NCBI RefSeq assembly: GCF_009826895.1 | Contig: NZ_WUMV01000002.1 | Coordinates: forward strand, 124,001 to 188,000 | DNA length: 64,000 bases | From: Stappia sediminis | GTDB taxonomy: Bacteria; Pseudomonadota; Alphaproteobacteria; Rhizobiales; Stappiaceae | Reading direction: 5' to 3' | The notes under the pieces: model-generated | Databases searched by the model: none | What the model saw: only the letters and a program-made list of their open reading frames with translations | Told to the model about the DNA's origin: nothing | Part shown: positions 1 to 64,000 of the stretch, piece by piece | Numbering within the stretch: the first letter of the stretch is position 1 | Layout of the letters: every line of letters starts with the position of its first letter | Translations under genes and position numbers: made by a program

Positions 1-12
1 ATCATTGAGTAA
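1..12 (+). CDS. tuf: C-terminal end of elongation factor Tu (partial)
   Basis: The first twelve bases read Ile-Ile-Glu-stop, which matches the usual C-terminus of alphaproteobacterial EF-Tu. A tuf gene directly upstream of rpsJ is the standard order in this group. Only three codons are visible, so the call rests mainly on position. Confidence 0.55.
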   Translation: MIE

Positions 13-23
13 TCCACAGACGA

Positions 24-52
24 AGGGCGCTTGGGGCCCCCTCGGGCGCCCT
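24..52 (+). terminator. Hairpin between tuf and rpsJ
   Basis: AGGGCGC (24-30) pairs with GCGCCCT (46-52), enclosing a GGGGCCCC palindrome, and is followed by AGTCTTTT at 53-60. It could be a weak terminator or attenuator that separates tuf from the ribosomal protein operon, or lets only part of the transcription pass. The T tract is short, so termination strength is uncertain. Confidence 0.45.
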
Positions 53-72
53 AGTCTTTTGGAGACTGAGAC

Positions 73-381
73 ATGAACGGTCAGAATATTCGGATCCGCC
101 TCAAGGCATTCGACCACCGTGTTCTCGACGCTTCGACGCGCGAGATCGTTAGCACGGCGAAGCGGACCGGGGCACAAGTGCGCGGCCCTGTGCCGCTGCC
201 GACGCGGATTGAGAAGTACACGGTGCTTCGTGGCCCGCACATCGACAAGAAGAGCCGTGATCAGTTCGAGATGCGCACGCACAAGCGTCTTCTCGACATC
301 GTTGATCCGACGCCGCAGACCGTCGACGCTTTGATGAAGCTCGACCTGGCTGCAGGTGTTGACGTCGAGATCAAGCTGTAA
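73..381 (+). CDS. rpsJ: 30S ribosomal protein S10
   Basis: This 102-residue protein has the full length and sequence of S10, including the conserved stretch [22 protein letters not shown]10 sits in the head of the 30S subunit and, as NusE, also takes part in transcription antitermination. It is the first gene of the S10 operon here, with a GGAGACTGAG ribosome binding site before the ATG. rplC follows 23 bases downstream. Confidence 0.98.
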
Positions 382-404
382 GGCGCTCACAAGGGGTAAC
401 GCCG

Positions 405-1121
405 ATGCGTTCTGGAGTGATCGCACAGAAGGTGGGAATGACACGCATCTATAACGATGCGGGCGAGCAGGTGCCGGTGACGGTCCTGCGTCTTGAAAAG
501 TGCCAGGTCGTCGCTCACCGGACGGAAGATAAGAATGGCTATACCGCGCTGCAGGTCGGCGTGGGAACGGCCAAGGTCAAGCGCACGTCGAAGGCGATGC
601 GTGGTCATTTCGCGACAGCGAAAGTCGAACCGAAGCGCAAACTCGCCGAGTTCCGCGTCTCGAACGATAACCTGATCGATGTGGGCGCCGAAATCACGGC
701 GGACCATTTCATCGAGGGTCAGTTCGTGGACGTAACCGGCACTTCGATCGGCAAGGGCTTCGCCGGTGCCATGAAGCGGCACAATTTCGGAGGTCTTCGG
801 GCCACGCACGGTGTGTCGATTTCGCACCGCGCGCATGGCTCGACCGGTCAGAACCAGGATCCGGGCAAGGTCTTCAAAGGCAAGAAGATGGCCGGCCACA
901 TGGGCCAGGAGCGGGTTACGACCCAGAACCTGAAGGTTGCGCGTACCGATGTGGAGCGCGGGCTGATCATGGTCGAGGGTGCGGTTCCGGGCGCGAAAGG
1001 CGGCTGGATCCTGATCCGGGACGCCGTGAAGAAGGCGCTGCCGGATGGTGTGCCGGTTCCGGGTGCGTTCCGTATGCCGAACGGTGAGCCTGCGGCCGAA
1101 GCCGGGAAGGAGAGTGAGTGA
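405..1121 (+). CDS. rplC: 50S ribosomal protein L3
   Basis: The 238-residue product is L3, an early assembly protein that reaches towards the peptidyl transferase centre. The diagnostic region reads [20 protein letters not shown] followed by [10 protein letters not shown], which contains the glutamine that PrmB methylates in other bacteria. It is longer than the E. coli protein, as is usual in alphaproteobacteria. Its stop codon overlaps the rplD start by one base (TGATG). Confidence 0.98.
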
Positions 1122-1741
1122 TGGAACTCGAGGTAAAATCCCTCGGCGGCAAGTCGGCCGGTTCGATCACCGTGTCTGACGAGATTTTCGGCCTGGAGCC
1201 GCGCACGGACCTGATTCATCGAGTTGTGCGCTGGCAGCTGGCCAAACGTCAGGCGGGTACGCATAAGACGCTCGGTCGCTCCGAAGTTACGGGCACGACG
1301 AAGAAGTTCGTTCGTCAGAAGGGCACCGGTGGCGCCCGTCACGGCAATCGCAAGGTTCCGCAGTTCCGTGGTGGCGGTCGTGCATTCGGGCCCGTCGTTC
1401 GCGATCATGCGCATGATCTTCCGAAAAAGGTGCGCGCATTGGGCCTTAGGCATGCGCTGTCTTCCAAGGCGCGGACGTCGAAGCTGATCGTCCTTGACGA
1501 AGCCAAGTCCGGCGATGCCAAGACCAAGGCGGTTCGCGAGCAGCTTGCGAAGCTCGGCTTGTCGAATGCCCTGGTAATCGACGGTACCGAGATCGATGCG
1601 AATTTCGGCCTTGCGGCAAGGAACATTCCTTCGATCGACGTGCTTCCGATCGCAGGCATCAATGTCTATGACATCGTGCGCCGCGATACGCTGGTTCTCA
1701 CCAAGGCTGCGGTTACGGCTTTGGAGGAGCGGTTCAAATGA
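1121..1741 (+). CDS. rplD: 50S ribosomal protein L4
   Basis: L4 lines part of the peptide exit tunnel. The 206-residue product carries the extended loop with the conserved [20 protein letters not shown] segment. I chose the ATG at 1121 over the GTG at 1118 because it gives the usual MELEVK start and a TGATG overlap with rplC, typical of translational coupling. In E. coli L4 represses this operon; nothing in this leader shows whether that occurs here. Confidence 0.97.
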
Positions 1742-2031
1742 CGGATATCAGGCATTTCGACACGATCGTGTCGCCGGTAATTACCGAAAAAACGACGCTG
1801 GCTTCCGAGCAGAACAAGGTGGTCTTCAACGTTGCCGGTGATGCGACGAAACCCCAGATCAAGGCGGCGGTCGAGGCGCTTTTCGGCGTCAAGGTAACCG
1901 CGGTCAACACTTTGGTCCGCAAGGGCAAGGTCAAGCGCTTTCGTGGCCGTATTGGCCAGCAGTCCGACGTCAAGAAGGCGGTCGTGACGCTGAAGGACGG
2001 CGACTCGATCGACGTGACGACGGGCCTTTGA
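1738..2031 (+). CDS. rplW: 50S ribosomal protein L23
   Basis: The 97-residue protein begins [20 protein letters not shown], the normal N-terminus of L23, and ends with the basic RNA-binding region. L23 sits at the exit of the peptide tunnel and docks trigger factor and SRP. The start overlaps the rplD stop (ATGA), so the two are probably translationally coupled. Confidence 0.97.
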
Positions 2032-2046
2032 GGCGGAGAAGGATAG

Positions 2047-2880
2047 ATGGCACTCAAGACCTTTAATCCGACGTCGCCTGGCCGTCGTCAGCTTGTTCAG
2101 GTAGACCGTTCCGGACTTTGGAAGGGCAAGCCTGTCAAGACGCTGACGGAAGGCCTGTCGAAGTCCGGCGGACGTAACAATGCCGGCCGGCTGACGTCGC
2201 CGAACATTGGTGGTGGACACAAGCGCCGCTACCGTCTGGTGGATTTCAAGCGCCGCAAGCATGATATTTCGGCTACCGTTGAACGGCTGGAATACGATCC
2301 GAACCGGACGGCGTTCATCGCCCTTATCCGCTATGACGACGGTGAACTCGCCTACATCCTCGCGCCTCAGCGTCTTGCTGCCGGCGACAAGGTCGTGGCC
2401 GGCAAGCAGGTCGACGTGAAGCCGGGTAATGCGATGCCCCTGTCATCGATCCCGGTTGGCACGCTCGTCCATAACGTCGAGATGAAGCCGGGCAAGGGCG
2501 GTCAGATCGCACGGTCTGCGGGCGCTTATGTCCAGATCGTTGGGCGTGACCAGGGTTACACGGTTCTGCGCCTGATGTCGGGCGAACAGCGCCGCGTTCC
2601 GGGAGCGTGTTTTGCAACCGTCGGTGCTGTGTCCAATTCGGACCATGCCAACATCAATCTTGGCAAGGCTGGCCGTTCGCGCTGGCTTGGCCGCCGCCCG
2701 CATGTTCGCGGCGTCGCTATGAACCCGGTCGACCATCCGCATGGCGGTGGTGAAGGTCGCACTTCGGGTGGCCGTCATCCGGTCACTCCGTGGGGCAAGC
2801 CGACCAAGGGTAAGCGCACTCGCAGCAACAAGGCCACGGACAAATACATCGTCCGTAGCCGTCATGCGCGCAAGAAGTAA
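2047..2880 (+). CDS. rplB: 50S ribosomal protein L2
   Basis: L2 is needed for subunit association and peptidyl transfer. The 277-residue product has the family length and the invariant [10 protein letters not shown] motif at about residues 226-235, with the functionally important histidine at 230. A good ribosome binding site (GGAGAAGGA) lies just upstream. It follows rplW by 15 bases. Confidence 0.98.
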
Positions 2881-2891
2881 GGGGACGGGCG

Positions 2892-3170
2892 ATGTCACGT
2901 TCTGTTTGGAAGGGTCCGTTCGTTGACGGCTACCTTTTGAAGAAAGCGGACAAGGTTCGCGAATCCGGCCGTAACGAGGTCATCAAGATCTGGAGCCGGC
3001 GTTCCACGATCCTGCCGCAGTTCGTTGGGCTTACCTTTGGCGTCTACAACGGCCAGAAGCATGTCCCGGTCCTGGTGTCTGAAGACATGGTCGGTCACAA
3101 GTTCGGTGAGTTTTCGCCGACGCGGACCTACTACGGCCACGGCGCCGACAAGAAGGCGAAGAGGAAGTAA
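2892..3170 (+). CDS. rpsS: 30S ribosomal protein S19
   Basis: The 92-residue product starts [19 protein letters not shown] and contains WSRRSTILP and [12 protein letters not shown], all diagnostic for S19 in the head of the small subunit. It lies 11 bases after rplB and 2 bases before rplV. Confidence 0.98.
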
Positions 3171-3172
3171 CG

Positions 3173-3553
3173 ATGGGCAAGCCGAAGCGTGAGCGGGTGC
3201 TCGCCGACAACGAGGCGCGGGCGGTTGCCCGGATGCTGCGCGTTTCCCCGCGCAAGCTGAACCTCGTCGCGGCTTCCATCCGTGGCAAGAAGGTTGAATC
3301 GGCTCTCGCCGATCTGTCGTTTTCCCGCAAACGCATTGCGGGCGACGTCAAGAAGGCGCTGATGTCGGCGATCGCCAACGCGGAAAACAATCACGATCTC
3401 GATGTCGACAGCCTGGTTGTGGCCGAGGCACATGTTGGCAAGGCGTTTGTGATCAAACGCTTCCAGGCGCGTGCACGCGGTCGTGTCGGCCGGATCGAGA
3501 AGCCGTTTTCGAACCTCACGATCGTTGTCCGTGAAATCGAGGAGACCGCCTGA
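3173..3553 (+). CDS. rplV: 50S ribosomal protein L22
   Basis: The 126-residue product contains [20 protein letters not shown] and the C-terminal [12 protein letters not shown] hairpin that reaches into the exit tunnel and is the site of macrolide-resistance mutations in other bacteria. The stop overlaps the rpsC start by one base (TGATG). Confidence 0.97.
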
Positions 3554-4266
3554 TGGGTCAGAAAGTAAATCCGATCGGCCTGCGCCTCGGCATCAACCGG
3601 ACATGGGATTCCCGCTGGTATGCGGACAAGGGCGAATACGGCGATCTTCTGCACGAGGATTTTCGCATTCGCGAATATATCCAGGGTGAGTTGAAGCAGG
3701 CCGCGGTGTCGAAGGTCGTTATCGAACGTCCGCACCGCAAGTGCCGCGTCACGATCCATTCGGGCCGTCCGGGCGTCATCATCGGAAAGAAGGGCGCGGA
3801 CATCGAAAAGCTCCGCAAGAAGCTTGCGGTAATGACCAATTCGGATGTCCACATCAACATCGTCGAAGTGCGCAAGCCGGAAGTCGATGCCCAGCTCGTG
3901 GCGAGTTCCATTGCGCAGCAGCTTGAGCGCCGTGTCGCGTTCCGCCGCGCCATGAAGCGCGCCGTGCAGTCTGCGATGCGCCTTGGCGCTCAGGGTATTC
4001 GTATTTCGTGCAGCGGCCGTTTGGGCGGTGCCGAGATCGCGCGTATCGAGTGGTACCGTGAGGGCCGCGTTCCGCTGCACACTTTGCGTGCGGACATCGA
4101 CTACGGTGCTGCTACCGCTCATACGGCTTATGGCGCTTGTGGCGTGAAGGTCTGGATCTTCAAGGGTGAGATCCTGGAGCACGACCCGATGGCGTCCGAG
4201 CGGCGCGCGGGCGAAGGTGACCAGAACCAGGGCGGCCGGCGCGACCGGTCTGATCGTGCGGCCTGA
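3553..4266 (+). CDS. rpsC: 30S ribosomal protein S3
   Basis: The 237-residue product begins [20 protein letters not shown] and has the type-II KH domain with the GKKG loop at about residues 78-81. S3 lines the mRNA entry channel, where it has helicase activity. The C-terminal tail after about residue 215 is rich in Arg, Gly and Glu and likely disordered, which is common in this group. Confidence 0.98.
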
Positions 4267-4312
4267 GGCTGCCGGTCCCGCGCCGCGTTCTTAGAGAAGC
4301 GAGAGAGAAAAG

Positions 4313-4726
4313 ATGCTGCAACCGAAGCGAACTAAGTTCCGCAAGCAGCACAAGGGCCGCATCCATGGCTTGGCCAAGGGCGGAACCGATCTGAACTTTG
4401 GCGCATATGGCCTCAAGGCCGTTGAGCCCGAGCGCATTACCGCGCGTCAGATCGAGGCGGCCCGCCGTGCTTTGACCCGTCACATGAAGCGTGCGGGCCG
4501 TGTGTGGATCCGCATCTTTCCGGACGTCCCGGTTTCCAAGAAGCCGACTGAAGTCCGCATGGGTAAGGGCAAGGGCTCGCCGGAATATTGGGCGTGCCGC
4601 GTGAAGCCCGGCCGGATCATGTTCGAGATCGACGGCGTGCCGGAGGAAACCGCGCGCGAGGCTATGCGGCTTGCCGCGGCCAAGCTGCCGATCAAGTGCC
4701 GTTTCGTTCAGCGTATTGCTGAATAA
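4313..4726 (+). CDS. rplP: 50S ribosomal protein L16
   Basis: The 137-residue protein starts [20 protein letters not shown] and carries [20 protein letters not shown], diagnostic for L16, which helps place A-site tRNA. GAGAGAGAAAAG precedes the start. The 46-base gap after rpsC holds no recognisable gene. Confidence 0.98.
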
Positions 4727-4749
4727 CGAACGTTCCAGGAGTTAAGGCC

Positions 4750-4944
4750 ATGAAGGCGACGGACGTTCGGGCGAAGACCATAGACGAGCTCTCCACGGAG
4801 CTTGAAGCCCTCAAGAAGGAGCAGTTCAACCTGCGCTTCCAGAAGGCGACCGGTCAGCTCGAAAACACGGCGCGGGTACGGCAGGTTCGCCGTGATATCG
4901 CGCGTATTCAGACGATCATGCGCGACAAGCGCGTGGGCGCGTAA
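4750..4944 (+). CDS. rpmC: 50S ribosomal protein L29
   Basis: The 64-residue helical protein contains [20 protein letters not shown], the signature of L29, which lies near the tunnel exit beside L23. An AGGAG ribosome binding site lies upstream, and rpsQ follows 10 bases later. Confidence 0.97.
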
Positions 4945-4954
4945 GGAGACGAGA

Positions 4955-5197
4955 ATGCCGAAACGCGTTCTTCAAGGTGTCGTGGTGAGCGACGCCAATG
5001 CCAAGACGGTCACGGTGCTCGTCGAGCGCCGCTTCACGCATCCGCTGCTGAAGAAGACCGTTCGCCGCTCGAAGAAGTATCGGGCGCACGACGAGAACAA
5101 CAACTGCAAGGTCGGGGACCGGGTTCTGATCCAGGAATCGGCGCCGATCTCCAAGTCGAAGAGTTGGGTCGTGGTCGAGGAATCGGCCGCGAAATAA
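4955..5197 (+). CDS. rpsQ: 30S ribosomal protein S17
   Basis: The 80-residue product ([20 protein letters not shown]) is S17, an OB-fold protein that binds 16S rRNA early in assembly. The reading frame is open upstream to 4802, but the ATG at 4955 has the AAGGAGACGAGA ribosome binding site and gives the family length, so the longer start is rejected. Confidence 0.97.
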
Positions 5198-5252
5198 GGT
5201 TAGCTTGCGCCGTCCTTGAAGGGGCGGCGGGATAAGTACAAGGCAGCCAGTC

Positions 5253-5621
5253 ATGATTCAGATGCAAACAAACCTCGACGTCGCCGACAATTCCGGCGCC
5301 CGTCGTGTCATGTGCATCAAGGTGCTCGGCGGCTCGAAGCGGAAGTATGCCAGCGTTGGTGACATTATTGTCGTCAGCGTGAAGGAGGCTAATCCGCGCG
5401 GCCGCGTGAAAAAGGGCGACGTGATGAAGGCGGTCGTCGTGCGCACGGCGAAAGACATTCGCCGCGCCGATGGATCGGTCATCCGGTTCGACCGCAATGC
5501 GGCCGTTCTGGTGAATAACAACAAGGAACCGATCGGGACCCGTATCTTCGGCCCGGTTCCTCGTGAACTGCGGGCGAAGCAGCACATGAAGATCATTTCG
5601 CTCGCTCCGGAGGTGCTCTGA
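5253..5621 (+). CDS. rplN: 50S ribosomal protein L14
   Basis: The 122-residue product begins [20 protein letters not shown] and has the family length. L14 forms part of the intersubunit bridge and binds the silencing factor RsfS in other bacteria. The stop overlaps rplX by one base (TGATG). Confidence 0.98.
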
Positions 5622-5938
5622 TGGCCGCGAAGATCAAGAAGGGCGACAATGTCGTCGTGCTGACCGGTCGCGACAAGGGCAAGACCGGTGAAGTTATCAG
5701 GATGCTCCCGGCGGAAAACCGGGCTGTTGTGCGTGGCGTGAATGTGGTGCGTCGTCACCAGCGCCAGACCGCGCAGACCGAGGGCGGCATCATTTCCAAG
5801 GAAGCTCCGATCCACCTGTCCAACCTGGCCGTCGCCGATCCCAAGGACGGCAAGCCGACCCGCGTCGGCTTTAAGGTCAAGGAAGACGGCACAAAGGTTC
5901 GGCTGGCCAAGCGTTCGGGAGATCTGATCGATGGCTGA
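5621..5938 (+). CDS. rplX: 50S ribosomal protein L24
   Basis: The 105-residue protein has the N-terminal KOW motif ([20 protein letters not shown]) typical of L24, an initiator of 50S assembly. Its end overlaps the rplE start by 8 bases, so the pair is likely translationally coupled. Confidence 0.98.
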
Positions 5939-6488
5939 TACGGCATATTTGCCCCGCATGAGGACGCATTACGACGAGGTCGTGCGTCCGCAGTTGCTGG
6001 AGAAATTCGGTTACAAGAACCCGATGGAAGTTCCCTCGATCGAGAAGATCGTGCTGAACATGGGCGTCGGGGAGGCTGTTGCCGATTCCAAGAAGGCGAA
6101 GATTGCGGCCGACGACCTGGCGCTTATCGCAGGTCAGAAGCCGGTGATCACCCGCGCCAGCAAGTCCATCGCCACCTTCAAGGTGCGCGAAGGAATGCCG
6201 CTCGGTGCCAAGGTCACGCTTCGCCGTGCCCGCATGTACGAGTTTCTTGACCGTCTTGTTACGATCGCGCTCCCGCGCGTTCGCGACTTCCGTGGCCTGA
6301 GCCCGAAGAGCTTCGATGGTCGCGGCAACTATGCGATGGGCATCAAGGAGCACATCGTGTTCCCGGAGATCAACTACGACAAGGTTGACCAGATCTGGGG
6401 CATGGACGTGGTCGTTTGCACGACGGCAAAGACCGATGACGAGGCGCGCGAGCTGCTGCGCGCGTTCAACTTCCCGTTCCGCAAGTAA
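5931..6488 (+). CDS. rplE: 50S ribosomal protein L5
   Basis: The 185-residue product is L5, which binds 5S rRNA and contacts P-site tRNA. Conserved segments include [27 protein letters not shown] and [14 protein letters not shown]. It starts inside the end of rplX. Confidence 0.98.
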
Positions 6489-6520
6489 CGGCGGATACGG
6501 GAAAGGAACGAGGATAGACG

Positions 6521-6826
6521 ATGGCGAAGAAGAGCGCGGTCGAGAAAAACAAGCGGCGGGAGCGTCTGGTCAAGAAATATGCCGAAAAGCGCGCAGCGCT
6601 TAAGGCTCTGGCCAAGGACGAAAGCCTTTCGCTGGAGGAGCGTTTCAACGCGCGGCTGAAGCTTGCCAAGCTTCCGCGCAACTCCGCTCCGAGCCGGGTT
6701 CGCAACCGGTGTGAAGTCACGGGACGTCCGCGCGGTTTTTACCGCAAGCTGAAGATGTCGCGTGTGGCCCTTCGCGAACTGGGTTCCCTGGGCAAGATCC
6801 CGGGCCTGGTCAAGTCGAGCTGGTAA
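6521..6826 (+). CDS. rpsN: 30S ribosomal protein S14, zinc-independent form
   Basis: The 101-residue protein is the long form of S14 without the CxxC pairs of the zinc-binding version, so it should not need zinc. The conserved tail [20 protein letters not shown] and the terminal KSSW are present. A GGAAAGGAACGAGGA ribosome binding region precedes it. Confidence 0.98.
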
Positions 6827-6838
6827 GGAGAAACTCCC

Positions 6839-7237
6839 ATGGCGATGTCCGATCCTTTGGGGGATATGCTGACCCGCATCCGCAATGCGCAGATGCGGCG
6901 TAAGCCGAAAGTGTCCACGCCGGCGTCGAAGCTGCGTGCTCGTGTTCTCGAGGTGCTGCAGAAGGAAGGTTTCATCCGCGGCTACTCCACGGTCGAATTC
7001 GACGGTGGCAAGTCAGAGATCGAGATCGAGCTGAAGTATTTCGACGGCGAGCCGGTGATCAGGACGATTGAACGTGTTTCGAAGCCGGGCCGCCGGGTTT
7101 ACTCGTCGGTCAGGAACATTCCGCACGTGAACAACGGTCTCGGCGTTTCGATCCTGTCGACCCCGCGCGGGGTTCTGGCGGATCACGAGGCGCGTGACCA
7201 GAATGTGGGTGGAGAGGTGCTCTGCCGCGTCTTCTGA
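6839..7237 (+). CDS. rpsH: 30S ribosomal protein S8
   Basis: The 132-residue product begins [20 protein letters not shown] and is S8, which binds the central domain of 16S rRNA. In E. coli S8 also represses the spc operon. The AAGGAG site favours the ATG at 6839; a second ATG at 6845 is possible. Confidence 0.97.
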
Positions 7238-7287
7238 TGCGGCGGCCGCTTTTTCCGGTAATGAACTTAACCGAATAGGTTGATCAG

Positions 7288-7821
7288 ATGTCTCGAATTG
7301 GCAAAAGGCCAGTCCCCGTGCCGAGCGGGGTAACGGCAACGATCAACGACCGGACGATTCAGGTGAAGGGTCCCAAGGGGGAACTTTCCTTCATCGTGAA
7401 CGAAAACGTCCTGGTCGAAATGACGGATGACGGGATCAGGGTCGATCCGCGTGACGACTCCAAGCGCTCGCGCTCGATGTGGGGCATGAGCCGCACGATG
7501 ATCTCCAACATCATCAACGGCGTAAGCCAGGGCTTTGAGAAAAAGCTCGAGATCACCGGCGTCGGTTACCGCGCCCAGGTGCAGGGTCAGAACCTGCAGC
7601 TTGCGCTCGGTTTCTCGCACGATGTGCTCTTCCCGATCCCGGACGGGATCCAGATCCAGTGCCCGAAGCCCACGGAAATCGTGGTTTCCGGCATAGACAA
7701 GCAGCGTGTCGGTCAGGTTGCGGCGAATATCCGCGAATACCGGCCGCCGGAGCCCTACAAGGGCAAGGGCGTTCGCTATTCGGATGAATACATCGTCCGC
7801 AAGGAAGGCAAGAAGAAGTGA
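7288..7821 (+). CDS. rplF: 50S ribosomal protein L6
   Basis: The 177-residue protein starts [20 protein letters not shown] and contains the C-terminal GPEPYKGKG-type segment ([15 protein letters not shown]) conserved in L6, which sits near the factor-binding site. The last codons overlap a possible GTG start of rplR. Confidence 0.98.
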
Positions 7822-7832
7822 CGGGCCGGATC

Positions 7833-8195
7833 ATGTCGAAGGGCAACTCAAGCTTCGAGCGTCGCCGCGATCGCGTGCGCCGTTCGATCAAGAAAGTGGC
7901 GAACGGGCGTCCGCGTCTTTCCGTGTTCCGCTCGTCCAAGCAGATTTACGCTCAGATCATCGACGACGCCAAGGGTCATACCGTTGCCGCCGCCTCGACG
8001 ATCGAGAAGGACGTCCGCGGTCAGCTGAAGACCGGTGCGGATGTGGCTGCAGCGGAAGCCGTTGGCAAGCTGATCGCGGAACGCGCGAAGGCTGCCGGCG
8101 TCACGCAGGTCGTGTTCGACCGTGGCGGCTATCTGTATCACGGTCGCGTCAAGGCGCTCGCCGATGCGGCGCGCGAAGGCGGGCTGGAATTCTGA
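7833..8195 (+). CDS. rplR: 50S ribosomal protein L18
   Basis: L18 binds 5S rRNA with L5. The sequence [20 protein letters not shown] and the C-terminal [20 protein letters not shown] are diagnostic. I chose the ATG at 7833, which gives 120 residues, the usual length. A GTG at 7818 overlapping the rplF stop (GTGA) is also possible and would add five residues. Confidence 0.95.
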
Positions 8196-8234
8196 CCGCG
8201 TAGACAGACGCTCTAGGAACGGAAGACGAAGATT

Positions 8235-8798
8235 ATGGCAAGACAAGACATGCGGGATCGCGAAGAGCGTGACAGCGAATTTGTCGACAAGCTCGTCCAC
8301 ATCAACCGCGTCGCCAAGGTGGTCAAGGGTGGCCGTCGTTTCGGGTTTGCCGCGCTTGTCGTCGTGGGTGACCAGAAGGGCCGCGTCGGCTTCGGCCACG
8401 GCAAGGCTCGCGAAGTGCCCGAGGCGATCCGCAAGGCGACCGAAGCTGCGAAGCGCACGATGATTCGCGTGCCGCTGCGCGAAGGCCGCACGCTGCATCA
8501 CGATGTCGAGGGCCGTCATGGCGCCGGCAAGGTGATCCTGCGCGCAGCTCCCGCCGGTACGGGAATTATCGCGGGTGGTCCGATGCGTGCGGTTTTCGAA
8601 ACGCTTGGCGTTCAGGACGTCGTCGCGAAGTCGCTTGGCACGTCCAATCCGTACAACATGGTGCGGGCAACGTTCGAGGCGCTGAAGCGTGAAGACAGTC
8701 CTCGTTCCGTGGCGGCGAGGCGTGGCCTAAAGGTCTCGGCGCTCCAGGCACGTCGTCGTGATACCGACGAAGCTCCTGCGGCTGCCGCCGAGGGTTGA
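8235..8798 (+). CDS. rpsE: 30S ribosomal protein S5
   Basis: The 187-residue product has the double-stranded RNA-binding N-domain ([20 protein letters not shown], then [14 protein letters not shown]) and the C-terminal S5 fold. S5 acts in translational accuracy and mRNA helicase function. The C-terminal extension rich in Ala and Arg is typical of alphaproteobacteria. Confidence 0.98.
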
Positions 8799-8840
8799 CC
8801 TCGGTGTCCTGGCACACCAGCTTGAATGAGGATTTGTTCG

Positions 8841-9035
8841 ATGGCGAAGACCGAGAACTCCATCACGGTCGAACAGATTGGCAGCCCGATCCGGCGTCCT
8901 AAGGATCAGCGTGCCACCCTGGTCGGCCTTGGTCTGAACAAGATGCACCGCCGCTCGACGCTGAAGGATACGCCGGAAGTGCGCGGCATGATCCGTAAGG
9001 TCCAGCATCTCGTGCGCATCGTCGAAGACGCGTAA
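8841..9035 (+). CDS. rpmD: 50S ribosomal protein L30
   Basis: The 64-residue product contains [20 protein letters not shown] and the [11 protein letters not shown] end of bacterial L30. The frame can be extended to 8826, but the ATG at 8841 with an upstream GAGGAT gives the family length. It lies between rpsE and rplO as expected. Confidence 0.95.
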
Positions 9036-9054
9036 GGGATCCGGGAGAACTGAA

Positions 9055-9528
9055 ATGAAACTCAACGAACTCCGGGACAATCCGGGCGCCACGAAGGACC
9101 GGACCCGCGTTGGACGCGGTATTGGTTCGGGCAAGGGCAAGACCGGCGGCCGTGGCGTGAAGGGGCAAAAGTCCCGCTCAGGCGTTGCGATCAAGGGCTT
9201 CGAGGGCGGCCAGATGCCGATCCATCGTCGTCTGCCGAAGCGCGGCTTCACGAACATTTTTGCCAAGTCCTTCAATGTCGTTTCGCTTGGCCGGGTCCAG
9301 CAGGCTCTCGATGCCGGCAGGCTCGATGCGTCCTCGCCGGTCACGGTAGAGGCGCTCAAGGCGGCAGGCGTGCTGAAGCGCGTGAAGGACGGCGTTCGCC
9401 TCCTTGGTGACGGCGAATTGAAGGCTGCGGTCAATTTTGAAATCGCGGGTGCTTCCAAGTCGGCCGTTCAGGCGGTTGAAAAGGCCGGCGGAAAAGTGAC
9501 CATCATCGGGGTTCAGGCGGAAGCCTGA
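9055..9528 (+). CDS. rplO: 50S ribosomal protein L15
   Basis: The 157-residue product begins [20 protein letters not shown], followed by the glycine- and lysine-rich segment [20 protein letters not shown] that threads through 23S rRNA. GGGAGAACTGAA precedes the start. secY follows 45 bases later. Confidence 0.98.
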
Positions 9529-9573
9529 GCCCCCTCTATTCTTTTTGTTGGTTGGATGTAACCGGAGCAGGGT

Positions 9574-10908
9574 ATGGCATCTGCGGCCGAACAGCTTGCG
9601 GCTAATCTGAATTTCTCCGCTTTCGCGAAAGCCGAGGAGTTGAAGAAGCGTATCTGGTTCACACTGGGTGCGCTTCTTGTGTATCGGTTCGGGACTTACG
9701 TGCCGCTGCCGGGTATCAATCCGGAAGCTCTCGCCCAGGCCTTCGGCCAGGCGCAGCAGGGCATCGTTGGCCTGTTCAACATGTTTTCCGGCGGTGCGGT
9801 CGGGCGAATGGCGATCTTTGCGCTCGGCATCATGCCCTACATCTCCGCGTCCATCATCATTCAGCTGATGACCTCGGTGGTTCCTTCGCTTGAGCAGCTC
9901 CGCAAGGAGGGCGAGCAGGGTCGTAAGGTCATCAACCAGTACACCCGATATGGCACCGTCATTCTCGCGACCTTCCAGGCGTACGGGATTGCGGTTGCGC
10001 TCGAGGGTGCGGCGAATGTCGTGGAGGATCCGGGCCTGTTCTTCCGTCTTTCGGCGGTGATCACGCTTGTCGGCGGCACGATGTTCCTGATGTGGCTTGG
10101 CGAGCAGATCACTTCGCGCGGCATCGGCAACGGCATTTCGCTCATCATCTTCTCCGGCATCGTGGCAGGGTTGCCGACGGCGATCGCCTCCACGCTGGAG
10201 CTTGGCCGGCAGGGTGCTCTGGCGACACCGATCATTCTTGCGGTCATTATCCTTGCGGTTCTGGTGATCGGGCTTATCGTCTTTATGGAGCGTGCGCAGC
10301 GAAGGCTGCTTATCCAGTATCCTAAGAGGCAGATGGGCAACCGGATGTTCGAGGGCAATACCTCGTTCCTGCCGCTGAAGCTCAATACCGCGGGCGTTAT
10401 CCCGCCGATCTTCGCCTCTTCGCTGCTCCTCGTTCCGGCGACGGTCTCCGGCTTCTCCTCGCCGGATGCGGCAGGAGGGATCCTGACGACCATAACGGCG
10501 CTCCTCGGCCACGGTCAGCCACTCTACATGCTGTTCTACGCTGGCCTGATCGTCTTTTTCTGCTTCTTCTACACCGCGATTGTCTTCAATCCGTCCGACA
10601 CCGCGGACAATCTGAAGCGCCATGGCGGCTTCATTCCTGGCATTCGCCCGGGTGAGCGGACGGCCCACTACATCGATTATGTGCTGACGCGGATTACGGT
10701 TCTTGGGGCGGCATATATCGTTCTCGTTTGTCTGTTACCCGAATTCCTGATTTCGGCGACTGGCGTTCCGTTCTATTTCGGAGGCACCTCGCTGCTGATC
10801 GTCGTGAGCGTCACGATGGACACTGTTTCCCAGGTTCAGGGCCATCTGCTCGCGCACCAGTACGAGGGTCTGGTGAAGAAAGCGAAGCTCAGGGGGAGAC
10901 GCAGATGA
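9574..10908 (+). CDS. secY: Protein translocase subunit SecY
   Basis: SecY is the channel subunit of the SecYEG translocase in the inner membrane. The 444-residue protein has the ten-helix pattern expected and family segments such as [20 protein letters not shown], the cytoplasmic [11 protein letters not shown] loop and [20 protein letters not shown]. The last codons overlap adk by four bases (ATGA), so the two are likely translationally coupled. Confidence 0.98.
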
Positions 10909-11486
10909 GGCTGATTTTTCTCGGACCGCCGGGCGCTGGCAAGGGAACGCAGGCTACCCGGCTGGTCGAGAAGCATGGAATTCCGCAGTTGTCGACCGGC
11001 GACATGCTCCGTGCGGCCGTCGCCGCGCAGACGCCGGTTGGCCTGAAAGCCAAGGCGATCATGGACGCCGGAGGCCTGGTTTCCGATGATGTGGTCGTTG
11101 GCATCGTTGCCGACCGGATCGAGGAGCCGGACGCCCGGAAGGGTTTCATTCTCGATGGCTTCCCGCGCACGCTTGCTCAGGCGGAGGCGCTTGACCGGTT
11201 GCTTGATGAAAAGGGTCTGAAGCTCGACGTCGTTCTCGAGCTCGATGTCGATCAATCCGCACTGGTGGACCGGATCGTGAAGCGGGCGGAAGACAGCAAG
11301 GCCGCCGGACAACCGGTGCGCAAGGACGATGATCCGGAGGTCTTCAAGCAGCGCCTCGAGGCCTATAACCGTGATACGGCTGCCGTTGCGCCTTATTACA
11401 GGGAGCGGGGCCTTTTGAAGAAGATCGACGGCATGAAGTCGATCGACGAGGTCACGGCAGAAATCTCGCAAGCATTGACGGCTTGA
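10905..11486 (+). CDS. adk: Adenylate kinase, short-lid form
   Basis: The enzyme interconverts ATP plus AMP with 2 ADP. The 193-residue product has the P-loop GPPGAGKGT at residues 7-15, STGDMLR for AMP binding and [12 protein letters not shown]. Where long-form enzymes carry a zinc-binding lid of about 30 residues there is only a short loop ([18 protein letters not shown]), the usual state in alphaproteobacteria. The frame is open upstream inside secY, but the ATG at 10905 with GGGGGAGACGCAG before it is the real start. Confidence 0.98.
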
Positions 11487-11555
11487 GCCGATACGATGCT
11501 TGACGAAAAGGTGGATAAGGACTAAACGTCCGCTCCACTTCCACAAAGAACGGAT

Positions 11556-11590
11556 GACGGGCCCCGAAATTCGCGGGCGCGTCGTTTTTT
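11556..11590 (+). terminator. Candidate terminator after adk
   Basis: An imperfect GC-rich stem (GACGGGCCCCG against CGCGGGCGCGTC, 11556-11583) is followed by a run of six T at 11585-11590. It would separate the S10-spc-adk transcript from rpsM-rpsK-rpoA-rplQ. The stem has mismatches, so readthrough is likely. Confidence 0.5.
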
Positions 11591-11685
11591 GTGTTTGAAC
11601 ACCCCGCAGGGGCCGGCCTCCACCGGACGCGGGGAAATATCATCTAGGGGCGTTTTCGGCGCCCTGCTCAAAATGGAGACGGCAA

Positions 11686-12054
11686 GTGGCCCGTATCGCA
11701 GGTGTAAACATTCCGACGAACAAGCGCGTTGTCATCGCGCTTCAGTATATTCACGGCATTGGTCCCTCGCTCGCGCAGCAGATCGTAGACAAGGTGAACA
11801 TCGCGCCGGAGCGCCGGGTCAACGAACTGTCGGACGCCGAGGTTCTGGCCATTCGCGAAACGATTGACCGCGACCACCTCGTCGAGGGTGACCTGCGCCG
11901 TGAAACCGCGATCAACATCAAGCGTCTGATGGACCTTGGCTGCTACCGCGGCCTGCGCCATCGCCGCGGCCTTCCGGTCCGTGGTCAGCGTACGCATACG
12001 AATGCCCGTACCCGCAAGGGTCCGGCCAAGCCGATCGCCGGCAAGAAGAAGTAA
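11686..12054 (+). CDS. rpsM: 30S ribosomal protein S13
   Basis: The 122-residue product ([20 protein letters not shown]) is S13, in the head of the 30S subunit, where it contacts P-site tRNA. The C-terminal [20 protein letters not shown] is typical. The start is GTG with GGAGA seven bases upstream. The 199-base gap after adk holds the candidate terminator and probably a promoter that I could not place. Confidence 0.97.
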
Positions 12055-12073
12055 GCCCGGCGAGAAGCGTAAG

Positions 12074-12094
12074 GGCCGGCCGTATTGGCCGGCC
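12074..12094. other. Perfect palindromic hairpin between rpsM and rpsK
   Basis: GGCCGGCC (12074-12081), loop GTATT, GGCCGGCC (12087-12094). The arms form a perfect 8-bp stem and each arm is itself a palindrome. No T run follows directly, so it is more likely an mRNA-stability or processing hairpin than a terminator. Confidence 0.6.
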
Positions 12095-12197
12095 GAGTTG
12101 GATTTTCCCGGTCGTCCTGCTGCCATGCGGGGTGTTCGGGGTCCGGTGGAGCCGCCGGCGATACGGCGGTGACGAGATCGAACAAGGAAAGAGATGA

Positions 12198-12587
12198 ATG
12201 GCTAAGGACACGACGCGTGTGCGCCGCCGTGAGCGCAAGAACATTTCGTCTGGCGTTGCCCACGTGAACTCCACGTTCAACAACACCATGATCACCATCA
12301 CGGATGCGCAGGGAAATGCGATTTCCTGGTCGTCCGCCGGTGCGATGGGCTTCAAGGGTTCGCGTAAATCGACCCCTTATGCGGCTCAGGTCGCGGCTGA
12401 AGATGCAGGCCGCAAGGCTGCCGAACACGGCATGCGCACGCTTGAGGTCGAGGTTCGCGGTCCGGGTTCGGGCCGTGAGTCCGCCCTGCGCGCGCTTCAG
12501 GCCGCGGGTTTCCTCATCACGTCGATCCGCGACGTGACGCCGATCCCGCACAACGGCTGCCGTCCGCGCAAGCGCCGCCGCGTCTGA
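12198..12587 (+). CDS. rpsK: 30S ribosomal protein S11
   Basis: The 129-residue protein has [20 protein letters not shown] and the C-terminal [18 protein letters not shown], both diagnostic for S11 in the platform of the 30S subunit, near the E site. GGAAAGAGATGA precedes the ATG. The 143-base gap to rpsM is longer than other gaps in the operon and holds the palindromic hairpin. Confidence 0.98.
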
Positions 12588-12670
12588 CAATTGTCGGCGT
12601 ATACCGTTTCTCTCATGGCAAGGAATGGTCGGGCCTTTGAGCCCGGCGGGATAGCCGGAGGAATTTACAA

Positions 12671-13693
12671 GTGACGATCCAGAAAAACTGGCAGGAACTG
12701 ATCAAGCCGACCAAGCTTGGCGTGAAGGCTGGCGACGACCCGCGCATGCATGGGTCTGTCGTTGCCGAGCCGCTGGAGCGTGGTTTCGGCCTGACGCTCG
12801 GAAATGCGCTGCGCCGCATTCTCCTGTCTTCGCTGCAGGGTGCTGCGGTGACGGCGGTGCAGATCGATGGCGTGCTGCATGAATTCTCGTCGATACCCGG
12901 CGTTCGCGAGGACGTTACGGACATCGTCCTGAACGTGAAGGAAATCGCGCTGCGCATGCAGGGCGAGGGTCCGAAGCGTATGGTCGTGCGCAAGCAGGGC
13001 CCGGGCGTCGTGACGGCCGGCGATATCCAGACGGTTGGCGACGTTGAGATCCTGAACCCCGATCTCGTGCTCTGCACGCTGGACGAGGGTGCGGAAATCC
13101 GCATGGAATTCACCGTCGACACCGGCAAGGGCTATGTCGCTGCCGACCGCAACCGTCCGGAAGACGCGCCGATCGGGCTTATCCCGGTCGACAGCCTCTA
13201 TTCTCCGGTCAAGAAGGTCTCCTACAAGGTTGAGAACACCCGTGAGGGCCAGGTTCTCGACTATGACAAGCTGACGCTGTCGATCGAGACCGACGGTTCG
13301 ATCAAGCCGGAAGACGCCGTGGCTTTCGCCGCGCGCATCCTTCAGGACCAGCTCTCGATCTTCGTCAACTTCGAAGAGCCGCAGCGCGAGGTCAAGGAAG
13401 ACACGGTTCCCGAGCTTGCGTTCAACCCGGCGCTTCTCAAGAAGGTCGACGAACTGGAGCTTTCGGTTCGTTCCGCCAACTGCCTCAAGAACGACAATAT
13501 CGTCTATATCGGCGACCTTATTCAGAAGACGGAGGCGGAAATGCTCCGTACTCCGAACTTCGGTCGCAAGTCGCTCAACGAGATCAAGGAAGTTCTCGCC
13601 CAGATGGGTCTCCATCTCGGCATGGAAGTCGCCAACTGGCCGCCGGAGAACATCGACGAGCTCGCCAAGCGCTACGAGGATCATCAGTACTGA
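12671..13693 (+). CDS. rpoA: DNA-directed RNA polymerase subunit alpha
   Basis: The 340-residue product is the RNA polymerase alpha subunit. The N-terminal domain ([20 protein letters not shown]-like segment [20 protein letters not shown]) drives core assembly; the C-terminal domain from about residue 260 ([20 protein letters not shown], then [17 protein letters not shown]) contacts UP elements and activators. The start is GTG with a strong GGAGGA site. rplQ follows after 77 bases. Confidence 0.98.
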
Positions 13694-13770
13694 GGGGCGT
13701 CCGCGCCCCCGTTTGAAGCCAATCGGGGCGGCTGAGCGGCCGCCGATCTAAGACCAGGAAGGAGAGCGCC

Positions 13771-14199
13771 ATGCGCCACGCAAATCGCGGCCGCAAGCTC
13801 AACCGGACTTCGAGCCACCGCAAGGCCATGTTCGCCAACATGGCCGCCTCGCTCATCCAGCATGAGCAGATCGTGACCACCCTGCCGAAGGCGAAGGAGC
13901 TTCGCCCGATCGTGGAAAAGCTTGTGACCCTTGGCAAGCGCGGCGACCTGCACGCCCGCCGTCAGGCGATCTCGCAGATCCGCGACGTTGAGCTTGTTCG
14001 CAAGCTCTTCGACACGCTCGCCGAGCGCTACAAGGAACGTCAGGGCGGCTATACGCGCGTCCTCAAGGCGGGCTTCCGCCATGGCGACAATGCGCCGCTC
14101 GCAGTGATCGAGTTCGTCGATCGTGACGAGACTGCGCGCGGTGCCGTTGACCGCGAGCGCGCCGAGGCCGAGGAAGCGACGGCCGAGGTTGCGGCGTAA
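13771..14199 (+). CDS. rplQ: 50S ribosomal protein L17
   Basis: The 142-residue product starts [20 protein letters not shown] and is L17, near the tunnel exit. It carries an Ala- and Glu-rich C-terminal tail beyond the length of the E. coli protein, as is common in alphaproteobacteria. It is the last gene of the ribosomal cluster; AGGAAGGAG precedes the start and a terminator lies 25 bases downstream. Confidence 0.98.
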
Positions 14200-14224
14200 T
14201 CCGCCGCGGATCGGAATTTGGGGG

Positions 14225-14251
14225 AGGGCGGTCCGGCGGGCCGCCCTTTTT
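14225..14251 (+). terminator. Intrinsic terminator of the ribosomal protein operon
   Basis: AGGGCGGTCC (14225-14234) pairs with GGGCCGCCCT (14238-14247) over ten base pairs including one G-T, with a three-base loop, followed by a run of T. It is one of the clearest terminators in the window and marks the end of the rplQ transcript. Confidence 0.92.
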
Positions 14252-14368
14252 CGTTCCAAACCCGGAAATATGTTGGTTCGTGCCCTGGCCGATCTTATGT
14301 GGCAATACGGGGCAACGCGTGACGAACCGATTCGTCCGCGAGCCGAAAGACGATCGGGAACTGTTGAA

Positions 14369-15808
14369 ATGACCGTTAACGCCGGAATCTCCTCGCGCTT
14401 CTTTTCCGTTTTGTTGGTGATCGCCTGTCTGGTCGCTTCGCCTTTTGCCAATGCGCAGGAGCGCAGCGTCCCGCGTACGCAGGATCAGCTTCGCTTGTCC
14501 TTTGCCCCGGTGGTGGATCGCGTTTCGAACGCGGTTGTCAATGTCTACGCAAGCCGCACGGTCGTGCAGCGTCAGCAGGTCTCGCCCTTTTTCAACGATC
14601 CTTTCTTCCGCCGGTTTTTCGGTGGGCCGGACAATTTCGATTTCGGCCGCCCGCGCGAGCGTGTGCAGTCGTCGCTGGGGTCCGGCGTCATTATTTCGGC
14701 GGACGGGGTCATCGTCACCAACCATCACGTGATCAAGGACGCGGACGAGGTTCGTGTCGCGCTGTCCGACCGGCGCGAGTTCGATGCGAAGATCGTGCTG
14801 AAGGACGAGCGTACCGATCTTGCCGTCCTGAAGATCATGGAAGACGCCGGATCGCTTCCCTTCGTGGAATTTGCCGATTCGGACGATCTTGCGGTGGGTG
14901 ACATCGTCCTTGCCATCGGCAATCCTTTCGGCGTCGGCCAGACGGTAACGCAAGGCATCGTTTCCGCACTTGCCCGTACGCGTGTCGGCGTGACCGACTA
15001 TCAGTTCTTCATCCAGACGGACGCGGCCATCAATCCGGGTAATTCGGGCGGTGCGCTGGTCGATGTCGACGGCAAGCTCGTCGGCATCAATACGGCGATA
15101 TTCTCGCGCTCTGGCGGCTCGAACGGGATAGGCTTCGCCATTCCCGCCAACATGGTGCATTTCGTTGCTGCGGCGGCGCAGGGTGACGGCATCGTCCGCA
15201 GGCCATGGCTCGGCGCGGGCATTCAGCTTGTCAGCGCGGAAATCGCCGAGGCGCTCCGCCTTGACCGCCCGCGTGGCGTGTTGGTTACGGGTGTATTCAA
15301 GGGTAGCCCGGCGGACGAAGCGGGCCTTGAGGTAGGCGATCTCATTCTTCAGGTCGGTGGCAACGAGGTCAGCGATCCGGATAGTTTCGGTTACCGCTTC
15401 GCAACCAATCCGCTCGGTTCGACAGCGGAATTCACGGTATTGCGTGAGCAACGCACGCTGAAGATCGGTGTCGAGCTCAGGGCTGCGCCCGAAACGGTGC
15501 CTCGGGATCGCCGCCGTATTGATACGCATTCGCCTTTCCGTGGAAGCGTGGTCATGAACCTTTCGCCTGCGGTGGCGGAGGAGTTGCGTCTCGATGCTTT
15601 TGAGGAAGGCGTCGTCGTTGCCGACATCGAACCGGGCTCGACGGCAAACCGCGTCGGCCTTCAAAAGGGTGATATCATCCTGGTGATCAACGGGCGCAAC
15701 ATTGGCTCCACTCGCGAGCTTGAGCAGGTCTCGGATTCCGATCCCGGCGTCTGGCGGCTTGAGATCAAGCGCGGCGAAAGGGTCATCCGCTTTGCCCTGA
15801 GGGGATAG
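14369..15808 (+). CDS. DegP/HtrA-family periplasmic serine protease
   Basis: A trypsin-like protease and chaperone that degrades misfolded envelope proteins. The 479-residue product has a signal peptide (about residues 1-30, ending FANAQ), a protease domain with catalytic His120 (TNHHVI), Asp150 (RTDLAVL) and Ser226 (GNSGGAL), and two PDZ domains (about 260-360 and 395-475). The frame is open upstream into rplQ, but the ATG at 14369 gives a proper signal peptide. It follows the rplQ terminator, so it should have its own promoter. rarA lies 31 bases downstream, and this neighbour pair is common in Rhizobiales. Which of DegP, DegQ or MucD it equals cannot be settled here. Confidence 0.95.
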   Translation: MTVNAGISSRFFSVLLVIACLVASPFANAQERSVPRTQDQLRLSFAPVVDRVSNAVVNVYASRTVVQRQQVSPFFNDPFFRRFFGGPDNFDFGRPRERVQSSLGSGVIISADGVIVTNHHVIKDADEVRVALSDRREFDAKIVLKDERTDLAVLKIMEDAGSLPFVEFADSDDLAVGDIVLAIGNPFGVGQTVTQGIVSALARTRVGVTDYQFFIQTDAAINPGNSGGALVDVDGKLVGINTAIFSRSGGSNGIGFAIPANMVHFVAAAAQGDGIVRRPWLGAGIQLVSAEIAEALRLDRPRGVLVTGVFKGSPADEAGLEVGDLILQVGGNEVSDPDSFGYRFATNPLGSTAEFTVLREQRTLKIGVELRAAPETVPRDRRRIDTHSPFRGSVVMNLSPAVAEELRLDAFEEGVVVADIEPGSTANRVGLQKGDIILVINGRNIGSTRELEQVSDSDPGVWRLEIKRGERVIRFALRG

Positions 15809-15839
15809 AAAAGTTCGGCGGCATTCGGAGCTTTCGGTC

Positions 15840-17147
15840 ATGAGCGATCTGTTCCAGGCAGCGGGCATGGACAACCAGGGTCCGCGCCCGCTCCCCGACA
15901 GGATGCGCCCCAAAACGCTGGAAGATGTCGTCGGCCAGGAGCATTTGCTCGGTCCCGAAGGCTCGCTCACGCGCATGTTGCGCACGCGTACGCTCGGCTC
16001 GCTTGTCTTCTGGGGGCCGCCGGGCACGGGCAAAACGACGGTCGCCCGCCTTCTGGCGGATGCGACGGATCTCCATTTCGAGCAGATCTCGGCGATCTTT
16101 TCAGGCGTTGCCGACCTGAAGAAAGTGTTCGAGGCCGCCCGTGCGCGGCGCCTGACGGGCAAGGGCACGCTGCTTTTCGTTGACGAGATCCACCGCTTCA
16201 ACCGTGCCCAGCAGGACAGTTTCCTGCCTGTGATGGAAGACGGGACGGTGACGCTTGTCGGCGCGACGACCGAAAATCCGAGTTTCGAGCTTAATGCGGC
16301 CCTTCTCTCCCGTGCCCACGTCATGGTGTTTCATTCCCTGAACGCCGACGCGATCAGGCGGTTGCTGTTGCGTGCCGAGGAGGTGGAGGGCAGGGAACTC
16401 CCGCTTGACGAAGAAGCCCGTGCTTCTCTCGTTCGCATGGCGGATGGCGACGGGAGGTCCGCCTTGACCCTGGCTGAGGATGTCTGGCGTGCTGCCGGCG
16501 AGGGCGAGCGGTTCGATGCGGCTGCCCTGCAGCAGGTCGTTCAGCGCCGCGCGCCGATCTACGACAAGTCGCAGGACGGCCACTACAACCTCATTTCAGC
16601 GCTTCACAAGTCCATTCGCGGGTCGGACCCGGATGCGGCGCTCTACTGGATGTGCCGCATGCTGGATGCGGGCGAGGATCCGCTATACGTGGCTCGCCGG
16701 CTCATCCGCATGGCGGTGGAGGATATCGGCCTTGCCGACCCTCAGGCCCTCGTTCAGGCGAATGCGGCGCGGGACGCCTATCAGATGCTGGGTTCGCCCG
16801 AGGGCGAACTGGCGCTCGCGCAAACGGCTGTTTATCTCGCCACCGCGCCGAAATCGAACGGAGTTTATGTCGCCTACAAGTCGGCGTTGCGGGCCGCGAA
16901 GCAGTATGGCTCGCTCCTGCCGCCGAAGCATATCCTCAACGCGCCGACGAAGCTGATGAAGTCCGAAGGTTACGGTGCTGGATATCAATACGATCACGAT
17001 GCGCCGGACGGCTTTTCGGGGCAGGACTATTTCCCGGAGGAAATGGGCCGCACGACTTTCTACGACCCGCCGGAGCGCGGTTTCGAGCGTGAAATCCGCA
17101 AGCGTCTCGATTATTTCGCGAAACTGCGCCGCGAGCGACAGGGTTAG
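15840..17147 (+). CDS. rarA: Replication-associated recombination protein A (AAA+ ATPase)
   Basis: RarA (MgsA) acts at stalled replication forks. The 435-residue product has Walker A GPPGTGKTT at residues 59-67, Walker B LLFVDEIHRF (Asp115, Glu116), sensor 1 GATTENPSFELN, and the family-specific C-terminal tetramerisation region (DGHYNLISALHKSIRGSDPD, AKQYGSLLPPKHILNAPTKL). It is probably co-transcribed with the DegP-like protease. It converges on pccB across 146 bases. Confidence 0.96.
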   Translation: MSDLFQAAGMDNQGPRPLPDRMRPKTLEDVVGQEHLLGPEGSLTRMLRTRTLGSLVFWGPPGTGKTTVARLLADATDLHFEQISAIFSGVADLKKVFEAARARRLTGKGTLLFVDEIHRFNRAQQDSFLPVMEDGTVTLVGATTENPSFELNAALLSRAHVMVFHSLNADAIRRLLLRAEEVEGRELPLDEEARASLVRMADGDGRSALTLAEDVWRAAGEGERFDAAALQQVVQRRAPIYDKSQDGHYNLISALHKSIRGSDPDAALYWMCRMLDAGEDPLYVARRLIRMAVEDIGLADPQALVQANAARDAYQMLGSPEGELALAQTAVYLATAPKSNGVYVAYKSALRAAKQYGSLLPPKHILNAPTKLMKSEGYGAGYQYDHDAPDGFSGQDYFPEEMGRTTFYDPPERGFEREIRKRLDYFAKLRRERQG

Positions 17148-17293
17148 GCCGGGCCTATGATCAATCGTCATACCGGACCAGGGAAGCGAAGCTGACCGCC
17201 GATCCGGTATCCAGATATCTGTCGCGCGTTAGCGCGCCCTGAAGCGCTTTCCAACTGGATGGGATCAATCCGGTCGGCGAGAAAACGTACCCC

Positions 17294-18826
17294 TCAAAGC
17301 GGAATGTTGTCGTGCTTCTTCCAGGGGTTTTGCTGTGCCTTGCCGCGCAGCAGTGCGAGTGCGCGCGACACGCGCCGCCGGGTCGAATGCGGCAGGATCA
17401 CCTCGTCGATATAGCCGCGTTCCGCGGCGACGAACGGGTTGGCGAAGCGGTCTTCATAGTCCTTCGTGCGCTTGGCGATCTTGTCCTTGTCGCTCAGTTC
17501 CGAGCGGTAGAGGATCTCGACTGCCCCTTTCGCGCCCATGACGGCGATTTCCGCGCTCGGCCATGCGTAATTGATGTCGCCGCGAATGTGCTTTGAGCTC
17601 ATCACGTCATAGGCCCCGCCATAGGCTTTGCGGGTGATCACCGTCACCTTCGGGACCGTCGCCTCGGCATAGGCGAAGAGCAGCTTCGCGCCGTGCTTGA
17701 TGAGCCCGCCGTATTCCTGTGCCGTGCCGGGCAGGAAACCCGGAACGTCGACGAAGGTGACGATCGGAATGTTGAAGCAGTCGCAGAACCGCACGAAGCG
17801 GGCGGCCTTGCGGCTTGCGTCGGAATCGAGCACGCCGGCCAGCACCATCGGCTGGTTGGCGACGAAGCCGACGGTCCGCCCCTCGATACGGCCGAAACCG
17901 GTGATGATATTGCCTGCGAAGCTTTCCTGGATCTCGAAGAAGTCGCCCTCGTCGACCGTCTTCTGGATCAGCTCCTTCATGTCGTAGGGCTTGTTCGGAT
18001 TGTCCGGCACAAGGGTGTCGAGGCTCATGTCCACCCGGTTAGGGTCGTCATAGGAGGCAAGCTCGGGAAGGTCTGCGGTGTTGTTCGCGGGAAGGAAATC
18101 GACCAGCCTGCGCATCTGCTGCAAGGCTTCCACGTCGTTGTCGAAGGCGCCGTCGGCGATGGATGATTTCGTGGTGTGGACTGAAGCGCCGCCAAGCTGC
18201 TCCGCCGTCACCGTTTCGTTGGTGACGGTCTTCACCACGTCCGGTCCGGTCACGAACATGTAGGAAGTGTCGCGCACCATGAAGATGAAGTCGGTCATCG
18301 CCGGCGAATAGACGTCGCCGCCCGCGCAAGGGCCCATGATGACTGAAATCTGCGGGATGACGCCGGAGGCGAGCACATTGCGCTGGAACACTTCGCCGTA
18401 GCCGCCGAGGGCCGCGACACCTTCCTGGATGCGCGCGCCGCCCGCGTCGAAAATGCCGATGATCGGCGCGCGGTTCTGCAGCGCCATGTCCTGGATCTTG
18501 ATGATCTTCTGGGCGTGCGTTTCGGAGAGCGAGCCGCCGAAGACGGTAAAGTCCTTGGAAAAGAGATAGACGGTACGCCCGTTGATCGTGCCCCAGCCCG
18601 TCACCACGCCATCGCCCGGGATGTGGCTTTCGTCCATGCCGAAGTCGGTGCAGCGGTGCACCTTGAACATGTCGAATTCTTCGAACGAGCCTTCGTCGAG
18701 GAGGATTTCGATGCGTTCGCGCGCCGTCAGCTTGCCGCGTGTATGCTGGGCGTCGATGCGCCTTTGGCCACCGCCGAGACGGGCGGTCGCGCGCCTGCTT
18801 TCCAGTTCGGCCAGGACTTCCTTCAT
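17294..18826 (-). CDS. pccB: Propionyl-CoA carboxylase beta subunit
   Basis: The carboxyltransferase subunit moves CO2 from carboxybiotin to propionyl-CoA, giving methylmalonyl-CoA. The 510-residue product carries the N- and C-terminal carboxyltransferase halves, with [20 protein letters not shown] near the N-terminus and the typical PccB segment [21 protein letters not shown] chose the ATG at 18826, which has AGAGGA eight bases upstream and gives the family length; the frame is open to 18973. The alpha subunit is encoded about 25.5 kb away (44294-46306). The second carboxylase beta subunit in this window (61563) matches methylcrotonyl-CoA carboxylase instead. Confidence 0.95.
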
Positions 18827-19018
18827 CGGGCTCATCCTCTTGTTTTCGATCACGCATGCTCGTATCACGCGCACCCGCAAACCGTAACCTAGTCGAAGGT
18901 ACGTGAAACGCGAAATCGCGTGGACAGGAAGGGGATAGCCCTCCTGCCTTTCCAGGCCGGAGTGTTCGATCAAGCGGTGGAGTTATGACATGCGCCGCGG
19001 CTTGGCGACCTGCTCCAC

Positions 19019-19065
19019 ACCTCTCCCTCGAAGGGAGAGGTCGGCGCGAATGCGCCGGGTGAGGG
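19019..19065. repeat. Palindromic intergenic repeat, short copy
   Basis: Two adjacent hairpins: ACCTCTCCCT/AGGGAGAGGT (19019-19028 and 19032-19041) and CGGCGC-GAAT-GCGCCG (19042-19057), ending GGTGAGGG. Bases 19033-19065 are identical to 42176-42208. It lies in the 274-base gap between pccB and the ATP12 gene. Repeats of this type are dispersed in many alphaproteobacterial genomes. Confidence 0.85.
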
Positions 19066-19100
19066 TGACGCGCTATTTTAAAAATGCCGGAAAGAGGCTT

Positions 19101-19880
19101 CTAACGCCCCTCGCGCAACACCAGAGCGGCGGCATCGAACTCCGCCTTGCGGTAGGTGCGCCGCGCGCTCGCTTCGGCGTCTTCGCCCCACTGCTCGATG
19201 TTCCAGTCCTCGTCGATATGGGCCGCCAGCCAGACGTCCTCGGGCTCTGCGGCTTTCTCGGCAACGGCGAAGGGAAGGAACGCCGATCCGGTCAGCGAGG
19301 TCATGACGTGCAGCGCGCCAAGCTGAAGCGCGGTGAAATCATCGAGCGCGGAGCGGAACGCCTTGAGAAGCCCGGCCTCCTGCTCGATGGGCATCAGCCC
19401 GCCCGCAAGCTGGAATTTCCCGCCAAGTCGCCCTTCGGCCCATTTGACGATCGGGTCCCAGGCAGCGGTTTGCCGCTCTACAAGGCTTTCCGGGCTTTCG
19501 GCGCGGTAGCAGACGAGGTCGTTGCCGGCATAGGCGGCAACGGAATCGGCAACTTCGGCCATGTTCCGCGAAACCCCGTCGACGCATGTATTGGCAAGGC
19601 GCGTAAGGTGCATCTTCGCCGGATCGATATGGGTTTCCTGCGCGCTCCATTCGGCGGCGACGGCCTCGGCGAGCGTCAGGCTCGGCAGGATCAACGCGTT
19701 GCGCCCCGGCGTCTTCACCGCCCGCCCGTCGAGCAGGATCGCGAAGCCTTCGCCTTGCGCTTCCGCGCGGGCTTCCTTGTAGAAGCGTTTCGGCAGTTCC
19801 TGGCGCGCCAGTTCGCGGGCGCGCTTCACCGGGTCGACAGGTTCCTGATTGTGCAGCTCTTCCAGGATGTCGCGCATCAC
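19101..19880 (-). CDS. ATP12-family F1-ATPase assembly chaperone
   Basis: The mitochondrial ATP12 protein binds the F1 alpha subunit before assembly into ATP synthase; the family is otherwise found mainly in alphaproteobacteria. The 259-residue product has the family segments FYKEARAEAQGEGFAILLDG, RAVKTPGRN, EWSAQ, NDLVCYRAE and QLGALHVMTSLTGSAF. There is no signal peptide. It is the last gene of rluC-HAD-ATP12 on the minus strand, its ATG overlapping the HAD stop (ATGA). Confidence 0.93.
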   Translation of the reverse strand: MMRDILEELHNQEPVDPVKRARELARQELPKRFYKEARAEAQGEGFAILLDGRAVKTPGRNALILPSLTLAEAVAAEWSAQETHIDPAKMHLTRLANTCVDGVSRNMAEVADSVAAYAGNDLVCYRAESPESLVERQTAAWDPIVKWAEGRLGGKFQLAGGLMPIEQEAGLLKAFRSALDDFTALQLGALHVMTSLTGSAFLPFAVAEKAAEPEDVWLAAHIDEDWNIEQWGEDAEASARRTYRKAEFDAAALVLREGR

Positions 19881-20554
19881 GCCACTTCCTTCTTCCAGTC
19901 GAAAATTCCGGAAAGCGCCGCGTCGAGCTGATCGAAATGATCGATTACGCCGCGTGCCCCGGCATCCGTCAGTAATTCTGCGTCATGATAGCCCCAGGAA
20001 ACGCCGAGTGCCGCGACACCGGCGTTTTTCGCCATCTCCATGTCGAAGCTCGTATCTCCGATCATGACGGTGCGGTGCGGGTCGGCACCCGTTTCCTCCA
20101 TCGCTTGATGGATCATCGCCGGATGCGGCTTGGATGGCGCGCGGTCCGCCGTCTGGCGGGTGATGAAGCGCCCGGTCAGCCCGTGGCTTTCCTCCATGTG
20201 CACGACGCCGCGCAGTGCCTTGCCGGTGGCCACGCCGAGCAACACGTCATCGCGTGCCGAAAGCAGGTCGAGCGCGGCCATCGCACCCGGGTAAAGCGGA
20301 TCGGTCGCCCCGGTTTCTCTCAGCGCAATCTGGGACGTGCGGTAGGCTTCGGCCATCGACTGGATATGTTGCCGGTTTTCTTCTCCGGCAAGGCGTAGAA
20401 GTGCGACCTCCAGCGACAGGCCGACGATGGAAAGGGCGGCACGCCGGTCCGGCATCTTCAGGTCGGCGGAACGGAATGCCGCTTCTAGCCCGTGCAGGAT
20501 CGCCGCCTGACTGTCGATAAGCGTGCCGTCGCAATCGAAAATCACGAGATACAA
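19877..20554 (-). CDS. HAD-superfamily phosphatase, phosphoglycolate phosphatase-like
   Basis: The product has HAD motif I at its N-terminus (FDCDGTLIDS), motif II in GVATGK, Lys in SKPHP and the acidic motif IV in MIGDTSFDMEMAKNAG. It probably dephosphorylates a small metabolite; the substrate cannot be read from sequence. The best start is TTG at 20554, giving MYLVIFDCDG and 225 residues, with CGGAGGAA upstream inside the end of the rluC gene. The open frame extends to 20623, but that would place 23 extra residues before motif I. Confidence 0.9.
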   Translation of the reverse strand: MYLVIFDCDGTLIDSQAAILHGLEAAFRSADLKMPDRRAALSIVGLSLEVALLRLAGEENRQHIQSMAEAYRTSQIALRETGATDPLYPGAMAALDLLSARDDVLLGVATGKALRGVVHMEESHGLTGRFITRQTADRAPSKPHPAMIHQAMEETGADPHRTVMIGDTSFDMEMAKNAGVAALGVSWGYHDAELLTDAGARGVIDHFDQLDAALSGIFDWKKEVA

Positions 20555-20559
20555 GGACC

Positions 20560-21570
20560 CTATTCCTCCGGCTCGTGGGTATCGGGGTCGAACTGGGCTG
20601 CGTCGAAGCCGAGCAGGTTCCACGTCTGCTGCATATGCGGGGGAAGCGGCGCGGAAACGTCTATTTTTCCCGTTCCCTTGGGGTGGGGGATGACGATGCG
20701 CCTTGCATGCAGGTGCAGCTTGTTCTGGATTCCGCCCGGCAGTTCCCAGTTTTCGATGTTGAAATATTTCGGGTCGCCAACGATCGGATGGCCGATATGC
20801 GCGGCATGGGCGCGAAGCTGGTGCGTGCGGCCCGTAATCGGCCGCAAGGAGACCCAGGCAACCTTCGGTCCGGCCTGATCGACGACGGAGTAAAGCGAGA
20901 CGGAATGTTGCGCGTCATCCTCGCCGTGGCGGGCGATGCGCATCCGCTCCTCGCCTTCGTCCCTTGTGAGATAGGTCGAGATGCGGCCCTGGCGCGGCTT
21001 CGGCACGCCTGCGACGAGCGCCCAGTAGATCTTGCGGGTCTGGCGCGCGCGGAAGGATTTAGATAGCTCTTGCGCCGCGCGCCGCGTCTTGGCGAGAAGC
21101 AGTATGCCGGACGTTTCCCGGTCGAGCCGGTGGACAAGGCGCGGCTTGTTGCCTTTCTTGTCGCGAAAGGCCTCCAGCATGCCGTCGAGATGGCGGGTCA
21201 GGCCCGATCCGCCCTGAACGGCAAGTCCGGCGGGCTTGTTCAGCACCATCACCTCTCGGTCCTCGTAGAGGATCATTTCGCGCACCGCGCGCTCGTCATC
21301 CTCGTTGAGCTTGCGTGAGCGCGGCTTGGCGTTCGCCCTGTCGTCTGCGGTCACCTTCGCGTCGGTGGAAAGCGGGGGCACACGCACCGTCTGGCCCGCG
21401 GCCACGCGGGCGGAAGCCTCCACGCGCTTGCCGTCGAGGCGCACCTGTCCGGTGCGCAGAAGCTTTTGCAGGTGACCGAAGCCGAGGCCCGGAAAATGGG
21501 CCTTGAACCATCGGTCGAGGCGCATTCCTGCCTCGTCCGGGGTAACGGTCTTGTTTTCGATGCCGGACAT
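20560..21570 (-). CDS. rluC: RluC/RluD-family 23S rRNA pseudouridine synthase
   Basis: The enzyme isomerises specific uridines of 23S rRNA. The 336-residue product has an N-terminal S4 RNA-binding domain (RLDRWFKAHFPGLGFGHLQK) and a catalytic domain with the motif HRLDRETSGILLLAKT containing the catalytic Asp. The alternating GRTHQLRAHAAHIGHPIVGD is typical. RluC is preferred over RluD by the arrangement and by the common rluC-HAD-ATP12 order in alphaproteobacteria, but the exact target site is an inference. Confidence 0.9.
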   Translation of the reverse strand: MSGIENKTVTPDEAGMRLDRWFKAHFPGLGFGHLQKLLRTGQVRLDGKRVEASARVAAGQTVRVPPLSTDAKVTADDRANAKPRSRKLNEDDERAVREMILYEDREVMVLNKPAGLAVQGGSGLTRHLDGMLEAFRDKKGNKPRLVHRLDRETSGILLLAKTRRAAQELSKSFRARQTRKIYWALVAGVPKPRQGRISTYLTRDEGEERMRIARHGEDDAQHSVSLYSVVDQAGPKVAWVSLRPITGRTHQLRAHAAHIGHPIVGDPKYFNIENWELPGGIQNKLHLHARRIVIPHPKGTGKIDVSAPLPPHMQQTWNLLGFDAAQFDPDTHEPEE

Positions 21571-21676
21571 TCAAGTCTCTTGGATAAGGGTAAGGGCGCG
21601 CCGCATTTGCCGTGCGCGTCACGTCGCACCGGGTATAGGGGCGTTGGCGGGATTTTTAAAGCGATTCAGGCGTGAT

Positions 21677-22057
21677 TCAGGCATGCACCGTACGAATGAG
21701 CCAGAGACCGGCGTAAAGTGCCAGGATCGAACCGCTGACGGATATCGCCATATAGCCGACCGCGAAGCTGATCTGCCCGCGCTCCCACAGTGTCGCAATG
21801 TCCAGGGAGAAGGCGGAAAAGGTCGTGAATCCGCCGAGAAAGCCGGTCGCCACCAGGTAGCGGATCGTTTCGTCGCCGCTCGATCGCGCCGCCAGCCAGG
21901 AGATGAACAGGCCCATGGCGAAAGAACCGACGATGTTCACCGTAAGCGTGCCGTAGGGAAATCCGAAGCCGAGCAGCCTGAGGCTCGCCGTGCCGACGAG
22001 GTGACGCATCCCCGCGCCGAGGCCGCCGCCGATCATGACAAGGAGCAGGTGCTTCAT
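21677..22057 (-). CDS. crcB: Fluoride channel CrcB/Fluc
   Basis: A dual-topology membrane protein that exports fluoride. The 126-residue product has four predicted helices and the family signatures GGGLGAGMRHLVG, GTLTVNIVGSFAMG and TGFLGGFTTFSAFSLD. It lies 106 bases before rluC and probably starts the minus-strand transcript crcB-rluC-HAD-ATP12. I looked for a fluoride riboswitch in the 64 bases upstream and saw none. Confidence 0.95.
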   Translation of the reverse strand: MKHLLLVMIGGGLGAGMRHLVGTASLRLLGFGFPYGTLTVNIVGSFAMGLFISWLAARSSGDETIRYLVATGFLGGFTTFSAFSLDIATLWERGQISFAVGYMAISVSGSILALYAGLWLIRTVHA

Positions 22058-22121
22058 CGAAAGGTTCCGTCCGCGTTTCCGTACGAACGGGGCCTACCGG
22101 ATAAGGCGAGCGAATTCAAGC

Positions 22122-24554
22122 TCATGCGGTTTCGGCCACTTCGCGCAACGTGCGGAAATGCTGTTCCACCTGTCCGAGGAGGTTTGGCACCAGGTCCGGA
22201 TCGGCCACGAGATGGGGCGCTTCCTCGCGCAGGATCGTCAGGAACGCGTCCCGCCTGAGGTTGCTGATCTTTGCGGTATCGAGCCTCTTCGTGGTCTCGG
22301 CCGCCGAAAGCACCAGCGTGATCAGCCGGTCCGCGGCGGAAAGCCGGCCCCACAGGTAGTCGTGCTCGCGCCAGCGCCGGTTGAAGAAGGCGCCAAAGGC
22401 GTTGAGGCTCGTTCCCTTCAGCGAAATGCCTTCCGGGTGCAGCGTATGAGGGTCGCTTGGGGATATCCGGTCGATCCGGATTTCGTTGAGTTCCGCCGTC
22501 TCCGGACGTTTCATCACCGGCAGCGTCACGAGGTCGTAGAAGGCAAATCCCACATATGCGCTCGTCAGGGCCACGCGCAGGTCCGGGTCCAGGTAGTTGT
22601 AAGCCATGACGGAGAACACGTCGTCGGTCAGAAAGTCGAGATCGGCAAGCCCCATCCGCTCTTTCAGGATGTCGAGCAGGCGGGTCAGCGCATGTTCGTT
22701 TGCCCTGTCGGCCATCGCGAAGTCCGCCGCCAGGCCGATCGTTTCCTCGCCGTAGAAATCGCGTGACCAGCGCCGGGTGAGGTGGTCGATGTGCTCGTAG
22801 AGCGTGGTCTTGAGTTCGTCCATCTGCTCCGAGCCGCGCATCGTGTCGGGCGCGGCGGCGTGGTAGAGCGCGTTAAGGCGCCTGATCACGAAGCGAAGCC
22901 GGCGGATGCGGTAGTCGACGTCGAGGCCGCGCAGGAAATCGATCACGGGCGCGGGCGTCGATCCGGCATCCGGGTTTTCCGCGAAGATCGCATCGAGCCT
23001 TGCGATTATGCGCTCCGTTATATCGGCTTCGCGCGGGTCCGCGCCGCCAAGCCGCGCCAGTCGCGCGATCAGCATGCCGAGCTTTTCGGCGACCACTCTC
23101 AGCTTGAGGCGCTGATAGCCGAAGTAGGTATAGCCGGCGCCCTGGTGCGCCGCTTCGTTGGCCCGCTCGCGGCCTGCCGACAGTTCCTTTACGGTCGGCG
23201 GGCGCGATGCCTTCAGCTTGATGATGCGTGCGACTTCCCGCTCGATCACGGGTTCGGATGCCGCGACAACATCGGAAATGAGCCTCGCTTCGTGATTGAG
23301 GTCGGCGACCTGCTGCAGTGCGTCGCCGATCGGCTCGTTGCGCGGGATATGCGCCATGGACGCGAATATGACGTGAAAGAAGCTTGGCAGCGCGGCGTCA
23401 TCGCCGTCTTCATATCCATCGCCGATTTCCATCGGCAGCGGATCGACGTAGACGAGGCGGCGCACGACTTCGCGCGAGGCCGGCCGGTTGGCGATTGCCT
23501 CGATGACGGGCTGCAGCGGCTTGTTCATGACGACGCTGCCGTCGACGAAGACGCTTGTTTCGGGGTGGTCGTCCCGCCCGCCTTCGATCTTTTCCAGAAG
23601 CAGCTGCCTGCGACCGCGCGGATCGTTGCCTCCGGCCCAGGGCTCGCCCCGCGTTTCCATCACGCGGTCCATTTCGCCGACAGTCATCGGCGGGAAGGCG
23701 CCGGGAAAGGCGGCCGTTGCGCGCGCCGCGAACACGAGGGTGGGGATGTAGCGGTCGGAGAATTCCGAGGTTACGTCGCCGGCTGCGCGGTGGCGTGCCT
23801 TGAAGCGCAGCACGCGCCGGTGCTCCATTTCCTCGATCATGCCGGCGTTGTCGATTTCAAAGCGCGTCAGGCGTCCGTGGAAGTCGGTCAGCGTCACGAA
23901 AAGGTCGATGCGCTGTCCCTGCGGGATCAGCGTTTGCGCCGGCGCGCTCGGGTCGTCGGCGGTCGCCTTGGCCCGGCCCATCCCCTCGGCGGCGTCCAGC
24001 ATCCAGCCGACGAAGCGTTCGCCTGAAAATGGTGGCGTGAACCATCGTGCCTGGATGAACTGGCGCAGTTTCTCCCGCGTTTCCGGATCGGACGTCTCGG
24101 AGTTCAGGCCCATGGAAACCAGCCGGTCGATCACCGGCGCGATGGAGCCCTTGAGATAGCGCGTCAGGCCCACCGGCTCGTTGGCCAGTCGCGTGACATC
24201 CGCATTGGCAAGCCAGAGATCGCGATGGGACTCGATATCGAGATCGTGGGCGATCGCGCGCGCCAGCATCACGCCGTTGATGCCGCCGGCCGACGCTCCG
24301 GCGATGATGTCGGCGACGACCCTGATATTGACGTCGGGTGCCAGCTCCTTAAGAAGCCGGCGGTATATGTCGGTCGATGTCGGTTTTTCGCGTGCGCCCG
24401 TCTCCGCTTCCGCCTCGGTGGCGTAAAGGCCTTCTTCGTGGCGTTTCGACGCGCGCACGATGTTCAGGAACTCCCGCGTCACGCCATGCATGTAGACGGC
24501 GAGCGATACGCCGCCGTAAAGGACAAGGGCCAGTCGAAGTTCGATTTGCTTCAT
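22122..24554 (-). CDS. Patatin-like phospholipase domain protein
   Basis: The 810-residue product begins with a glycine-rich oxyanion segment ([15 protein letters not shown], about residues 11-24) and has the nucleophile elbow GASAG with Ser88, and a later DG motif ([12 protein letters not shown]) that supplies the Asp of the Ser-Asp dyad. This is a patatin-type acyl hydrolase domain. The rest, from about residue 400 to 800, matches the large patatin-related proteins with a DUF3376-type C-terminal region by my recollection; function unknown. There is no obvious signal peptide. It is divergent from the gene at 24740. Confidence 0.85.
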
Positions 24555-24739
24555 GGGCGCACTTGGGGGCTCACTTGGGGCTCGCGGGTAACATCATGAT
24601 GATGCCTCCACAGCCTTCGCCGCAACGGGAAAGGCAAGGATTGCACACTGCCAATTCGTATAAGCGATCAAGACTTTGCGAAATCCGCCGGATTGCGGAT
24701 ATGGTCCGGCTGGAATGCAGCCATTTTGTGGGGAATTTG

Positions 24740-25249
24740 ATGAGCACCGATCATTCGAAGGATACGCTGACGCAGCGCCTCGGCGTCCTGACCCGGCGCG
24801 AGACGGAAGCGCGCATCCTGATCCCCGTTGTCGAGGCGATGGCCGAAGCCTTCGGCAAGGAAGAGGTTCACGAGGTTCTGCGCAAGACGGTCGTGGAGAT
24901 CGCGCGCAAGCAGGGCAGGGAACTTGCTGCCGATTTCGGCGATAATCCTGCCGCTTTTCTGGAAACGCTCAAGTTCTGGACGCAGGACGACGCGCTTGAG
25001 ATCGATGTCCGGCGCGACGACGGCCGCTACCTCGATTTCGACGTGAAGCGCTGCCGCTATGCGGAGATGTACCGCGCGCTGGGCGTGCCGGAGCTTGGCC
25101 GTCTCCTGAGCTGCAATCGCGATTTCGCGCTGATCGAGGGCTTCAACGAAAGCGCGTCTCTTACCCGCGAGCAGACGATCATGGAAGGTGCGCCCTGCTG
25201 CACCTTTCGCTACGACTTCGGCGCGTTGACGGACGAGGAGCCCCGGTAG
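24740..25249 (+). CDS. ATC-hydrolase-like small protein
   Basis: The 169-residue product resembles the family named after L-2-amino-thiazoline-4-carboxylate hydrolase: a helical N-terminal half ([20 protein letters not shown]), [34 protein letters not shown] and the Cys-rich end GAPCCTFRY. Family members are often uncharacterised and the substrate here is unknown. The start at 24740 has GGGGAA upstream; the frame is open further upstream but the coding look stops there. It ends 18 bases from the convergent DMT transporter gene. Confidence 0.7.
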
Positions 25250-25267
25250 GCTCGGTCTTTCGCATCG

Positions 25268-26197
25268 TCACCGCCGGACCTGGCCCGGCAATTCCCCCTC
25301 AGGTGCAGGGCAGGTTGCCATTGCCGGTTCCGCCTTGCGCCTGCGCGAAAGCAGAATGCCCGCCGCCGTCGAGGCGAATACCAGTGCTATTCCGGCAACC
25401 TGTACGGGGCCGAACCATTCGCCGAGCAAGACGGCGCCGAGGACTGTCGCGACCAGCGGGCTGAAGAGCGAGATGAAGGCGACGTCCGCCCCGAGGTGCG
25501 ATATCCCGCGCACCCATAGCCAGTAGCTGAGCGCCGTTCCGATCAGCACGAGATAGGATATGCCGATCAGGTTAATCGCTGTCGGTGCCGGCGGCAGCCC
25601 TTCGAAGTAGAGCGCGAAGGGCAGAAGGGCCAGTCCGCCAAGGGTCAGTTGCCAGGCGGTCAGCGCAAGCGGCGTTCCGATCCTGCCCCAGCGTTCGATC
25701 AGCACTGTGCCGAGCGCCATGGAGCCGGCCCCGGCAAGGGCTGCGGCAATTCCGATCGCGTCGAAGCTGGCTGCGGGATCGAGCACCAGAAGCCCGACGC
25801 CCGCGAGCCCCGCAAGTGCCGCCAGTATCTGCCCCGGGTGTGGCAGGCGCGAAAGAAGCGGCCACGCGAGGAAGGCGACGATCAGCGGCTGGCTTGAGCC
25901 GACGGTCGCCGCCACGCCTCCGGGCAATCGCGATGCGGCCACGAACAAAAGCGCGAAGAAGACGCCGATGTTCGCGAGCCCGATGATTGCGAGCGGCAAG
26001 AGCTTTTCTCGCGGCGGCAGGCCCGGCCCTGACAGCATCAGGATTATGCCGGCCGGGAGAGCCCTCAATGCCGCCACCAGCAGCGGATGGCTTACAGGCA
26101 GCGTTTCGGTGAAGACGATATAGGTCGTGCCCCAGAAGATCGGGGCAAGCATCGTGGCCAGAACGATTGAAATCCTGGTGCCGGACATGGGTGGCAC
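25268..26197 (-). CDS. DMT/EamA-family transporter
   Basis: The 309-residue membrane protein has about ten predicted helices arranged as two EamA repeats (for example GTTYIVFTETLPVSHPLL near the start and GTALSYWLWVRGISHLGADV in the second half). Members export amino acids or other small metabolites; the substrate cannot be given. The start may be ATG at 26197 or 26188. The gene lies downstream of the nitroreductase on the same strand with a 25-base gap, so they may be co-transcribed. Confidence 0.9.
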   Translation of the reverse strand: MPPMSGTRISIVLATMLAPIFWGTTYIVFTETLPVSHPLLVAALRALPAGIILMLSGPGLPPREKLLPLAIIGLANIGVFFALLFVAASRLPGGVAATVGSSQPLIVAFLAWPLLSRLPHPGQILAALAGLAGVGLLVLDPAASFDAIGIAAALAGAGSMALGTVLIERWGRIGTPLALTAWQLTLGGLALLPFALYFEGLPPAPTAINLIGISYLVLIGTALSYWLWVRGISHLGADVAFISLFSPLVATVLGAVLLGEWFGPVQVAGIALVFASTAAGILLSRRRKAEPAMATCPAPEGELPGQVRR

Positions 26198-26222
26198 TCC
26201 ATTGACCGTGTTGCGCGCGGGT

Positions 26223-26816
26223 TCAGCCCGCCAAGGGAAAGCGGCCGGAAAAGGCGATGTCGCTCAAAGGCTTGCGGATGGTTTCCTCGGACTTCTTGTG
26301 AAGGTGCTCCGGTAGGGATTCCGGGTCGGTTTCCCGGCCGATGGCGACCGCCATTTCGATGTGGAAGCGTTCCGGCACATTCAGCACGTCTCGTGCGCGT
26401 TCGAAATCGACGCCGGCCATCCCGCGCGCATGAAGGCCAAGCCTCACGGCCTGGAGCGCAAGCTGCGCCCACGCGGCACCCGTATCCAGGCTGTGCGTGC
26501 GAAGCGGGCTCGCCTTGCCTTGCGCATCGCGCTGCAAAAGCGTGTCGGAAAGCACGAATATGAGGGCGGAGGCGTTTTGCGCCCACTCCGCGTTGAAGGG
26601 CACCAGCAGATCCAGGAAATCCTGCCAGTTTTCGTCGCCGCGCCGCGCATAGAGAAAGCGCCAGGGCTGATAGTTGTAGGCCGATGGCGCCCAGCGGGCG
26701 GCCTCGATCAGGCTGAAGAGATAGCTTTCGGCAAGCTCGGAGCCGTCGAACGCGCGCGGCGATCGCCGCTCCAGAAAAAGCGGCTCTATCGGGTGATCGG
26801 CAATTCTGTAGCTCAT
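26223..26816 (-). CDS. Nitroreductase-family flavoprotein
   Basis: The 197-residue product has the FMN-binding opening LERRSPRAFDG, the APSAYNYQPWRFLYA segment and AWAQLALQAVRLGLHARGMA, all typical of nitroreductases that use NAD(P)H and FMN. The native substrate is unknown. The ATG at 26816 has AGGAGACAGGAA before it; the frame extends to 26894 but without a site. It is divergent from the MarR gene at 26994 and shares the intergenic inverted repeat. Confidence 0.9.
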   Translation of the reverse strand: MSYRIADHPIEPLFLERRSPRAFDGSELAESYLFSLIEAARWAPSAYNYQPWRFLYARRGDENWQDFLDLLVPFNAEWAQNASALIFVLSDTLLQRDAQGKASPLRTHSLDTGAAWAQLALQAVRLGLHARGMAGVDFERARDVLNVPERFHIEMAVAIGRETDPESLPEHLHKKSEETIRKPLSDIAFSGRFPLAG

Positions 26817-26945
26817 TTCCTGTCTCCTGCGGCTGCTGCCGGAATTCGGGACGCATTTACCCCTTCTGCCGCGCGCAGCCGTTCGCAGGCGCAATCCATC
26901 GGGATTGCACTTCGCTTCGATGGTTGATATTCTGACGTCGAGAAT

Positions 26946-26972
26946 TTCGATATCAGATAGTTTGATATCGAA
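26946..26972. promoter_or_regulatory. Inverted repeat, candidate MarR operator
   Basis: TTCGATATCA (26946-26955), seven-base spacer, TGATATCGAA (26963-26972): perfect ten-base arms. It lies in an AT-rich gap between the divergent nitroreductase and MarR-family genes, 21 bases before the MarR start. Position and symmetry fit a dimeric winged-helix regulator that represses both promoters. Confidence 0.7.
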
Positions 26973-26993
26973 TTAAATAAGCGGAAGGTGACC

Positions 26994-27512
26994 GTGAGTC
27001 AAGACGGGGCTTCGAAATCTTCGAACGATGGGGCGCTGGGCGCGCCGATCGACACGATTCTCGAGCAATGGCGGCGCGAACGGCCCGATATCGACCCCAG
27101 CCCTATGGCCGTTTGCGGCGATATCTGGCGGGCGGGGGAGCGGCTGCGCAAGGGCGTGATGGCCAATCTTGCCGGCACGGGGCTCGACTTCGCCTGTTTC
27201 GACGTGGTGCTGACGCTGCGCCGTCAGGGCAGGGGCGGGGCGCTTTCGCCATCGGCCCTCGCGAAGGAGATGATGCTGTCCACCTCGGCGATGACGAGCC
27301 GCCTCGACCGTCTGGAAAAGCTCGGCCTCATCACGCGCGAGACGGATCCGGCGGACCGTCGCGGCCTGAAGGTGGCGCTCACCGATGCGGGCTTTGCAAA
27401 GGCGGATGAGATCGTCGTCTCTCACGTGTCGACGGAAGAGCGCCTGTTGAACCGCCTTTCGGCAAAAGAGCGCGATCAACTGCGTTCGCTTCTGAGAAAG
27501 ATCGGCGAATAG
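26994..27512 (+). CDS. MarR-family transcriptional regulator
   Basis: The 172-residue product has a central winged helix-turn-helix (ALSPSALAKEMMLSTSAMTS, then RLDRLEKLGLITRETDPADR) and helical dimerisation ends. The wing sequence DPADRRG is typical of MarR proteins. The start is GTG at 26994 with GGAAGG upstream; GTG at 26988 is also possible. It is divergent from a nitroreductase and probably represses it and itself, with the ligand unknown. Confidence 0.92.
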   Translation: MSQDGASKSSNDGALGAPIDTILEQWRRERPDIDPSPMAVCGDIWRAGERLRKGVMANLAGTGLDFACFDVVLTLRRQGRGGALSPSALAKEMMLSTSAMTSRLDRLEKLGLITRETDPADRRGLKVALTDAGFAKADEIVVSHVSTEERLLNRLSAKERDQLRSLLRKIGE

Positions 27513-27692
27513 GGCGCCAGTTCATGTTCGCTCATGCCTGGTTTCGGGTGAAGCCCGGTCATTGCGGCAACCGCCTTTGATGCCCTGGTCAGGCGGGCAA
27601 CCGATGCGGCTTCCAGATCGTTTCCGCGCCGTCCTTGATTTGACTCCCGGGCCGTGCCCAAATAACCGAAACCTCCTGGTGAGCGGGGCACG

Positions 27693-29036
27693 ATGACCAT
27701 GTCTTATGATGTTGTCATTGCCGGCAGCGGACCTCTCGGCATCGCCGCCGCACGCAGGCTGGCGGAAAGAGGTGCGGACGTACTTGTTCTGGAACAAGGC
27801 GATGCGATCTCGGATCCGCCCGGATCGCATTACCGCAATTCCGACCGGTTCGTCGCGCAGCCCGACAGCTATCTCCCCGCAGCCACGAAATATCTCGAAT
27901 TCATCGACGACAGCCGGCCTCGCGATGCCCTTCCAGGCGCTGCGGTTACGCGCGCTGCAGGTGGTCAGGGGGTGATCTGGACAAATCTCTGTCCGCGCGG
28001 CGATGCGTTATGGCCGGTCATGAGCGATGAAGAGTGGTCGGCGCGATACCGGCTGGCTGAGGAGTATCTTCTTGTCCAGAGCGACGGGCTCGACCGGTCC
28101 ATACGCCAGAAGCGCATCGGCGCCGAGCTTGAAAAATACTTCGAGACAACGGACCGCAAGGTCGAAGCGCTTCCGGTCGCCGGGCATTTCCTGGAAAGCG
28201 GTATTCTGCATTACACCGCTCCGTTCGATATTCTGAGTGCCGCCGGCGAAGCTCGAAACAAGGTGTCGATACGCCGTGACCGGGTGAACCGCGTTGTGAG
28301 CGAAGGCCACAAGGTCAAGCATCTGGAAACAACGTCCGGCCGTGTTGAAGCGGCGGGTTATGTGATTGCCGGTGGTGCCATCGCAACGCCGCAGCTCCTG
28401 TTCCGGTCGGGCATACGTCCCGATGCGCTGGGCCGCTATCTCTCCTACCACCCGCTTGCCGTGTGCCAGATCGTCGTTGCGCCGGAATTTTGCAGCGCCG
28501 AGGGCGTGGCGGACGTCGATCCCCGCATCCAGATCCGGCCCGGTGGCGAGACGCCTTGGTATACGCTGGTGCTGCATGATGTATCGCCTTTCGATCCGTC
28601 CGGAGACGATACGGAGATTCCGCCGAACCGGCTTGTCGAGATCCAATCGATCTGTCCGGTCGACAATGAAGAACACAAGCGGGCGATCTTCCACGAGGAG
28701 GGGCGCGTGACCTTCGACGTTCCATTGTCGGATGCCGACCTCGGCAGAATGTCCGGTGCGGAAGCCGAGGCGCGCGAGCTGGCGGATCTGTTGGGGCGTA
28801 TCAGGCAAGGCTGCGCGCTTGCCTGGATGCCCTTCGGTTTTGCGCATATGACGGGCACGACGCGCATGTCCGCATCGAACGACGGCACCGGCGTCGCGGA
28901 CTACCAGGGCCGCGTCTGGGACTATGACAATCTGTTTCTCGCCACGAACGGCCTGATCCCGACGAGAATGTCGGTCAACCCGACGCTGACCGGCGTCAGT
29001 CTTGCGATCCACGTGGCTGAACATATCCAGCCTTGA
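27693..29036 (+). CDS. GMC-family flavin-dependent oxidoreductase
   Basis: The 447-residue product starts with a dinucleotide-binding motif (VVIAGSGPLGIAAARRLAER) and ends with the GMC C-terminal signature LIPTRMSVNPTLTGVSLAIH. The middle has AGGQGVIW-type residues seen in FAD-linked sugar or alcohol oxidases. It is shorter than typical GMC members. No neighbouring gene suggests the substrate. A tandem start ATG-ACC-ATG leaves three possible bases for the N-terminus, but both give nearly the same protein. Confidence 0.85.
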   Translation: MTMSYDVVIAGSGPLGIAAARRLAERGADVLVLEQGDAISDPPGSHYRNSDRFVAQPDSYLPAATKYLEFIDDSRPRDALPGAAVTRAAGGQGVIWTNLCPRGDALWPVMSDEEWSARYRLAEEYLLVQSDGLDRSIRQKRIGAELEKYFETTDRKVEALPVAGHFLESGILHYTAPFDILSAAGEARNKVSIRRDRVNRVVSEGHKVKHLETTSGRVEAAGYVIAGGAIATPQLLFRSGIRPDALGRYLSYHPLAVCQIVVAPEFCSAEGVADVDPRIQIRPGGETPWYTLVLHDVSPFDPSGDDTEIPPNRLVEIQSICPVDNEEHKRAIFHEEGRVTFDVPLSDADLGRMSGAEAEARELADLLGRIRQGCALAWMPFGFAHMTGTTRMSASNDGTGVADYQGRVWDYDNLFLATNGLIPTRMSVNPTLTGVSLAIHVAEHIQP

Positions 29037-29066
29037 ACACTGCGCGCCTCACCCGCCGAAGATCCC

Positions 29067-30353
29067 CTAACCGCCGAAGATAACAGCATCCGGCACCTCG
29101 TAGCGTTCGTTGCCGACGCGGATCATGTTGAGGTCGCTTTCCTTTGCCGCGCTCGTTTCGGGATAGCCGTCGGCCTGGCTCGTGTCGGCGCTCAGGAACC
29201 TGCCGTTTTCGAAGAACAACGCGCGTTTCGTTCCATCTGGCCTTGTGACGACGACGGAAGCCGAGCCGCCGGCTCCCCGTGCGACGCCGAAGTCGCATTG
29301 CCCCATCGGCTGGCCGGAAAATTGCGCGCAAGGGATCTTGCCCGTCGCATCGAATGCGCCCTGGCCCGCGCGCAGTGCTGCGGGGGCATCCTCAAGATAG
29401 CTCGCCACCACAAAGCCGCGCCTGCTGCCGGCTTCCATGGGCTGAACCTCGCACCATTGCCGCCCGTCGATGTTGGAGCATCCAATTATGCGCATGACAG
29501 TTCCGGAATAAAACGCGCCGACGTTCGGCGCGCGCGTCGAAGGCTCGGAATGAACGTTCAGCTTGTCGGGAATGCCTTTCACGGCCATGTATTGCGCTTT
29601 TCCGGCTTGTTCGTCGCCGCCTTGAGGCGGGCTTGGCGGGCGCACGGAGGCTTCGCGGAGGTATCTGCCCGCCACCCAGCCGCGCAAGTCCGGGCGGTCG
29701 GCTGCCGCAACAGAGCACCAGCGCTGGCCGTCGTGCATTTCGCAGCCGAGGTTCTGCAGGATCGATCGATTGGGAAACTGTGCGATCACGCGGTTCGCCG
29801 TGCCGGGGCCTGCGCGCATGTTGAGCGTGTCGTTGGAAGCAACGCCCGTCACTTCCCAGTAGTCGGGTCCCCCTTTCAGGCCGTCGGCATAATCGGGCGC
29901 CGGGGAGGGTGAGGGCGCGCTTGAGCGGTCGGCGGCGCCTATGATCATCTCCAGGCGGTAGTTCGCGGTCTCGTTGCGCCTTGCCGCCGCGCGCATCATG
30001 TAGACGCGGATCTTGTAGTCGCCGGTTGCCGGAAGCTGGCCCTCGTACTGGTTGCCGCCCGAAGCGGTAGAGGAATTGAAGATCGCAACGTTCTCCTCGC
30101 CCGGAGGGATGATGTTGAAATAATTCTGGACGTTGTCGGTCGCCATGCTGACGTTCATGTACTGCCCGGACTGCGCGCCGAGCACGTAGTCGACCGTTTC
30201 ATATCCAACGATCCGGCTTTCGATCGTCGCGCTTGTCGCGCCCGGGGCGAATTCTACCCGCTCGGTTCGTATGTCGTTTGCCTGGGCGAGCGCATGCGAA
30301 ACGCCAAGCGCCGCAAATGCGGGAAAAACGATCGCCTTGATGAAACCGCGCAT
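29067..30353 (-). CDS. Secreted protein with two SH3-like domains and a C-terminal module shared with its neighbour
   Basis: The 428-residue product has a signal peptide (ending about residue 23, SHALAQA). After a beta-rich region come two bacterial SH3-like domains: NMRAGPGTANRVIAQFPNRS around residues 180-245 and LNVHSEPSTRAPNVGAF around 265-325. The last 95 residues (FDATGKIPCAQFSGQPMGQC, then ADTSQADGY and YEVPDAVIFGG) match the small lipoprotein at 30494. Such SH3 proteins often bind cell wall. The ATG at 30353 has GGAGG five bases upstream; a GTG at 30365 is less likely. Confidence 0.8.
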   Translation of the reverse strand: MRGFIKAIVFPAFAALGVSHALAQANDIRTERVEFAPGATSATIESRIVGYETVDYVLGAQSGQYMNVSMATDNVQNYFNIIPPGEENVAIFNSSTASGGNQYEGQLPATGDYKIRVYMMRAAARRNETANYRLEMIIGAADRSSAPSPSPAPDYADGLKGGPDYWEVTGVASNDTLNMRAGPGTANRVIAQFPNRSILQNLGCEMHDGQRWCSVAAADRPDLRGWVAGRYLREASVRPPSPPQGGDEQAGKAQYMAVKGIPDKLNVHSEPSTRAPNVGAFYSGTVMRIIGCSNIDGRQWCEVQPMEAGSRRGFVVASYLEDAPAALRAGQGAFDATGKIPCAQFSGQPMGQCDFGVARGAGGSASVVVTRPDGTKRALFFENGRFLSADTSQADGYPETSAAKESDLNMIRVGNERYEVPDAVIFGG

Positions 30354-30493
30354 GATGGCCTCCACGTGAAAGTGCGCACCTTCGCCTCTCCCTACCGGAC
30401 GCTTATTGGTCGGGTGAGCTATCAGTTCAGCGTCTTCCCGGTGCTTTGCCGTCAGTTCGAACTGGGAAGGTTATGCTGGAAAGTTACGCGTGT

Positions 30494-30892
30494 TCATCCG
30501 CCGTAGATTACTGCATCGGGGATTTCGTAGCGCTCTTCGCCCACACGCACGATGCTCAGGTCGCCTTGCTTGGACGCGCTGAAAGGCCCGCTATCGGCCT
30601 GGCTTGTATCTGCGCTCGTCGCCTTGCCATCCTGAAAGAATATCGATCGCGTCATGCCGTCCGGTTTCGTCACCGCCACCACGCCGGAGCCGTTTCCTTC
30701 GCGGGTCACTCCGAAGGGGCATTGGCCGGTCGGCTGGCCCGCTCCGAAAGAGCATGGAATGCTGCCCGTCGCGTTGAAGGCGGTGCCTTGCACGAGAGCG
30801 TCGGAGGATTGGCCGGAGTCCTGCGTGTTGCAGGCCGCAAGCAGCAGCAGGGCAGGCAGGGCGGTGGTCAGGGCTCGGACAAGCGGACGCAT
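30494..30892 (-). CDS. Small lipoprotein with a C-terminal module shared with the upstream-lying SH3 protein
   Basis: The 132-residue product has a lipoprotein signal (LLLLAAC, modified Cys21) and a mature part that closely matches the C-terminus of the protein at 29067-30353: both have IPC and GQC cysteines, ADTSQAD and a final YE(V/I)PDAVI(F/Y)GG. It likely sits on the periplasmic face of a membrane. Function unknown; the duplication suggests a conserved ligand-binding fold. Confidence 0.8.
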   Translation of the reverse strand: MRPLVRALTTALPALLLLAACNTQDSGQSSDALVQGTAFNATGSIPCSFGAGQPTGQCPFGVTREGNGSGVVAVTKPDGMTRSIFFQDGKATSADTSQADSGPFSASKQGDLSIVRVGEERYEIPDAVIYGG

Positions 30893-30931
30893 GGTTTTTC
30901 CTCCGGTTTTGTGAATTCATGACCCTCGCGG

Positions 30932-31186
30932 TCAGCTCGCGGTTTCGGTTTGTTGGGCGGTGTGCTCGGGCGGGGCTTCCACGGTTATTACGCGGTGACC
31001 GCCGAAAAGGATTGCCGCGATGAAGATCAGCTTGATCGCCTGGACGGTCGAAATCTCCTTCACGCCCAGCACATCGGGCAGCGTCGTGTTCCAAAGCCAC
31101 TGCAATATGAGGCCGAGGATCAGCAGTATGACGATACCGATCACGATCCCGATGATCGCACCGACGATGACACCGGCAATGTCCAT
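30932..31186 (-). CDS. Small membrane protein of unknown function
   Basis: The 84-residue product has a hydrophobic N-terminal stretch with a Gly/Ile-rich helix (IAGVIVGAIIGIVIGIVILL) and a second hydrophobic segment (AIKLIFIAAILFG), so it is probably an inner-membrane protein with two helices. The C-terminal tail is hydrophilic. The ATG at 31186 is preceded by a strong GAGGGGGGAA site; the frame is open further upstream without such a site. No family recognised. Confidence 0.7.
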   Translation of the reverse strand: MDIAGVIVGAIIGIVIGIVILLILGLILQWLWNTTLPDVLGVKEISTVQAIKLIFIAAILFGGHRVITVEAPPEHTAQQTETAS

Positions 31187-31529
31187 GGTTTCCCCCCTCG
31201 TTTGGCCGCAGTTGTCCTGGCGGATCAGGACTTGATCACGAAGTTCATGCACTTCATTGGTGACTTCCCTGAAAAGGGCGATAGCTTCTGGAAGGAAAAC
31301 GGCGAAGGCGAGCCCTCCGGCCGCGAATTTGCGTCGGCTGACGCCATGGAAACGTTATGCGCCATAGAAAATCTCGCCATTTTTAGTAAGTATTTATCGT
31401 ATGTAATATTACGTAACGGAAATGTGGCAGAAATAAAATTCGGCGCGGCGGATCCGCGTAGGTCGCGGCTGCCGCTGTATTTCATTCGATGCTGCGTTGT
31501 TGTGATTTCTCGGTCGGGTTCGCGCTGTG
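31187..31529. other. Intergenic region, no gene seen
   Basis: This 343-base gap lies between the small membrane protein gene and the end of the TIM-barrel gene, both on the minus strand. It changes to AT-rich at 31380-31440 and contains the ten-base palindrome GTAATATTAC (31403-31412), which may be a regulator site or part of a promoter for the small membrane protein. I see no RNA gene or supported reading frame. Confidence 0.5.
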
Positions 31530-32393
31530 CTAGCCGAATATTCGCTTGAACGCGCCGATATTCTGACGGAAGCCCGCTTCGAAATCTCCGTTGCCGGGGT
31601 GATAGACGCTCTCGTAGGAGATCGCTCCCGCGTAACCGTCGGAGCGCAGCGCCTGCGCGATCGGGTCGAACTGGTCGCCAAGCTGGCCTTCGCCCATCGG
31701 CCGCACTTCCAGCGTCGCTCGCGGCGTGTCGGCATGCACGTCCTTGATGTGGATGTGGCCGAGATAGCCGCCGCGCAGTTCCTCGTAGCCGTCGGGATAG
31801 GCCGTCTCGTGGCACCAGCAGTTGTTCGCCGGATCCCACAGCACCTTCAGAACGTCTTTTGCGTCGAGGTCGTCGATCAGCTTGCGTGCGGTGTAGCTGG
31901 AATTCACCATCGTGCCGTTGCCGGTTTCGACCACCAGCGTCACGCCTTCGGCTTTGGCAAGCTCGACGGCGGGCGCGATCAGTGGCGGGAGGGCATCCCA
32001 GGCGCCCTTGGCGACGTTCCAGACCTCAGCGCCGTGATGCCCCCACAGGATCTGTTCCTTTTTTGAGGTCATGATCCTTACGAGCGGCGAGGAAAGCGCA
32101 TGCGCCATGTAGATCACCCGTTTCAGGGCGTCCATGTGCCTTGTGTGAAGCTCGTCGCCGGGCCGGTTGGCCGTTGTCATCCCGGCGAAAATGTGCCGCG
32201 AGAGGCAGGAAACCGGCTTGCCGTGGGCTTCGAGCAGCGCCTTGATGCGTCCGGTCTCTTCCCGGGTATGGTCGCCCACCTCCTTGTCCCAGACGAATTG
32301 CAGTTCCGCGTATTCAAGGTCGAACTCGTCCATCACGTCGAGCGCGTGGGCGAGATCGCGGCTGATGCCGTCGGTGATGACGCCGAGTTTCAT
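31530..32393 (-). CDS. Sugar-phosphate isomerase/epimerase-type TIM-barrel protein
   Basis: The 287-residue product has the xylose-isomerase-like TIM-barrel layout, with metal-ligand candidates in VVETGNGT, WDPANNCW, GHIHIKDVHAD and ISYESVYHPGNGD. It probably isomerises or epimerises a sugar or a related carbohydrate. The start overlaps the end of the upstream dehydrogenase gene by four bases (ATGA), so the two should work on the same pathway, whose substrate is unknown. Confidence 0.85.
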   Translation of the reverse strand: MKLGVITDGISRDLAHALDVMDEFDLEYAELQFVWDKEVGDHTREETGRIKALLEAHGKPVSCLSRHIFAGMTTANRPGDELHTRHMDALKRVIYMAHALSSPLVRIMTSKKEQILWGHHGAEVWNVAKGAWDALPPLIAPAVELAKAEGVTLVVETGNGTMVNSSYTARKLIDDLDAKDVLKVLWDPANNCWCHETAYPDGYEELRGGYLGHIHIKDVHADTPRATLEVRPMGEGQLGDQFDPIAQALRSDGYAGAISYESVYHPGNGDFEAGFRQNIGAFKRIFG

Positions 32394-33310
32394 GATCCCG
32401 CGCCTTTCCGTGAAAGTTCCGCGCCGACGATGTCCTCAAGCACCCGTGTGACCGTCCAGTTGTCGCCGTCGGGATATTTCGTTCGCCCGGCTTGGAAAAG
32501 CTGCATCGCGGTCGCGGCGGTAAACAGCGGCACGCCAAGCTCGCGCGCAAGGTCCATGGCGATGGTCATGTCTTTGTACATCGTGTTGATGTGGCTGCCG
32601 GTGCCTTCGAATTTCCGGTCGATGATGTTTTCAAGCGCCGTCTTCGCCGCACCGCAGCCGGCACTCGATGTCGAGACAACCTTGAACAGCGCCTCGGCAT
32701 CGACGCCGGCCTTGGCGGCGAGCACCGACGCTTCGAAGGTGGCGGTGAATATCGAGCCGATCAGCGATTGCAGGCATGCCTTCACGGTCTGGCCCATGCC
32801 GGCTTCCGCGCCCACGCGGTGGATCGTCGCCGAAACGGATTCCATGGCTGGCCGTGCCTTCTCGAGCGCTGCGTCGCTTCCCGCCGCCATCATAGTCAGT
32901 GTACCGCCCTGCGCGCCAGGAAAGCCGCCGCTGACGGGCGTATCGATGAAATGAATGCCGCTTCCCGCAAGCCCGGCTGCGATATCGCGGACTTCGCTTG
33001 CCTGGATCGTCGCCGTCAGAAGGATAGCGCTGCCGGGCGGCATCGTGTCCTTCAGGCCTTTTGCCCCGCCGCCGCCCAGGATCACCGAGCTTGCCTGCGC
33101 TCCTGTCATGACCATGACGAAAACGCAATCGGCCCCTTCGCCCGCCTGCGCCACCGACGCGGCAGGCGTTCCGCCCGTCGCGGCGAAGTCGCCGAGACGC
33201 TTTTCACTGATGTCGAATCCCTTGACCGTGAAGCCGGCCTTCAGGAGGTTCTTCGCAAGGCCCGACCCCATGTCGCCGAGCCCGATCACTCCGGCCGTGC
33301 TGCCCATCAT
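32390..33310 (-). CDS. 3-hydroxyisobutyrate dehydrogenase-family oxidoreductase
   Basis: The 306-residue product has the NAD(P)-binding motif GVIGLGDMGSGLAK near residues 7-20, FIDTPVSGG for substrate binding and GMGQTVKACLQSL with the catalytic lysine. The family includes 3-hydroxyisobutyrate, tartronate semialdehyde and L-threonate dehydrogenases; the substrate here is not settled. It is translationally coupled to the TIM-barrel gene, which favours a role in sugar-acid breakdown. Confidence 0.88.
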   Translation of the reverse strand: MMGSTAGVIGLGDMGSGLAKNLLKAGFTVKGFDISEKRLGDFAATGGTPAASVAQAGEGADCVFVMVMTGAQASSVILGGGGAKGLKDTMPPGSAILLTATIQASEVRDIAAGLAGSGIHFIDTPVSGGFPGAQGGTLTMMAAGSDAALEKARPAMESVSATIHRVGAEAGMGQTVKACLQSLIGSIFTATFEASVLAAKAGVDAEALFKVVSTSSAGCGAAKTALENIIDRKFEGTGSHINTMYKDMTIAMDLARELGVPLFTAATAMQLFQAGRTKYPDGDNWTVTRVLEDIVGAELSRKGAGS

Positions 33311-33398
33311 ATCCTCCCCGAAAGATTTTCCTTTGCCTCACTATGGGCGATACGAAATGCGTTGCCTATAGGAGCTGGAAGCTTTCGGAGGATGTCTT

Positions 33399-34001
33399 TC
33401 AGAGCATTGCTCTTTCGACCTTGGGTCTTGATGCTCCGGCCTTGAACATCTCAAGTCCGTTGGGATCCTTGGACCGTACCTTCGCCATGTCCGCCAATTC
33501 GCGGTTTTCATGCGCAACGATCGAGGATGTCGGCCGCATCCGGTCGGTCATCAATATGCCGTCAAGATGGTCGAGCTCATGCTGCAGCAACTCCGAGAGC
33601 GAGAAATCCGCCTTCTCGAAAGCTTCTTCTCTGCCGTCGAGCCTGCGGAAACGCACGGTCACGCTGTAGTGTCTTTGCACCCGCACAGCGATTTCAGGCA
33701 GGCTCATGCAGTCGTCCCACACCTCGGCCCGGGCTTCCGAGGCCCATGTCATCGTCGGGTTGATCAGCACGTGCTCTCTCCCGTCCAGCACCATGGCGAT
33801 CATCCGCTTCATGATGCCGACCTGAGGTGCGGCGATGGCCCGGCCCCACCCGTAGCGGGCGCGAAATGCGTGCACGGTACGCAAAAGTTGCTCCGCCTCC
33901 GCGGCGAGTTCCGTCTCGATGCTTTGCCGGGAAACGGGCTCGCAGACCTCTTTCAGCCGAGGATCGCCGAAACGCAGGATACTGGCGATTGGATCGTTCA
34001 T
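33399..34001 (-). CDS. Peptide deformylase-like protein with variant motifs
   Basis: The 200-residue product has motif III intact (QHELDHLDG, His141 and His145 with Glu142) and the metal Cys98 in DDCMSLPE, so the metal ligands are present. Motif I is GRAIAAPQ instead of GxGLAAPQ and motif II is DDCMS instead of EGCLS. Such divergent members usually accompany a canonical def gene elsewhere and may have a different or weak deformylase activity. No neighbour, such as fmt, supports a normal def role. Confidence 0.82.
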   Translation of the reverse strand: MNDPIASILRFGDPRLKEVCEPVSRQSIETELAAEAEQLLRTVHAFRARYGWGRAIAAPQVGIMKRMIAMVLDGREHVLINPTMTWASEARAEVWDDCMSLPEIAVRVQRHYSVTVRFRRLDGREEAFEKADFSLSELLQHELDHLDGILMTDRMRPTSSIVAHENRELADMAKVRSKDPNGLEMFKAGASRPKVERAML

Positions 34002-34032
34002 GACAAACCTCCGGCAGCTTCACCAAAAGCGC

Positions 34033-34058
34033 AAAACCGCGGGCCTAGTTGCCCGCGG
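34033..34058 (-). terminator. Intrinsic terminator after the DJ-1/PfpI gene
   Basis: CCGCGGGC (34037-34044) pairs with GCCCGCGG (34051-34058), loop of six bases. Read on the minus strand it is followed by TTTTGCGCTTTTGG. It ends the transcript of the 34079-34747 gene and lies in the 77 bases before the divergently placed deformylase start. Confidence 0.8.
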
Positions 34059-34078
34059 CTGGTTGTCGGCGGGGGGCT

Positions 34079-34747
34079 TCAGCCCCAGTTGGAGAAGATT
34101 TCCTCGCGCTGCGAGCGTGACCCGGCGAGGCGTTCCTGTGTGGCGGCGAGCACCGCTTGCGAAGCGCCCTTGGGCGTTCCGGCGTCGAACGGCGGGGCGG
34201 GCGCGTATTCCAGCGCGAGCTGCACGGTTTCCGCTTCCGCCTGGCCCATGATCTCGCTGACGACGGCAAGGCCGAAGTCGATGCCGGACGTCACGCCGCC
34301 GGCCGTGAACAGGTTGCCGTCCTGGACGATGCGCTCGTCGACGGGCTCTGCTCCCAGCGTGGACAGGAAATCGTGGGCATACCAGTGCGTCGTCGCGCGC
34401 TTGCCCTTGATCAGGCCGGCTGCGCCCAGCACCAGAGATCCCGTGCAAACGGAGGTGATGTATCTTGCCTCCGCCGCCTGCTTGCGCACGAAATCGAGCA
34501 CGACTTCGTCCTTCAGAAGCGGGTTTACGCCGCCGCCGCCCGGAATGCACAGCACGTCGAGCGTCGGGCATTCGTCGAACGTCATCGTCGGCATCATCGT
34601 GAGGCCGGTCGAGGAGACGATCGGTTCGCGGTCCTTCCAGATCAGATGCACCTCGGCGTCCTTGGCCGTCGCGAAAACCTCGTAAGGCCCGGTCAGGTCG
34701 AGCTGCTGCACGTTGGGAAAGACGAGAATGCCGAAACGCACGGTCAT
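34079..34747 (-). CDS. DJ-1/PfpI-family protein, isonitrile hydratase-like
   Basis: The 222-residue product is a single DJ-1/PfpI domain with the nucleophile elbow SVCTGSLVLGAAGL (Cys101) and GPYEVF near residue 20. The closest named group is isonitrile hydratase (InhA-type), which converts isonitriles to formamides, but other members have other roles. It is divergent from the GlxA-type regulator gene, whose sensor domain has the same fold. The ATG at 34747 gives the family start MTVRFGILVFPNVQQLDLTG. Confidence 0.85.
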   Translation of the reverse strand: MTVRFGILVFPNVQQLDLTGPYEVFATAKDAEVHLIWKDREPIVSSTGLTMMPTMTFDECPTLDVLCIPGGGGVNPLLKDEVVLDFVRKQAAEARYITSVCTGSLVLGAAGLIKGKRATTHWYAHDFLSTLGAEPVDERIVQDGNLFTAGGVTSGIDFGLAVVSEIMGQAEAETVQLALEYAPAPPFDAGTPKGASQAVLAATQERLAGSRSQREEIFSNWG

Positions 34748-34816
34748 TTGAATTCTCCTGATTGACTTTGGGCAAGTTATCAGGCCACGCTCTGGCAAGA
34801 TCGCCATTTACCCCTC

Positions 34817-34842
34817 GTTTCGTGCCAAAGTTTCGTGCCAAA
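34817..34842. promoter_or_regulatory. Perfect tandem 13-bp direct repeat before the GlxA-type regulator
   Basis: GTTTCGTGCCAAA occurs twice in a row (34817-34829 and 34830-34842) and the second copy ends at the base before the ATG of the AraC-family gene. Direct repeats are the usual binding pattern of AraC-type regulators, so it may be an operator that lets the regulator control itself and the divergent DJ-1/PfpI gene. It also sits where a ribosome binding site would be expected. Confidence 0.6.
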
Positions 34843-35799
34843 ATGCAGCGCCGTATAGAAATCCTCGCCTACAAGAACGTGCAGCTCCTCGACGTCGCGG
34901 GTCCCTTGCAGGTTTTCGCGACCGCCAACGATCTGGCCGGCATGTCCCGCTCGCCCTTGCCCTACCAGCCGGTGGCGGTCGGCGAATGCGGCTCGGCGGT
35001 CACGTCGTCCGGCCTTTCGATTGGGCTGGAGGAGCTCCCGCGCGCCGATGCGCCGCTGGACACGCTCATCGTGCCGGGCGGATGGGGCGTGGACCGTGCC
35101 TCGGAGAATCCGGCCCTTGTCGACTGGGTGAGGCGGCGTTCGGCTGCCGCGCGGCGCACGGCCTCCGTTTGCAGCGGCGCGGTTCTTCTGGCGACCGCAG
35201 GCCTTCTCGACGGGCGGCGCGCTGTCACGCACTGGCGGCGGTGCGAGGAATTCTCGAAGAGCTTCCCCAAGGTTCGGCTCGATCCGGATCCCATTTTCGT
35301 GCGCGACGGCAATATCTGGACATCCGCCGGCGTCACGGCGGGCATAGACCTTGCGCTGGCGCTGGTGGAGGCCGATCTCGGGCGCGAGACGGCGCTTTCG
35401 GTCGCGCGCCAGCTGGTCGTTTTCCTGAAGCGTCCAGGCGGGCAGTCGCAATTCAGCACGGCCTTGTCCTTGCAGGACAGCGGCGGGCGTTTCGACGATC
35501 TTCACGCCTGGATCATGCAGAACCTTCACCGCCCTCTCGCGCTGGCCGATCTTGCCGAGCAGGCGGGCATGAGCAGTCGCAGCTTTTCGCGCCACTATCA
35601 TCAGGAAACGGGCCGCACGCCCGCGCGCGCCATTGAGGAAATGCGGCTGGAAACCGCGCGCCGCCTGCTGGAGCAGGGGGGGCATGTCGCACGTATCGCA
35701 ACGCGCTGCGGCTTCGGTTCGGAAGAGACGATGCGCCGCGCCTTCACCCGCCGTTTCGGCACCAGCCCGCAGGCCTACCGCGAGCGGTTTTCGGCATGA
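34843..35799 (+). CDS. GlxA-type transcriptional regulator (DJ-1 domain plus AraC domain)
   Basis: The 318-residue product has an N-terminal DJ-1/PfpI-like domain (KNVQLLDVAGPLQVF; ASVCSGAVLLATAG with Cys110) and a C-terminal AraC helix-turn-helix pair (LADLAEQAGMSSRSFSRHYH, GFGSEETMRRAFTRRFGTSP). The sensor domain probably binds a small ligand. The ATG at 34843 gives a domain-start N-terminus; no strong ribosome binding site is seen because the tandem repeat lies there. It converges on the Tricorn-like gene with one base between the stops. Confidence 0.9.
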   Translation: MQRRIEILAYKNVQLLDVAGPLQVFATANDLAGMSRSPLPYQPVAVGECGSAVTSSGLSIGLEELPRADAPLDTLIVPGGWGVDRASENPALVDWVRRRSAAARRTASVCSGAVLLATAGLLDGRRAVTHWRRCEEFSKSFPKVRLDPDPIFVRDGNIWTSAGVTAGIDLALALVEADLGRETALSVARQLVVFLKRPGGQSQFSTALSLQDSGGRFDDLHAWIMQNLHRPLALADLAEQAGMSSRSFSRHYHQETGRTPARAIEEMRLETARRLLEQGGHVARIATRCGFGSEETMRRAFTRRFGTSPQAYRERFSA

Positions 35800-35800
35800 C

Positions 35801-38800
35801 CTACCGTTTCTTGTCGAGCGCTTCGAGCATCAGTTCGACCACGCGTTCAAGCTGCAGGTCGCGCCCTTCCATGATCGAGTTCGGATCGTTGTAGACGACT
35901 TCGTCCGGCACGATTTCGCGGTTTTCGAAGAACTCGCCCTCCTGTGTGCGAAAGCCGATCTGCGCAACCGCGAGCGACAGGCGCTGCTCCTGCTGGGGCG
36001 CGGAGAGCACGGCGGTTCCGGTTCCCGGCACCCGCGCGCCGACGGAGGGGCCGAGCTTTTCGCGAATGTAGTAATAGGGAAAGACCGATCCGTCGGAATA
36101 GCTGTAGGCATTGGCGAGAAGCGCCGTCGGCTTCGCCCACCGCCAGTAGGGCGAGGTTCCCAGATCCACCCCGTTTCGCGTGACGAGGCCGGAATGGCGC
36201 TCGCCGGTCAGGAAGGCGGTCAGCTGGTCGTGCAGCAGCCCGCCGATGTTGAACCTCACGTCGATGATCGCGGCTTCCGCATCGCGGTAGCGTCCCATGA
36301 GCACGCCGTAGGTCTTGCGGAATTCTCCGTCGTTCATCGCCGCGACGTGGGCATAGCCGAGGCGCCCGTTCGAAAGACGCTCCACAATCGCTTGCCGCTG
36401 GTCGATCCAGCGCAAATAGGCCAGATGCCCTTCAAGCGCCAGTTCGTCCGGCACGACGATCTGCTCGACTTCCCCGTCTCCGCCAACCGGGCGGATCTTC
36501 AGCATCACCTTCTTGCCGGCCTTGCGGTCGAGCAGCGGGTAGATGTCCGTCCCAGCGCCGATTTCCTTGCCGTCGACGCTCAGGATCACGGCGCCGGCTT
36601 TCAGCGCGCCGCCCGCGAAATCGGCCGGCCCTCCGGCAAGGATCTCCTGGATCTTGACGCCCGCTCCCTTGTGCGCGCTCTCGTAGAAGACGCCGAGCGT
36701 CGCCGTCTTGTCCCAGAAGCTCTTTTCGTTCTTGAACTGCGTGTACATGTGCGAGGCGTTAAGCTCGCCCTGAAGCTCCGCCATCAGCTCGGCGAAATCC
36801 TCCCAATGGCTGATGTGCGGCAGGTATTTGGCGTAGAGGTCATGCATCTTCTCCCAGTCGACGCCGTGCATGTTCGCGTCGTAGAACTTCGATTTCACGA
36901 GCCGCCACTGGTGGTCGAAGATATATTCCATCTCGGCCTGAAAATCGTATGCCGCTTCGATCTCGAAGGGGATTGAGCTTTTGGCGCCGCTCGCAAGGTC
37001 GTACCGGTCGATGGTTGCCGCCGAAAGCACGTAGAGCGCCTTCACGTCCTTGTCGGTGGCGAACACTTCGCTCGGGTTCGGGGCCCTTGCGAAAAGCTGC
37101 CGGGGCGCTTGCGTGCGCGTGTCCACCGCATAGCCCACCATGCCTATCGTCGGCTGGTAGGCGACGAGGATCAGCCTCTTGTTGTCGGGAGTAAGCCTTG
37201 CGAATTGCACATAGGGGATCATCGACGAAAGCCGCGCCTTGCGGTAGCGCAGGCCCTCGATATCGTCCCGGATTTCCGCTGTCGTCGCGGCTTCCGCGGT
37301 CTTCTCGCCGCCGGCGGCTTCCTTGCGGGCGCCCTTGAACGCCTGATAGGCATCGTTGGTCAGGAAGGCTGCGAAATAGTCCGGGCTTGCGGTCTGTTCG
37401 TCCAGGTTGCGGGTGGAGAACCGGTCGGTCGCCCAATAGACGATGGTGCCGTCCGCGCTGAATTGCGGCTTCATGTCGGCAAAGCCGCTGTCGCTCACCT
37501 TCACGCGTGGCGCCTTGCCTTCCGCATCGACAAGTTCCACTTCCAGGTTGCCGAGCCCGAAGCCGGTGCTGGTGACGATATGTTTCCCGTCCGGTGACCA
37601 CGCGTGGGAAAGGTCGCCTTCCGAATAGGAATAGGCGGCGGAATCGGGCAGGACCTCCACCGAATTTCGGCTTTCGATGTCGAGCACGCGGATCGCATTG
37701 CGGTCGTCGCGGTAGGCGACCCTTTTGCCGTCTGGCGAATAGAGCGGCTGCAGCGCGTCCGTATCGGTATCCAGAAGGGCCCGCTCTTTCAGCTCCAGCG
37801 CATCGGTAAAGGTTGCGTCGTTCTCGCGCGCGATTTCCGTCTCGTAAAGGTCCCAGTCGCCCTCGCGTTCGGCGGCGTAGAGGAGCTTGCGCCCGTCGGG
37901 CGAGAAGTCGATGGACCGCTCCGTCTGTGGCGTCGCCGTGATGCGCTTCGTCTGGCCGTTCTCCAATGAGACGGTGAAGACGTCGCCGCGCGCGACGATG
38001 GCAAGCTCCTTGCCGTTTGGCGACACCTTCATTTCGCTTGTCTGGCCGTTCAGCTTCACGAAGAACGCGCCCGAGGCCATCGTGCCTTGCCTGATCCGCA
38101 CGTTGACGCGCTCAGGTGTCTTGGCGCCGGGCGCAAGCCGCCAGATTTCCGTGTCGTATGTGTAGACGATCGTGCCGTCGTCGGCGGTGGACACGAAGCG
38201 CACCGGCAGCGTGTCATGTGCGGTCAGCCGCTCCGGCGCGCTCTTGCCGTCGGCGGCGATGCTCCAGACGTTGAACGTCCCCGGCCTGGCGTCCGGGTCC
38301 GCCATGCCGCTTTCCGGCATTTCGCTTGCGAAGATGATGCGTGTGCCGTCACTGGACCAGACGGGGCTTCTGTCGTTTCCACGGTGCGTCGTCAACTGGT
38401 GGTGCTTGCCGACGTCGAAATCGTAGATCCAGATATCGCTCGTCTGGTCGGAGATGTCGCCCTTGCGCCATTCGACTTCCAGCCCGTTCACCTTCCTGTA
38501 GGCGAGGAACTGTCCGTTCGGGCTGATCGCCGCCTGAGGTGCGGCGAAGGGCATCTCCAGGTGCTCGCGCCCGCCTGTCACCGGCACGGAATAGACCTGG
38601 CCGAAGTTGCCCGCGAAGCCTTGCAGGAAGTTGATTTCCGGATCGCCCAGGCGCTCGGCGTTGAAGAACACTCTCGTGCCGCCTGGTGAAAACGCGAGCG
38701 GTATCTCGCCGGCGGAATGGTAGGTCAGCCGTTTGATCTCGCCACCTTCGGCGGGCATCACGAAGACGTCGTTCTTGTTGTGCCGGTCGGATGCGAAGGC

Positions 38801-39070
38801 GATTGCGCTGCTGTCCGGCGACCAGACGGGGTGGGTGCTGTAGAACTGGCGCTCGGTAAGCGGCAGGGCGTCTCCGCCTTCAGCCGGCACCACGAATATC
38901 TGCCCGCGATAGGAAAAGGCGATCTGCGTTCCGTCCGGCGAAATGGCGACATCGCGCATCCAGTAGGGGCGCTCGCTCGCCCCGGCCTGCGCGGCGGCGG
39001 TTTGCGGGCAAATGCCTGTCCCGATTGCAAGGCACGACAGACCGAGGACCAAGCCGAACCGCATGCGCAT
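35801..39070 (-). CDS. Secreted Tricorn-like serine protease (S41 family)
   Basis: The 1089-residue product has a signal peptide, then WD40-like/PD40 beta-propeller repeats (for example PYWMRDVAISPDGTQIAFSY and many SPDG units), a helical region, a PDZ-like domain (GAVILSVDGKEIGAGTDIYP) and a C-terminal S41 peptidase. Likely catalytic residues are the Ser-His pair in NASHMYTQF and the nucleophile Ser in NAYSYSDGS, as in archaeal Tricorn. It probably degrades peptides in the periplasm. The downstream gene converges from the other strand. Confidence 0.9.
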   Translation of the reverse strand: MRMRFGLVLGLSCLAIGTGICPQTAAAQAGASERPYWMRDVAISPDGTQIAFSYRGQIFVVPAEGGDALPLTERQFYSTHPVWSPDSSAIAFASDRHNKNDVFVMPAEGGEIKRLTYHSAGEIPLAFSPGGTRVFFNAERLGDPEINFLQGFAGNFGQVYSVPVTGGREHLEMPFAAPQAAISPNGQFLAYRKVNGLEVEWRKGDISDQTSDIWIYDFDVGKHHQLTTHRGNDRSPVWSSDGTRIIFASEMPESGMADPDARPGTFNVWSIAADGKSAPERLTAHDTLPVRFVSTADDGTIVYTYDTEIWRLAPGAKTPERVNVRIRQGTMASGAFFVKLNGQTSEMKVSPNGKELAIVARGDVFTVSLENGQTKRITATPQTERSIDFSPDGRKLLYAAEREGDWDLYETEIARENDATFTDALELKERALLDTDTDALQPLYSPDGKRVAYRDDRNAIRVLDIESRNSVEVLPDSAAYSYSEGDLSHAWSPDGKHIVTSTGFGLGNLEVELVDAEGKAPRVKVSDSGFADMKPQFSADGTIVYWATDRFSTRNLDEQTASPDYFAAFLTNDAYQAFKGARKEAAGGEKTAEAATTAEIRDDIEGLRYRKARLSSMIPYVQFARLTPDNKRLILVAYQPTIGMVGYAVDTRTQAPRQLFARAPNPSEVFATDKDVKALYVLSAATIDRYDLASGAKSSIPFEIEAAYDFQAEMEYIFDHQWRLVKSKFYDANMHGVDWEKMHDLYAKYLPHISHWEDFAELMAELQGELNASHMYTQFKNEKSFWDKTATLGVFYESAHKGAGVKIQEILAGGPADFAGGALKAGAVILSVDGKEIGAGTDIYPLLDRKAGKKVMLKIRPVGGDGEVEQIVVPDELALEGHLAYLRWIDQRQAIVERLSNGRLGYAHVAAMNDGEFRKTYGVLMGRYRDAEAAIIDVRFNIGGLLHDQLTAFLTGERHSGLVTRNGVDLGTSPYWRWAKPTALLANAYSYSDGSVFPYYYIREKLGPSVGARVPGTGTAVLSAPQQEQRLSLAVAQIGFRTQEGEFFENREIVPDEVVYNDPNSIMEGRDLQLERVVELMLEALDKKR

Positions 39071-39382
39071 GTCACCGTCCTCCCGTACGCTTCAAATCCG
39101 AAGTGTAGGGTCAGGGATAACACGTAGGCAAATTTAAGTGACGCAACGGAATAATTTGTTTCGGCGTGTCGGGTCGCAATACCCGGAATATACCGTTTAA
39201 CACGCGACGGTCATCGACACGGGGAAGCCCCTTGGCATTGTCGGCAGAGCGGGTTGGATGAAGCGCCATTCGGCGTCAATGAGGGCATAGCGCATGTAAT
39301 TCGGCTCCTTTGGGAGCTTGAATCATGCGCGCCGGCCTCAATCAGTTCCGGCAGTTGTCGGGAATCAGAACGGACCTTGCTA
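39071..39382. other. Intergenic region with a transposase relic
   Basis: The 312-base gap between the Tricorn-like gene and the metallophosphoesterase stop contains the IS5-type transposase fragment at 39162-39295. Bases 39296-39372 read on the minus strand as the spacer and possible left end of that element. No other gene seen. Confidence 0.6.
39162..39295 (-). pseudogene. Fragment of an IS5-family transposase, frameshifted
   Basis: From an ATG at 39295 the minus strand reads MRYALIDAEWRFIQPALP, a typical IS5-type transposase N-terminus. The match then moves to another frame, AKGLPRVDDRRVLNGIFRVL, which corresponds to the next conserved block of the same family (usually PRVDDRRVLNGIFWVLRSG). 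A small indel near 39237-39243 joins the two. Homology ends around 39165, so only the first fifth or so of a transposase remains. I recognise the family from its conserved opening; no search was possible. Confidence 0.75.
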
Positions 39383-40435
39383 TTATTTTTCCGCGCCTTT
39401 TCTGTCATACGCGCCGAACAAGGATGGATCGAGACCCTTGCGATCGAACAGACCCTTGAGTGCGATGTTGGCGATCTGCGGTCCGTTGTCGGTCATTGTC
39501 ACCCAGGTGGCATGATCGACGTTGCCTGGACCTTCCTGGTGAAACGATGCGCCGGTAGGTCCCATCGTGATATACTCTACGCCGTCGATCAGGTCGTAGT
39601 CATAGTAATGCAGATGCCCCCCGAAAAAGGTGTGCTTTCTGCCTTTGAGAAGCGCCTGAATCGCCTCGAAGCTCTTCGACGGTTTTTCCCAGGCGGGCTC
39701 GTGCAGAAAGAGAAATGTCCATCGCACGTCCGCGTTCTGCTCAAGAGTTTTCTTCAGAAACGCCATCTGATCGTCCTGAAATTCCACGGGTACGGCAAGC
39801 CCCGCCACGACTGACTCATCAGACATGAACTCTGCGAGCATTTTTTTCGCCGCTTCAGGATCTTCCGTCTGCAAGCGATTGTATAAATCGATCTTCTCCC
39901 GAATGCCTTCCGGTTCCGGACGGGGAGGGTCTTCGCTGTCGAGCACTACGAACAGGGCGTTGTCGTAGACGAAGCTGTAATAGGTCGTGCCATACCTTTC
40001 GCGCCAGACCTGCTGCGCTGTCGTATTGGCAATATCGTGATTCCCCGGCGTGCGGAAAAACGGCATATCGAGGCTGCCAAGCATCTTGTCGATGCTGTCC
40101 CATTCGGCATTCAACTCTACTTTTTCGTCACTGTAGCCTTCGATCAAATCACCGACATTGATCACAAATTCAGGCTGCAAGAGATTGATCTGGTCAATCG
40201 CCAGCTTGAAGGTGCCCTGGGCATTGGCTCCTCCCGTCCGGTCACCCATAATCAGGAACTGAAAGTTGCCGGGATCATCGTTGAATTTTTCAGATGTCCA
40301 CGGCTTCCCTGTGGGAAATTCGCTTTGATCGTAGTTGAAATCGGCCCCGGTCGAGGGCGATGCGGCACCAAGTGCCAGTACGCATACACATAATCCGGCC
40401 AAGAGCGATGCACGATGTTTCCCAATGGGCATCAT
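39383..40435 (-). CDS. Secreted metallophosphoesterase
   Basis: The 350-residue product has a signal peptide (about residues 1-31) and the calcineurin-type metal motifs in order: IMGDRTGG, NVGDLIEG, TPGNHDIA, LFLHEPAWEKP and GGHLHYYDYD. It probably hydrolyses phosphate esters in the periplasm; the substrate is not clear. The transposase relic lies just downstream, so the insertion appears not to have cut the gene. Confidence 0.9.
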   Translation of the reverse strand: MMPIGKHRASLLAGLCVCVLALGAASPSTGADFNYDQSEFPTGKPWTSEKFNDDPGNFQFLIMGDRTGGANAQGTFKLAIDQINLLQPEFVINVGDLIEGYSDEKVELNAEWDSIDKMLGSLDMPFFRTPGNHDIANTTAQQVWRERYGTTYYSFVYDNALFVVLDSEDPPRPEPEGIREKIDLYNRLQTEDPEAAKKMLAEFMSDESVVAGLAVPVEFQDDQMAFLKKTLEQNADVRWTFLFLHEPAWEKPSKSFEAIQALLKGRKHTFFGGHLHYYDYDLIDGVEYITMGPTGASFHQEGPGNVDHATWVTMTDNGPQIANIALKGLFDRKGLDPSLFGAYDRKGAEK

Positions 40436-40901
40436 ATCCTCCCATCACCTACGGCTGAAAAACTGGATACCGCCAGCAAGGGAAGTACGCATTGATATCA
40501 ATCAACATGATAGACCGCCGGAATTCTGGATGCGCCCGATGAGCCAGGCATCTCACAAGAGATCGACCGGGCTTGCGATGCGGATTGGATCAATAAAACT
40601 AGCTTGGCGGCGTTTTTCTTACATGCAGACGAGGTTACGGAAATCTGGCACACGAAAACGCATGCCTCTACCGGATCTTGTCGCTGTGTCGATTAATGAG
40701 TACACGCCCTAGCATGCATGTCCGGGATGGAACGGGTGGTGGAGGCATCGCTTTGGCAGGGACATACCAGCGTTTCTGATCCCCAACGGACATTCGCACC
40801 AAGCTGCGCCAACGCCGGGTAGATTGTAAGAGCCGACATCTGCGCTGACCTAAGGGCAGGCACCTGCTACGCTCGTGATTGGCGAATGAGGTGCAAATGT
40901 C
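40436..40901. other. Intergenic region, no supported gene
   Basis: This 466-base gap separates divergent genes (metallophosphoesterase and methyltransferase). It should hold both promoters. I see no RNA gene, and the short open frames do not look coding. The minus strand at 40690-40711 reads TAGGGCGTGTACTCATTAAT and onward, which resembles insertion-sequence ends known from rhizobia, but I cannot confirm it. Confidence 0.4.
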
Positions 40902-41744
40902 ATGAATGCAAATCAAGCCCAGGCCGACTACTGGAGTTCGTCTGCGGGTCTCAAGTGGATCGAACTCGAGCATGCTCTGGATACCGCAATGGCTGGCATG
41001 CTGGAGACGATGCTGGACGCTGCGGCGATTGTCGCTGGCGAGCGCATTGTTGACGTGGGCTGTGGAACGGGGGCAAGCACGATTGCCGCTGCGGCGCGAA
41101 ACGCCCACGGCGAAGTCCTGGGTGTGGACATTTCCAAACCACTTCTCGAGCGTGCTGAAGAACGGGCCCGCTCGGCGGATGCCGGAAACGTTTCGTTTCT
41201 GTTGGCAGACGCGCAGTCACATCGCTTTGCGGACGACGCGTTCGATGTTCTCGTTTCGCGGGTTGGGATGAGTTTTTTCTCGGACCCTGTTTCCGCCTTT
41301 CGAAATCTTGGTTCGGCGCTGGGCGATCGGGGACGGATGGCCTTCGTGAGCTGGGCGGGTGTAGATCGAAATCCCTGGTTTCATATCCCCAAGCAGGCTG
41401 CCGAGCGGAGGCTCGGACCGGCTCCAAAAGCCGATCCACGCGCACCGGGGCCAACTGCTTTTCAGGATATCGGATATGTCACCGGCCTTATGTCACAGGC
41501 AGGCCTCACCGGCATTCATGCCCAGGCTGTCGAAGTCGACCTGACGCCGCCGGGCGGCACGACGGGCGCTGCACGGGCGGCGAGCCGGGTCGGGCCGGCG
41601 GCCCGCATCATGAAGGCTCACAAGGGAAATGAGGCAGATGCGGCGGCGATAGAGGAAGCGGTGCGTGATGCATTCGTTCAGTTCGAAACGAATGGCGGAA
41701 CACGCGTTCCCGCAGTGGTGAACCTATTTACCTGTCGCACCTGA
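40902..41744 (+). CDS. Class I SAM-dependent methyltransferase
   Basis: The 280-residue product has motif I IVDVGCGTGAST (about residues 49-60), the acidic VLGVDISKPLLERA, and LADAQSHRFADDAFDVLVSR, as in UbiE/Methyltransf_11-type enzymes. The substrate is unknown. It is probably a single-gene transcript, ending at the bidirectional terminator shared with tRNA-Leu. Confidence 0.9.
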   Translation: MNANQAQADYWSSSAGLKWIELEHALDTAMAGMLETMLDAAAIVAGERIVDVGCGTGASTIAAAARNAHGEVLGVDISKPLLERAEERARSADAGNVSFLLADAQSHRFADDAFDVLVSRVGMSFFSDPVSAFRNLGSALGDRGRMAFVSWAGVDRNPWFHIPKQAAERRLGPAPKADPRAPGPTAFQDIGYVTGLMSQAGLTGIHAQAVEVDLTPPGGTTGAARAASRVGPAARIMKAHKGNEADAAAIEEAVRDAFVQFETNGGTRVPAVVNLFTCRT

Positions 41745-41791
41745 CCGGCGATGACGGGCCAGTTATTTCCCGGCTCTGCGTCTTGAAAATC

Positions 41792-41827
41792 AAAAAGCCC
41801 CCGGAGCGTGTGCTCTCGGGGGCTTTT
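41792..41827. terminator. Bidirectional terminator between the methyltransferase gene and tRNA-Leu
   Basis: A stem of AAAAGCCCCC... with ...GGGGGCTTTT (41793-41827) is flanked by A-rich and T-rich runs, so it can end transcription from both directions: the methyltransferase gene on the plus strand and tRNA-Leu on the minus strand. Confidence 0.85.
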
Positions 41828-41830
41828 GAA

Positions 41831-41917
41831 TGGTGCGGTCGAGAAGACTCGAACTTCCACGGGTTTTACCCCACAGCGACCTCAACGCTGCGCGTCTACC
41901 AATTCCGCCACGACCGC
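41831..41917 (-). tRNA. tRNA-Leu (anticodon GAG)
   Basis: The minus strand folds as a class II tRNA: acceptor GCGGTCG/CGACCGC followed by encoded CCA, D-arm with GGAATTGGTAGACGC, anticodon stem CAGCG/CGCTG with loop TTGAGGT (anticodon GAG), a long variable arm (GGGTAAAACCC) and T-arm GAAGTTCGAGTCTTC. It should decode CUC and CUU. Confidence 0.97.
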
Positions 41918-42252
41918 ATATGTTGTCCGTACCCCTCAGGGCCGGCGGAGCCTTCCTCTATCAAATAGGATTCTGCCGCGCAAGAGGCGGATGCGAAGAT
42001 ATTCACATTCCTCGATAAAACGCGCGAATCCGCGCGTCGCGGCTGTGGACGGCGGGCCGAAGCTGTTGCCGTCAGCTTGCTCGCAGGCTTGGTGTTTTTG
42101 CTGAAGCTGGGCTACTTGCGCCTCACCTCTCCACACGAAGTCGGATGTTTCCGACTTCGTCACCTCTCCCCCGGTGGGAGAGGTCGGCGCGAATGCGCCG
42201 GGTGAGGGGGGCGAAAATGCTCGTAGCGATATTTTAAACGGAAGGCGATGGA
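41918..42252. other. Intergenic region with a palindromic repeat
   Basis: The 335-base gap between tRNA-Leu and the FliN-like gene contains the branched repeat at 42121-42208 and the promoter for the tRNA, which I cannot place. No supported protein gene. Confidence 0.6.
42121..42208. repeat. Branched palindromic repeat, long copy
   Basis: CCTCACC (42121-42127) can pair with GGTGAGG (42201-42207), closing three internal hairpins: ACGAAGTCGGA/TCCGACTTCGT (42135-42145, 42150-42160), ACCTCTCCC/GGGAGAGGT (42162-42170, 42176-42184) and CGGCGC/GCGCCG (42185-42190, 42195-42200). The 33 bases 42176-42208 are identical to 19033-19065. The first hairpin is absent from that shorter copy and is flanked here by a direct repeat of CACCTCTCC (42124-42132, 42161-42169). 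Confidence 0.85.
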
Positions 42253-42519
42253 TCAGATCGGACCTTCGGTGCGTGCCGGGCGCACGTGCGGGCCCCGCGT
42301 CAGTACTTCGGTCACCGATATGCCGATCTTGTCGCCCTGCAGGACAACCTGCCCGCGCGCGACCGGGATATTGTTCGCCAGAATCTGAACGTCGTCGTCC
42401 TCATGGGCGTCAAGCTCGATCACGGCGCCACGACCCATGCGCAGGAGCTGGTGAACCGGCATTTCGTTCTTGCCGAGGACAACTGAAATATCGACCGAGA
42501 TATTGTCGAAGGTGGTCAT
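42253..42519 (-). CDS. Orphan FliN-like (SpoA domain) protein
   Basis: The 88-residue product is a single SpoA domain (VDISVVLGKNEMPVHQLLRM, RGAVIELD, ANNIPVARGQVVLQGDKIGI) like the C-terminal part of the flagellar switch protein FliN. No other flagellar or type III secretion genes lie nearby, so it may be a second FliN or serve a different partner. A GGAAAGCAAGA site precedes the ATG at 42519. Confidence 0.88.
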   Translation of the reverse strand: MTTFDNISVDISVVLGKNEMPVHQLLRMGRGAVIELDAHEDDDVQILANNIPVARGQVVLQGDKIGISVTEVLTRGPHVRPARTEGPI

Positions 42520-42692
42520 TCTTGCTTTCCGGCGTTAAGGAATAGGTTTATCGAACGAGGTTCGCCGGTCCATTCAGCTTTTCCCGGAAGAAGGGATATG
42601 CGAAGCGGTTACCAGCGGTTAACCGATGTCTCGCATTTCGCCAGAACGTGGTTAAGAAACCCTTAAAGCATCTGCCCATACGTAACTGAATC

Positions 42693-43394
42693 ATGAACCA
42701 ACGCTCAGACATCGCCCTTGATTTCATGCCCGCGCCAGGCTCCGCGCCCGTCGAATGGGTCATCTCCGACGGTCTCGTGGATTACGAGGCCGCCCTTGCC
42801 GAAATGGAGGAGAGGGTGGCGAAGATCGCTGCCGGCGAAGCGGCGGAACGCGTCTGGCTTCTGGAGCATCCTCCGCTTTACACCGCCGGCACCAGCGCCG
42901 AGGAGGCCGATCTTCTGGCGCCCGACCGGTTCCCGGTTTATCGCGCAGGCCGGGGCGGGCAGTACACTTACCATGGGCCCGGCCAGCGGGTTGTCTATGT
43001 CATGCTGGACCTCAAGCGGCGCCAGGCCGATATACGCGCCTTCATCGCCGCCCTTGAGGACTGGCTGATCGGCACGCTCTGGAACTTCCACATTCGCGGG
43101 GAACGGCGCGAGGATCGCGTCGGCGTCTGGGTCAGGAGGCCCGACAAGGGCAGGGAGGCGGAGGACAAGATCGCCGCCATCGGCATTCGCGTGCGCCGCT
43201 GGGTCAGCTTTCACGGCATCTCGCTCAACGTCGAGCCGGAGCTTGAGCATTTCGAAGGGATCGTGCCTTGCGGCGTCACGCAGCACGGCGTCACCAGCCT
43301 AGTCGATCTCGGTATTCCGGTGACGATGGAGGAGACGGATTCCATCCTTCGCCAGGAGTTCGAGCGCCGCTTCGGAGCGACCGTGCGGACCTGA
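42693..43394 (+). CDS. lipB: Octanoyltransferase LipB
   Basis: LipB moves octanoyl from acyl carrier protein to lipoate-dependent enzymes, the first step of lipoate synthesis. The 233-residue product has [20 protein letters not shown] (about residues 86-105), catalytic Lys159 (DKIAAIGI) and Cys193 (IVPCGVT). It has the usual family length. It stands divergent from the FliN-like gene. Confidence 0.96.
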
Positions 43395-43409
43395 GTTTAT
43401 TCCGTAGCG

Positions 43410-43694
43410 TCAACAGCTATCGAGAATCCTGAAGTCCCCGTCGAGGGGCGTTGCCTCGCTCAGGATCAGAAGTTCGTCGACGCGCGCGCCCCTGGGGCCC
43501 ATCTTTGCCGCGTCGATCATCAGGTCGATCGCACTCGAAGGGCCGCAGATGACGGCTTCCACCTCGCCGGAATATCGGTTGCGCACCCAGCCGCTCAGGC
43601 CCGAGGCCGATGCCGTTCGCGCCATCCACGCCCGGTAGCCCACACCCTGGACGAGGCCGCTGATCGAGATGTGCAGGGATTTGATGTCGCTCAT
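43410..43694 (-). CDS. acyP: Acylphosphatase
   Basis: The 94-residue protein hydrolyses carboxyl-phosphate bonds. The signature SGLVQGVGYRAWMA carries catalytic Arg21 and the segment GWVRN the catalytic Asn39. The gene converges on lipB across 15 bases and probably follows the gamma-glutamylcyclotransferase-like gene on the minus strand, 69 bases away. Confidence 0.94.
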   Translation of the reverse strand: MSDIKSLHISISGLVQGVGYRAWMARTASASGLSGWVRNRYSGEVEAVICGPSSAIDLMIDAAKMGPRGARVDELLILSEATPLDGDFRILDSC

Positions 43695-43763
43695 CGCCTG
43701 TCCTTTTCGCCGCTCCCAAGCGTAACGAAACGGACGGCATAACTGAACCCGCCGGAATACGAA

Positions 43764-44189
43764 TCAGCGGTGCGTCCAGCTTTCCAGTTCGGCCAGATAG
43801 GTTGCCGGCAACTCCCACTCGCGCGCCGCCGGAATGACGATACCCGAGTGATAGTCCGGTCGCGGCCGGCCCTCGTCCCTGTTGCTGCCGACATAGACAA
43901 GCGCGCGCACCGGCGCGTCAGGTCCTTTGACGGGCAGGTGGGCCTTCTCGTACCAGCCTCGCGCAACACCCTCGTAACGGTCGAGAGTGCGGATATGTGC
44001 CAGCGTCAGGTTCCAGAGAATTCCATGCACGGTGGATCCGGGGCGGGGTATGATGGAGGCGACGCCGTCGCTCGTGATGATGAATCGCCATCCGGCAAGC
44101 CGCGCCGGACCGAGTGGAGTTCCGCTGGGACACCGGGTTGACATCTGCCCCCGGTGCATGTTGGAGCCATAGGCGAAATAGATCGGCAT
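43764..44189 (-). CDS. Gamma-glutamylcyclotransferase-like protein
   Basis: The 141-residue product has the substrate-binding opening YFAYGSNM (about residues 4-11) and the probable catalytic Glu73 in LDRYEGVARGWY, as in the GGCT-like family. Members release 5-oxoproline from gamma-glutamyl compounds, but some are not enzymes of glutathione metabolism. Confidence 0.85.
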   Translation of the reverse strand: MPIYFAYGSNMHRGQMSTRCPSGTPLGPARLAGWRFIITSDGVASIIPRPGSTVHGILWNLTLAHIRTLDRYEGVARGWYEKAHLPVKGPDAPVRALVYVGSNRDEGRPRPDYHSGIVIPAAREWELPATYLAELESWTHR

Positions 44190-44293
44190 GTCTGGATTTC
44201 TCAGTCGGCGAATTTCGCCGTCATATAACCCGAAATCTTTCTTCTGGCCCTATCCGGAATTTTCCTCGACGCCTGCTGTCGGCAATCCCGCGC

Positions 44294-46306
44294 TCACTCG
44301 AATTCCATGATCACGGCGTCGACCGCAAGGCTTTCGCCGGGGGCGGCGTTGATTGCGGAAACGATGATGTCGCGTTCGGCGCGCAGCACGTTTTCCATCT
44401 TCATGGCCTCGACCACGGCAAGCGTTTCTCCCGCTTTCACTTCCTGGCCGACCTCCACATTGATGGAGACGACCAGCCCCGGCATCGGGCACAGCAGCAT
44501 CCTGGAGGTATCCGGCGGCAATTTCGCCGGCATCAGCTTGTCGAGCTCGGCGATTGTCGGCGTCATGACCCAGGCTTTCACCGAGAAGCCCTGCCATTCG
44601 AGCCGGTATCCGTTCGGAATCTGGCGCACCTGCACGCAAACGTCCTGATCGCCGATGCTGCCTCGCCACAATCCTTCGCCCGGTCGCCATTCGGAAACGA
44701 CGGTTTCCACCGGGCCGTCATCAACCGCGATGTCGAGCTCGATCGGCGTTGCCGGCATGCCGGTGACGAGGCGCGCGGGCAAATGCTCGTCGTCAAGGCG
44801 CACCACCCAGTTTTCGCGCACCGCGCCCGAATGCGGGCGAAGCCGGCCCGTCAGATGGTCGAGGCGGTTGCGCCTCAGCGCCTCCATCGTCAGCGCCACC
44901 GTGGCGAGCACCCGCTTGGCCTCGGCATCCGGCACCATCGGCTGAAAGCCGTCGGGATACTCCTCCGCGATGAAGCCGGTCGAAAGCTCACCCGAACGCC
45001 AGCGGGGGTGCTTCATGAGCGAGCTGAGGAAGGGGACATTATGCTGGATTCCGTCAACGACGAAGCTGTCGAGAGCGGTACTCATGGCATCGATCGCCTT
45101 GTCCCGCGTCGGCGCATGGGTGATCAGCTTCGCGATCATCGGGTCGTAGAACATGGAAATTTCCGACCCTTCGGTAACGCCCGTATCGTTGCGAATCGTC
45201 ACGCCCCCGTCCGTGCCTTCTTCCGGCGGTGCGTAACGCACGAGCCGGCCGATCGAAGGCAGGAAATTGCGGTAGGGGTCTTCGGCATAGATGCGGCTTT
45301 CCACCGCCCATCCGTCAAGCTTCACATCGCTTTGCGTGATCGAGAGCTTCTCGCCGGCGGCAACCCGGATCATCTGTTCCACGAGGTCGATACCGGTGAC
45401 GAGTTCGGTCACCGGATGTTCGACCTGCAAACGGGTGTTCATCTCGAGGAAGAAGAAGGATTTGTCCTGGCCGGCGACGAATTCGACGGTGCCGGCTGAA
45501 TCGTAATCGACGGCTTTTGCCAGCGCGACCGCCTGTTCGCCCATCTTGCGGCGCGTTTCTTCGTCGAGAAGCGGTGACGGCGCTTCCTCTATGACCTTTT
45601 GATTGCGGCGCTGGATGGAGCATTCGCGCTCGCCGAGATAGATCGCGTTGCCGTGTTTGTCGCCAAGGACCTGGATCTCGATATGGCGCGGGTTTTCAAT
45701 GAATTTCTCGACGAAGACCCGGTCGTCGCCGAAGGAGGAGGCGGCTTCCGAACGCGAGCGCACGAAACCGTCGTGCGCTTCCGCAGCGTTCCAGGCAATC
45801 CGCATGCCCTTGCCGCCGCCGCCGGCGGACGCCTTGATCATCACGGGATAGCCTATCTCCCCCGCGATCTGAACCGCTTCTTCCGGCGTTTCGATGACGC
45901 CGAGATAGCCGGGTACGGTCGAGACCTTCGCTTCGTTCGCGAATTTCTTGGATTCGATCTTGTCGCCCATCGCCTCGATCGCGCGCGGGTTCGGGCCGAT
46001 AAAGACGATTCCCTCTGCCGCAAGCGCTTGCGGGAAGGCGGAGCGTTCCGACAAGAAGCCGTATCCGGGGTGCACGGCCTCGGCACCCGTTTCCTTGCAG
46101 GCGGCGATGATCTTGTCCATCACCAGGTAGGATTCTGCCGCTGCGGGCGGGCCGATGTGGACGGCCTCATCCGCCATCTCGACATGCATTGCGTCGCGGT
46201 CCGCATCGGAAAAGACGGCAACCGTCCCGATCCCCATTCGCCGGGCGGTCTTGATGACGCGGCACGCGATCTCGCCGCGATTGGCAATCAAGATCTTGGA
46301 AAACAT
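44294..46306 (-). CDS. pccA: Propionyl-CoA carboxylase alpha subunit (biotin-containing)
   Basis: The subunit carboxylates its own biotin using ATP and bicarbonate. The 670-residue product has biotin carboxylase with the ATP-grasp motif [11 protein letters not shown], the residues EMNTRLQVEHPVTE, and a C-terminal biotinyl domain with AMKMEN (biotinyl Lys636). The ATG at 46306 gives [20 protein letters not shown]; the frame is open to 46411. Its beta partner is pccB at 17294, 25.5 kb away in the same direction. The length fits PccA better than acetyl-CoA carboxylase AccC. Confidence 0.94.
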   Translation of the reverse strand: MFSKILIANRGEIACRVIKTARRMGIGTVAVFSDADRDAMHVEMADEAVHIGPPAAAESYLVMDKIIAACKETGAEAVHPGYGFLSERSAFPQALAAEGIVFIGPNPRAIEAMGDKIESKKFANEAKVSTVPGYLGVIETPEEAVQIAGEIGYPVMIKASAGGGGKGMRIAWNAAEAHDGFVRSRSEAASSFGDDRVFVEKFIENPRHIEIQVLGDKHGNAIYLGERECSIQRRNQKVIEEAPSPLLDEETRRKMGEQAVALAKAVDYDSAGTVEFVAGQDKSFFFLEMNTRLQVEHPVTELVTGIDLVEQMIRVAAGEKLSITQSDVKLDGWAVESRIYAEDPYRNFLPSIGRLVRYAPPEEGTDGGVTIRNDTGVTEGSEISMFYDPMIAKLITHAPTRDKAIDAMSTALDSFVVDGIQHNVPFLSSLMKHPRWRSGELSTGFIAEEYPDGFQPMVPDAEAKRVLATVALTMEALRRNRLDHLTGRLRPHSGAVRENWVVRLDDEHLPARLVTGMPATPIELDIAVDDGPVETVVSEWRPGEGLWRGSIGDQDVCVQVRQIPNGYRLEWQGFSVKAWVMTPTIAELDKLMPAKLPPDTSRMLLCPMPGLVVSINVEVGQEVKAGETLAVVEAMKMENVLRAERDIIVSAINAAPGESLAVDAVIMEFE

Positions 46307-46502
46307 GCGACGGGGCTCCCTTAAGCGAAGAATTCTAAGGTTTTTTAGGCTTGGTGGCGAAGACCCGCAACTGCTCCAAAGGGCCAACGTTATCATGCCG
46401 GTGGCAAACATCCTCTCAAGCCGCGAGGGCGTTTACCAAATCGAGGTTCCTTGTCGGATATCCTTATCCGCGAATTGGCGTTTAATGGAAGTGCGGGCCA
46501 GG

Positions 46503-46967
46503 ATGCGGTCATTTTTCAAAATCGGGCAAGCTGTTGCGGTCGGGTTGTTTTTCATGGTTGCCCCTGCTGTCGCGGAAGATGCATCCGGGACCTGGAGCTA
46601 CGATACGATCAAGGGCATTGGACGTTTCTGGGCGCAGATCTCCGGAGAATCGACGTTTTCAATATGGTGCAAGAAAACCGGGCGGGGATATGCATCGATT
46701 ATCGATGTCGATATCAAGGGAAAGTCGGCGCCCTCCAACAGCTCGATACGCCTGTCTTTTGATGGAGATGACGTGAATATCCGCACGGATGCGGATGGCA
46801 ACGTACGCATGGACTGCCATTACTGCGCCGATCAGATGACCTGGATCTGGTGGAAATTCAAAACCGCGCGCAAGCTCAGGGTCAGTTTCAAGGATGGCCG
46901 GGCAGAAACTTTCGGGCTCATCAGTGCTAAAAACGTTATGGGCAAGGATATCTGCTCGAATATTTGA
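46503..46967 (+). CDS. Secreted protein of unknown function
   Basis: The 154-residue product has a signal peptide (about residues 1-24, ending APAVA) and a mature part with DASGTWSYDTIKGIGRFWAQ, several Cys (CKK, CHYC, ICSN) and many Trp. No family is recognised. The ATG at 46503 gives the signal peptide; a start at 46485 would add six residues. It stands alone between pccA and folB. Confidence 0.65.
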   Translation: MRSFFKIGQAVAVGLFFMVAPAVAEDASGTWSYDTIKGIGRFWAQISGESTFSIWCKKTGRGYASIIDVDIKGKSAPSNSSIRLSFDGDDVNIRTDADGNVRMDCHYCADQMTWIWWKFKTARKLRVSFKDGRAETFGLISAKNVMGKDICSNI

Positions 46968-47087
46968 AAGAGCGGCAGTGCCACTTGGACCTTGCGGAGG
47001 GGCTGTGGTGCCGTCTATTGAAGCGTGGTTGCAAGCGGTGAGGGCGCCGCCTGCCGCGCATGCCTCCAACCGATTGGAACTGGCTCG

Positions 47088-47456
47088 ATGGACGCCATTC
47101 ACCTCGAAGACCTGGCATTTTATGCCTTTCACGGTCTCCATGCCGAAGAGGCGCGCCTGGGTCAGCGCTTTCACGTCGATTTGACGTGTTGGCTCGACTT
47201 GTCGAAGGCCTCCGCCAGCGACGAATACGCGGATACCGTCTGCTATGGCACCCTGACGAAGGCGATTGAGAAAACGGTTACAGGATCAAGGTATTACCTG
47301 ATCGAAAGGCTCGCCGGCGCGATTGCCGATGCCGCGTTTGGCGTGGACGGCCGCATCGAAAGGGTTAAGGTGCGCGTTCACAAGCCCGGCGCACCGTTGC
47401 CGATCGCATCCGGAAAGGTCAGCGTCGAAATCACCCGCGAGCGTCCCGCCGGCTGA
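47088..47456 (+). CDS. folB: Dihydroneopterin aldolase
   Basis: The enzyme splits dihydroneopterin in folate synthesis. The 122-residue product has IHLEDLAFYAFHGLHAEEAR at the N-terminus, YLIERLAGAIADA in the middle and the conserved VKVRVHKPGAPLP. The ATG at 47088 gives the family start. No other folate gene is adjacent. Confidence 0.93.
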   Translation: MDAIHLEDLAFYAFHGLHAEEARLGQRFHVDLTCWLDLSKASASDEYADTVCYGTLTKAIEKTVTGSRYYLIERLAGAIADAAFGVDGRIERVKVRVHKPGAPLPIASGKVSVEITRERPAG

Positions 47457-47625
47457 TTTGCGGCGATAAGGCCCCAATCTTCCACTCCAACTCAAGCTTG
47501 ATCGCTGCCACGAATTGCCGCTCGGGAAATGCCGCTGGTTTTGCTTATAATCAAGTGGAAGTTGCTGCCCGGCGGCGTTGTGGGCAGGACTTGGCTTAAG
47601 GCCAATGCTGACGAGGGAGATGTCG

Positions 47626-47931
47626 ATGAAACGCGCGTGCATCACACTGTCCGTGATGGCCATGACCTTGATCGTGCCTTTCGCGTCCGCCAATGCCGCG
47701 CGCCCCGATACCCGAGCAATGACCTGCGGTCAGGCGCAGTCGCTCGTGCAACGCTACGGGGCCGTCGTCATGACGACAGGGCAGTACACCTACTTCAGGT
47801 TCGTTGCGGATCGGGGCTTTTGCGATGCATGGGAAACCCTGCAGCCCAAAGTTGCTCCCACCCGTGACAATCCCAGGTGCATCGTCGGCTATGCTTGCGT
47901 GGAACCATTGTTCGCGCCTTGGGACGATTGA
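47626..47931 (+). CDS. Small secreted protein of unknown function
   Basis: The 101-residue product starts with a signal peptide (about residues 1-25, ending ANAA) and has the mature segment DTRAMTCGQAQSLVQRYGAV, CDAWETLQPKVAPTRDNPRC and a final CVEPLFAPWDD with four cysteines that could form two disulfides. I have seen proteins with this MTCGQAQ layout in Rhizobiales but cannot name a function. GAGGGAG precedes the ATG at 47626. Confidence 0.7.
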   Translation: MKRACITLSVMAMTLIVPFASANAARPDTRAMTCGQAQSLVQRYGAVVMTTGQYTYFRFVADRGFCDAWETLQPKVAPTRDNPRCIVGYACVEPLFAPWDD

Positions 47932-48141
47932 TCGCCGTATTGTCGGTTTGAAGCCTGATACCGGCAGACCCTGGTGCGCCAAACACGTTGCGCGCGGTCG
48001 CCGGGGTGGGGAACGAATACACTGAAAAAACCGTGTATCCTGTTGAGATTCCGTTTGTCGCCGTCGCCAGCGGGCGCTAAGTCTGCCATCACGATCCGAC
48101 CGGATGGATAACGTCTTCGTGCGTTGCAAGCGGAGGGGACC

Positions 48142-49560
48142 GTGACGGAAACGGACATCATCGACGCCGAGACCGAAACCACCCCTGACGTCACGCCTTT
48201 TCGCGACGACGAGGGGAGGATCGACACCGCTTTCCTTGAAGAGATCGAAGCCGCCGTCGCCGAGCGCGATGCGGAGGCCGTGCGCCGCCTTGCCGGCAAC
48301 CTGCATGAGGCCGATGTCGCGGATCTCATCGAGGCCCTGAGCGAAGACGAACGGCCGGAACTCGTCCGCCTCATGGGAGATGACTTCGACTTCGCGTCGC
48401 TGACGGAAGTCGATGAGGCGATACGTCTCAAACTTCTGGAAACCCTGCCGAAAGACGCGGTTATCGAGGCCATCGGCGAACTCGATTCCGATGATGCCGT
48501 CTACATCCTGGAAGATCTTGAGCCTGAAGATCAGGCGGCGATCCTGAGCAGGCTTTCGGTATCCGACCGCGTCCAGCTGCAGCGTTCGCTCGACTATCCC
48601 GAGGAAACGGCGGGCCGTCGCATGCAGACGGACTTCATCGCCATTCCTCCCTTCTGGACCGTGGGCCAGACGATCGACTACATGCGCGTCGCGGATGATC
48701 TGCCGGATACCTTTTACGAAATCTTCGTGGTGGACCCCGGTTTTCGGCTGATCGGGGCCGTCGCGCTCGACAAGCTCTTGCGCACGAAACGCTCGCGGAA
48801 AATCTCCAAGATCATGCAGGAGACGCGCTACATGGTCTCCGCCACGGAAGACCAGGAGGAGGTTGCGCGCACCTTCGAGCGCTACAACCTTGTTTCCGCG
48901 GCCGTCGTCGATGACGCCGAACGGCTTGTCGGCGTGCTGATGGTGGATGACATCGTCGATGTCATCCAGGAAGAAGCGGAGGAGGACCTGCTTGCGCTTG
49001 CCGGCGTCGGCGATGAAGAGATCTCCGATACGGTGCTCACGATCGCGCGCTCGCGTTTGACGTGGCTGATCGTGAACCTCGGTACGGCAGTGCTGGCCTC
49101 GGCGGTTATCGCCATTTTCGAAGATACGATCGAAGCGATGGTTGCCCTTGCGGTTTTGATGCCGATCGTCGCCTCCATGGGCGGCAACGCCGGTTCGCAG
49201 ACAATGACGGTCGCCGTGCGTGCGCTGGCCACGCAGGAACTCGGCTCGCGCAATGTCTGGCGCGTGCTTCGCCGCGAAGTGCTGGTCGCGGTACTGAATG
49301 GGGCAGCCCTTGCGATCCTTATGGGCTTGGTTGCAATGCTCTGGTTCGGTAACGCGGGCCTTGGCGTCGTTATTGCCCTGGCGATCATCGTCAATCAGCT
49401 TTTTGCCGGTCTTTCCGGTCTCGGAATACCGATCCTGCTCGACCGCTTCGGCGTCGATCCCGCGATAGCCTCAAGCGTTTTCGTGACGACAGTGACGGAC
49501 GTCGTCGGCTTTTTCGCGTTCCTCGGCATTGCCGCATTCTGGTTCGGTCTGCCATTTTAA
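48142..49560 (+). CDS. mgtE: Magnesium transporter MgtE
   Basis: MgtE is a magnesium channel gated by cytoplasmic magnesium. The 472-residue product has an acidic N-terminal sensing domain (LHEADVADLIEALSEDERPE), two CBS domains (about residues 135-255) and five C-terminal helices including LMPIVASMGGNAGSQTMTVA, the pore segment. I chose GTG at 48142, with GGAGGGG upstream; TTG at 48124 is possible. I saw no magnesium riboswitch upstream. Confidence 0.95.
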   Translation: MTETDIIDAETETTPDVTPFRDDEGRIDTAFLEEIEAAVAERDAEAVRRLAGNLHEADVADLIEALSEDERPELVRLMGDDFDFASLTEVDEAIRLKLLETLPKDAVIEAIGELDSDDAVYILEDLEPEDQAAILSRLSVSDRVQLQRSLDYPEETAGRRMQTDFIAIPPFWTVGQTIDYMRVADDLPDTFYEIFVVDPGFRLIGAVALDKLLRTKRSRKISKIMQETRYMVSATEDQEEVARTFERYNLVSAAVVDDAERLVGVLMVDDIVDVIQEEAEEDLLALAGVGDEEISDTVLTIARSRLTWLIVNLGTAVLASAVIAIFEDTIEAMVALAVLMPIVASMGGNAGSQTMTVAVRALATQELGSRNVWRVLRREVLVAVLNGAALAILMGLVAMLWFGNAGLGVVIALAIIVNQLFAGLSGLGIPILLDRFGVDPAIASSVFVTTVTDVVGFFAFLGIAAFWFGLPF

Positions 49561-49592
49561 AGGCGACCGAATGTTCAAACCGGGAGGCGCTG

Positions 49593-50021
49593 ATGGCGAA
49601 TGCGCCGCCGATCGCCGGAATTCTGGAAACCGCCGTCTATGTGGACGATATGGAAAAAGCCCATGCCTTCTATGGGGGCGTGCTCGGCCTGACGCGCATG
49701 GTGGAGGGGGACCGCCTCTATGCCTACGACGCCGGACCCGGTGAAACGCTGCTCGTCTTCCGCCGCGGCCGCACGGGCGATGATGTGGAAACGCCCGGCG
49801 GCATCGTGCCCGGCCACCACAGCGAAGGGCCGAGCCATTTCGCATTCAAGATCGCGGCCGATCAGCTCGATCCCTGGCGCGAATACCTGAAAGCGCGGAA
49901 AATCGCTATCATAAGCGAGGTCGATTGGCCTGCCGGCGGCACGAGCCTCTATTTTCGCGATCCGGGGGGTAACGTGCTTGAGCTTGCCGCGCCGCCCTTA
50001 TGGCCGAATTTTACCGGATAG
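49593..50021 (+). CDS. VOC-family (glyoxalase-type) protein
   Basis: The 142-residue product has the vicinal oxygen chelate pattern: ILETAVYVDDMEKAHAFYGG, GPSHFAFKIAADQLDPWREY and SLYFRDPGGNVLELAAPPLW. His and Glu in these positions can bind a divalent metal. Members include glyoxalases, thiol-transferases and dioxygenases, so the reaction is unknown. It follows mgtE after 32 bases and may be co-transcribed with it. Confidence 0.86.
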   Translation: MANAPPIAGILETAVYVDDMEKAHAFYGGVLGLTRMVEGDRLYAYDAGPGETLLVFRRGRTGDDVETPGGIVPGHHSEGPSHFAFKIAADQLDPWREYLKARKIAIISEVDWPAGGTSLYFRDPGGNVLELAAPPLWPNFTG

Positions 50022-50045
50022 GAGCGGTGCACGGGACCATTTGTC

Positions 50046-50660
50046 ATGGATACCACAGGGATTGACGTTTCCCATCACCTCGGTGAAATCGATTGGGACG
50101 CGGTTAAGGCGGACGGCGTGGAATTCGCATATATCAAGGCGACGGAGGGTACGGATTTCCGCGATCCGCGGTTCGCCGAGAACTGGCAGGCATCACGCCT
50201 TGCCGGCGTGCCGCGCGGTCCGTATCACGTATTCTCCTTTGGCTCGACGGGCGCTGCACAGGCGGAGCATCTCATCGACGTCGTGCCGACGGCTCTTACC
50301 GCGACATTGCCTCCGGCACTCGACCTTGAGTTGCCCAAGGGAGGCAGGAAACTGCCAGAAGTCGGCGGCGTTTTGAGGGAGGTTGAGGATTGGCTGAAAA
50401 CGGTTGAGGCAAGTTTCGGCCGGGCGGCGATCATCTATACCGATGCCGCCTTCTTCGAGCGATATCTTGAGGGGAGCGCAATCGCGAAAGGGGCGGATGC
50501 GCGAAAATTCTGGTTAAGATCTATTGGCGAAAAACCCGGCTATGGGCCGGATTGGACGATCTGGCAATTTGATGACGAGGGCAGGGTCGCGGGTATAGAG
50601 CATCCGGTGGACAGAAATCGCTTGCGAAATACAATTACATTGGCTGATTTGGCGGGGTGA
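50046..50660 (+). CDS. GH25 lysozyme-like protein
   Basis: The 204-residue product matches the glycoside hydrolase family 25 fold: GIDVSHH with Asp7, YIKATEGTDFRDPRF, and the catalytic pair in PALDLEL (Asp93 and Glu95), then IWQFDDEG. This would make it a muramidase acting on peptidoglycan. It has no signal peptide, unlike most GH25 proteins, so export may need a phage-type or other route. AT-rich sequence begins right after it. Confidence 0.85.
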   Translation: MDTTGIDVSHHLGEIDWDAVKADGVEFAYIKATEGTDFRDPRFAENWQASRLAGVPRGPYHVFSFGSTGAAQAEHLIDVVPTALTATLPPALDLELPKGGRKLPEVGGVLREVEDWLKTVEASFGRAAIIYTDAAFFERYLEGSAIAKGADARKFWLRSIGEKPGYGPDWTIWQFDDEGRVAGIEHPVDRNRLRNTITLADLAG

Positions 50661-50831
50661 GTATTTTTGTTATATGTTTATAATTTTAATTAAGTTATAT
50701 CGTATTTATATTTAATTAATAAGATGTAAGTTCCAGTATATATTCTTGACTTCGAAATTTACTTATCTTTAGAAAAAATCCCGCAACAATAAGAATGTAC
50801 CCTTTTCTGCACGTAATTCCGGGTAAATAAG
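50661..50831. other. Very AT-rich stretch
   Basis: Most of these 171 bases are A or T, far from the GC-rich composition of the window (for example TTTAATTAATAAG at 50711-50723). It probably holds the promoter of the 50832 gene; a TTGACT at 50746-50751 could be a -35 element but no good -10 element at the right distance stands out. Confidence 0.55.
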
Positions 50832-51650
50832 ATGCGTATGATCGCTTTGGCTCTGGGTGTTTTCGGTTCGGGTTTTGCGGTCATGCTGTTTTTCTCGTCC
50901 GATGCCGAGCGATATCTTTCCTTGAAGAGCTTCGATGGGTTGGTGGACGGTGCCGCGTCCGCTTTCGTTGCCGAGGCGCCTGCGGAAGGCGGAGGGATTC
51001 TGGCCTGGTTCGGTTGGGGCGGAGACCAGGGTCCCGAGGTCATGCATCTTGACGAAATCGTCGTAAGCGAAAACGGCACGTCATGCAGCATCAATGGTGC
51101 TGTACCCGGGGAGCGGGTGGTTTTCGTGAATCTTTACCGCGCGGATGGCAAGTCTCCGATCCAGATTTCCGATGGATCGGGAAAGCCGACTTCAATGATG
51201 AATGTGAATATTGGGAGGTATCAATCCCCCGTTTATTTGGTGCTGTATGCATATGAGCCCGTGTTCTGGCAATTGAATGTCCTCAAGGGGACGGAAATCT
51301 CGAATATATTGTTGGTTGGAAATCATAGTCAGGCGGTCGCGAACGTGCCTGCCAATGTCTCTCCCCAGATTTTGAGTGGCAAGGGCGAAGACGTTGGCAG
51401 GTGTCCGGACTTCGAGATTGCCGCCCGTTCCGGCGAGCAAGCTTCGGAACTGGAAAGGCAGATCCAGACAGCGATTGGGCGCCCTATATCGGAGAGCAAG
51501 TTCGTCTATGAAGCCAAGGACGTTTTCCTGGGGGCCGACAGCAAATCTCTTTCCCGGCCAAGTCTGATCGATGGCCGCTATATCTATACGCACAACGAAC
51601 TGACGCAAGGCAGCATTGTGTCCGGCGAGGCGGGGCTGCGTAGGCTATAG
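50832..51650 (+). CDS. Membrane-anchored protein of unknown function
   Basis: The 272-residue product begins with a hydrophobic anchor (MIALALGVFGSGFAVMLFFS) and has no motif I know. The soluble part has DEIVVSENGTSCSINGAVPG, VFVNLYRADGKSPIQISD, PVYLVLYAYEPVFWQLNVLK and a Cys near residue 190. The codon use is more AT-tolerant than in neighbouring genes. It sits alone, after an AT-rich gap and before the LiuR-type gene, and could be a recent acquisition. Confidence 0.6.
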   Translation: MRMIALALGVFGSGFAVMLFFSSDAERYLSLKSFDGLVDGAASAFVAEAPAEGGGILAWFGWGGDQGPEVMHLDEIVVSENGTSCSINGAVPGERVVFVNLYRADGKSPIQISDGSGKPTSMMNVNIGRYQSPVYLVLYAYEPVFWQLNVLKGTEISNILLVGNHSQAVANVPANVSPQILSGKGEDVGRCPDFEIAARSGEQASELERQIQTAIGRPISESKFVYEAKDVFLGADSKSLSRPSLIDGRYIYTHNELTQGSIVSGEAGLRRL

Positions 51651-51888
51651 AACAATTGCGCGGGGACGATTTCCTGATCCAGGAAAGAGGCTCTGCTTTC
51701 GCTTTGGCCGTCCGGCGCGAAATCGTCGTCGAAAAATCCATCGCAGCAGACGTTGGATCGTCTGATACCCGGGGTGGCAATCCGGGTCGGGCGCGATTGC
51801 GTTTGCGTGCGAAGGTTGAAGCCGCAGTGTGTATTCTGTAGAAATATAAACATCTTATCATATTGATTTATATGTCTAAAAAACTTTG

Positions 51889-51910
51889 TATTGACTAAAA
51901 CGTAAAGGTA
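51889..51910 (+). promoter_or_regulatory. LiuR-type site upstream of the liuR block
   Basis: TATTGACTAAAACGTAAA (51889-51906) is identical over 18 bases with 61474-61491 before the methylcrotonyl-CoA carboxylase beta gene. It lies 30 bases before the start of the MerR-family gene. TTGACT could be the -35 element, with the ACGTAAA part as an operator half; MerR-type regulators bind between -35 and -10. Confidence 0.7.
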
Positions 51911-51935
51911 AATCACTCTCCACTCGGGAGGAGCG

Positions 51936-52358
51936 ATGCAAGCCTATTACACCATATCCCAGCTAACGCAGGAATTCGGCATTACGACCAGAACCCTGCG
52001 ATTCTACGAGCAGGAAGGGCTTGTGAAGCCGGTGCGGCGAGGCCGTCAGAGGCTTTTTCGCCCGGGCGACCGCACGCGGCTGAAGCTCATTCTGCGTGGC
52101 AAGAGGCTTGGCTTCTCGCTCGCGGAAATCCGCGACATCATTACCATGTACGACAAGGCGCCCGGAGAATCCGGCCAGCTTGCGCATCTGATGAAGCGCA
52201 TTTCCAGCCGGCGCGCGGAACTTCTTGAGAAGCGGCGCGATATAGAGCTGACCCTTGCCGAGCTGGATGCCGTTGAGGAAGGCTGCCTTGAACGGATCAG
52301 GGAAATCGGCGTCGATCCGCGGGAACTGATCGGCGAAAAGGAGGAAAATCCCTCATGA
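51936..52358 (+). CDS. liuR: MerR-family regulator, LiuR-type
   Basis: The 140-residue product has an N-terminal helix-turn-helix (TISQLTQEFGITTRTLRFYE, QEGLVKPVRRGRQRLF) and a coiled-coil dimerisation helix (RRAELLEKRRDIELTLAELD). The gene name rests on similarity to LiuR, the regulator of leucine and isovalerate degradation, and on its neighbours, the thioesterase and isovaleryl-CoA dehydrogenase. GGGAGGAG precedes the ATG at 51936. The four bases 52355-52358 overlap the thioesterase gene. A shared upstream site suggests it also controls the methylcrotonyl-CoA carboxylase genes. Confidence 0.85.
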   Translation: MQAYYTISQLTQEFGITTRTLRFYEQEGLVKPVRRGRQRLFRPGDRTRLKLILRGKRLGFSLAEIRDIITMYDKAPGESGQLAHLMKRISSRRAELLEKRRDIELTLAELDAVEEGCLERIREIGVDPRELIGEKEENPS

Positions 52359-52801
52359 GCGGGCATTTGCCGCGCGACGAAATCTGGCGCCAGCGCGTGG
52401 AACGCAGCTTTGCGCGCCAGGCATTCATGGACCATATCGGGGTTCGGATCGCGCGTCTGGCGCCCGGGGAAGTCGACCTGGAAGTGGATGCGCGTGCGGC
52501 GCTCACCCAGCAACACGGCTTCTTCCATGCTGGCGTGACGACGACGATTGCCGACAGCGCGGCCGGCTATGCCGCACTTTCGCTCTTCAAACCCGGATAC
52601 GGCGTCTTGACGACGGAGTTCAAGATGAACCTGCTCAATCCGGGACAGGGGCGGAAGATGCTCGCGCGAGGTCGGGTTATCAAGCCGGGGCGGACACTCA
52701 CCGTCGCCAAGGCGGATGTCTATGGCTTGACGGAGGAAGAAGAACTTCACGTCGCGACCGGTCTTTTCACGATGATCGCGCTTGAGGGCATGGACGACTG
52801 A
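52355..52801 (+). CDS. PaaI-type acyl-CoA thioesterase
   Basis: The 148-residue product is a hotdog-fold thioesterase with GFFHAGVTTTIADSAAGYAA, carrying the active-site pattern HAG...AD of the PaaI group, and ARGRVIKPGRTLTVAKADVY. It overlaps the liuR stop (ATGA) and precedes ivd, so it probably hydrolyses a CoA ester in leucine catabolism to free CoA. Confidence 0.9.
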   Translation: MSGHLPRDEIWRQRVERSFARQAFMDHIGVRIARLAPGEVDLEVDARAALTQQHGFFHAGVTTTIADSAAGYAALSLFKPGYGVLTTEFKMNLLNPGQGRKMLARGRVIKPGRTLTVAKADVYGLTEEEELHVATGLFTMIALEGMDD

Positions 52802-52876
52802 GCGCAGGCGAAGCTCTCAAAAACAATGAAAGCAATGCGCAGGTGCATTTCCGCGCGTTATGACAGAGGCATCCCG

Positions 52877-54052
52877 ATGATCCCCAACCAGCCATCCGCA
52901 TTCAACTTCAACCTTGGCGAAACGGCCGATCTCCTGCGCGATACCGTGCGCTCCTACGCGCAAGACAACATCGCACCGCTTGCCGATCGCATCGATCGGG
53001 AAGACTGGTTCCCGCGCGAGGAACTGTGGCCGGCGATGGGTGAGCTCGGCCTTCACGGAATCACCGTGGAGGAGGAGTGGGGCGGCTCGGGCTTGGGCTA
53101 TCTGGAACACTGCATCGCGATGGAAGAGGTCTCGCGCGCGTCCGCTTCGATCGGCCTTTCCTACGGCGCCCACTCGAACCTTTGCGTCAACCAGCTCCGC
53201 CGTTGGGGCAGCGATGACCAGAAGAAGCGTTATCTGGAGAAGCTCGTTACAGGAGAACATCTCGGCGCGCTCGCCATGTCCGAGCCGGGCGCAGGTTCGG
53301 ATGTGGTCTCCATGAAGCTCAAAGCTGAGAAGAAGGGCGACCGCTACATCCTCAACGGCTCGAAGATGTGGATCACCAACGGGCCCGATGCCGATACGAT
53401 GATCATCTACGCCAAGACGGATCCGGGTGCAGGCCCGCGCGGCATCACCGCGTTTCTGGTGGAGCGCGATTTCAAGGGATTCTCGGTCGCCCAGAAGCTC
53501 GACAAGCTCGGCATGCGCGGTTCGCTCACGGGTGAGCTCGTTTTCCAGGATTGCGAGGTGCCGGAGGAAAACGTGCTTGGCGAGGTCGGTAAGGGCGTCA
53601 ATGTGCTGATGTCGGGCCTTGACTACGAGCGTGCGGTGCTGGCGGCCGGTGCGATCGGCATCATGCAGGCAGCGATGGACGTCGCGATTCCTTATATCCA
53701 CGAACGCAAGCAGTTCGGACAGCCGATCGGCGAATTCCAGCTCGTACAGGGCAAGATCGCCGATATGTACGTACAGATGAACGCTTCGCGCGCCTACGTC
53801 TATGCCGTCGCGCAGGCTTGCGACCGGGGCGAGACGACGCGCGAGGATGCCGCCGGTGCGATCCTCTATGCGGCGGAAAACGCGACGAAGATCGCGCTCG
53901 ATGCGATCCAGCTTCTCGGCGGCAACGGCTATATCAACGAATATCCTACGGGCCGCCTCTTGCGCGACGCCAAGCTTTACGAAATCGGCGCGGGCACAAG
54001 CGAGATCCGCCGTATGTTGATCGGGCGGGAAATCTTCAACAAGACCGCTTGA
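52877..54052 (+). CDS. ivd: Isovaleryl-CoA dehydrogenase
   Basis: The enzyme oxidises isovaleryl-CoA to 3-methylcrotonyl-CoA with FAD, passing electrons to ETF. The 391-residue product has the acyl-CoA dehydrogenase segments [20 protein letters not shown] and [20 protein letters not shown], and the catalytic Glu251 in [12 protein letters not shown], the position characteristic of isovaleryl- rather than short-chain acyl-CoA dehydrogenases. The ATG at 52877 has AGAGG upstream. It is in the liuR transcript, 75 bases after the thioesterase. Confidence 0.93.
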
Positions 54053-54062
54053 GGATAAGCAT

Positions 54063-54668
54063 GTGTGCGGGGACGCGAAATTGAATTCGCTTTCCATCCA
54101 CCCCCTTTCTCCTGATCGCTGGGACGATCTGGTCGAACTCTTCGGGCCGGAGCGTGGGGCACAGGGCGGCTGTTGGTGCATCTGGCCTTTCGTTCGCGGT
54201 GTCGATTTCAACCGGATGGAGAAAGCCGAACGCAAGGAGATGCTCAAGGCGCGGGTGGAGGAAAGCGGAAAGCCTGCCCCCGGTCTGCTCGCCTATGACG
54301 GAGATGAGGCGGTGGGCTGGGCCGCCGTTGGGCCGCGCCCTTCCTATACACGGCTGATGCTCTCCAAGGCGCCGAAGCCGCTGGAAGGCGAGGGGCAGCC
54401 CGACCCGGAGAAAATCTGGATGCTCGCGTGTTTCTTCATCCGCAAATCTCACCGCAAAGCCGGAGTTATGCGCAGGCTGGCGCAGGCCGCCGGCGATTTC
54501 GCCGCTGAGAATGGCGCGCAGTTTCTGGAGGTCTGCCCGATCGAGCCGGACCGGCCGCTGATGTGGGGCGAAGGATTCGTCGGGATCGCGCCGCTTTTTC
54601 GCGACCTTGGTTATGAGGAAATCGCGAGACGGTCTGCGCGAAGGCCTCTCATGCGGCTTGCGTTGTGA
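54063..54668 (+). CDS. GNAT-family acetyltransferase-like protein
   Basis: The 201-residue product has a GNAT-type layout, with ACFFIRKSHRKAGVMRRLAQ as the acetyl-CoA-binding segment and CWCIWPFVR near the N-terminus. Substrate unknown. The start at 54063 is GTG in an unusual place next to the ivd stop; TTG at 54081 is another choice. It may be the last gene of the liuR-thioesterase-ivd transcript. Confidence 0.75.
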   Translation: MCGDAKLNSLSIHPLSPDRWDDLVELFGPERGAQGGCWCIWPFVRGVDFNRMEKAERKEMLKARVEESGKPAPGLLAYDGDEAVGWAAVGPRPSYTRLMLSKAPKPLEGEGQPDPEKIWMLACFFIRKSHRKAGVMRRLAQAAGDFAAENGAQFLEVCPIEPDRPLMWGEGFVGIAPLFRDLGYEEIARRSARRPLMRLAL

Positions 54669-54786
54669 TTGTCCCGGTGTCGTGTGAACTTTCGTAAGTT
54701 CGCCCTTTGCGAGGCGCGCCCGCATCGCATAAGTATGGGGGAACCGCGTCGCCTTCGGGTGGTGCGCCCGTTGTTACAAGGAGCAG

Positions 54787-55410
54787 ATGGTGCGCATGAC
54801 GAACCTATATCAAAATGTGCCGAGCCGCCTCGACGATGAGGAAGACGAGCAGACCAAGACGCCGCAGTCGATCCAGGTCGACAAGCATCTCTTCGATGCG
54901 CGCACCGTGTTGATAACCGGCCCTATCACGCAGGAACTGGCACGCGACGTGTGCGCAAGGCTTCTTGCGCTGGCGCAGGTATCGAACGACCCGATTACCG
55001 TCATCGTCTCGTCTCCCGGCGGACATGTGGAATCGGGCGATATGATCCACGACACGATCGGCTTCATCGGTCCGGAAGTGCGCATTCTAGGCATGGGCTG
55101 GGTCGCAAGCGCCGGTGCGCTCATCTACATCTCGGTGCCCAAGGAGCGCCGCTACTGCACGCCCAACACCCGCTTCCTGCTGCACCAGCCGTCCGGCGGC
55201 GCGGGCGGTCAGGCTTCCGACATCGAGATTCAGGCGCGCGAGATCATCAAGATGCGCGAACGCCTCAACAAGCTCTTTTCGGAAGCGACCGGCCAGCCGA
55301 TGGAGCGAATCGAGAAGGATACCGACCGCGATTACTGGATGGGCCCGGAAGAGGCGATCGAATACGGCCTCGTCGGCAAGGTGGCGCGTGGCGTCGCGGA
55401 CATGGACTGA
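54787..55410 (+). CDS. clpP: ClpP-family serine protease
   Basis: The 207-residue product is a ClpP peptidase with Ser108 (VASAG), His133 (LLHQP) and Asp182 (DTDRDY), so the triad is complete. The N-terminus has an acidic segment ([11 protein letters not shown]) that differs from the usual ClpP loop. Rhizobiales often have several clpP genes, and this one is not beside clpX, so its ATPase partner is open. AAGGAG lies three bases before the ATG at 54787 and twelve before the one at 54796, so the start is uncertain. Confidence 0.9.
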
Positions 55411-55439
55411 CGGACGGCGGTTCGAAGAGAACTGAAGAT

Positions 55440-55470
55440 CGGGCGGGATTGCGATTCCGCCCGGTTTTGT
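55440..55470 (+). terminator. Intrinsic terminator after clpP
   Basis: CGGGCGGGA (55440-55448) pairs with TTCCGCCCG (55455-55463, one G-T), followed by GTTTTGT. It lies 30 bases after the clpP stop and before the convergent globin gene. Confidence 0.8.
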
Positions 55471-55496
55471 TCCGGGCGGAACGTGCAGGGCGCCGC

Positions 55497-55868
55497 CTAT
55501 GCCTCCAGTTTCGCCCGTTCGGCAAACAGATACGGCCGGACCCGATCAAGGATATATCGAAATTCCGTCGCCGCGCGCGGGTCTGCGCCGTCGCGCCCGA
55601 GTACCGATACGAGGTGTTGAGCGAAACGACCGTACTGCTGCTCGCTGATGAATAGTCCATCATGAACGTAGCCAAGCGGTGCGCCGTCGAATGTGGGCGA
55701 ACCGCCTGTGAGATAGGTCAGGAAATCGATCAGGGCGTCGCGGGGACAAATACGAAGGCGAACCTGGTTGCGCGACATGAAGAGGGGATCTTTCACGAGC
55801 CGCGCCATTACCTCGCCGACGGCGCGCTCGAGTGCCGGCCGGCCGCCGAGCCTGAGGTAGAGTGTCAT
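55497..55868 (-). CDS. Truncated haemoglobin, group I-like
   Basis: The 123-residue product matches group I truncated globins: YLRLGGRPALERAVGEVM, TYLTGGSPTFDGAPLGYVHD and the proximal His69 in YVHDGLFI. The residue at B10, usually Tyr, is Met21 and the E-helix is unusual (SRNQVRLRICPRDALIDFL). Normal members bind O2 or NO; with the B10 Tyr lost, ligand stabilisation may be altered. Confidence 0.8.
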   Translation of the reverse strand: MTLYLRLGGRPALERAVGEVMARLVKDPLFMSRNQVRLRICPRDALIDFLTYLTGGSPTFDGAPLGYVHDGLFISEQQYGRFAQHLVSVLGRDGADPRAATEFRYILDRVRPYLFAERAKLEA

Positions 55869-56005
55869 ACCGCTCCCTCCGTTGCGTTGAAGACGGCACG
55901 AGCATTAATCGGCGGCAGGAACAGCGTCTGTGATGCCGGTCACCATTGTCATGATCCCGTGCCACTTTTTCGGACATGATTGAGCCTGCAGGAGAGGTGA
56001 TTTTC

Positions 56006-56833
56006 GTGGAAAGCGTTACGATCAAGGATACCGTCATTCCCAAGCTTGGCCTGGGTACATGGCGGTTGGCGGACAAGGAATGCCGCGACATGGTGCTTGC
56101 CGCGCTCGAGGATGGCTGGCGCCATATCGACACGGCAGCGATGTACGCCAATGAAGCGGAGGTGGGGAAAGGCATCCGGTCAAGCGGCGTGCCCCGCGAC
56201 GATGTGTTCCTGACCACGAAAGTCTGGTACGACAAGATCGCCCCTGAAGACATGATCCGGTCTTGCGAGGATAGCCTGGACCGGCTTGGTCTGGACTATG
56301 CCGATCTCATTTTGATCCATTGGCCTAACCCGCGAATTCCTTTGAAAGAATCGATCGAAGGGCTGCTGGAACTGAAAGCTCGCGGCTGGGTGAAGGCGAT
56401 CGGCGTTTCGAATTTCACCTCCGGCATGATGCGCGAAGCGCAAGGTTACGCCGGCGGAGCCCTGGTCGCCAATCAGGTCGAGTATCATCCGCTGCTATCG
56501 CAAAAGCGCGTGCTGGAGGCTGCGGAAGAATTGGATATGGCGATTACCGCCTATGCACCGATCGCCCGTGGGCGGGTGTCGGATGTGCCGGTGATCAGGG
56601 ATATCGCGAAAAAGCATGGCAAGACGGAAGCGCAAGTGGCGCTCAGGTGGCTGATCCAGCAGGAACGGGTGATTGCGGTTCCGAAAACGGCTCGGCGCGA
56701 ACGGTTGAGAGAGAATGCCGGAGCGCTCACGTTCGAGCTGATGCCTGATGAAATGGATGCCCTATTCGCGCTGGGCTCCGCTTCCGGGCGCACGGTCAAC
56801 ATGGACTGGGCGCCGAAATGGGATAGCGAATAG
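56006..56833 (+). CDS. Aldo/keto reductase
   Basis: The 275-residue product has GTWRLADKECRDMVLAALED, the catalytic Tyr and Asp in RHIDTAAMYANEAEVG, Lys in TTKVWY and His in LILIHWPNP, with the C-terminal NADPH segment PKTARRERLREN. It reduces aldehydes or ketones; the exact substrate is unknown. GTG at 56006 has AGGAGAGG upstream, better than the open-frame start at 55976. Confidence 0.92.
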   Translation: MESVTIKDTVIPKLGLGTWRLADKECRDMVLAALEDGWRHIDTAAMYANEAEVGKGIRSSGVPRDDVFLTTKVWYDKIAPEDMIRSCEDSLDRLGLDYADLILIHWPNPRIPLKESIEGLLELKARGWVKAIGVSNFTSGMMREAQGYAGGALVANQVEYHPLLSQKRVLEAAEELDMAITAYAPIARGRVSDVPVIRDIAKKHGKTEAQVALRWLIQQERVIAVPKTARRERLRENAGALTFELMPDEMDALFALGSASGRTVNMDWAPKWDSE

Positions 56834-56841
56834 GCCACGCC

Positions 56842-57636
56842 ATGTTCGCTATTGTATCGAAAGCCGCTTTTTTTCTTCTGCGGCCTTCCAATCTGCTTGT
56901 CGTAGTGCTGCTGGCTGGGCTTGGATTCAGCCTTCTCCGGCTTCGCCGTGTGGGCCGGGTGTTGATCGTACTGTCCGCCACCGGCTTCCTGGTCGGCGGT
57001 TTTTCGCCCCTTGCAAATTGGCTGATATTGCCGCTGGAACAGCGGTTCGCCGCACCGGACCCCATGCCGGAACGCGTGGACGGGATCGTCGTCCTGGGCG
57101 GGGCGATCGATACGCTGGCAAGTGCGGCAAGGCCATACCCCGGCATAGAGCGCCCGGCGGAGCGCCTGATGGTCGTGCCGCGGCTGGCAAACCAATACCC
57201 CACGGCCCGCATCCTGTTGTCCGGCGGTACTGGCGGTCGAACGGAAGATCAAAGCGAATCCGCCCTGGCTCGCGATATTCTTGTCGAACTGGGTGTACCG
57301 GCATCTCGCATTACGGTCGAAGGCCGTTCCCTGAACACCTGGCAGAATGCGGGAAATGCGATCGATGTCGCCAAACCGCAGCACGGTCAGACATGGTTGC
57401 TGATAACCTCCGCGGCGCACATGCCACGGGCCATCGGCGCATTCCGTCAGGCAGGTTGGGTGGACATCGTTGCCTACCCTGTCGACTGGGAGACCAGCGG
57501 AACCGATGACCGGTCGCGCTGGTTCCGCTCCGCCTCGATGGGGCTGACGCGGCTTGACCAGGCCGTGCGGGAATGGCTCGGCCTTGCGGCCTATGCCTTG
57601 ACCGGACGAAGCTCCGCTTTCTTTCCTGGGCCATGA
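56842..57636 (+). CDS. YdcF/SanA-type DUF218 membrane protein
   Basis: The 264-residue product has two N-terminal hydrophobic helices (LLVVVLLAGLGFSLL, VLIVLSATGFLVGGF) and a DUF218 domain with VDGIVVLGGAID, ILLSGGTGG and GRSLNTWQNAGNAI. The family includes SanA and ElyC, linked to envelope integrity, without a known reaction. It lies 8 bases after the aldo/keto reductase stop, so the two are probably co-transcribed. Confidence 0.88.
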   Translation: MFAIVSKAAFFLLRPSNLLVVVLLAGLGFSLLRLRRVGRVLIVLSATGFLVGGFSPLANWLILPLEQRFAAPDPMPERVDGIVVLGGAIDTLASAARPYPGIERPAERLMVVPRLANQYPTARILLSGGTGGRTEDQSESALARDILVELGVPASRITVEGRSLNTWQNAGNAIDVAKPQHGQTWLLITSAAHMPRAIGAFRQAGWVDIVAYPVDWETSGTDDRSRWFRSASMGLTRLDQAVREWLGLAAYALTGRSSAFFPGP

Positions 57637-57839
57637 AATTTTCTGACGCATCGTCAGGAAGGCATAATTTTTTACGGCCGCTCTGAAATTCGGCGCACTG
57701 TGCCTGAACGGATTGTTCACGCTAGTGTTAGTTTAATTGCTGCAGTGCAACCTTTCGCCGGACAGGGAAGCTCCCTATTTAAGGTTCGCCGGATAATTGA
57801 AATCGTTTTCGAGCTTGCAGGAATGTGCGGGGATACGCC

Positions 57840-59084
57840 ATGACGATCAATGCGTCGCTGATTGTTGCCGATGTTGTGGAATGGCTGCATGACGGTGCCA
57901 TTCACATCGAAAATCCGGTGCGGCTGATCGGTCAGCTCGCGACGCGGCTGCGTGACGCCGGCGTTCCGGTCGACAGGGTTTCGACGAACATCAGCGTTTT
58001 GCATCCGATCGTGCGGGCGGAAAGTGCGCTTTGGACTTCCGATGGCGAAACGGAACTTCGCCGTTACAAGGCATCTCCCGATTTGGAGCGCCTTTATGAC
58101 GAAAGCCCCCTGAAGCAGGTCTTCCTGAACAATAAAACGGTGCACCGGTCGATAGGCAAGACGCCGGCGGCCGATGAGTTTGCGATTCTCTCGGACCTGC
58201 GCGCAGGCGGGTACACAGACTATGCGGCAGTGCCGATGCCGTTTTCCGACGGTTCGACGAAGATGCTCACCGCTGCGACAAAAGATCCGGCGGGCTTCAC
58301 CAAGGCGCATATTGCGGTGCTTGAAACCGTCGTGCGCCCGCTTGGGCTGATTTGCGAGCTCCAGACGCTCAAGCGTTCGTCGCGCACGATGCTGGAGACC
58401 TACGTCGGCAAGCGCGCCGGACGCCGGGTCCTGGAGGGCACGATCAAGCGCGGGGAAGGCGAAACGATTTCGGCGGTTGTCGGGTTCGCGGATCTGCGCG
58501 GCTTCACCCGCCTCTCCAACACCTTGCCGGCGGAAGACCTTGTCATCCTGCTCAATAACTATTTCGGCGCCATCACTTCGGCGGTGGAGGCCCATGGCGG
58601 AGAGGTGCTGAAATTCATCGGCGATGAGGTGATGGCGGTCTTTCCCTACAGCTGCGAGACGACTGCCCGGGAAGCGGCGCGTCAGGCGCTGATGGCAGCG
58701 GGCGAGGCGGTGGAGAAAATCGCCCGCATCAACCGCGACTGCTGCGATGAATCGCCTCGCATCAGGGTTGGTATCGGCCTGCATGCGGGCGATGTGTTCT
58801 TCGGAAACGTCGGGGCGGAAACGCGGCTCGACTTCACGGTCATCGGGCCGACGGTCAACCTTGCCTCGCGCATTGCAGGCCTGTCGCGGGATCTCGAGCA
58901 CGACATACTGGTGTCGCAGACGATTGCCGACATGATGGGATGTCACGCCGGTTATGGCGGCCGCTATCCCGTGAAAGGGTTTGACGAGCCGGTTTCTATT
59001 TTCGAGCCGACCGCGCGCATGCTGGGCGAGGACGGCAACTGGTGCGCCGAAGTTGCAACAGACCGCGCCCTTGAGAAGAACTGA
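57840..59084 (+). CDS. Class III adenylate cyclase
   Basis: The 414-residue product has a C-terminal cyclase domain with metal-binding Asp218 (GFADLRGFTRLSN) and Asp262 (FIGDEV), Lys258 for adenine, and TVIGPTVNLASRI, so it should make cAMP. The N-terminal 200 residues (VADVVEWLHDGAIHIENPVR and following) contain no domain I can name, but a similar region precedes several rhizobial cyclases. The last 121 bases overlap the end of the convergent DUF599 gene. Confidence 0.9.
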   Translation: MTINASLIVADVVEWLHDGAIHIENPVRLIGQLATRLRDAGVPVDRVSTNISVLHPIVRAESALWTSDGETELRRYKASPDLERLYDESPLKQVFLNNKTVHRSIGKTPAADEFAILSDLRAGGYTDYAAVPMPFSDGSTKMLTAATKDPAGFTKAHIAVLETVVRPLGLICELQTLKRSSRTMLETYVGKRAGRRVLEGTIKRGEGETISAVVGFADLRGFTRLSNTLPAEDLVILLNNYFGAITSAVEAHGGEVLKFIGDEVMAVFPYSCETTAREAARQALMAAGEAVEKIARINRDCCDESPRIRVGIGLHAGDVFFGNVGAETRLDFTVIGPTVNLASRIAGLSRDLEHDILVSQTIADMMGCHAGYGGRYPVKGFDEPVSIFEPTARMLGEDGNWCAEVATDRALEKN

Positions 59085-59725
59085 CGCCGGCACAGGACGA
59101 TCAGAACCGCTAGTGTCGTCGCAAGGAAAATACGCGGATCGACAAACCAGCCGAGATAACCGATCGAGAAGAAGAAGGCGCGCTGCCCGCGGTTGAAATG
59201 CACGCCGGCCTGGACCATCAGGTCGCCCGCTTCCGCTGCAAAGAGGCGCGGCAATTCAGGTTCGTCGCGCGTTACGTCAGGCGTCGCGCCGACGAGGATC
59301 GTCGTATAGTTGAAGAGGCGGTAGGCCCAGCCGAATTTGAAAAAGGCGTAGGCGAAAATCAGGGTAAGGCCGAGCACCTTGATTTCCCAGAGCACGGGCG
59401 CATTCGAGGCGGACAGACCGAGGTGAGTGGCGATCTGCAAGATACGCTCCGTGGAATTCAGGAGCGCGAAACAGCCGCCAATTGCCAATAGCGATGTCGA
59501 CGCGAAGAAGCCGGTTCCCTGTTGCAGGCCGTTCAGGATGCCCACATCCATGATTCGCACATCACGTGCGCTCATGGTCGCCATCCAGCGGCGTCGGTGA
59601 TCGTCCATCGCGTTGGATAACGTCAGCGTTTTCAATGGAGAATATTCCACCGCTACGTTGAACCCGAGCCAGGCCAGAACGAACCAGGCAAGCGCGGCAA
59701 AGTCCATTGTCGACAAAACATCCAT
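58964..59725 (-). CDS. DUF599-family membrane protein
   Basis: The 253-residue product has several predicted helices (FAALAWFVLAWLGFNVAVEY, FFASTSLLAIGGCFALL, VLGLTLIFAYAFFKFGW, ATTLAVLIVLCRR) and the MSARDVRIMDVGILNGLQQG segment of the DUF599 family, whose role is unknown. The last 40 or so residues are polar and antisense to the cyclase gene. The ATG at 59725 has only a weak ribosome binding site. Confidence 0.8.
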   Translation of the reverse strand: MDVLSTMDFAALAWFVLAWLGFNVAVEYSPLKTLTLSNAMDDHRRRWMATMSARDVRIMDVGILNGLQQGTGFFASTSLLAIGGCFALLNSTERILQIATHLGLSASNAPVLWEIKVLGLTLIFAYAFFKFGWAYRLFNYTTILVGATPDVTRDEPELPRLFAAEAGDLMVQAGVHFNRGQRAFFFSIGYLGWFVDPRIFLATTLAVLIVLCRRQFFSRARSVATSAHQLPSSPSMRAVGSKIETGSSNPFTG

Positions 59726-60020
59726 TGTTACATTCCGGTCGTGGACGGCGTTTGCGGGACTTTGCACGAGCGCGCCCCGCACCGGCAAGGGCGATGTCGA
59801 AAAGCCTGCGTAAAACAAAGCGGTGCACGATCCGGACAATTCGCCGGGATTTGCCTGCGTTATGCATTGCGCGGGCGTAAGCCCTGCAATTTTTGCACTT
59901 GCGAAATTTTTAACGAGACCTTAATTCTCCGCGCCACGACGGGATGGCAAAAGCGTAAGAGGCTGGGGCGCCATCCATGGTTCGGATCCCGAAATGATCC
60001 TTGGTTTATGAAGGGTTTTC

Positions 60021-60155
60021 ATGGACGAAAACGTGCAGAAATCCTGCTGGGGTGTCGCGGTGTGGACCGTGCTGGCCCTTGGAGGTGCGTTATCGCTCGT
60101 CTTTCTGTTCGGTGGCGCAGACATTGCGCAGACCGCATCGGTTGCTGTGCAATAA
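60021..60155 (+). CDS. 44-residue single-helix membrane protein
   Basis: The short frame encodes MDENVQKSCWGVAVWTVLAL followed by a hydrophobic stretch (GGALSLVFLFGG) and a short polar tail ADIAQTASVAVQ. AAGGG lies six bases upstream, a strong terminator lies 34 bases downstream, and the neighbours are on the opposite strand or far away, so it looks like a small monocistronic gene. No family is known to me. Confidence 0.6.
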   Translation: MDENVQKSCWGVAVWTVLALGGALSLVFLFGGADIAQTASVAVQ

Positions 60156-60188
60156 CCGGCTTCCGATAATGAGCTGACAATTGAAAAC

Positions 60189-60220
60189 ACGGGCGCGGGA
60201 AACCGCGCCCGTTTTCGTTT
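60189..60220 (+). terminator. Intrinsic terminator after the small membrane protein gene
   Basis: ACGGGCGCGG (60189-60198), GAAA tetraloop, CCGCGCCCGT (60203-60212), then TTTCGTTT. A perfect ten-base stem. It supports the small gene at 60021-60155 as a real transcription unit. Confidence 0.9.
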
Positions 60221-60312
60221 AATCACTCCCTTTGCAATCACGCTAATCCGCCTTGCAATCGAGCTCTTCGCTGCCGACACTGCCGGTAATTGTAGATCGA
60301 GGGAGATCGGGA

Positions 60313-60714
60313 ATGCCGGCGAAAATGAAGAAGGGCTATCGGGCGTTGATCGACGAGGCCATGGCGGAGGTGAAGACGCTGAGCGTGGCGGAGGCGCACA
60401 AGCTGCATGAGGCTGAAAATATCGTCTTTGTGGATATTCGCGACGTGCGCGAATTGAAGGCTCAAGGCGCCATACCCGGTGCAATTCACGCTCCGCGCGG
60501 CATGCTGGAATTCTGGGTCGATCCGGAAAGCCCCTATCACAAGCCGATCTTCTCGCAAGACAAGACATTCGTGCTCTATTGCGCGGCCGGGTGGCGCTCC
60601 GCGCTTGCCACCAAGACGCTGCAGGACATGGGGCTTGAAAGGGTCGCGCATATCGACGGCGGCTTCGGCGCCTGGTCCGAAGCGGGATTTCCCGTCGAAA
60701 AGAAAGAAAAATAG
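60313..60714 (+). CDS. Rhodanese-like sulfurtransferase
   Basis: The 133-residue single-domain product has VFVDIRDVRELKAQGAIPGA and the active-site Cys90 in LYCAAGWRS. Rhodaneses move sulfane sulfur, but the acceptor is unknown. GGGAGATCGGGA precedes the ATG at 60313. It may be co-transcribed with the glutathione transferase, 60 bases downstream. Confidence 0.88.
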   Translation: MPAKMKKGYRALIDEAMAEVKTLSVAEAHKLHEAENIVFVDIRDVRELKAQGAIPGAIHAPRGMLEFWVDPESPYHKPIFSQDKTFVLYCAAGWRSALATKTLQDMGLERVAHIDGGFGAWSEAGFPVEKKEK

Positions 60715-60774
60715 GCGCTTAGGCGGCGCGCGAAAACGCGTCGGCACGCTCCCCATCGATCGTCGGAGGGCCAA

Positions 60775-61422
60775 ATGCGGCTTGCTATCGGTAACAAGAA
60801 TTATTCCTCCTGGTCGCTCAGGGCCTGGCTTGCCGTAAAACTGGCAGGGGCGGAATTCGAGGAGGTCCTGATCCTTCTCGATACGCCGGAGTTCAAGGCG
60901 GAAGTCACCAGGTTTTCTCCGGCCGGTCGCGTGCCCACGCTAGTCGATGGCGATGTGGCGGTTTGGGATTCGCTCGCGATCATCGAATATCTGGCGGAGA
61001 AATATCCCGGAAGGGGGATTTGGCCGCAAGATCGGGCGGCACGGGCGCATGCCCGCGCAATCGTCGCCGAAATGCACTCGGGCTTTCCCGACTTGAGAAG
61101 CGGCTATCCCATGAACCTCAGGCGCGAGCCCGCTGCGCGCGCCAAGCCGTTTGACGCAGCGAAGGACGTGGCGCGAGTGCGGGAAATCTGGCGCGATTGC
61201 CGAACGAAATATGGAGGCGCCGGGGCGTATCTCTTCGGTGAGTTTTCCGCCGCAGATTGCTTTTACGCGCCGGTCGTCACGCGTTTCCTGACTTATCGGC
61301 TGCCGCTCTCCGGTTCCGAAAAGGCCTACGCCGAAGCCGTGATGGATTATCCTTTCATGCGGCAGTGGTGTGAGGAAGCCTTGAAAGAGCCTTGGGTCGT
61401 CGTTGCGGACGAAGTGGAATAA
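60775..61422 (+). CDS. Glutathione S-transferase-family protein
   Basis: The 215-residue product has a thioredoxin-like N-domain (GNKNYSSWSLRAWLAVKLAG with the conserved Ser), PAGRVPTLVDGDVAVWDSLA with the Glu/Ser for glutathione, and the helical C-domain. Substrate unknown. It is near the start of the methylcrotonyl-CoA carboxylase block but separated by the regulatory region. Confidence 0.9.
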   Translation: MRLAIGNKNYSSWSLRAWLAVKLAGAEFEEVLILLDTPEFKAEVTRFSPAGRVPTLVDGDVAVWDSLAIIEYLAEKYPGRGIWPQDRAARAHARAIVAEMHSGFPDLRSGYPMNLRREPAARAKPFDAAKDVARVREIWRDCRTKYGGAGAYLFGEFSAADCFYAPVVTRFLTYRLPLSGSEKAYAEAVMDYPFMRQWCEEALKEPWVVVADEVE

Positions 61423-61433
61423 TTTACCTGATT

Positions 61434-61455
61434 AATTTCATAGTATTATGAAATT
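61434..61455. promoter_or_regulatory. AT-rich inverted repeat upstream of mccB
   Basis: AATTTCATA (61434-61442), four-base spacer GTAT, TATGAAATT (61447-61455): perfect nine-base arms, 19 bases before the shared LiuR-type site. It may be a second regulator site or a weak hairpin after the glutathione transferase gene; no T tract follows. Confidence 0.45.
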
Positions 61456-61473
61456 TATGGGAAAAATGTACTC

Positions 61474-61495
61474 TATTGACTAAAACGTAAACGTT
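61474..61495 (+). promoter_or_regulatory. LiuR-type site upstream of mccB
   Basis: TATTGACTAAAACGTAAACG, with 18 bases identical to 51889-51906. The ACGTAAACGT (61485-61494) has matching ACGT ends, as expected for a dimeric regulator. It lies about 70 bases before the GTG start of mccB. Confidence 0.7.
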
Positions 61496-61562
61496 CGTCA
61501 GTTTCGCCGTCAAACGGTTCGCTTCGGCTAGTTGAATGTGTCGACCGGGGAGGAAGAGCAAC

Positions 61563-63170
61563 GTGACGTCATTGCAAAGCAGTCTCTCGGCCCATACGCC
61601 GGAGACCGAGGAAAACAGGGCGGCCTGGGCGGAACTGGCGAAGGATCTGGCGGCCCGCCGCAGCGAGATTGCCAAAGGGGGGCCGGATCGCGCGCGCGAA
61701 CGCCATGTCAAACGCGGCAAGCTCCTGCCGCGCGAGCGTGTCGCGCGGCTGATCGATCCCGGCAGTCCGTTTCTTGAGCTTTCACCTCTCGCCGCCCATG
61801 GAATGTACGATGACGCGATCCACGGAGCCGGTCTGATCACCGGCATCGGCCGGGTATCGGGCCGTGAGTGCATGATCGTGTGCAACGACGCCACCATCAA
61901 AGGCGGCACCTACTACCCGATGACGGTGAAAAAGCACCTGAGGGCGCAGGAAGTGGCCATGGAAAACAGGCTTCCCTGCATCTATCTGGTCGATTCCGGC
62001 GGGGCGAACCTGCCGAACCAGACGGAGGTCTTTCCCGACCGCGAGCATTTCGGACGCATCTTCTACAATCAGGCCAATATGTCGGCAATGGGGATACCGC
62101 AGATCGCCGTGGTGATGGGCTCATGCACGGCCGGCGGGGCCTATGTGCCGGCAATGTCGGATGAAACGATCATCGTGCGCCAGCAGGGCACGATTTTCCT
62201 TGCCGGCCCGCCGCTGGTGAAGGCGGCGACCGGCGAAGTCGTTTCCGCCGAGGACCTGGGTGGCGCCGAGGTTCACACAAGAACGTCCGGCGTGGCCGAT
62301 CACTATGCCATCGACGACGACCAGGCGCTGGCTCGGGCAAGACGCATAGTCGCCAACCTGAACAGCGAGAAACGCCCGCAGATCCACTTCGCCACGCCGC
62401 GCGATCCGGTCGTCGATCCGGCGGATCTCGACCGGGTCGTCCCGGTCGATCTCAAGAAGCAGTATGATATTCGCGAGGTCATCGCGCGCATCGTCGACGG
62501 TTCGGAACTAGACGAGTTCAAGGCGAATTACGGCAAGACGCTGGTGACGGGCTTCGCCCGAATTCACGGCATTCCGGTAGGTATCATCGCCAACAACGGC
62601 ATCCTGTTTTCCGAAAGCGCGCTGAAGGGAGCGCATTTCGTGGAGCTTTGCTGCCAGCGTAAAATACCTCTGCTTTTCCTCCAGAACATCACTGGCTTCA
62701 TGGTCGGCCGGGAGTATGAGGCGGGCGGTATCGCCAAGGACGGTGCGAAGCTCGTCACGGCCGTTGCCTGCGCGCGCGTGCCGAAGATCACGGTGATCGT
62801 CGGCGGTTCGTATGGCGCGGGCAACTACGGCATGTGCGGGCGGGCCTATCAGCCGCGCTTCCTGTTCATGTGGCCGAATGCCCGCATCTCCGTTATGGGC
62901 GGCGAACAGGCGGCAAGCGTGCTGGCGACGGTGCGGCGCGACAACATCGAGGCTGACGGCGGTTCCTGGAGCGAGGAAGAAGAAGACGCCTTCAAGGCCC
63001 CCATTCGTGAGAAATACGAGCAGGAAGGCCACCCCTATTACGCGAGCGCAAGGCTGTGGGATGACGGTATCATCCTGCCGCAGGAGACGCGCCGGGTGCT
63101 TGGCCTTGCCTTCTCCGCCACGCTCAACGCCCCGATCCCGGATACGCGCTTCGGCGTGTTCCGCATGTGA
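61563..63170 (+). CDS. mccB: Methylcrotonyl-CoA carboxylase beta subunit
   Basis: The carboxyltransferase subunit makes 3-methylglutaconyl-CoA from 3-methylcrotonyl-CoA, the step after isovaleryl-CoA dehydrogenase. The 535-residue product has the methylcrotonyl-type segments [37 protein letters not shown] and [20 protein letters not shown]. The GTG at 61563 has GGGGAGGAAGAGC upstream and gives the family length. The alpha subunit follows after 13 bases. Confidence 0.95.
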
Positions 63171-63183
63171 GGAATTCCGGCCC

Positions 63184-64000
63184 ATGCTGAAATCCGTGCT
63201 CATTGCCAACCGGGGCGAGATTGCCTGCCGCATCATCAAGACTGCCAGGCGCCTCGGCATCAGGACGATTGCCGTCTACTCGGATGCCGATCGCAACGCG
63301 CTGCATGTGAAGCTTGCCGACGAGGCCGTGGCGATCGGCCCCGCGCCAAGTGCGGAATCCTATCTTGTCGCCGACCGGATCATCGAAGCCGCGAAGAGGA
63401 CGGGTGCGGAAGCGATCCATCCGGGGTACGGCTTCCTTTCCGAAAATGCGGCGTTCGCCGAGGCTTGCCAGAAGGCTGGCATGGCTTTTGTCGGCCCGTC
63501 CGCTGCCGCCATCAAGGCGATGGGCCTGAAAGACGGTGCGAAAGCCTTGATGGAAAAGGCCGGCGTTCCCGTGGTTCCCGGATACTACGGGGACATGCAG
63601 GATGCCGATTTCCTGAAGCGCAAGGCCTATGAAATCGGCTATCCGGTGCTGATCAAGGCGGTTGCCGGCGGCGGCGGCAAGGGCATGCGCCGGGTGGAAA
63701 AGGCGATCGATTTCGAGGATGCGCTCAAGTCCGCGCAACGCGAGGCGCAAAGCGCGTTCGGCGATCCGCGCGTGCTGATCGAAAAGTTCGTCCTCAACCC
63801 GAGACACATCGAAATTCAGGTTTTCGGAGACAACCACGGCAACGCCGTGCATCTGTTCGAGCGTGATTGCTCCGCTCAGCGCCGCCACCAGAAAGTGATC
63901 GAGGAGGCGCCCGCGCCGGGCATGACCGAGGACGTGCGCACTGCGATGGGCCAGGCAGCCGTGGCGGCGGCAAAGGCCGTCGGCTACAGCGGCGCCGGTA
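63184..64000 (+). CDS. mccA: Methylcrotonyl-CoA carboxylase alpha subunit (partial, cut by the window end)
   Basis: The frame starts at ATG 63184 ([20 protein letters not shown]) and runs to the last base of the window without a stop, giving 272 residues. It has the biotin carboxylase opening, [17 protein letters not shown] and the ATP-grasp GGGGKGMR motif. The biotinyl domain lies outside the window. Its place right after mccB and before any liu-type genes marks it as the methylcrotonyl-CoA carboxylase alpha subunit. Confidence 0.94.

Follow-up and report, generated by a model that had tools for sequence, protein, structure and literature searches.

Background

REPINs, or REP doublets moved by RAYT (Y1) transposases, comprise two small inverted hairpins with a short spacer and occur in many intergenic copies that have no coding capacity (PMC3116915, PMC2817692). 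A repeated hairpin unit can also lie inside a longer palindrome, as in the REP dimers of A. variabilis (GTAG-15), T. roseum (GTAG-23) and H. neapolitanus (CGTC-1) described by Di Nocera et al.; each of these species has a single palindrome type, and in two of them the target palindrome was not found in free form (PMC3733652). Loop variants in Bradyrhizobium are mentioned in the same study (PMC3733652). CGTC REPs of alphaproteobacteria have no dedicated transposase (PMC3733652), and the origin and spread of such transposase-less REP-type repeats is an open question. REP palindromes are also the targets of insertion sequences (ISs), among them IS1397, ISKpn1, IS621, ISPpu9/10 and ISRm19/22 (PMC1525189), and the TIRYT terminal repeats are characterized by a GGGGWSAS motif (PMC3733652).

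Here we describe an 88-nt intergenic element of Stappia sediminis, located in a 64,000-nucleotide stretch of contig NZ_WUMV01000002.1 (hereafter, the window), together with a cassette of ~60 nt, comprising hairpin A, a linker and hairpin B, that bears on this question. We consider it fairly probable that the element is a copy of a REP-like palindrome carrying a remnant of the cassette, and that the cassette is REPIN-like and enters palindrome loops. The cassette shares the two inverted hairpins of REPINs but lacks the GTAG tag (the feet of A are GCC/GTC/ACC and those of B are variable) and a repeat-flanked RAYT, and its doublet lies within the loops of other repeats. Unlike the REP dimers, it has several unrelated hosts, plain host copies are common, and one cassette type spans at least 21 genera. 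CGTC REPs serve as one of its hosts in Azorhizobium, whereas hairpins A and B themselves have no CGTC end, CCA tail or stem starting with AT. In contrast to the REP-targeting ISs, which code for a transposase, it contains no gene.

Architecture of the window element

In the original prediction, CCTCACC (42121-42127) and GGTGAGG (42201-42207) close an element holding three hairpins (42121-42208; all element features are on the forward strand). Direct reading and a DNA fold agree with this description, the single strand folding at -35.8 kcal/mol as compared with -14.8 +/- 2.6 for shuffles (z = -8.1; 0/200). The first hairpin, CGAAGTCGGATGTTTCCGACTTCG, is hairpin A (ACGAAGTCGGA-TGTT-TCCGACTTCGT, 11 bp, 42135-42160) and is flanked, as had been noticed, by a direct repeat of CACCTCTCC at 42124-42132 and 42161-42169. 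It is followed by a plain host palindrome with a 9-bp stem, ACCTCTCCC-CCGGT-GGGAGAGGT (42162-42184), and by the second host hairpin, CGGCGC..GCGCCG (6 bp, 42185-42200), and the repeat is composed of CCTCTCCC-loop-GGGAGAGG, the GGCGCG hairpin and a GGGTGAGGG tail. The 33-nt core GGGAGAGGTCGGCGCGAATGCGCCGGGTGAGGG (42176-42208) is indeed identical at 19033-19065, where the shorter copy (19019-19065) is a plain type-I repeat without hairpin A, closing stem or cassette, and the Hongsoonwoonella orthologue of this copy has the same loop, unchanged. The element lies between fliN (FliMN_C, 42253-42522) and tRNA-Leu(GAG) (41831-41917), both on the minus strand.

In a further genome (G314), at four loci (L391, L394, L396 and L398), a small extra CCGCG-GA-CGCGG hairpin separates the host arm from hairpin A, producing a four-way junction that resembles that of the window element.

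Whole-genome counts in S. sediminis (4.79 Mb) showed the parts of the element to be repeated, as had been anticipated. There are 34 CCTCTCCC-N1..20-GGGAGAGG palindromes as compared with 0 for the reversed control, and 32 GGGAGAGG..GGTGAGGG palindromes and four exact copies of the first hairpin, again with 0 in the control; more copies occur in relatives. As a short palindrome with many intergenic copies, the host repeat qualifies as a REP. It comes in two flavours, type I with a second GGCGCG..CGCGCC hairpin and the GGGTGAGGG tail, and another carrying GGGttAGGGTGAGGG, with loops that are typically 3-5 nt long. At C10:441251-441708, five palindromes of the two flavours alternate in a ~219-bp tandem array. 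In a plasmid search, the host palindrome had no more than weak matches, which were in Azospirillum and Streptomyces.

A two-hairpin cassette

At the three other hairpin A sites of S. sediminis, a linker and hairpin B (CAAACTCGGGAACACCCGAGTTTG) come after A, and the A-B pair fills the palindrome loop; this arrangement, loop position included, is also found in Hongsoonwoonella zoysiae SY4-7 and Stappia albiluteola F7233. The intact cassette consists of the hairpin A core GAAGTCGG-ATGTTT-CCGACTTC, a linker of ~8-15 nt and hairpin B, and 144 of the 155 distinct copies with the A loop have B shortly after A. A mobile-looking unit of the kind originally proposed is present, but it is this A-linker-B cassette and not the 88-nt element. 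The first hairpin was correctly seen as a unit added to an element made of units, though not an arbitrary one: A elsewhere is normally part of A-B. The usual site is the loop of a palindrome and not a position beside one, which makes the window copy atypical.

In many copies the loop of hairpin B resembles the A loop read as its reverse complement. The B loops include GTAAAC (30 copies), GAACAC (27) and AAACAT, the exact reverse complement of ATGTTT (21), and for most copies R2 gives matches on both strands. Because A resembles the reverse complement of B, the cassette can be regarded as an inverted doublet, similar to a REPIN. Kissing-loop pairing between the A and B loops was considered and rejected, as it is a trivial consequence of their inverted arrangement and does not hold for several of the loops in Azorhizobium. 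Among 20 diverse, hand-picked cassettes, the arms of B covary, with 99.3% of cells paired and double-sided changes in 11 of 21 pairs (0/500 shuffles). In S. albiluteola, the B arms differ yet still pair, and the B loop is unchanged. Hairpin A is invariant in the 20-row set because it served as the search key; among cassettes found by covariance model, the arms of A vary too, with CGGATGTTTCCG often kept.

Distribution and host palindromes

The exact hairpin A core occurs in S. sediminis (4 copies), H. zoysiae (6) and S. albiluteola (2), and a wider exact scan identified 115 genome stretches, nearly all in Hyphomicrobiales, which rules out a restriction of hairpin A to the genus. The covariance model of the cassette matched 37 of 298 sampled genomes of the order, in 21 of 122 genera, and gave tens of copies in some genomes, raw model hits being counted on both strands. 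Nearly all of the stretches that were read have A, the linker and B, in this order, enclosed by the two P1 arms, the cassette typically occupying the apical loop, and this loop-filled architecture was also found in Aquabacter, Bradyrhizobium LHD-71, Chelatococcus, Bauldia, Bosea, Hansschlegelia, Methylopila and others.

The repeated palindromes that hold the cassette are unrelated in sequence. They include the GGGAGAGG class, classical CGTC REPs, GGATCGC..GCGATCC-type hairpins (L267 and L278), CAACGACGTCC..GGACGTCGTTG in genome G084 and, in relatives of Chelatococcus, CCATCGG palindromes adjoining CGTC REPs. Plain and filled forms coexist in Azorhizobium oxalatiphilum, where the CGTC REP is 32 nt when plain (CGTCATGCCCGGACTTGATCCGGGCATCCACG) and 90-92 nt when filled, and a GGGAGAGGG repeat is 32-34 nt when plain and 93-95 nt when filled. 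The size gap is about 60 nt, plain copies lie in the same 8-kb pieces as filled ones, and plain and filled arms are identical within this genome. The sequence of B tracks the type of host palindrome in Azorhizobium, and many filled copies there may owe their spread to the multiplication of complete filled repeats, not to separate insertions. The cassette lies in either orientation: the tail of the GGGAGAGG-class REP is 3' of the cassette in 14 copies and 5' in 19, and both orientations occur within one MAG, JAIESR (L269/L363 as opposed to L308).

The arms on either side of the cassette show strong pairing in 66% of copies, as compared with 11% of shuffled flanks. About a third of copies have no strong flank-arm pairing in the same test, and a few (L249, L294 and L302) appear intragenic, with flanks resembling coding sequence; both observations count against entry into palindrome loops. 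Single-A copies are few (L207, L211 and L271 among them), and in MAG MCMED-G09 the repeat positions gave no sign that the single-A copies L271 and L281 are the ends of an autonomous element.

Orthologous sites

At C12:52743, S. sediminis has CCCTCTCCC-TTCGA-GGGAGAGGG with a loop of 5 nt, and the H. zoysiae orthologue has 64 nt in place of this loop, reading B-linker-A on that strand between flanks that are ~89-90% identical. Since this short loop is like those of plain copies in general, the comparison of the two sequences makes a gain in H. zoysiae the simpler reading. This was the only clean orthologous pair of plain and filled sites that was found; several other filled sites in these two genomes had no alignable intergenic DNA. 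At C11:574k of S. sediminis there is a single A-B, and the same site in H. zoysiae (C2:752632-752773) has a tandem A-B-A-B.

The comparison with relatives lacking the copy, envisaged from the outset, showed that the window element itself is missing with its surroundings, about 200 bp in all (42054-42252), in both relatives, where the orthologous interval between fliN and tRNA-Leu is an empty site. Elsewhere in the window, at 14199-14451, the orthologous intergenic region of S. albiluteola contains a cassette-bearing repeat that is present neither in the window nor in Hongsoonwoonella.

Transposase search and novelty

A link to a REP-associated (Y1) transposase, which the original prediction had raised, did not hold. 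Y1_Tnp domains, covering RAYT and IS200/IS605, were absent from the S. sediminis, H. zoysiae and S. albiluteola genomes, and from 12 of the 17 cassette-bearing genomes tested. At the 33 Y1 loci examined elsewhere, no cassette was present and no host palindrome lay within about 1.5 kb, which sets the element apart from the TIRYT repeats as well, even though the host palindrome arm GGGGAGAG fits their motif. Given the absence of Y1 from the genus and the cassette-free Y1 loci, an association with RAYT is rejected. The failure to find a transposase, an autonomous copy or a target duplication for the cassette counts against entry into palindrome loops. Plain and filled copies differ by no duplication beyond an ambiguity of 1-2 nt, the cassette termini are hairpins, not a pair of TIRs, and no coding copy was seen among the loci read from partly sampled collections.

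A text search of the literature found no paper containing the hairpin A sequence. REP dimers within palindromes and REP-targeting ISs are already known; as far as the partly covered literature goes, we found no description of one cassette common to unrelated REPs across an order, which is apparently new. We place the cassette among REPIN-like repeats, with the insertion step and the enzyme as proposals. On the best reading, it is a miniature element that homes to palindrome loops by an apparently non-RAYT route.

Origin of the cassette and of the window copy

We propose that the cassette is REPIN-like, non-autonomous mobile DNA that would enter palindrome loops exposed in cruciforms or in single strands, each host repeat family serving as a landing pad, and that it may be moved by an enzyme other than a resident Y1/RAYT transposase. 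Filled repeats could afterwards also multiply as repeats. More tentatively, and as a possibility short of being probable, the cassette may represent a transposase-less (non-RAYT) class of double-hairpin DNA homing to loops in whichever palindromic repeats the host genome carries, a hyperparasite of REPs across Hyphomicrobiales moved by a not-yet-described single-strand or cruciform-loop mechanism.

The main alternative is that ordinary REP families comprise filled and plain elements as variants of the loop, with loops swapped by template switching or recombination between identical arms and a cassette that has no mobility of its own. The identity of filled and plain arms within one genome fits this, as do the correlation of B with host type in Azorhizobium, the slippage shown by the tandem A-B-A-B of H. 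zoysiae opposite a single A-B, and the lack of a transposase. It leaves unexplained, however, how the same cassette came to lie in unrelated arms (the CGTC REP, GGGAGAGG, GGATCGC and CAACGACGTCC) and in both orientations within one family, and we regard it as rather unlikely. Much less plausible still is a structured RNA, such as a terminator, an mRNA stabiliser or an sRNA, that selection maintains through its transcript, with incidental mobility. The strong covariation of the B arms, the conserved loops and the intergenic position between fliN and tRNA-Leu would suit such an element, but it has no Rfam match, the tRNA being the only match in the window, and close relatives lack it at the orthologous position. 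The pairs are Watson-Crick with few exceptions, and the departures show no consistent strand (G-T 34 and A-C 17 in the B arms; G-T 44 and A-C 71 in the host arms), which argues against selection on a transcript.

For the window copy, the simplest account is that of a rearranged derivative in which A would have been kept beside a plain palindrome and B lost. A filled copy has, for example, the order CACCTCTCCCCG-A-GCACCTATCTTC-B-GCGGGGAGAGG, and the window reads CACCTCTCCACA-A-TCACCTCTCCCCCGGTGGGAGAGG. By comparison with filled elements (L020-L022), the first CACCTCTCC corresponds to the 5' arm of a host palindrome that is filled by a cassette, and the second aligns with the A-B linker CACCTATCTTC while also serving as 5' arm in the plain palindrome. 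Recombination of a filled with a plain element, or slippage, may have taken place between the linker CACCTATC and the arm CACCTCTC, an event that would have deleted B and left A adjoining an intact plain palindrome. The perfect 9-bp repeat on both sides of A, and the existence of a few single-A copies, could instead suggest that hairpin A was inserted alone in an IS-like event with a 9-bp target duplication, CACCTCTCC, and is no remnant of A-B. We consider this improbable: the single-A copies read elsewhere have no 9-bp repeat, and other copies in the genus have a similar CCTCTCC arm to the left of A and often a related CACCTATC/CCATCTATC linker to its right, followed by B, so that the repeat is probably older than the loss of B.

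For the cassette at large, a sharp-edged insert in several unrelated palindrome loops, with plain copies alongside, provides a countable event, the loop being either plain or filled. Scoring it would test whether a palindrome loop can itself be the target of a small mobile DNA.

Cassettes at rearranged segments

In S. sediminis, a segment of ~8.4 kb between opposed cassette repeats at C12:521342 (+) and C12:529787 (-) is inverted relative to Hongsoonwoonella, where no cassette was seen at the junctions. Synteny breaks at both cassettes in the Chelatococcus orthologue comparison. In genome G314 (L422), two inverted cassette repeats of ~200 bp (1373-1579 and 17438-17644) bound a 16-kb segment, and matches to congeners break off near both.
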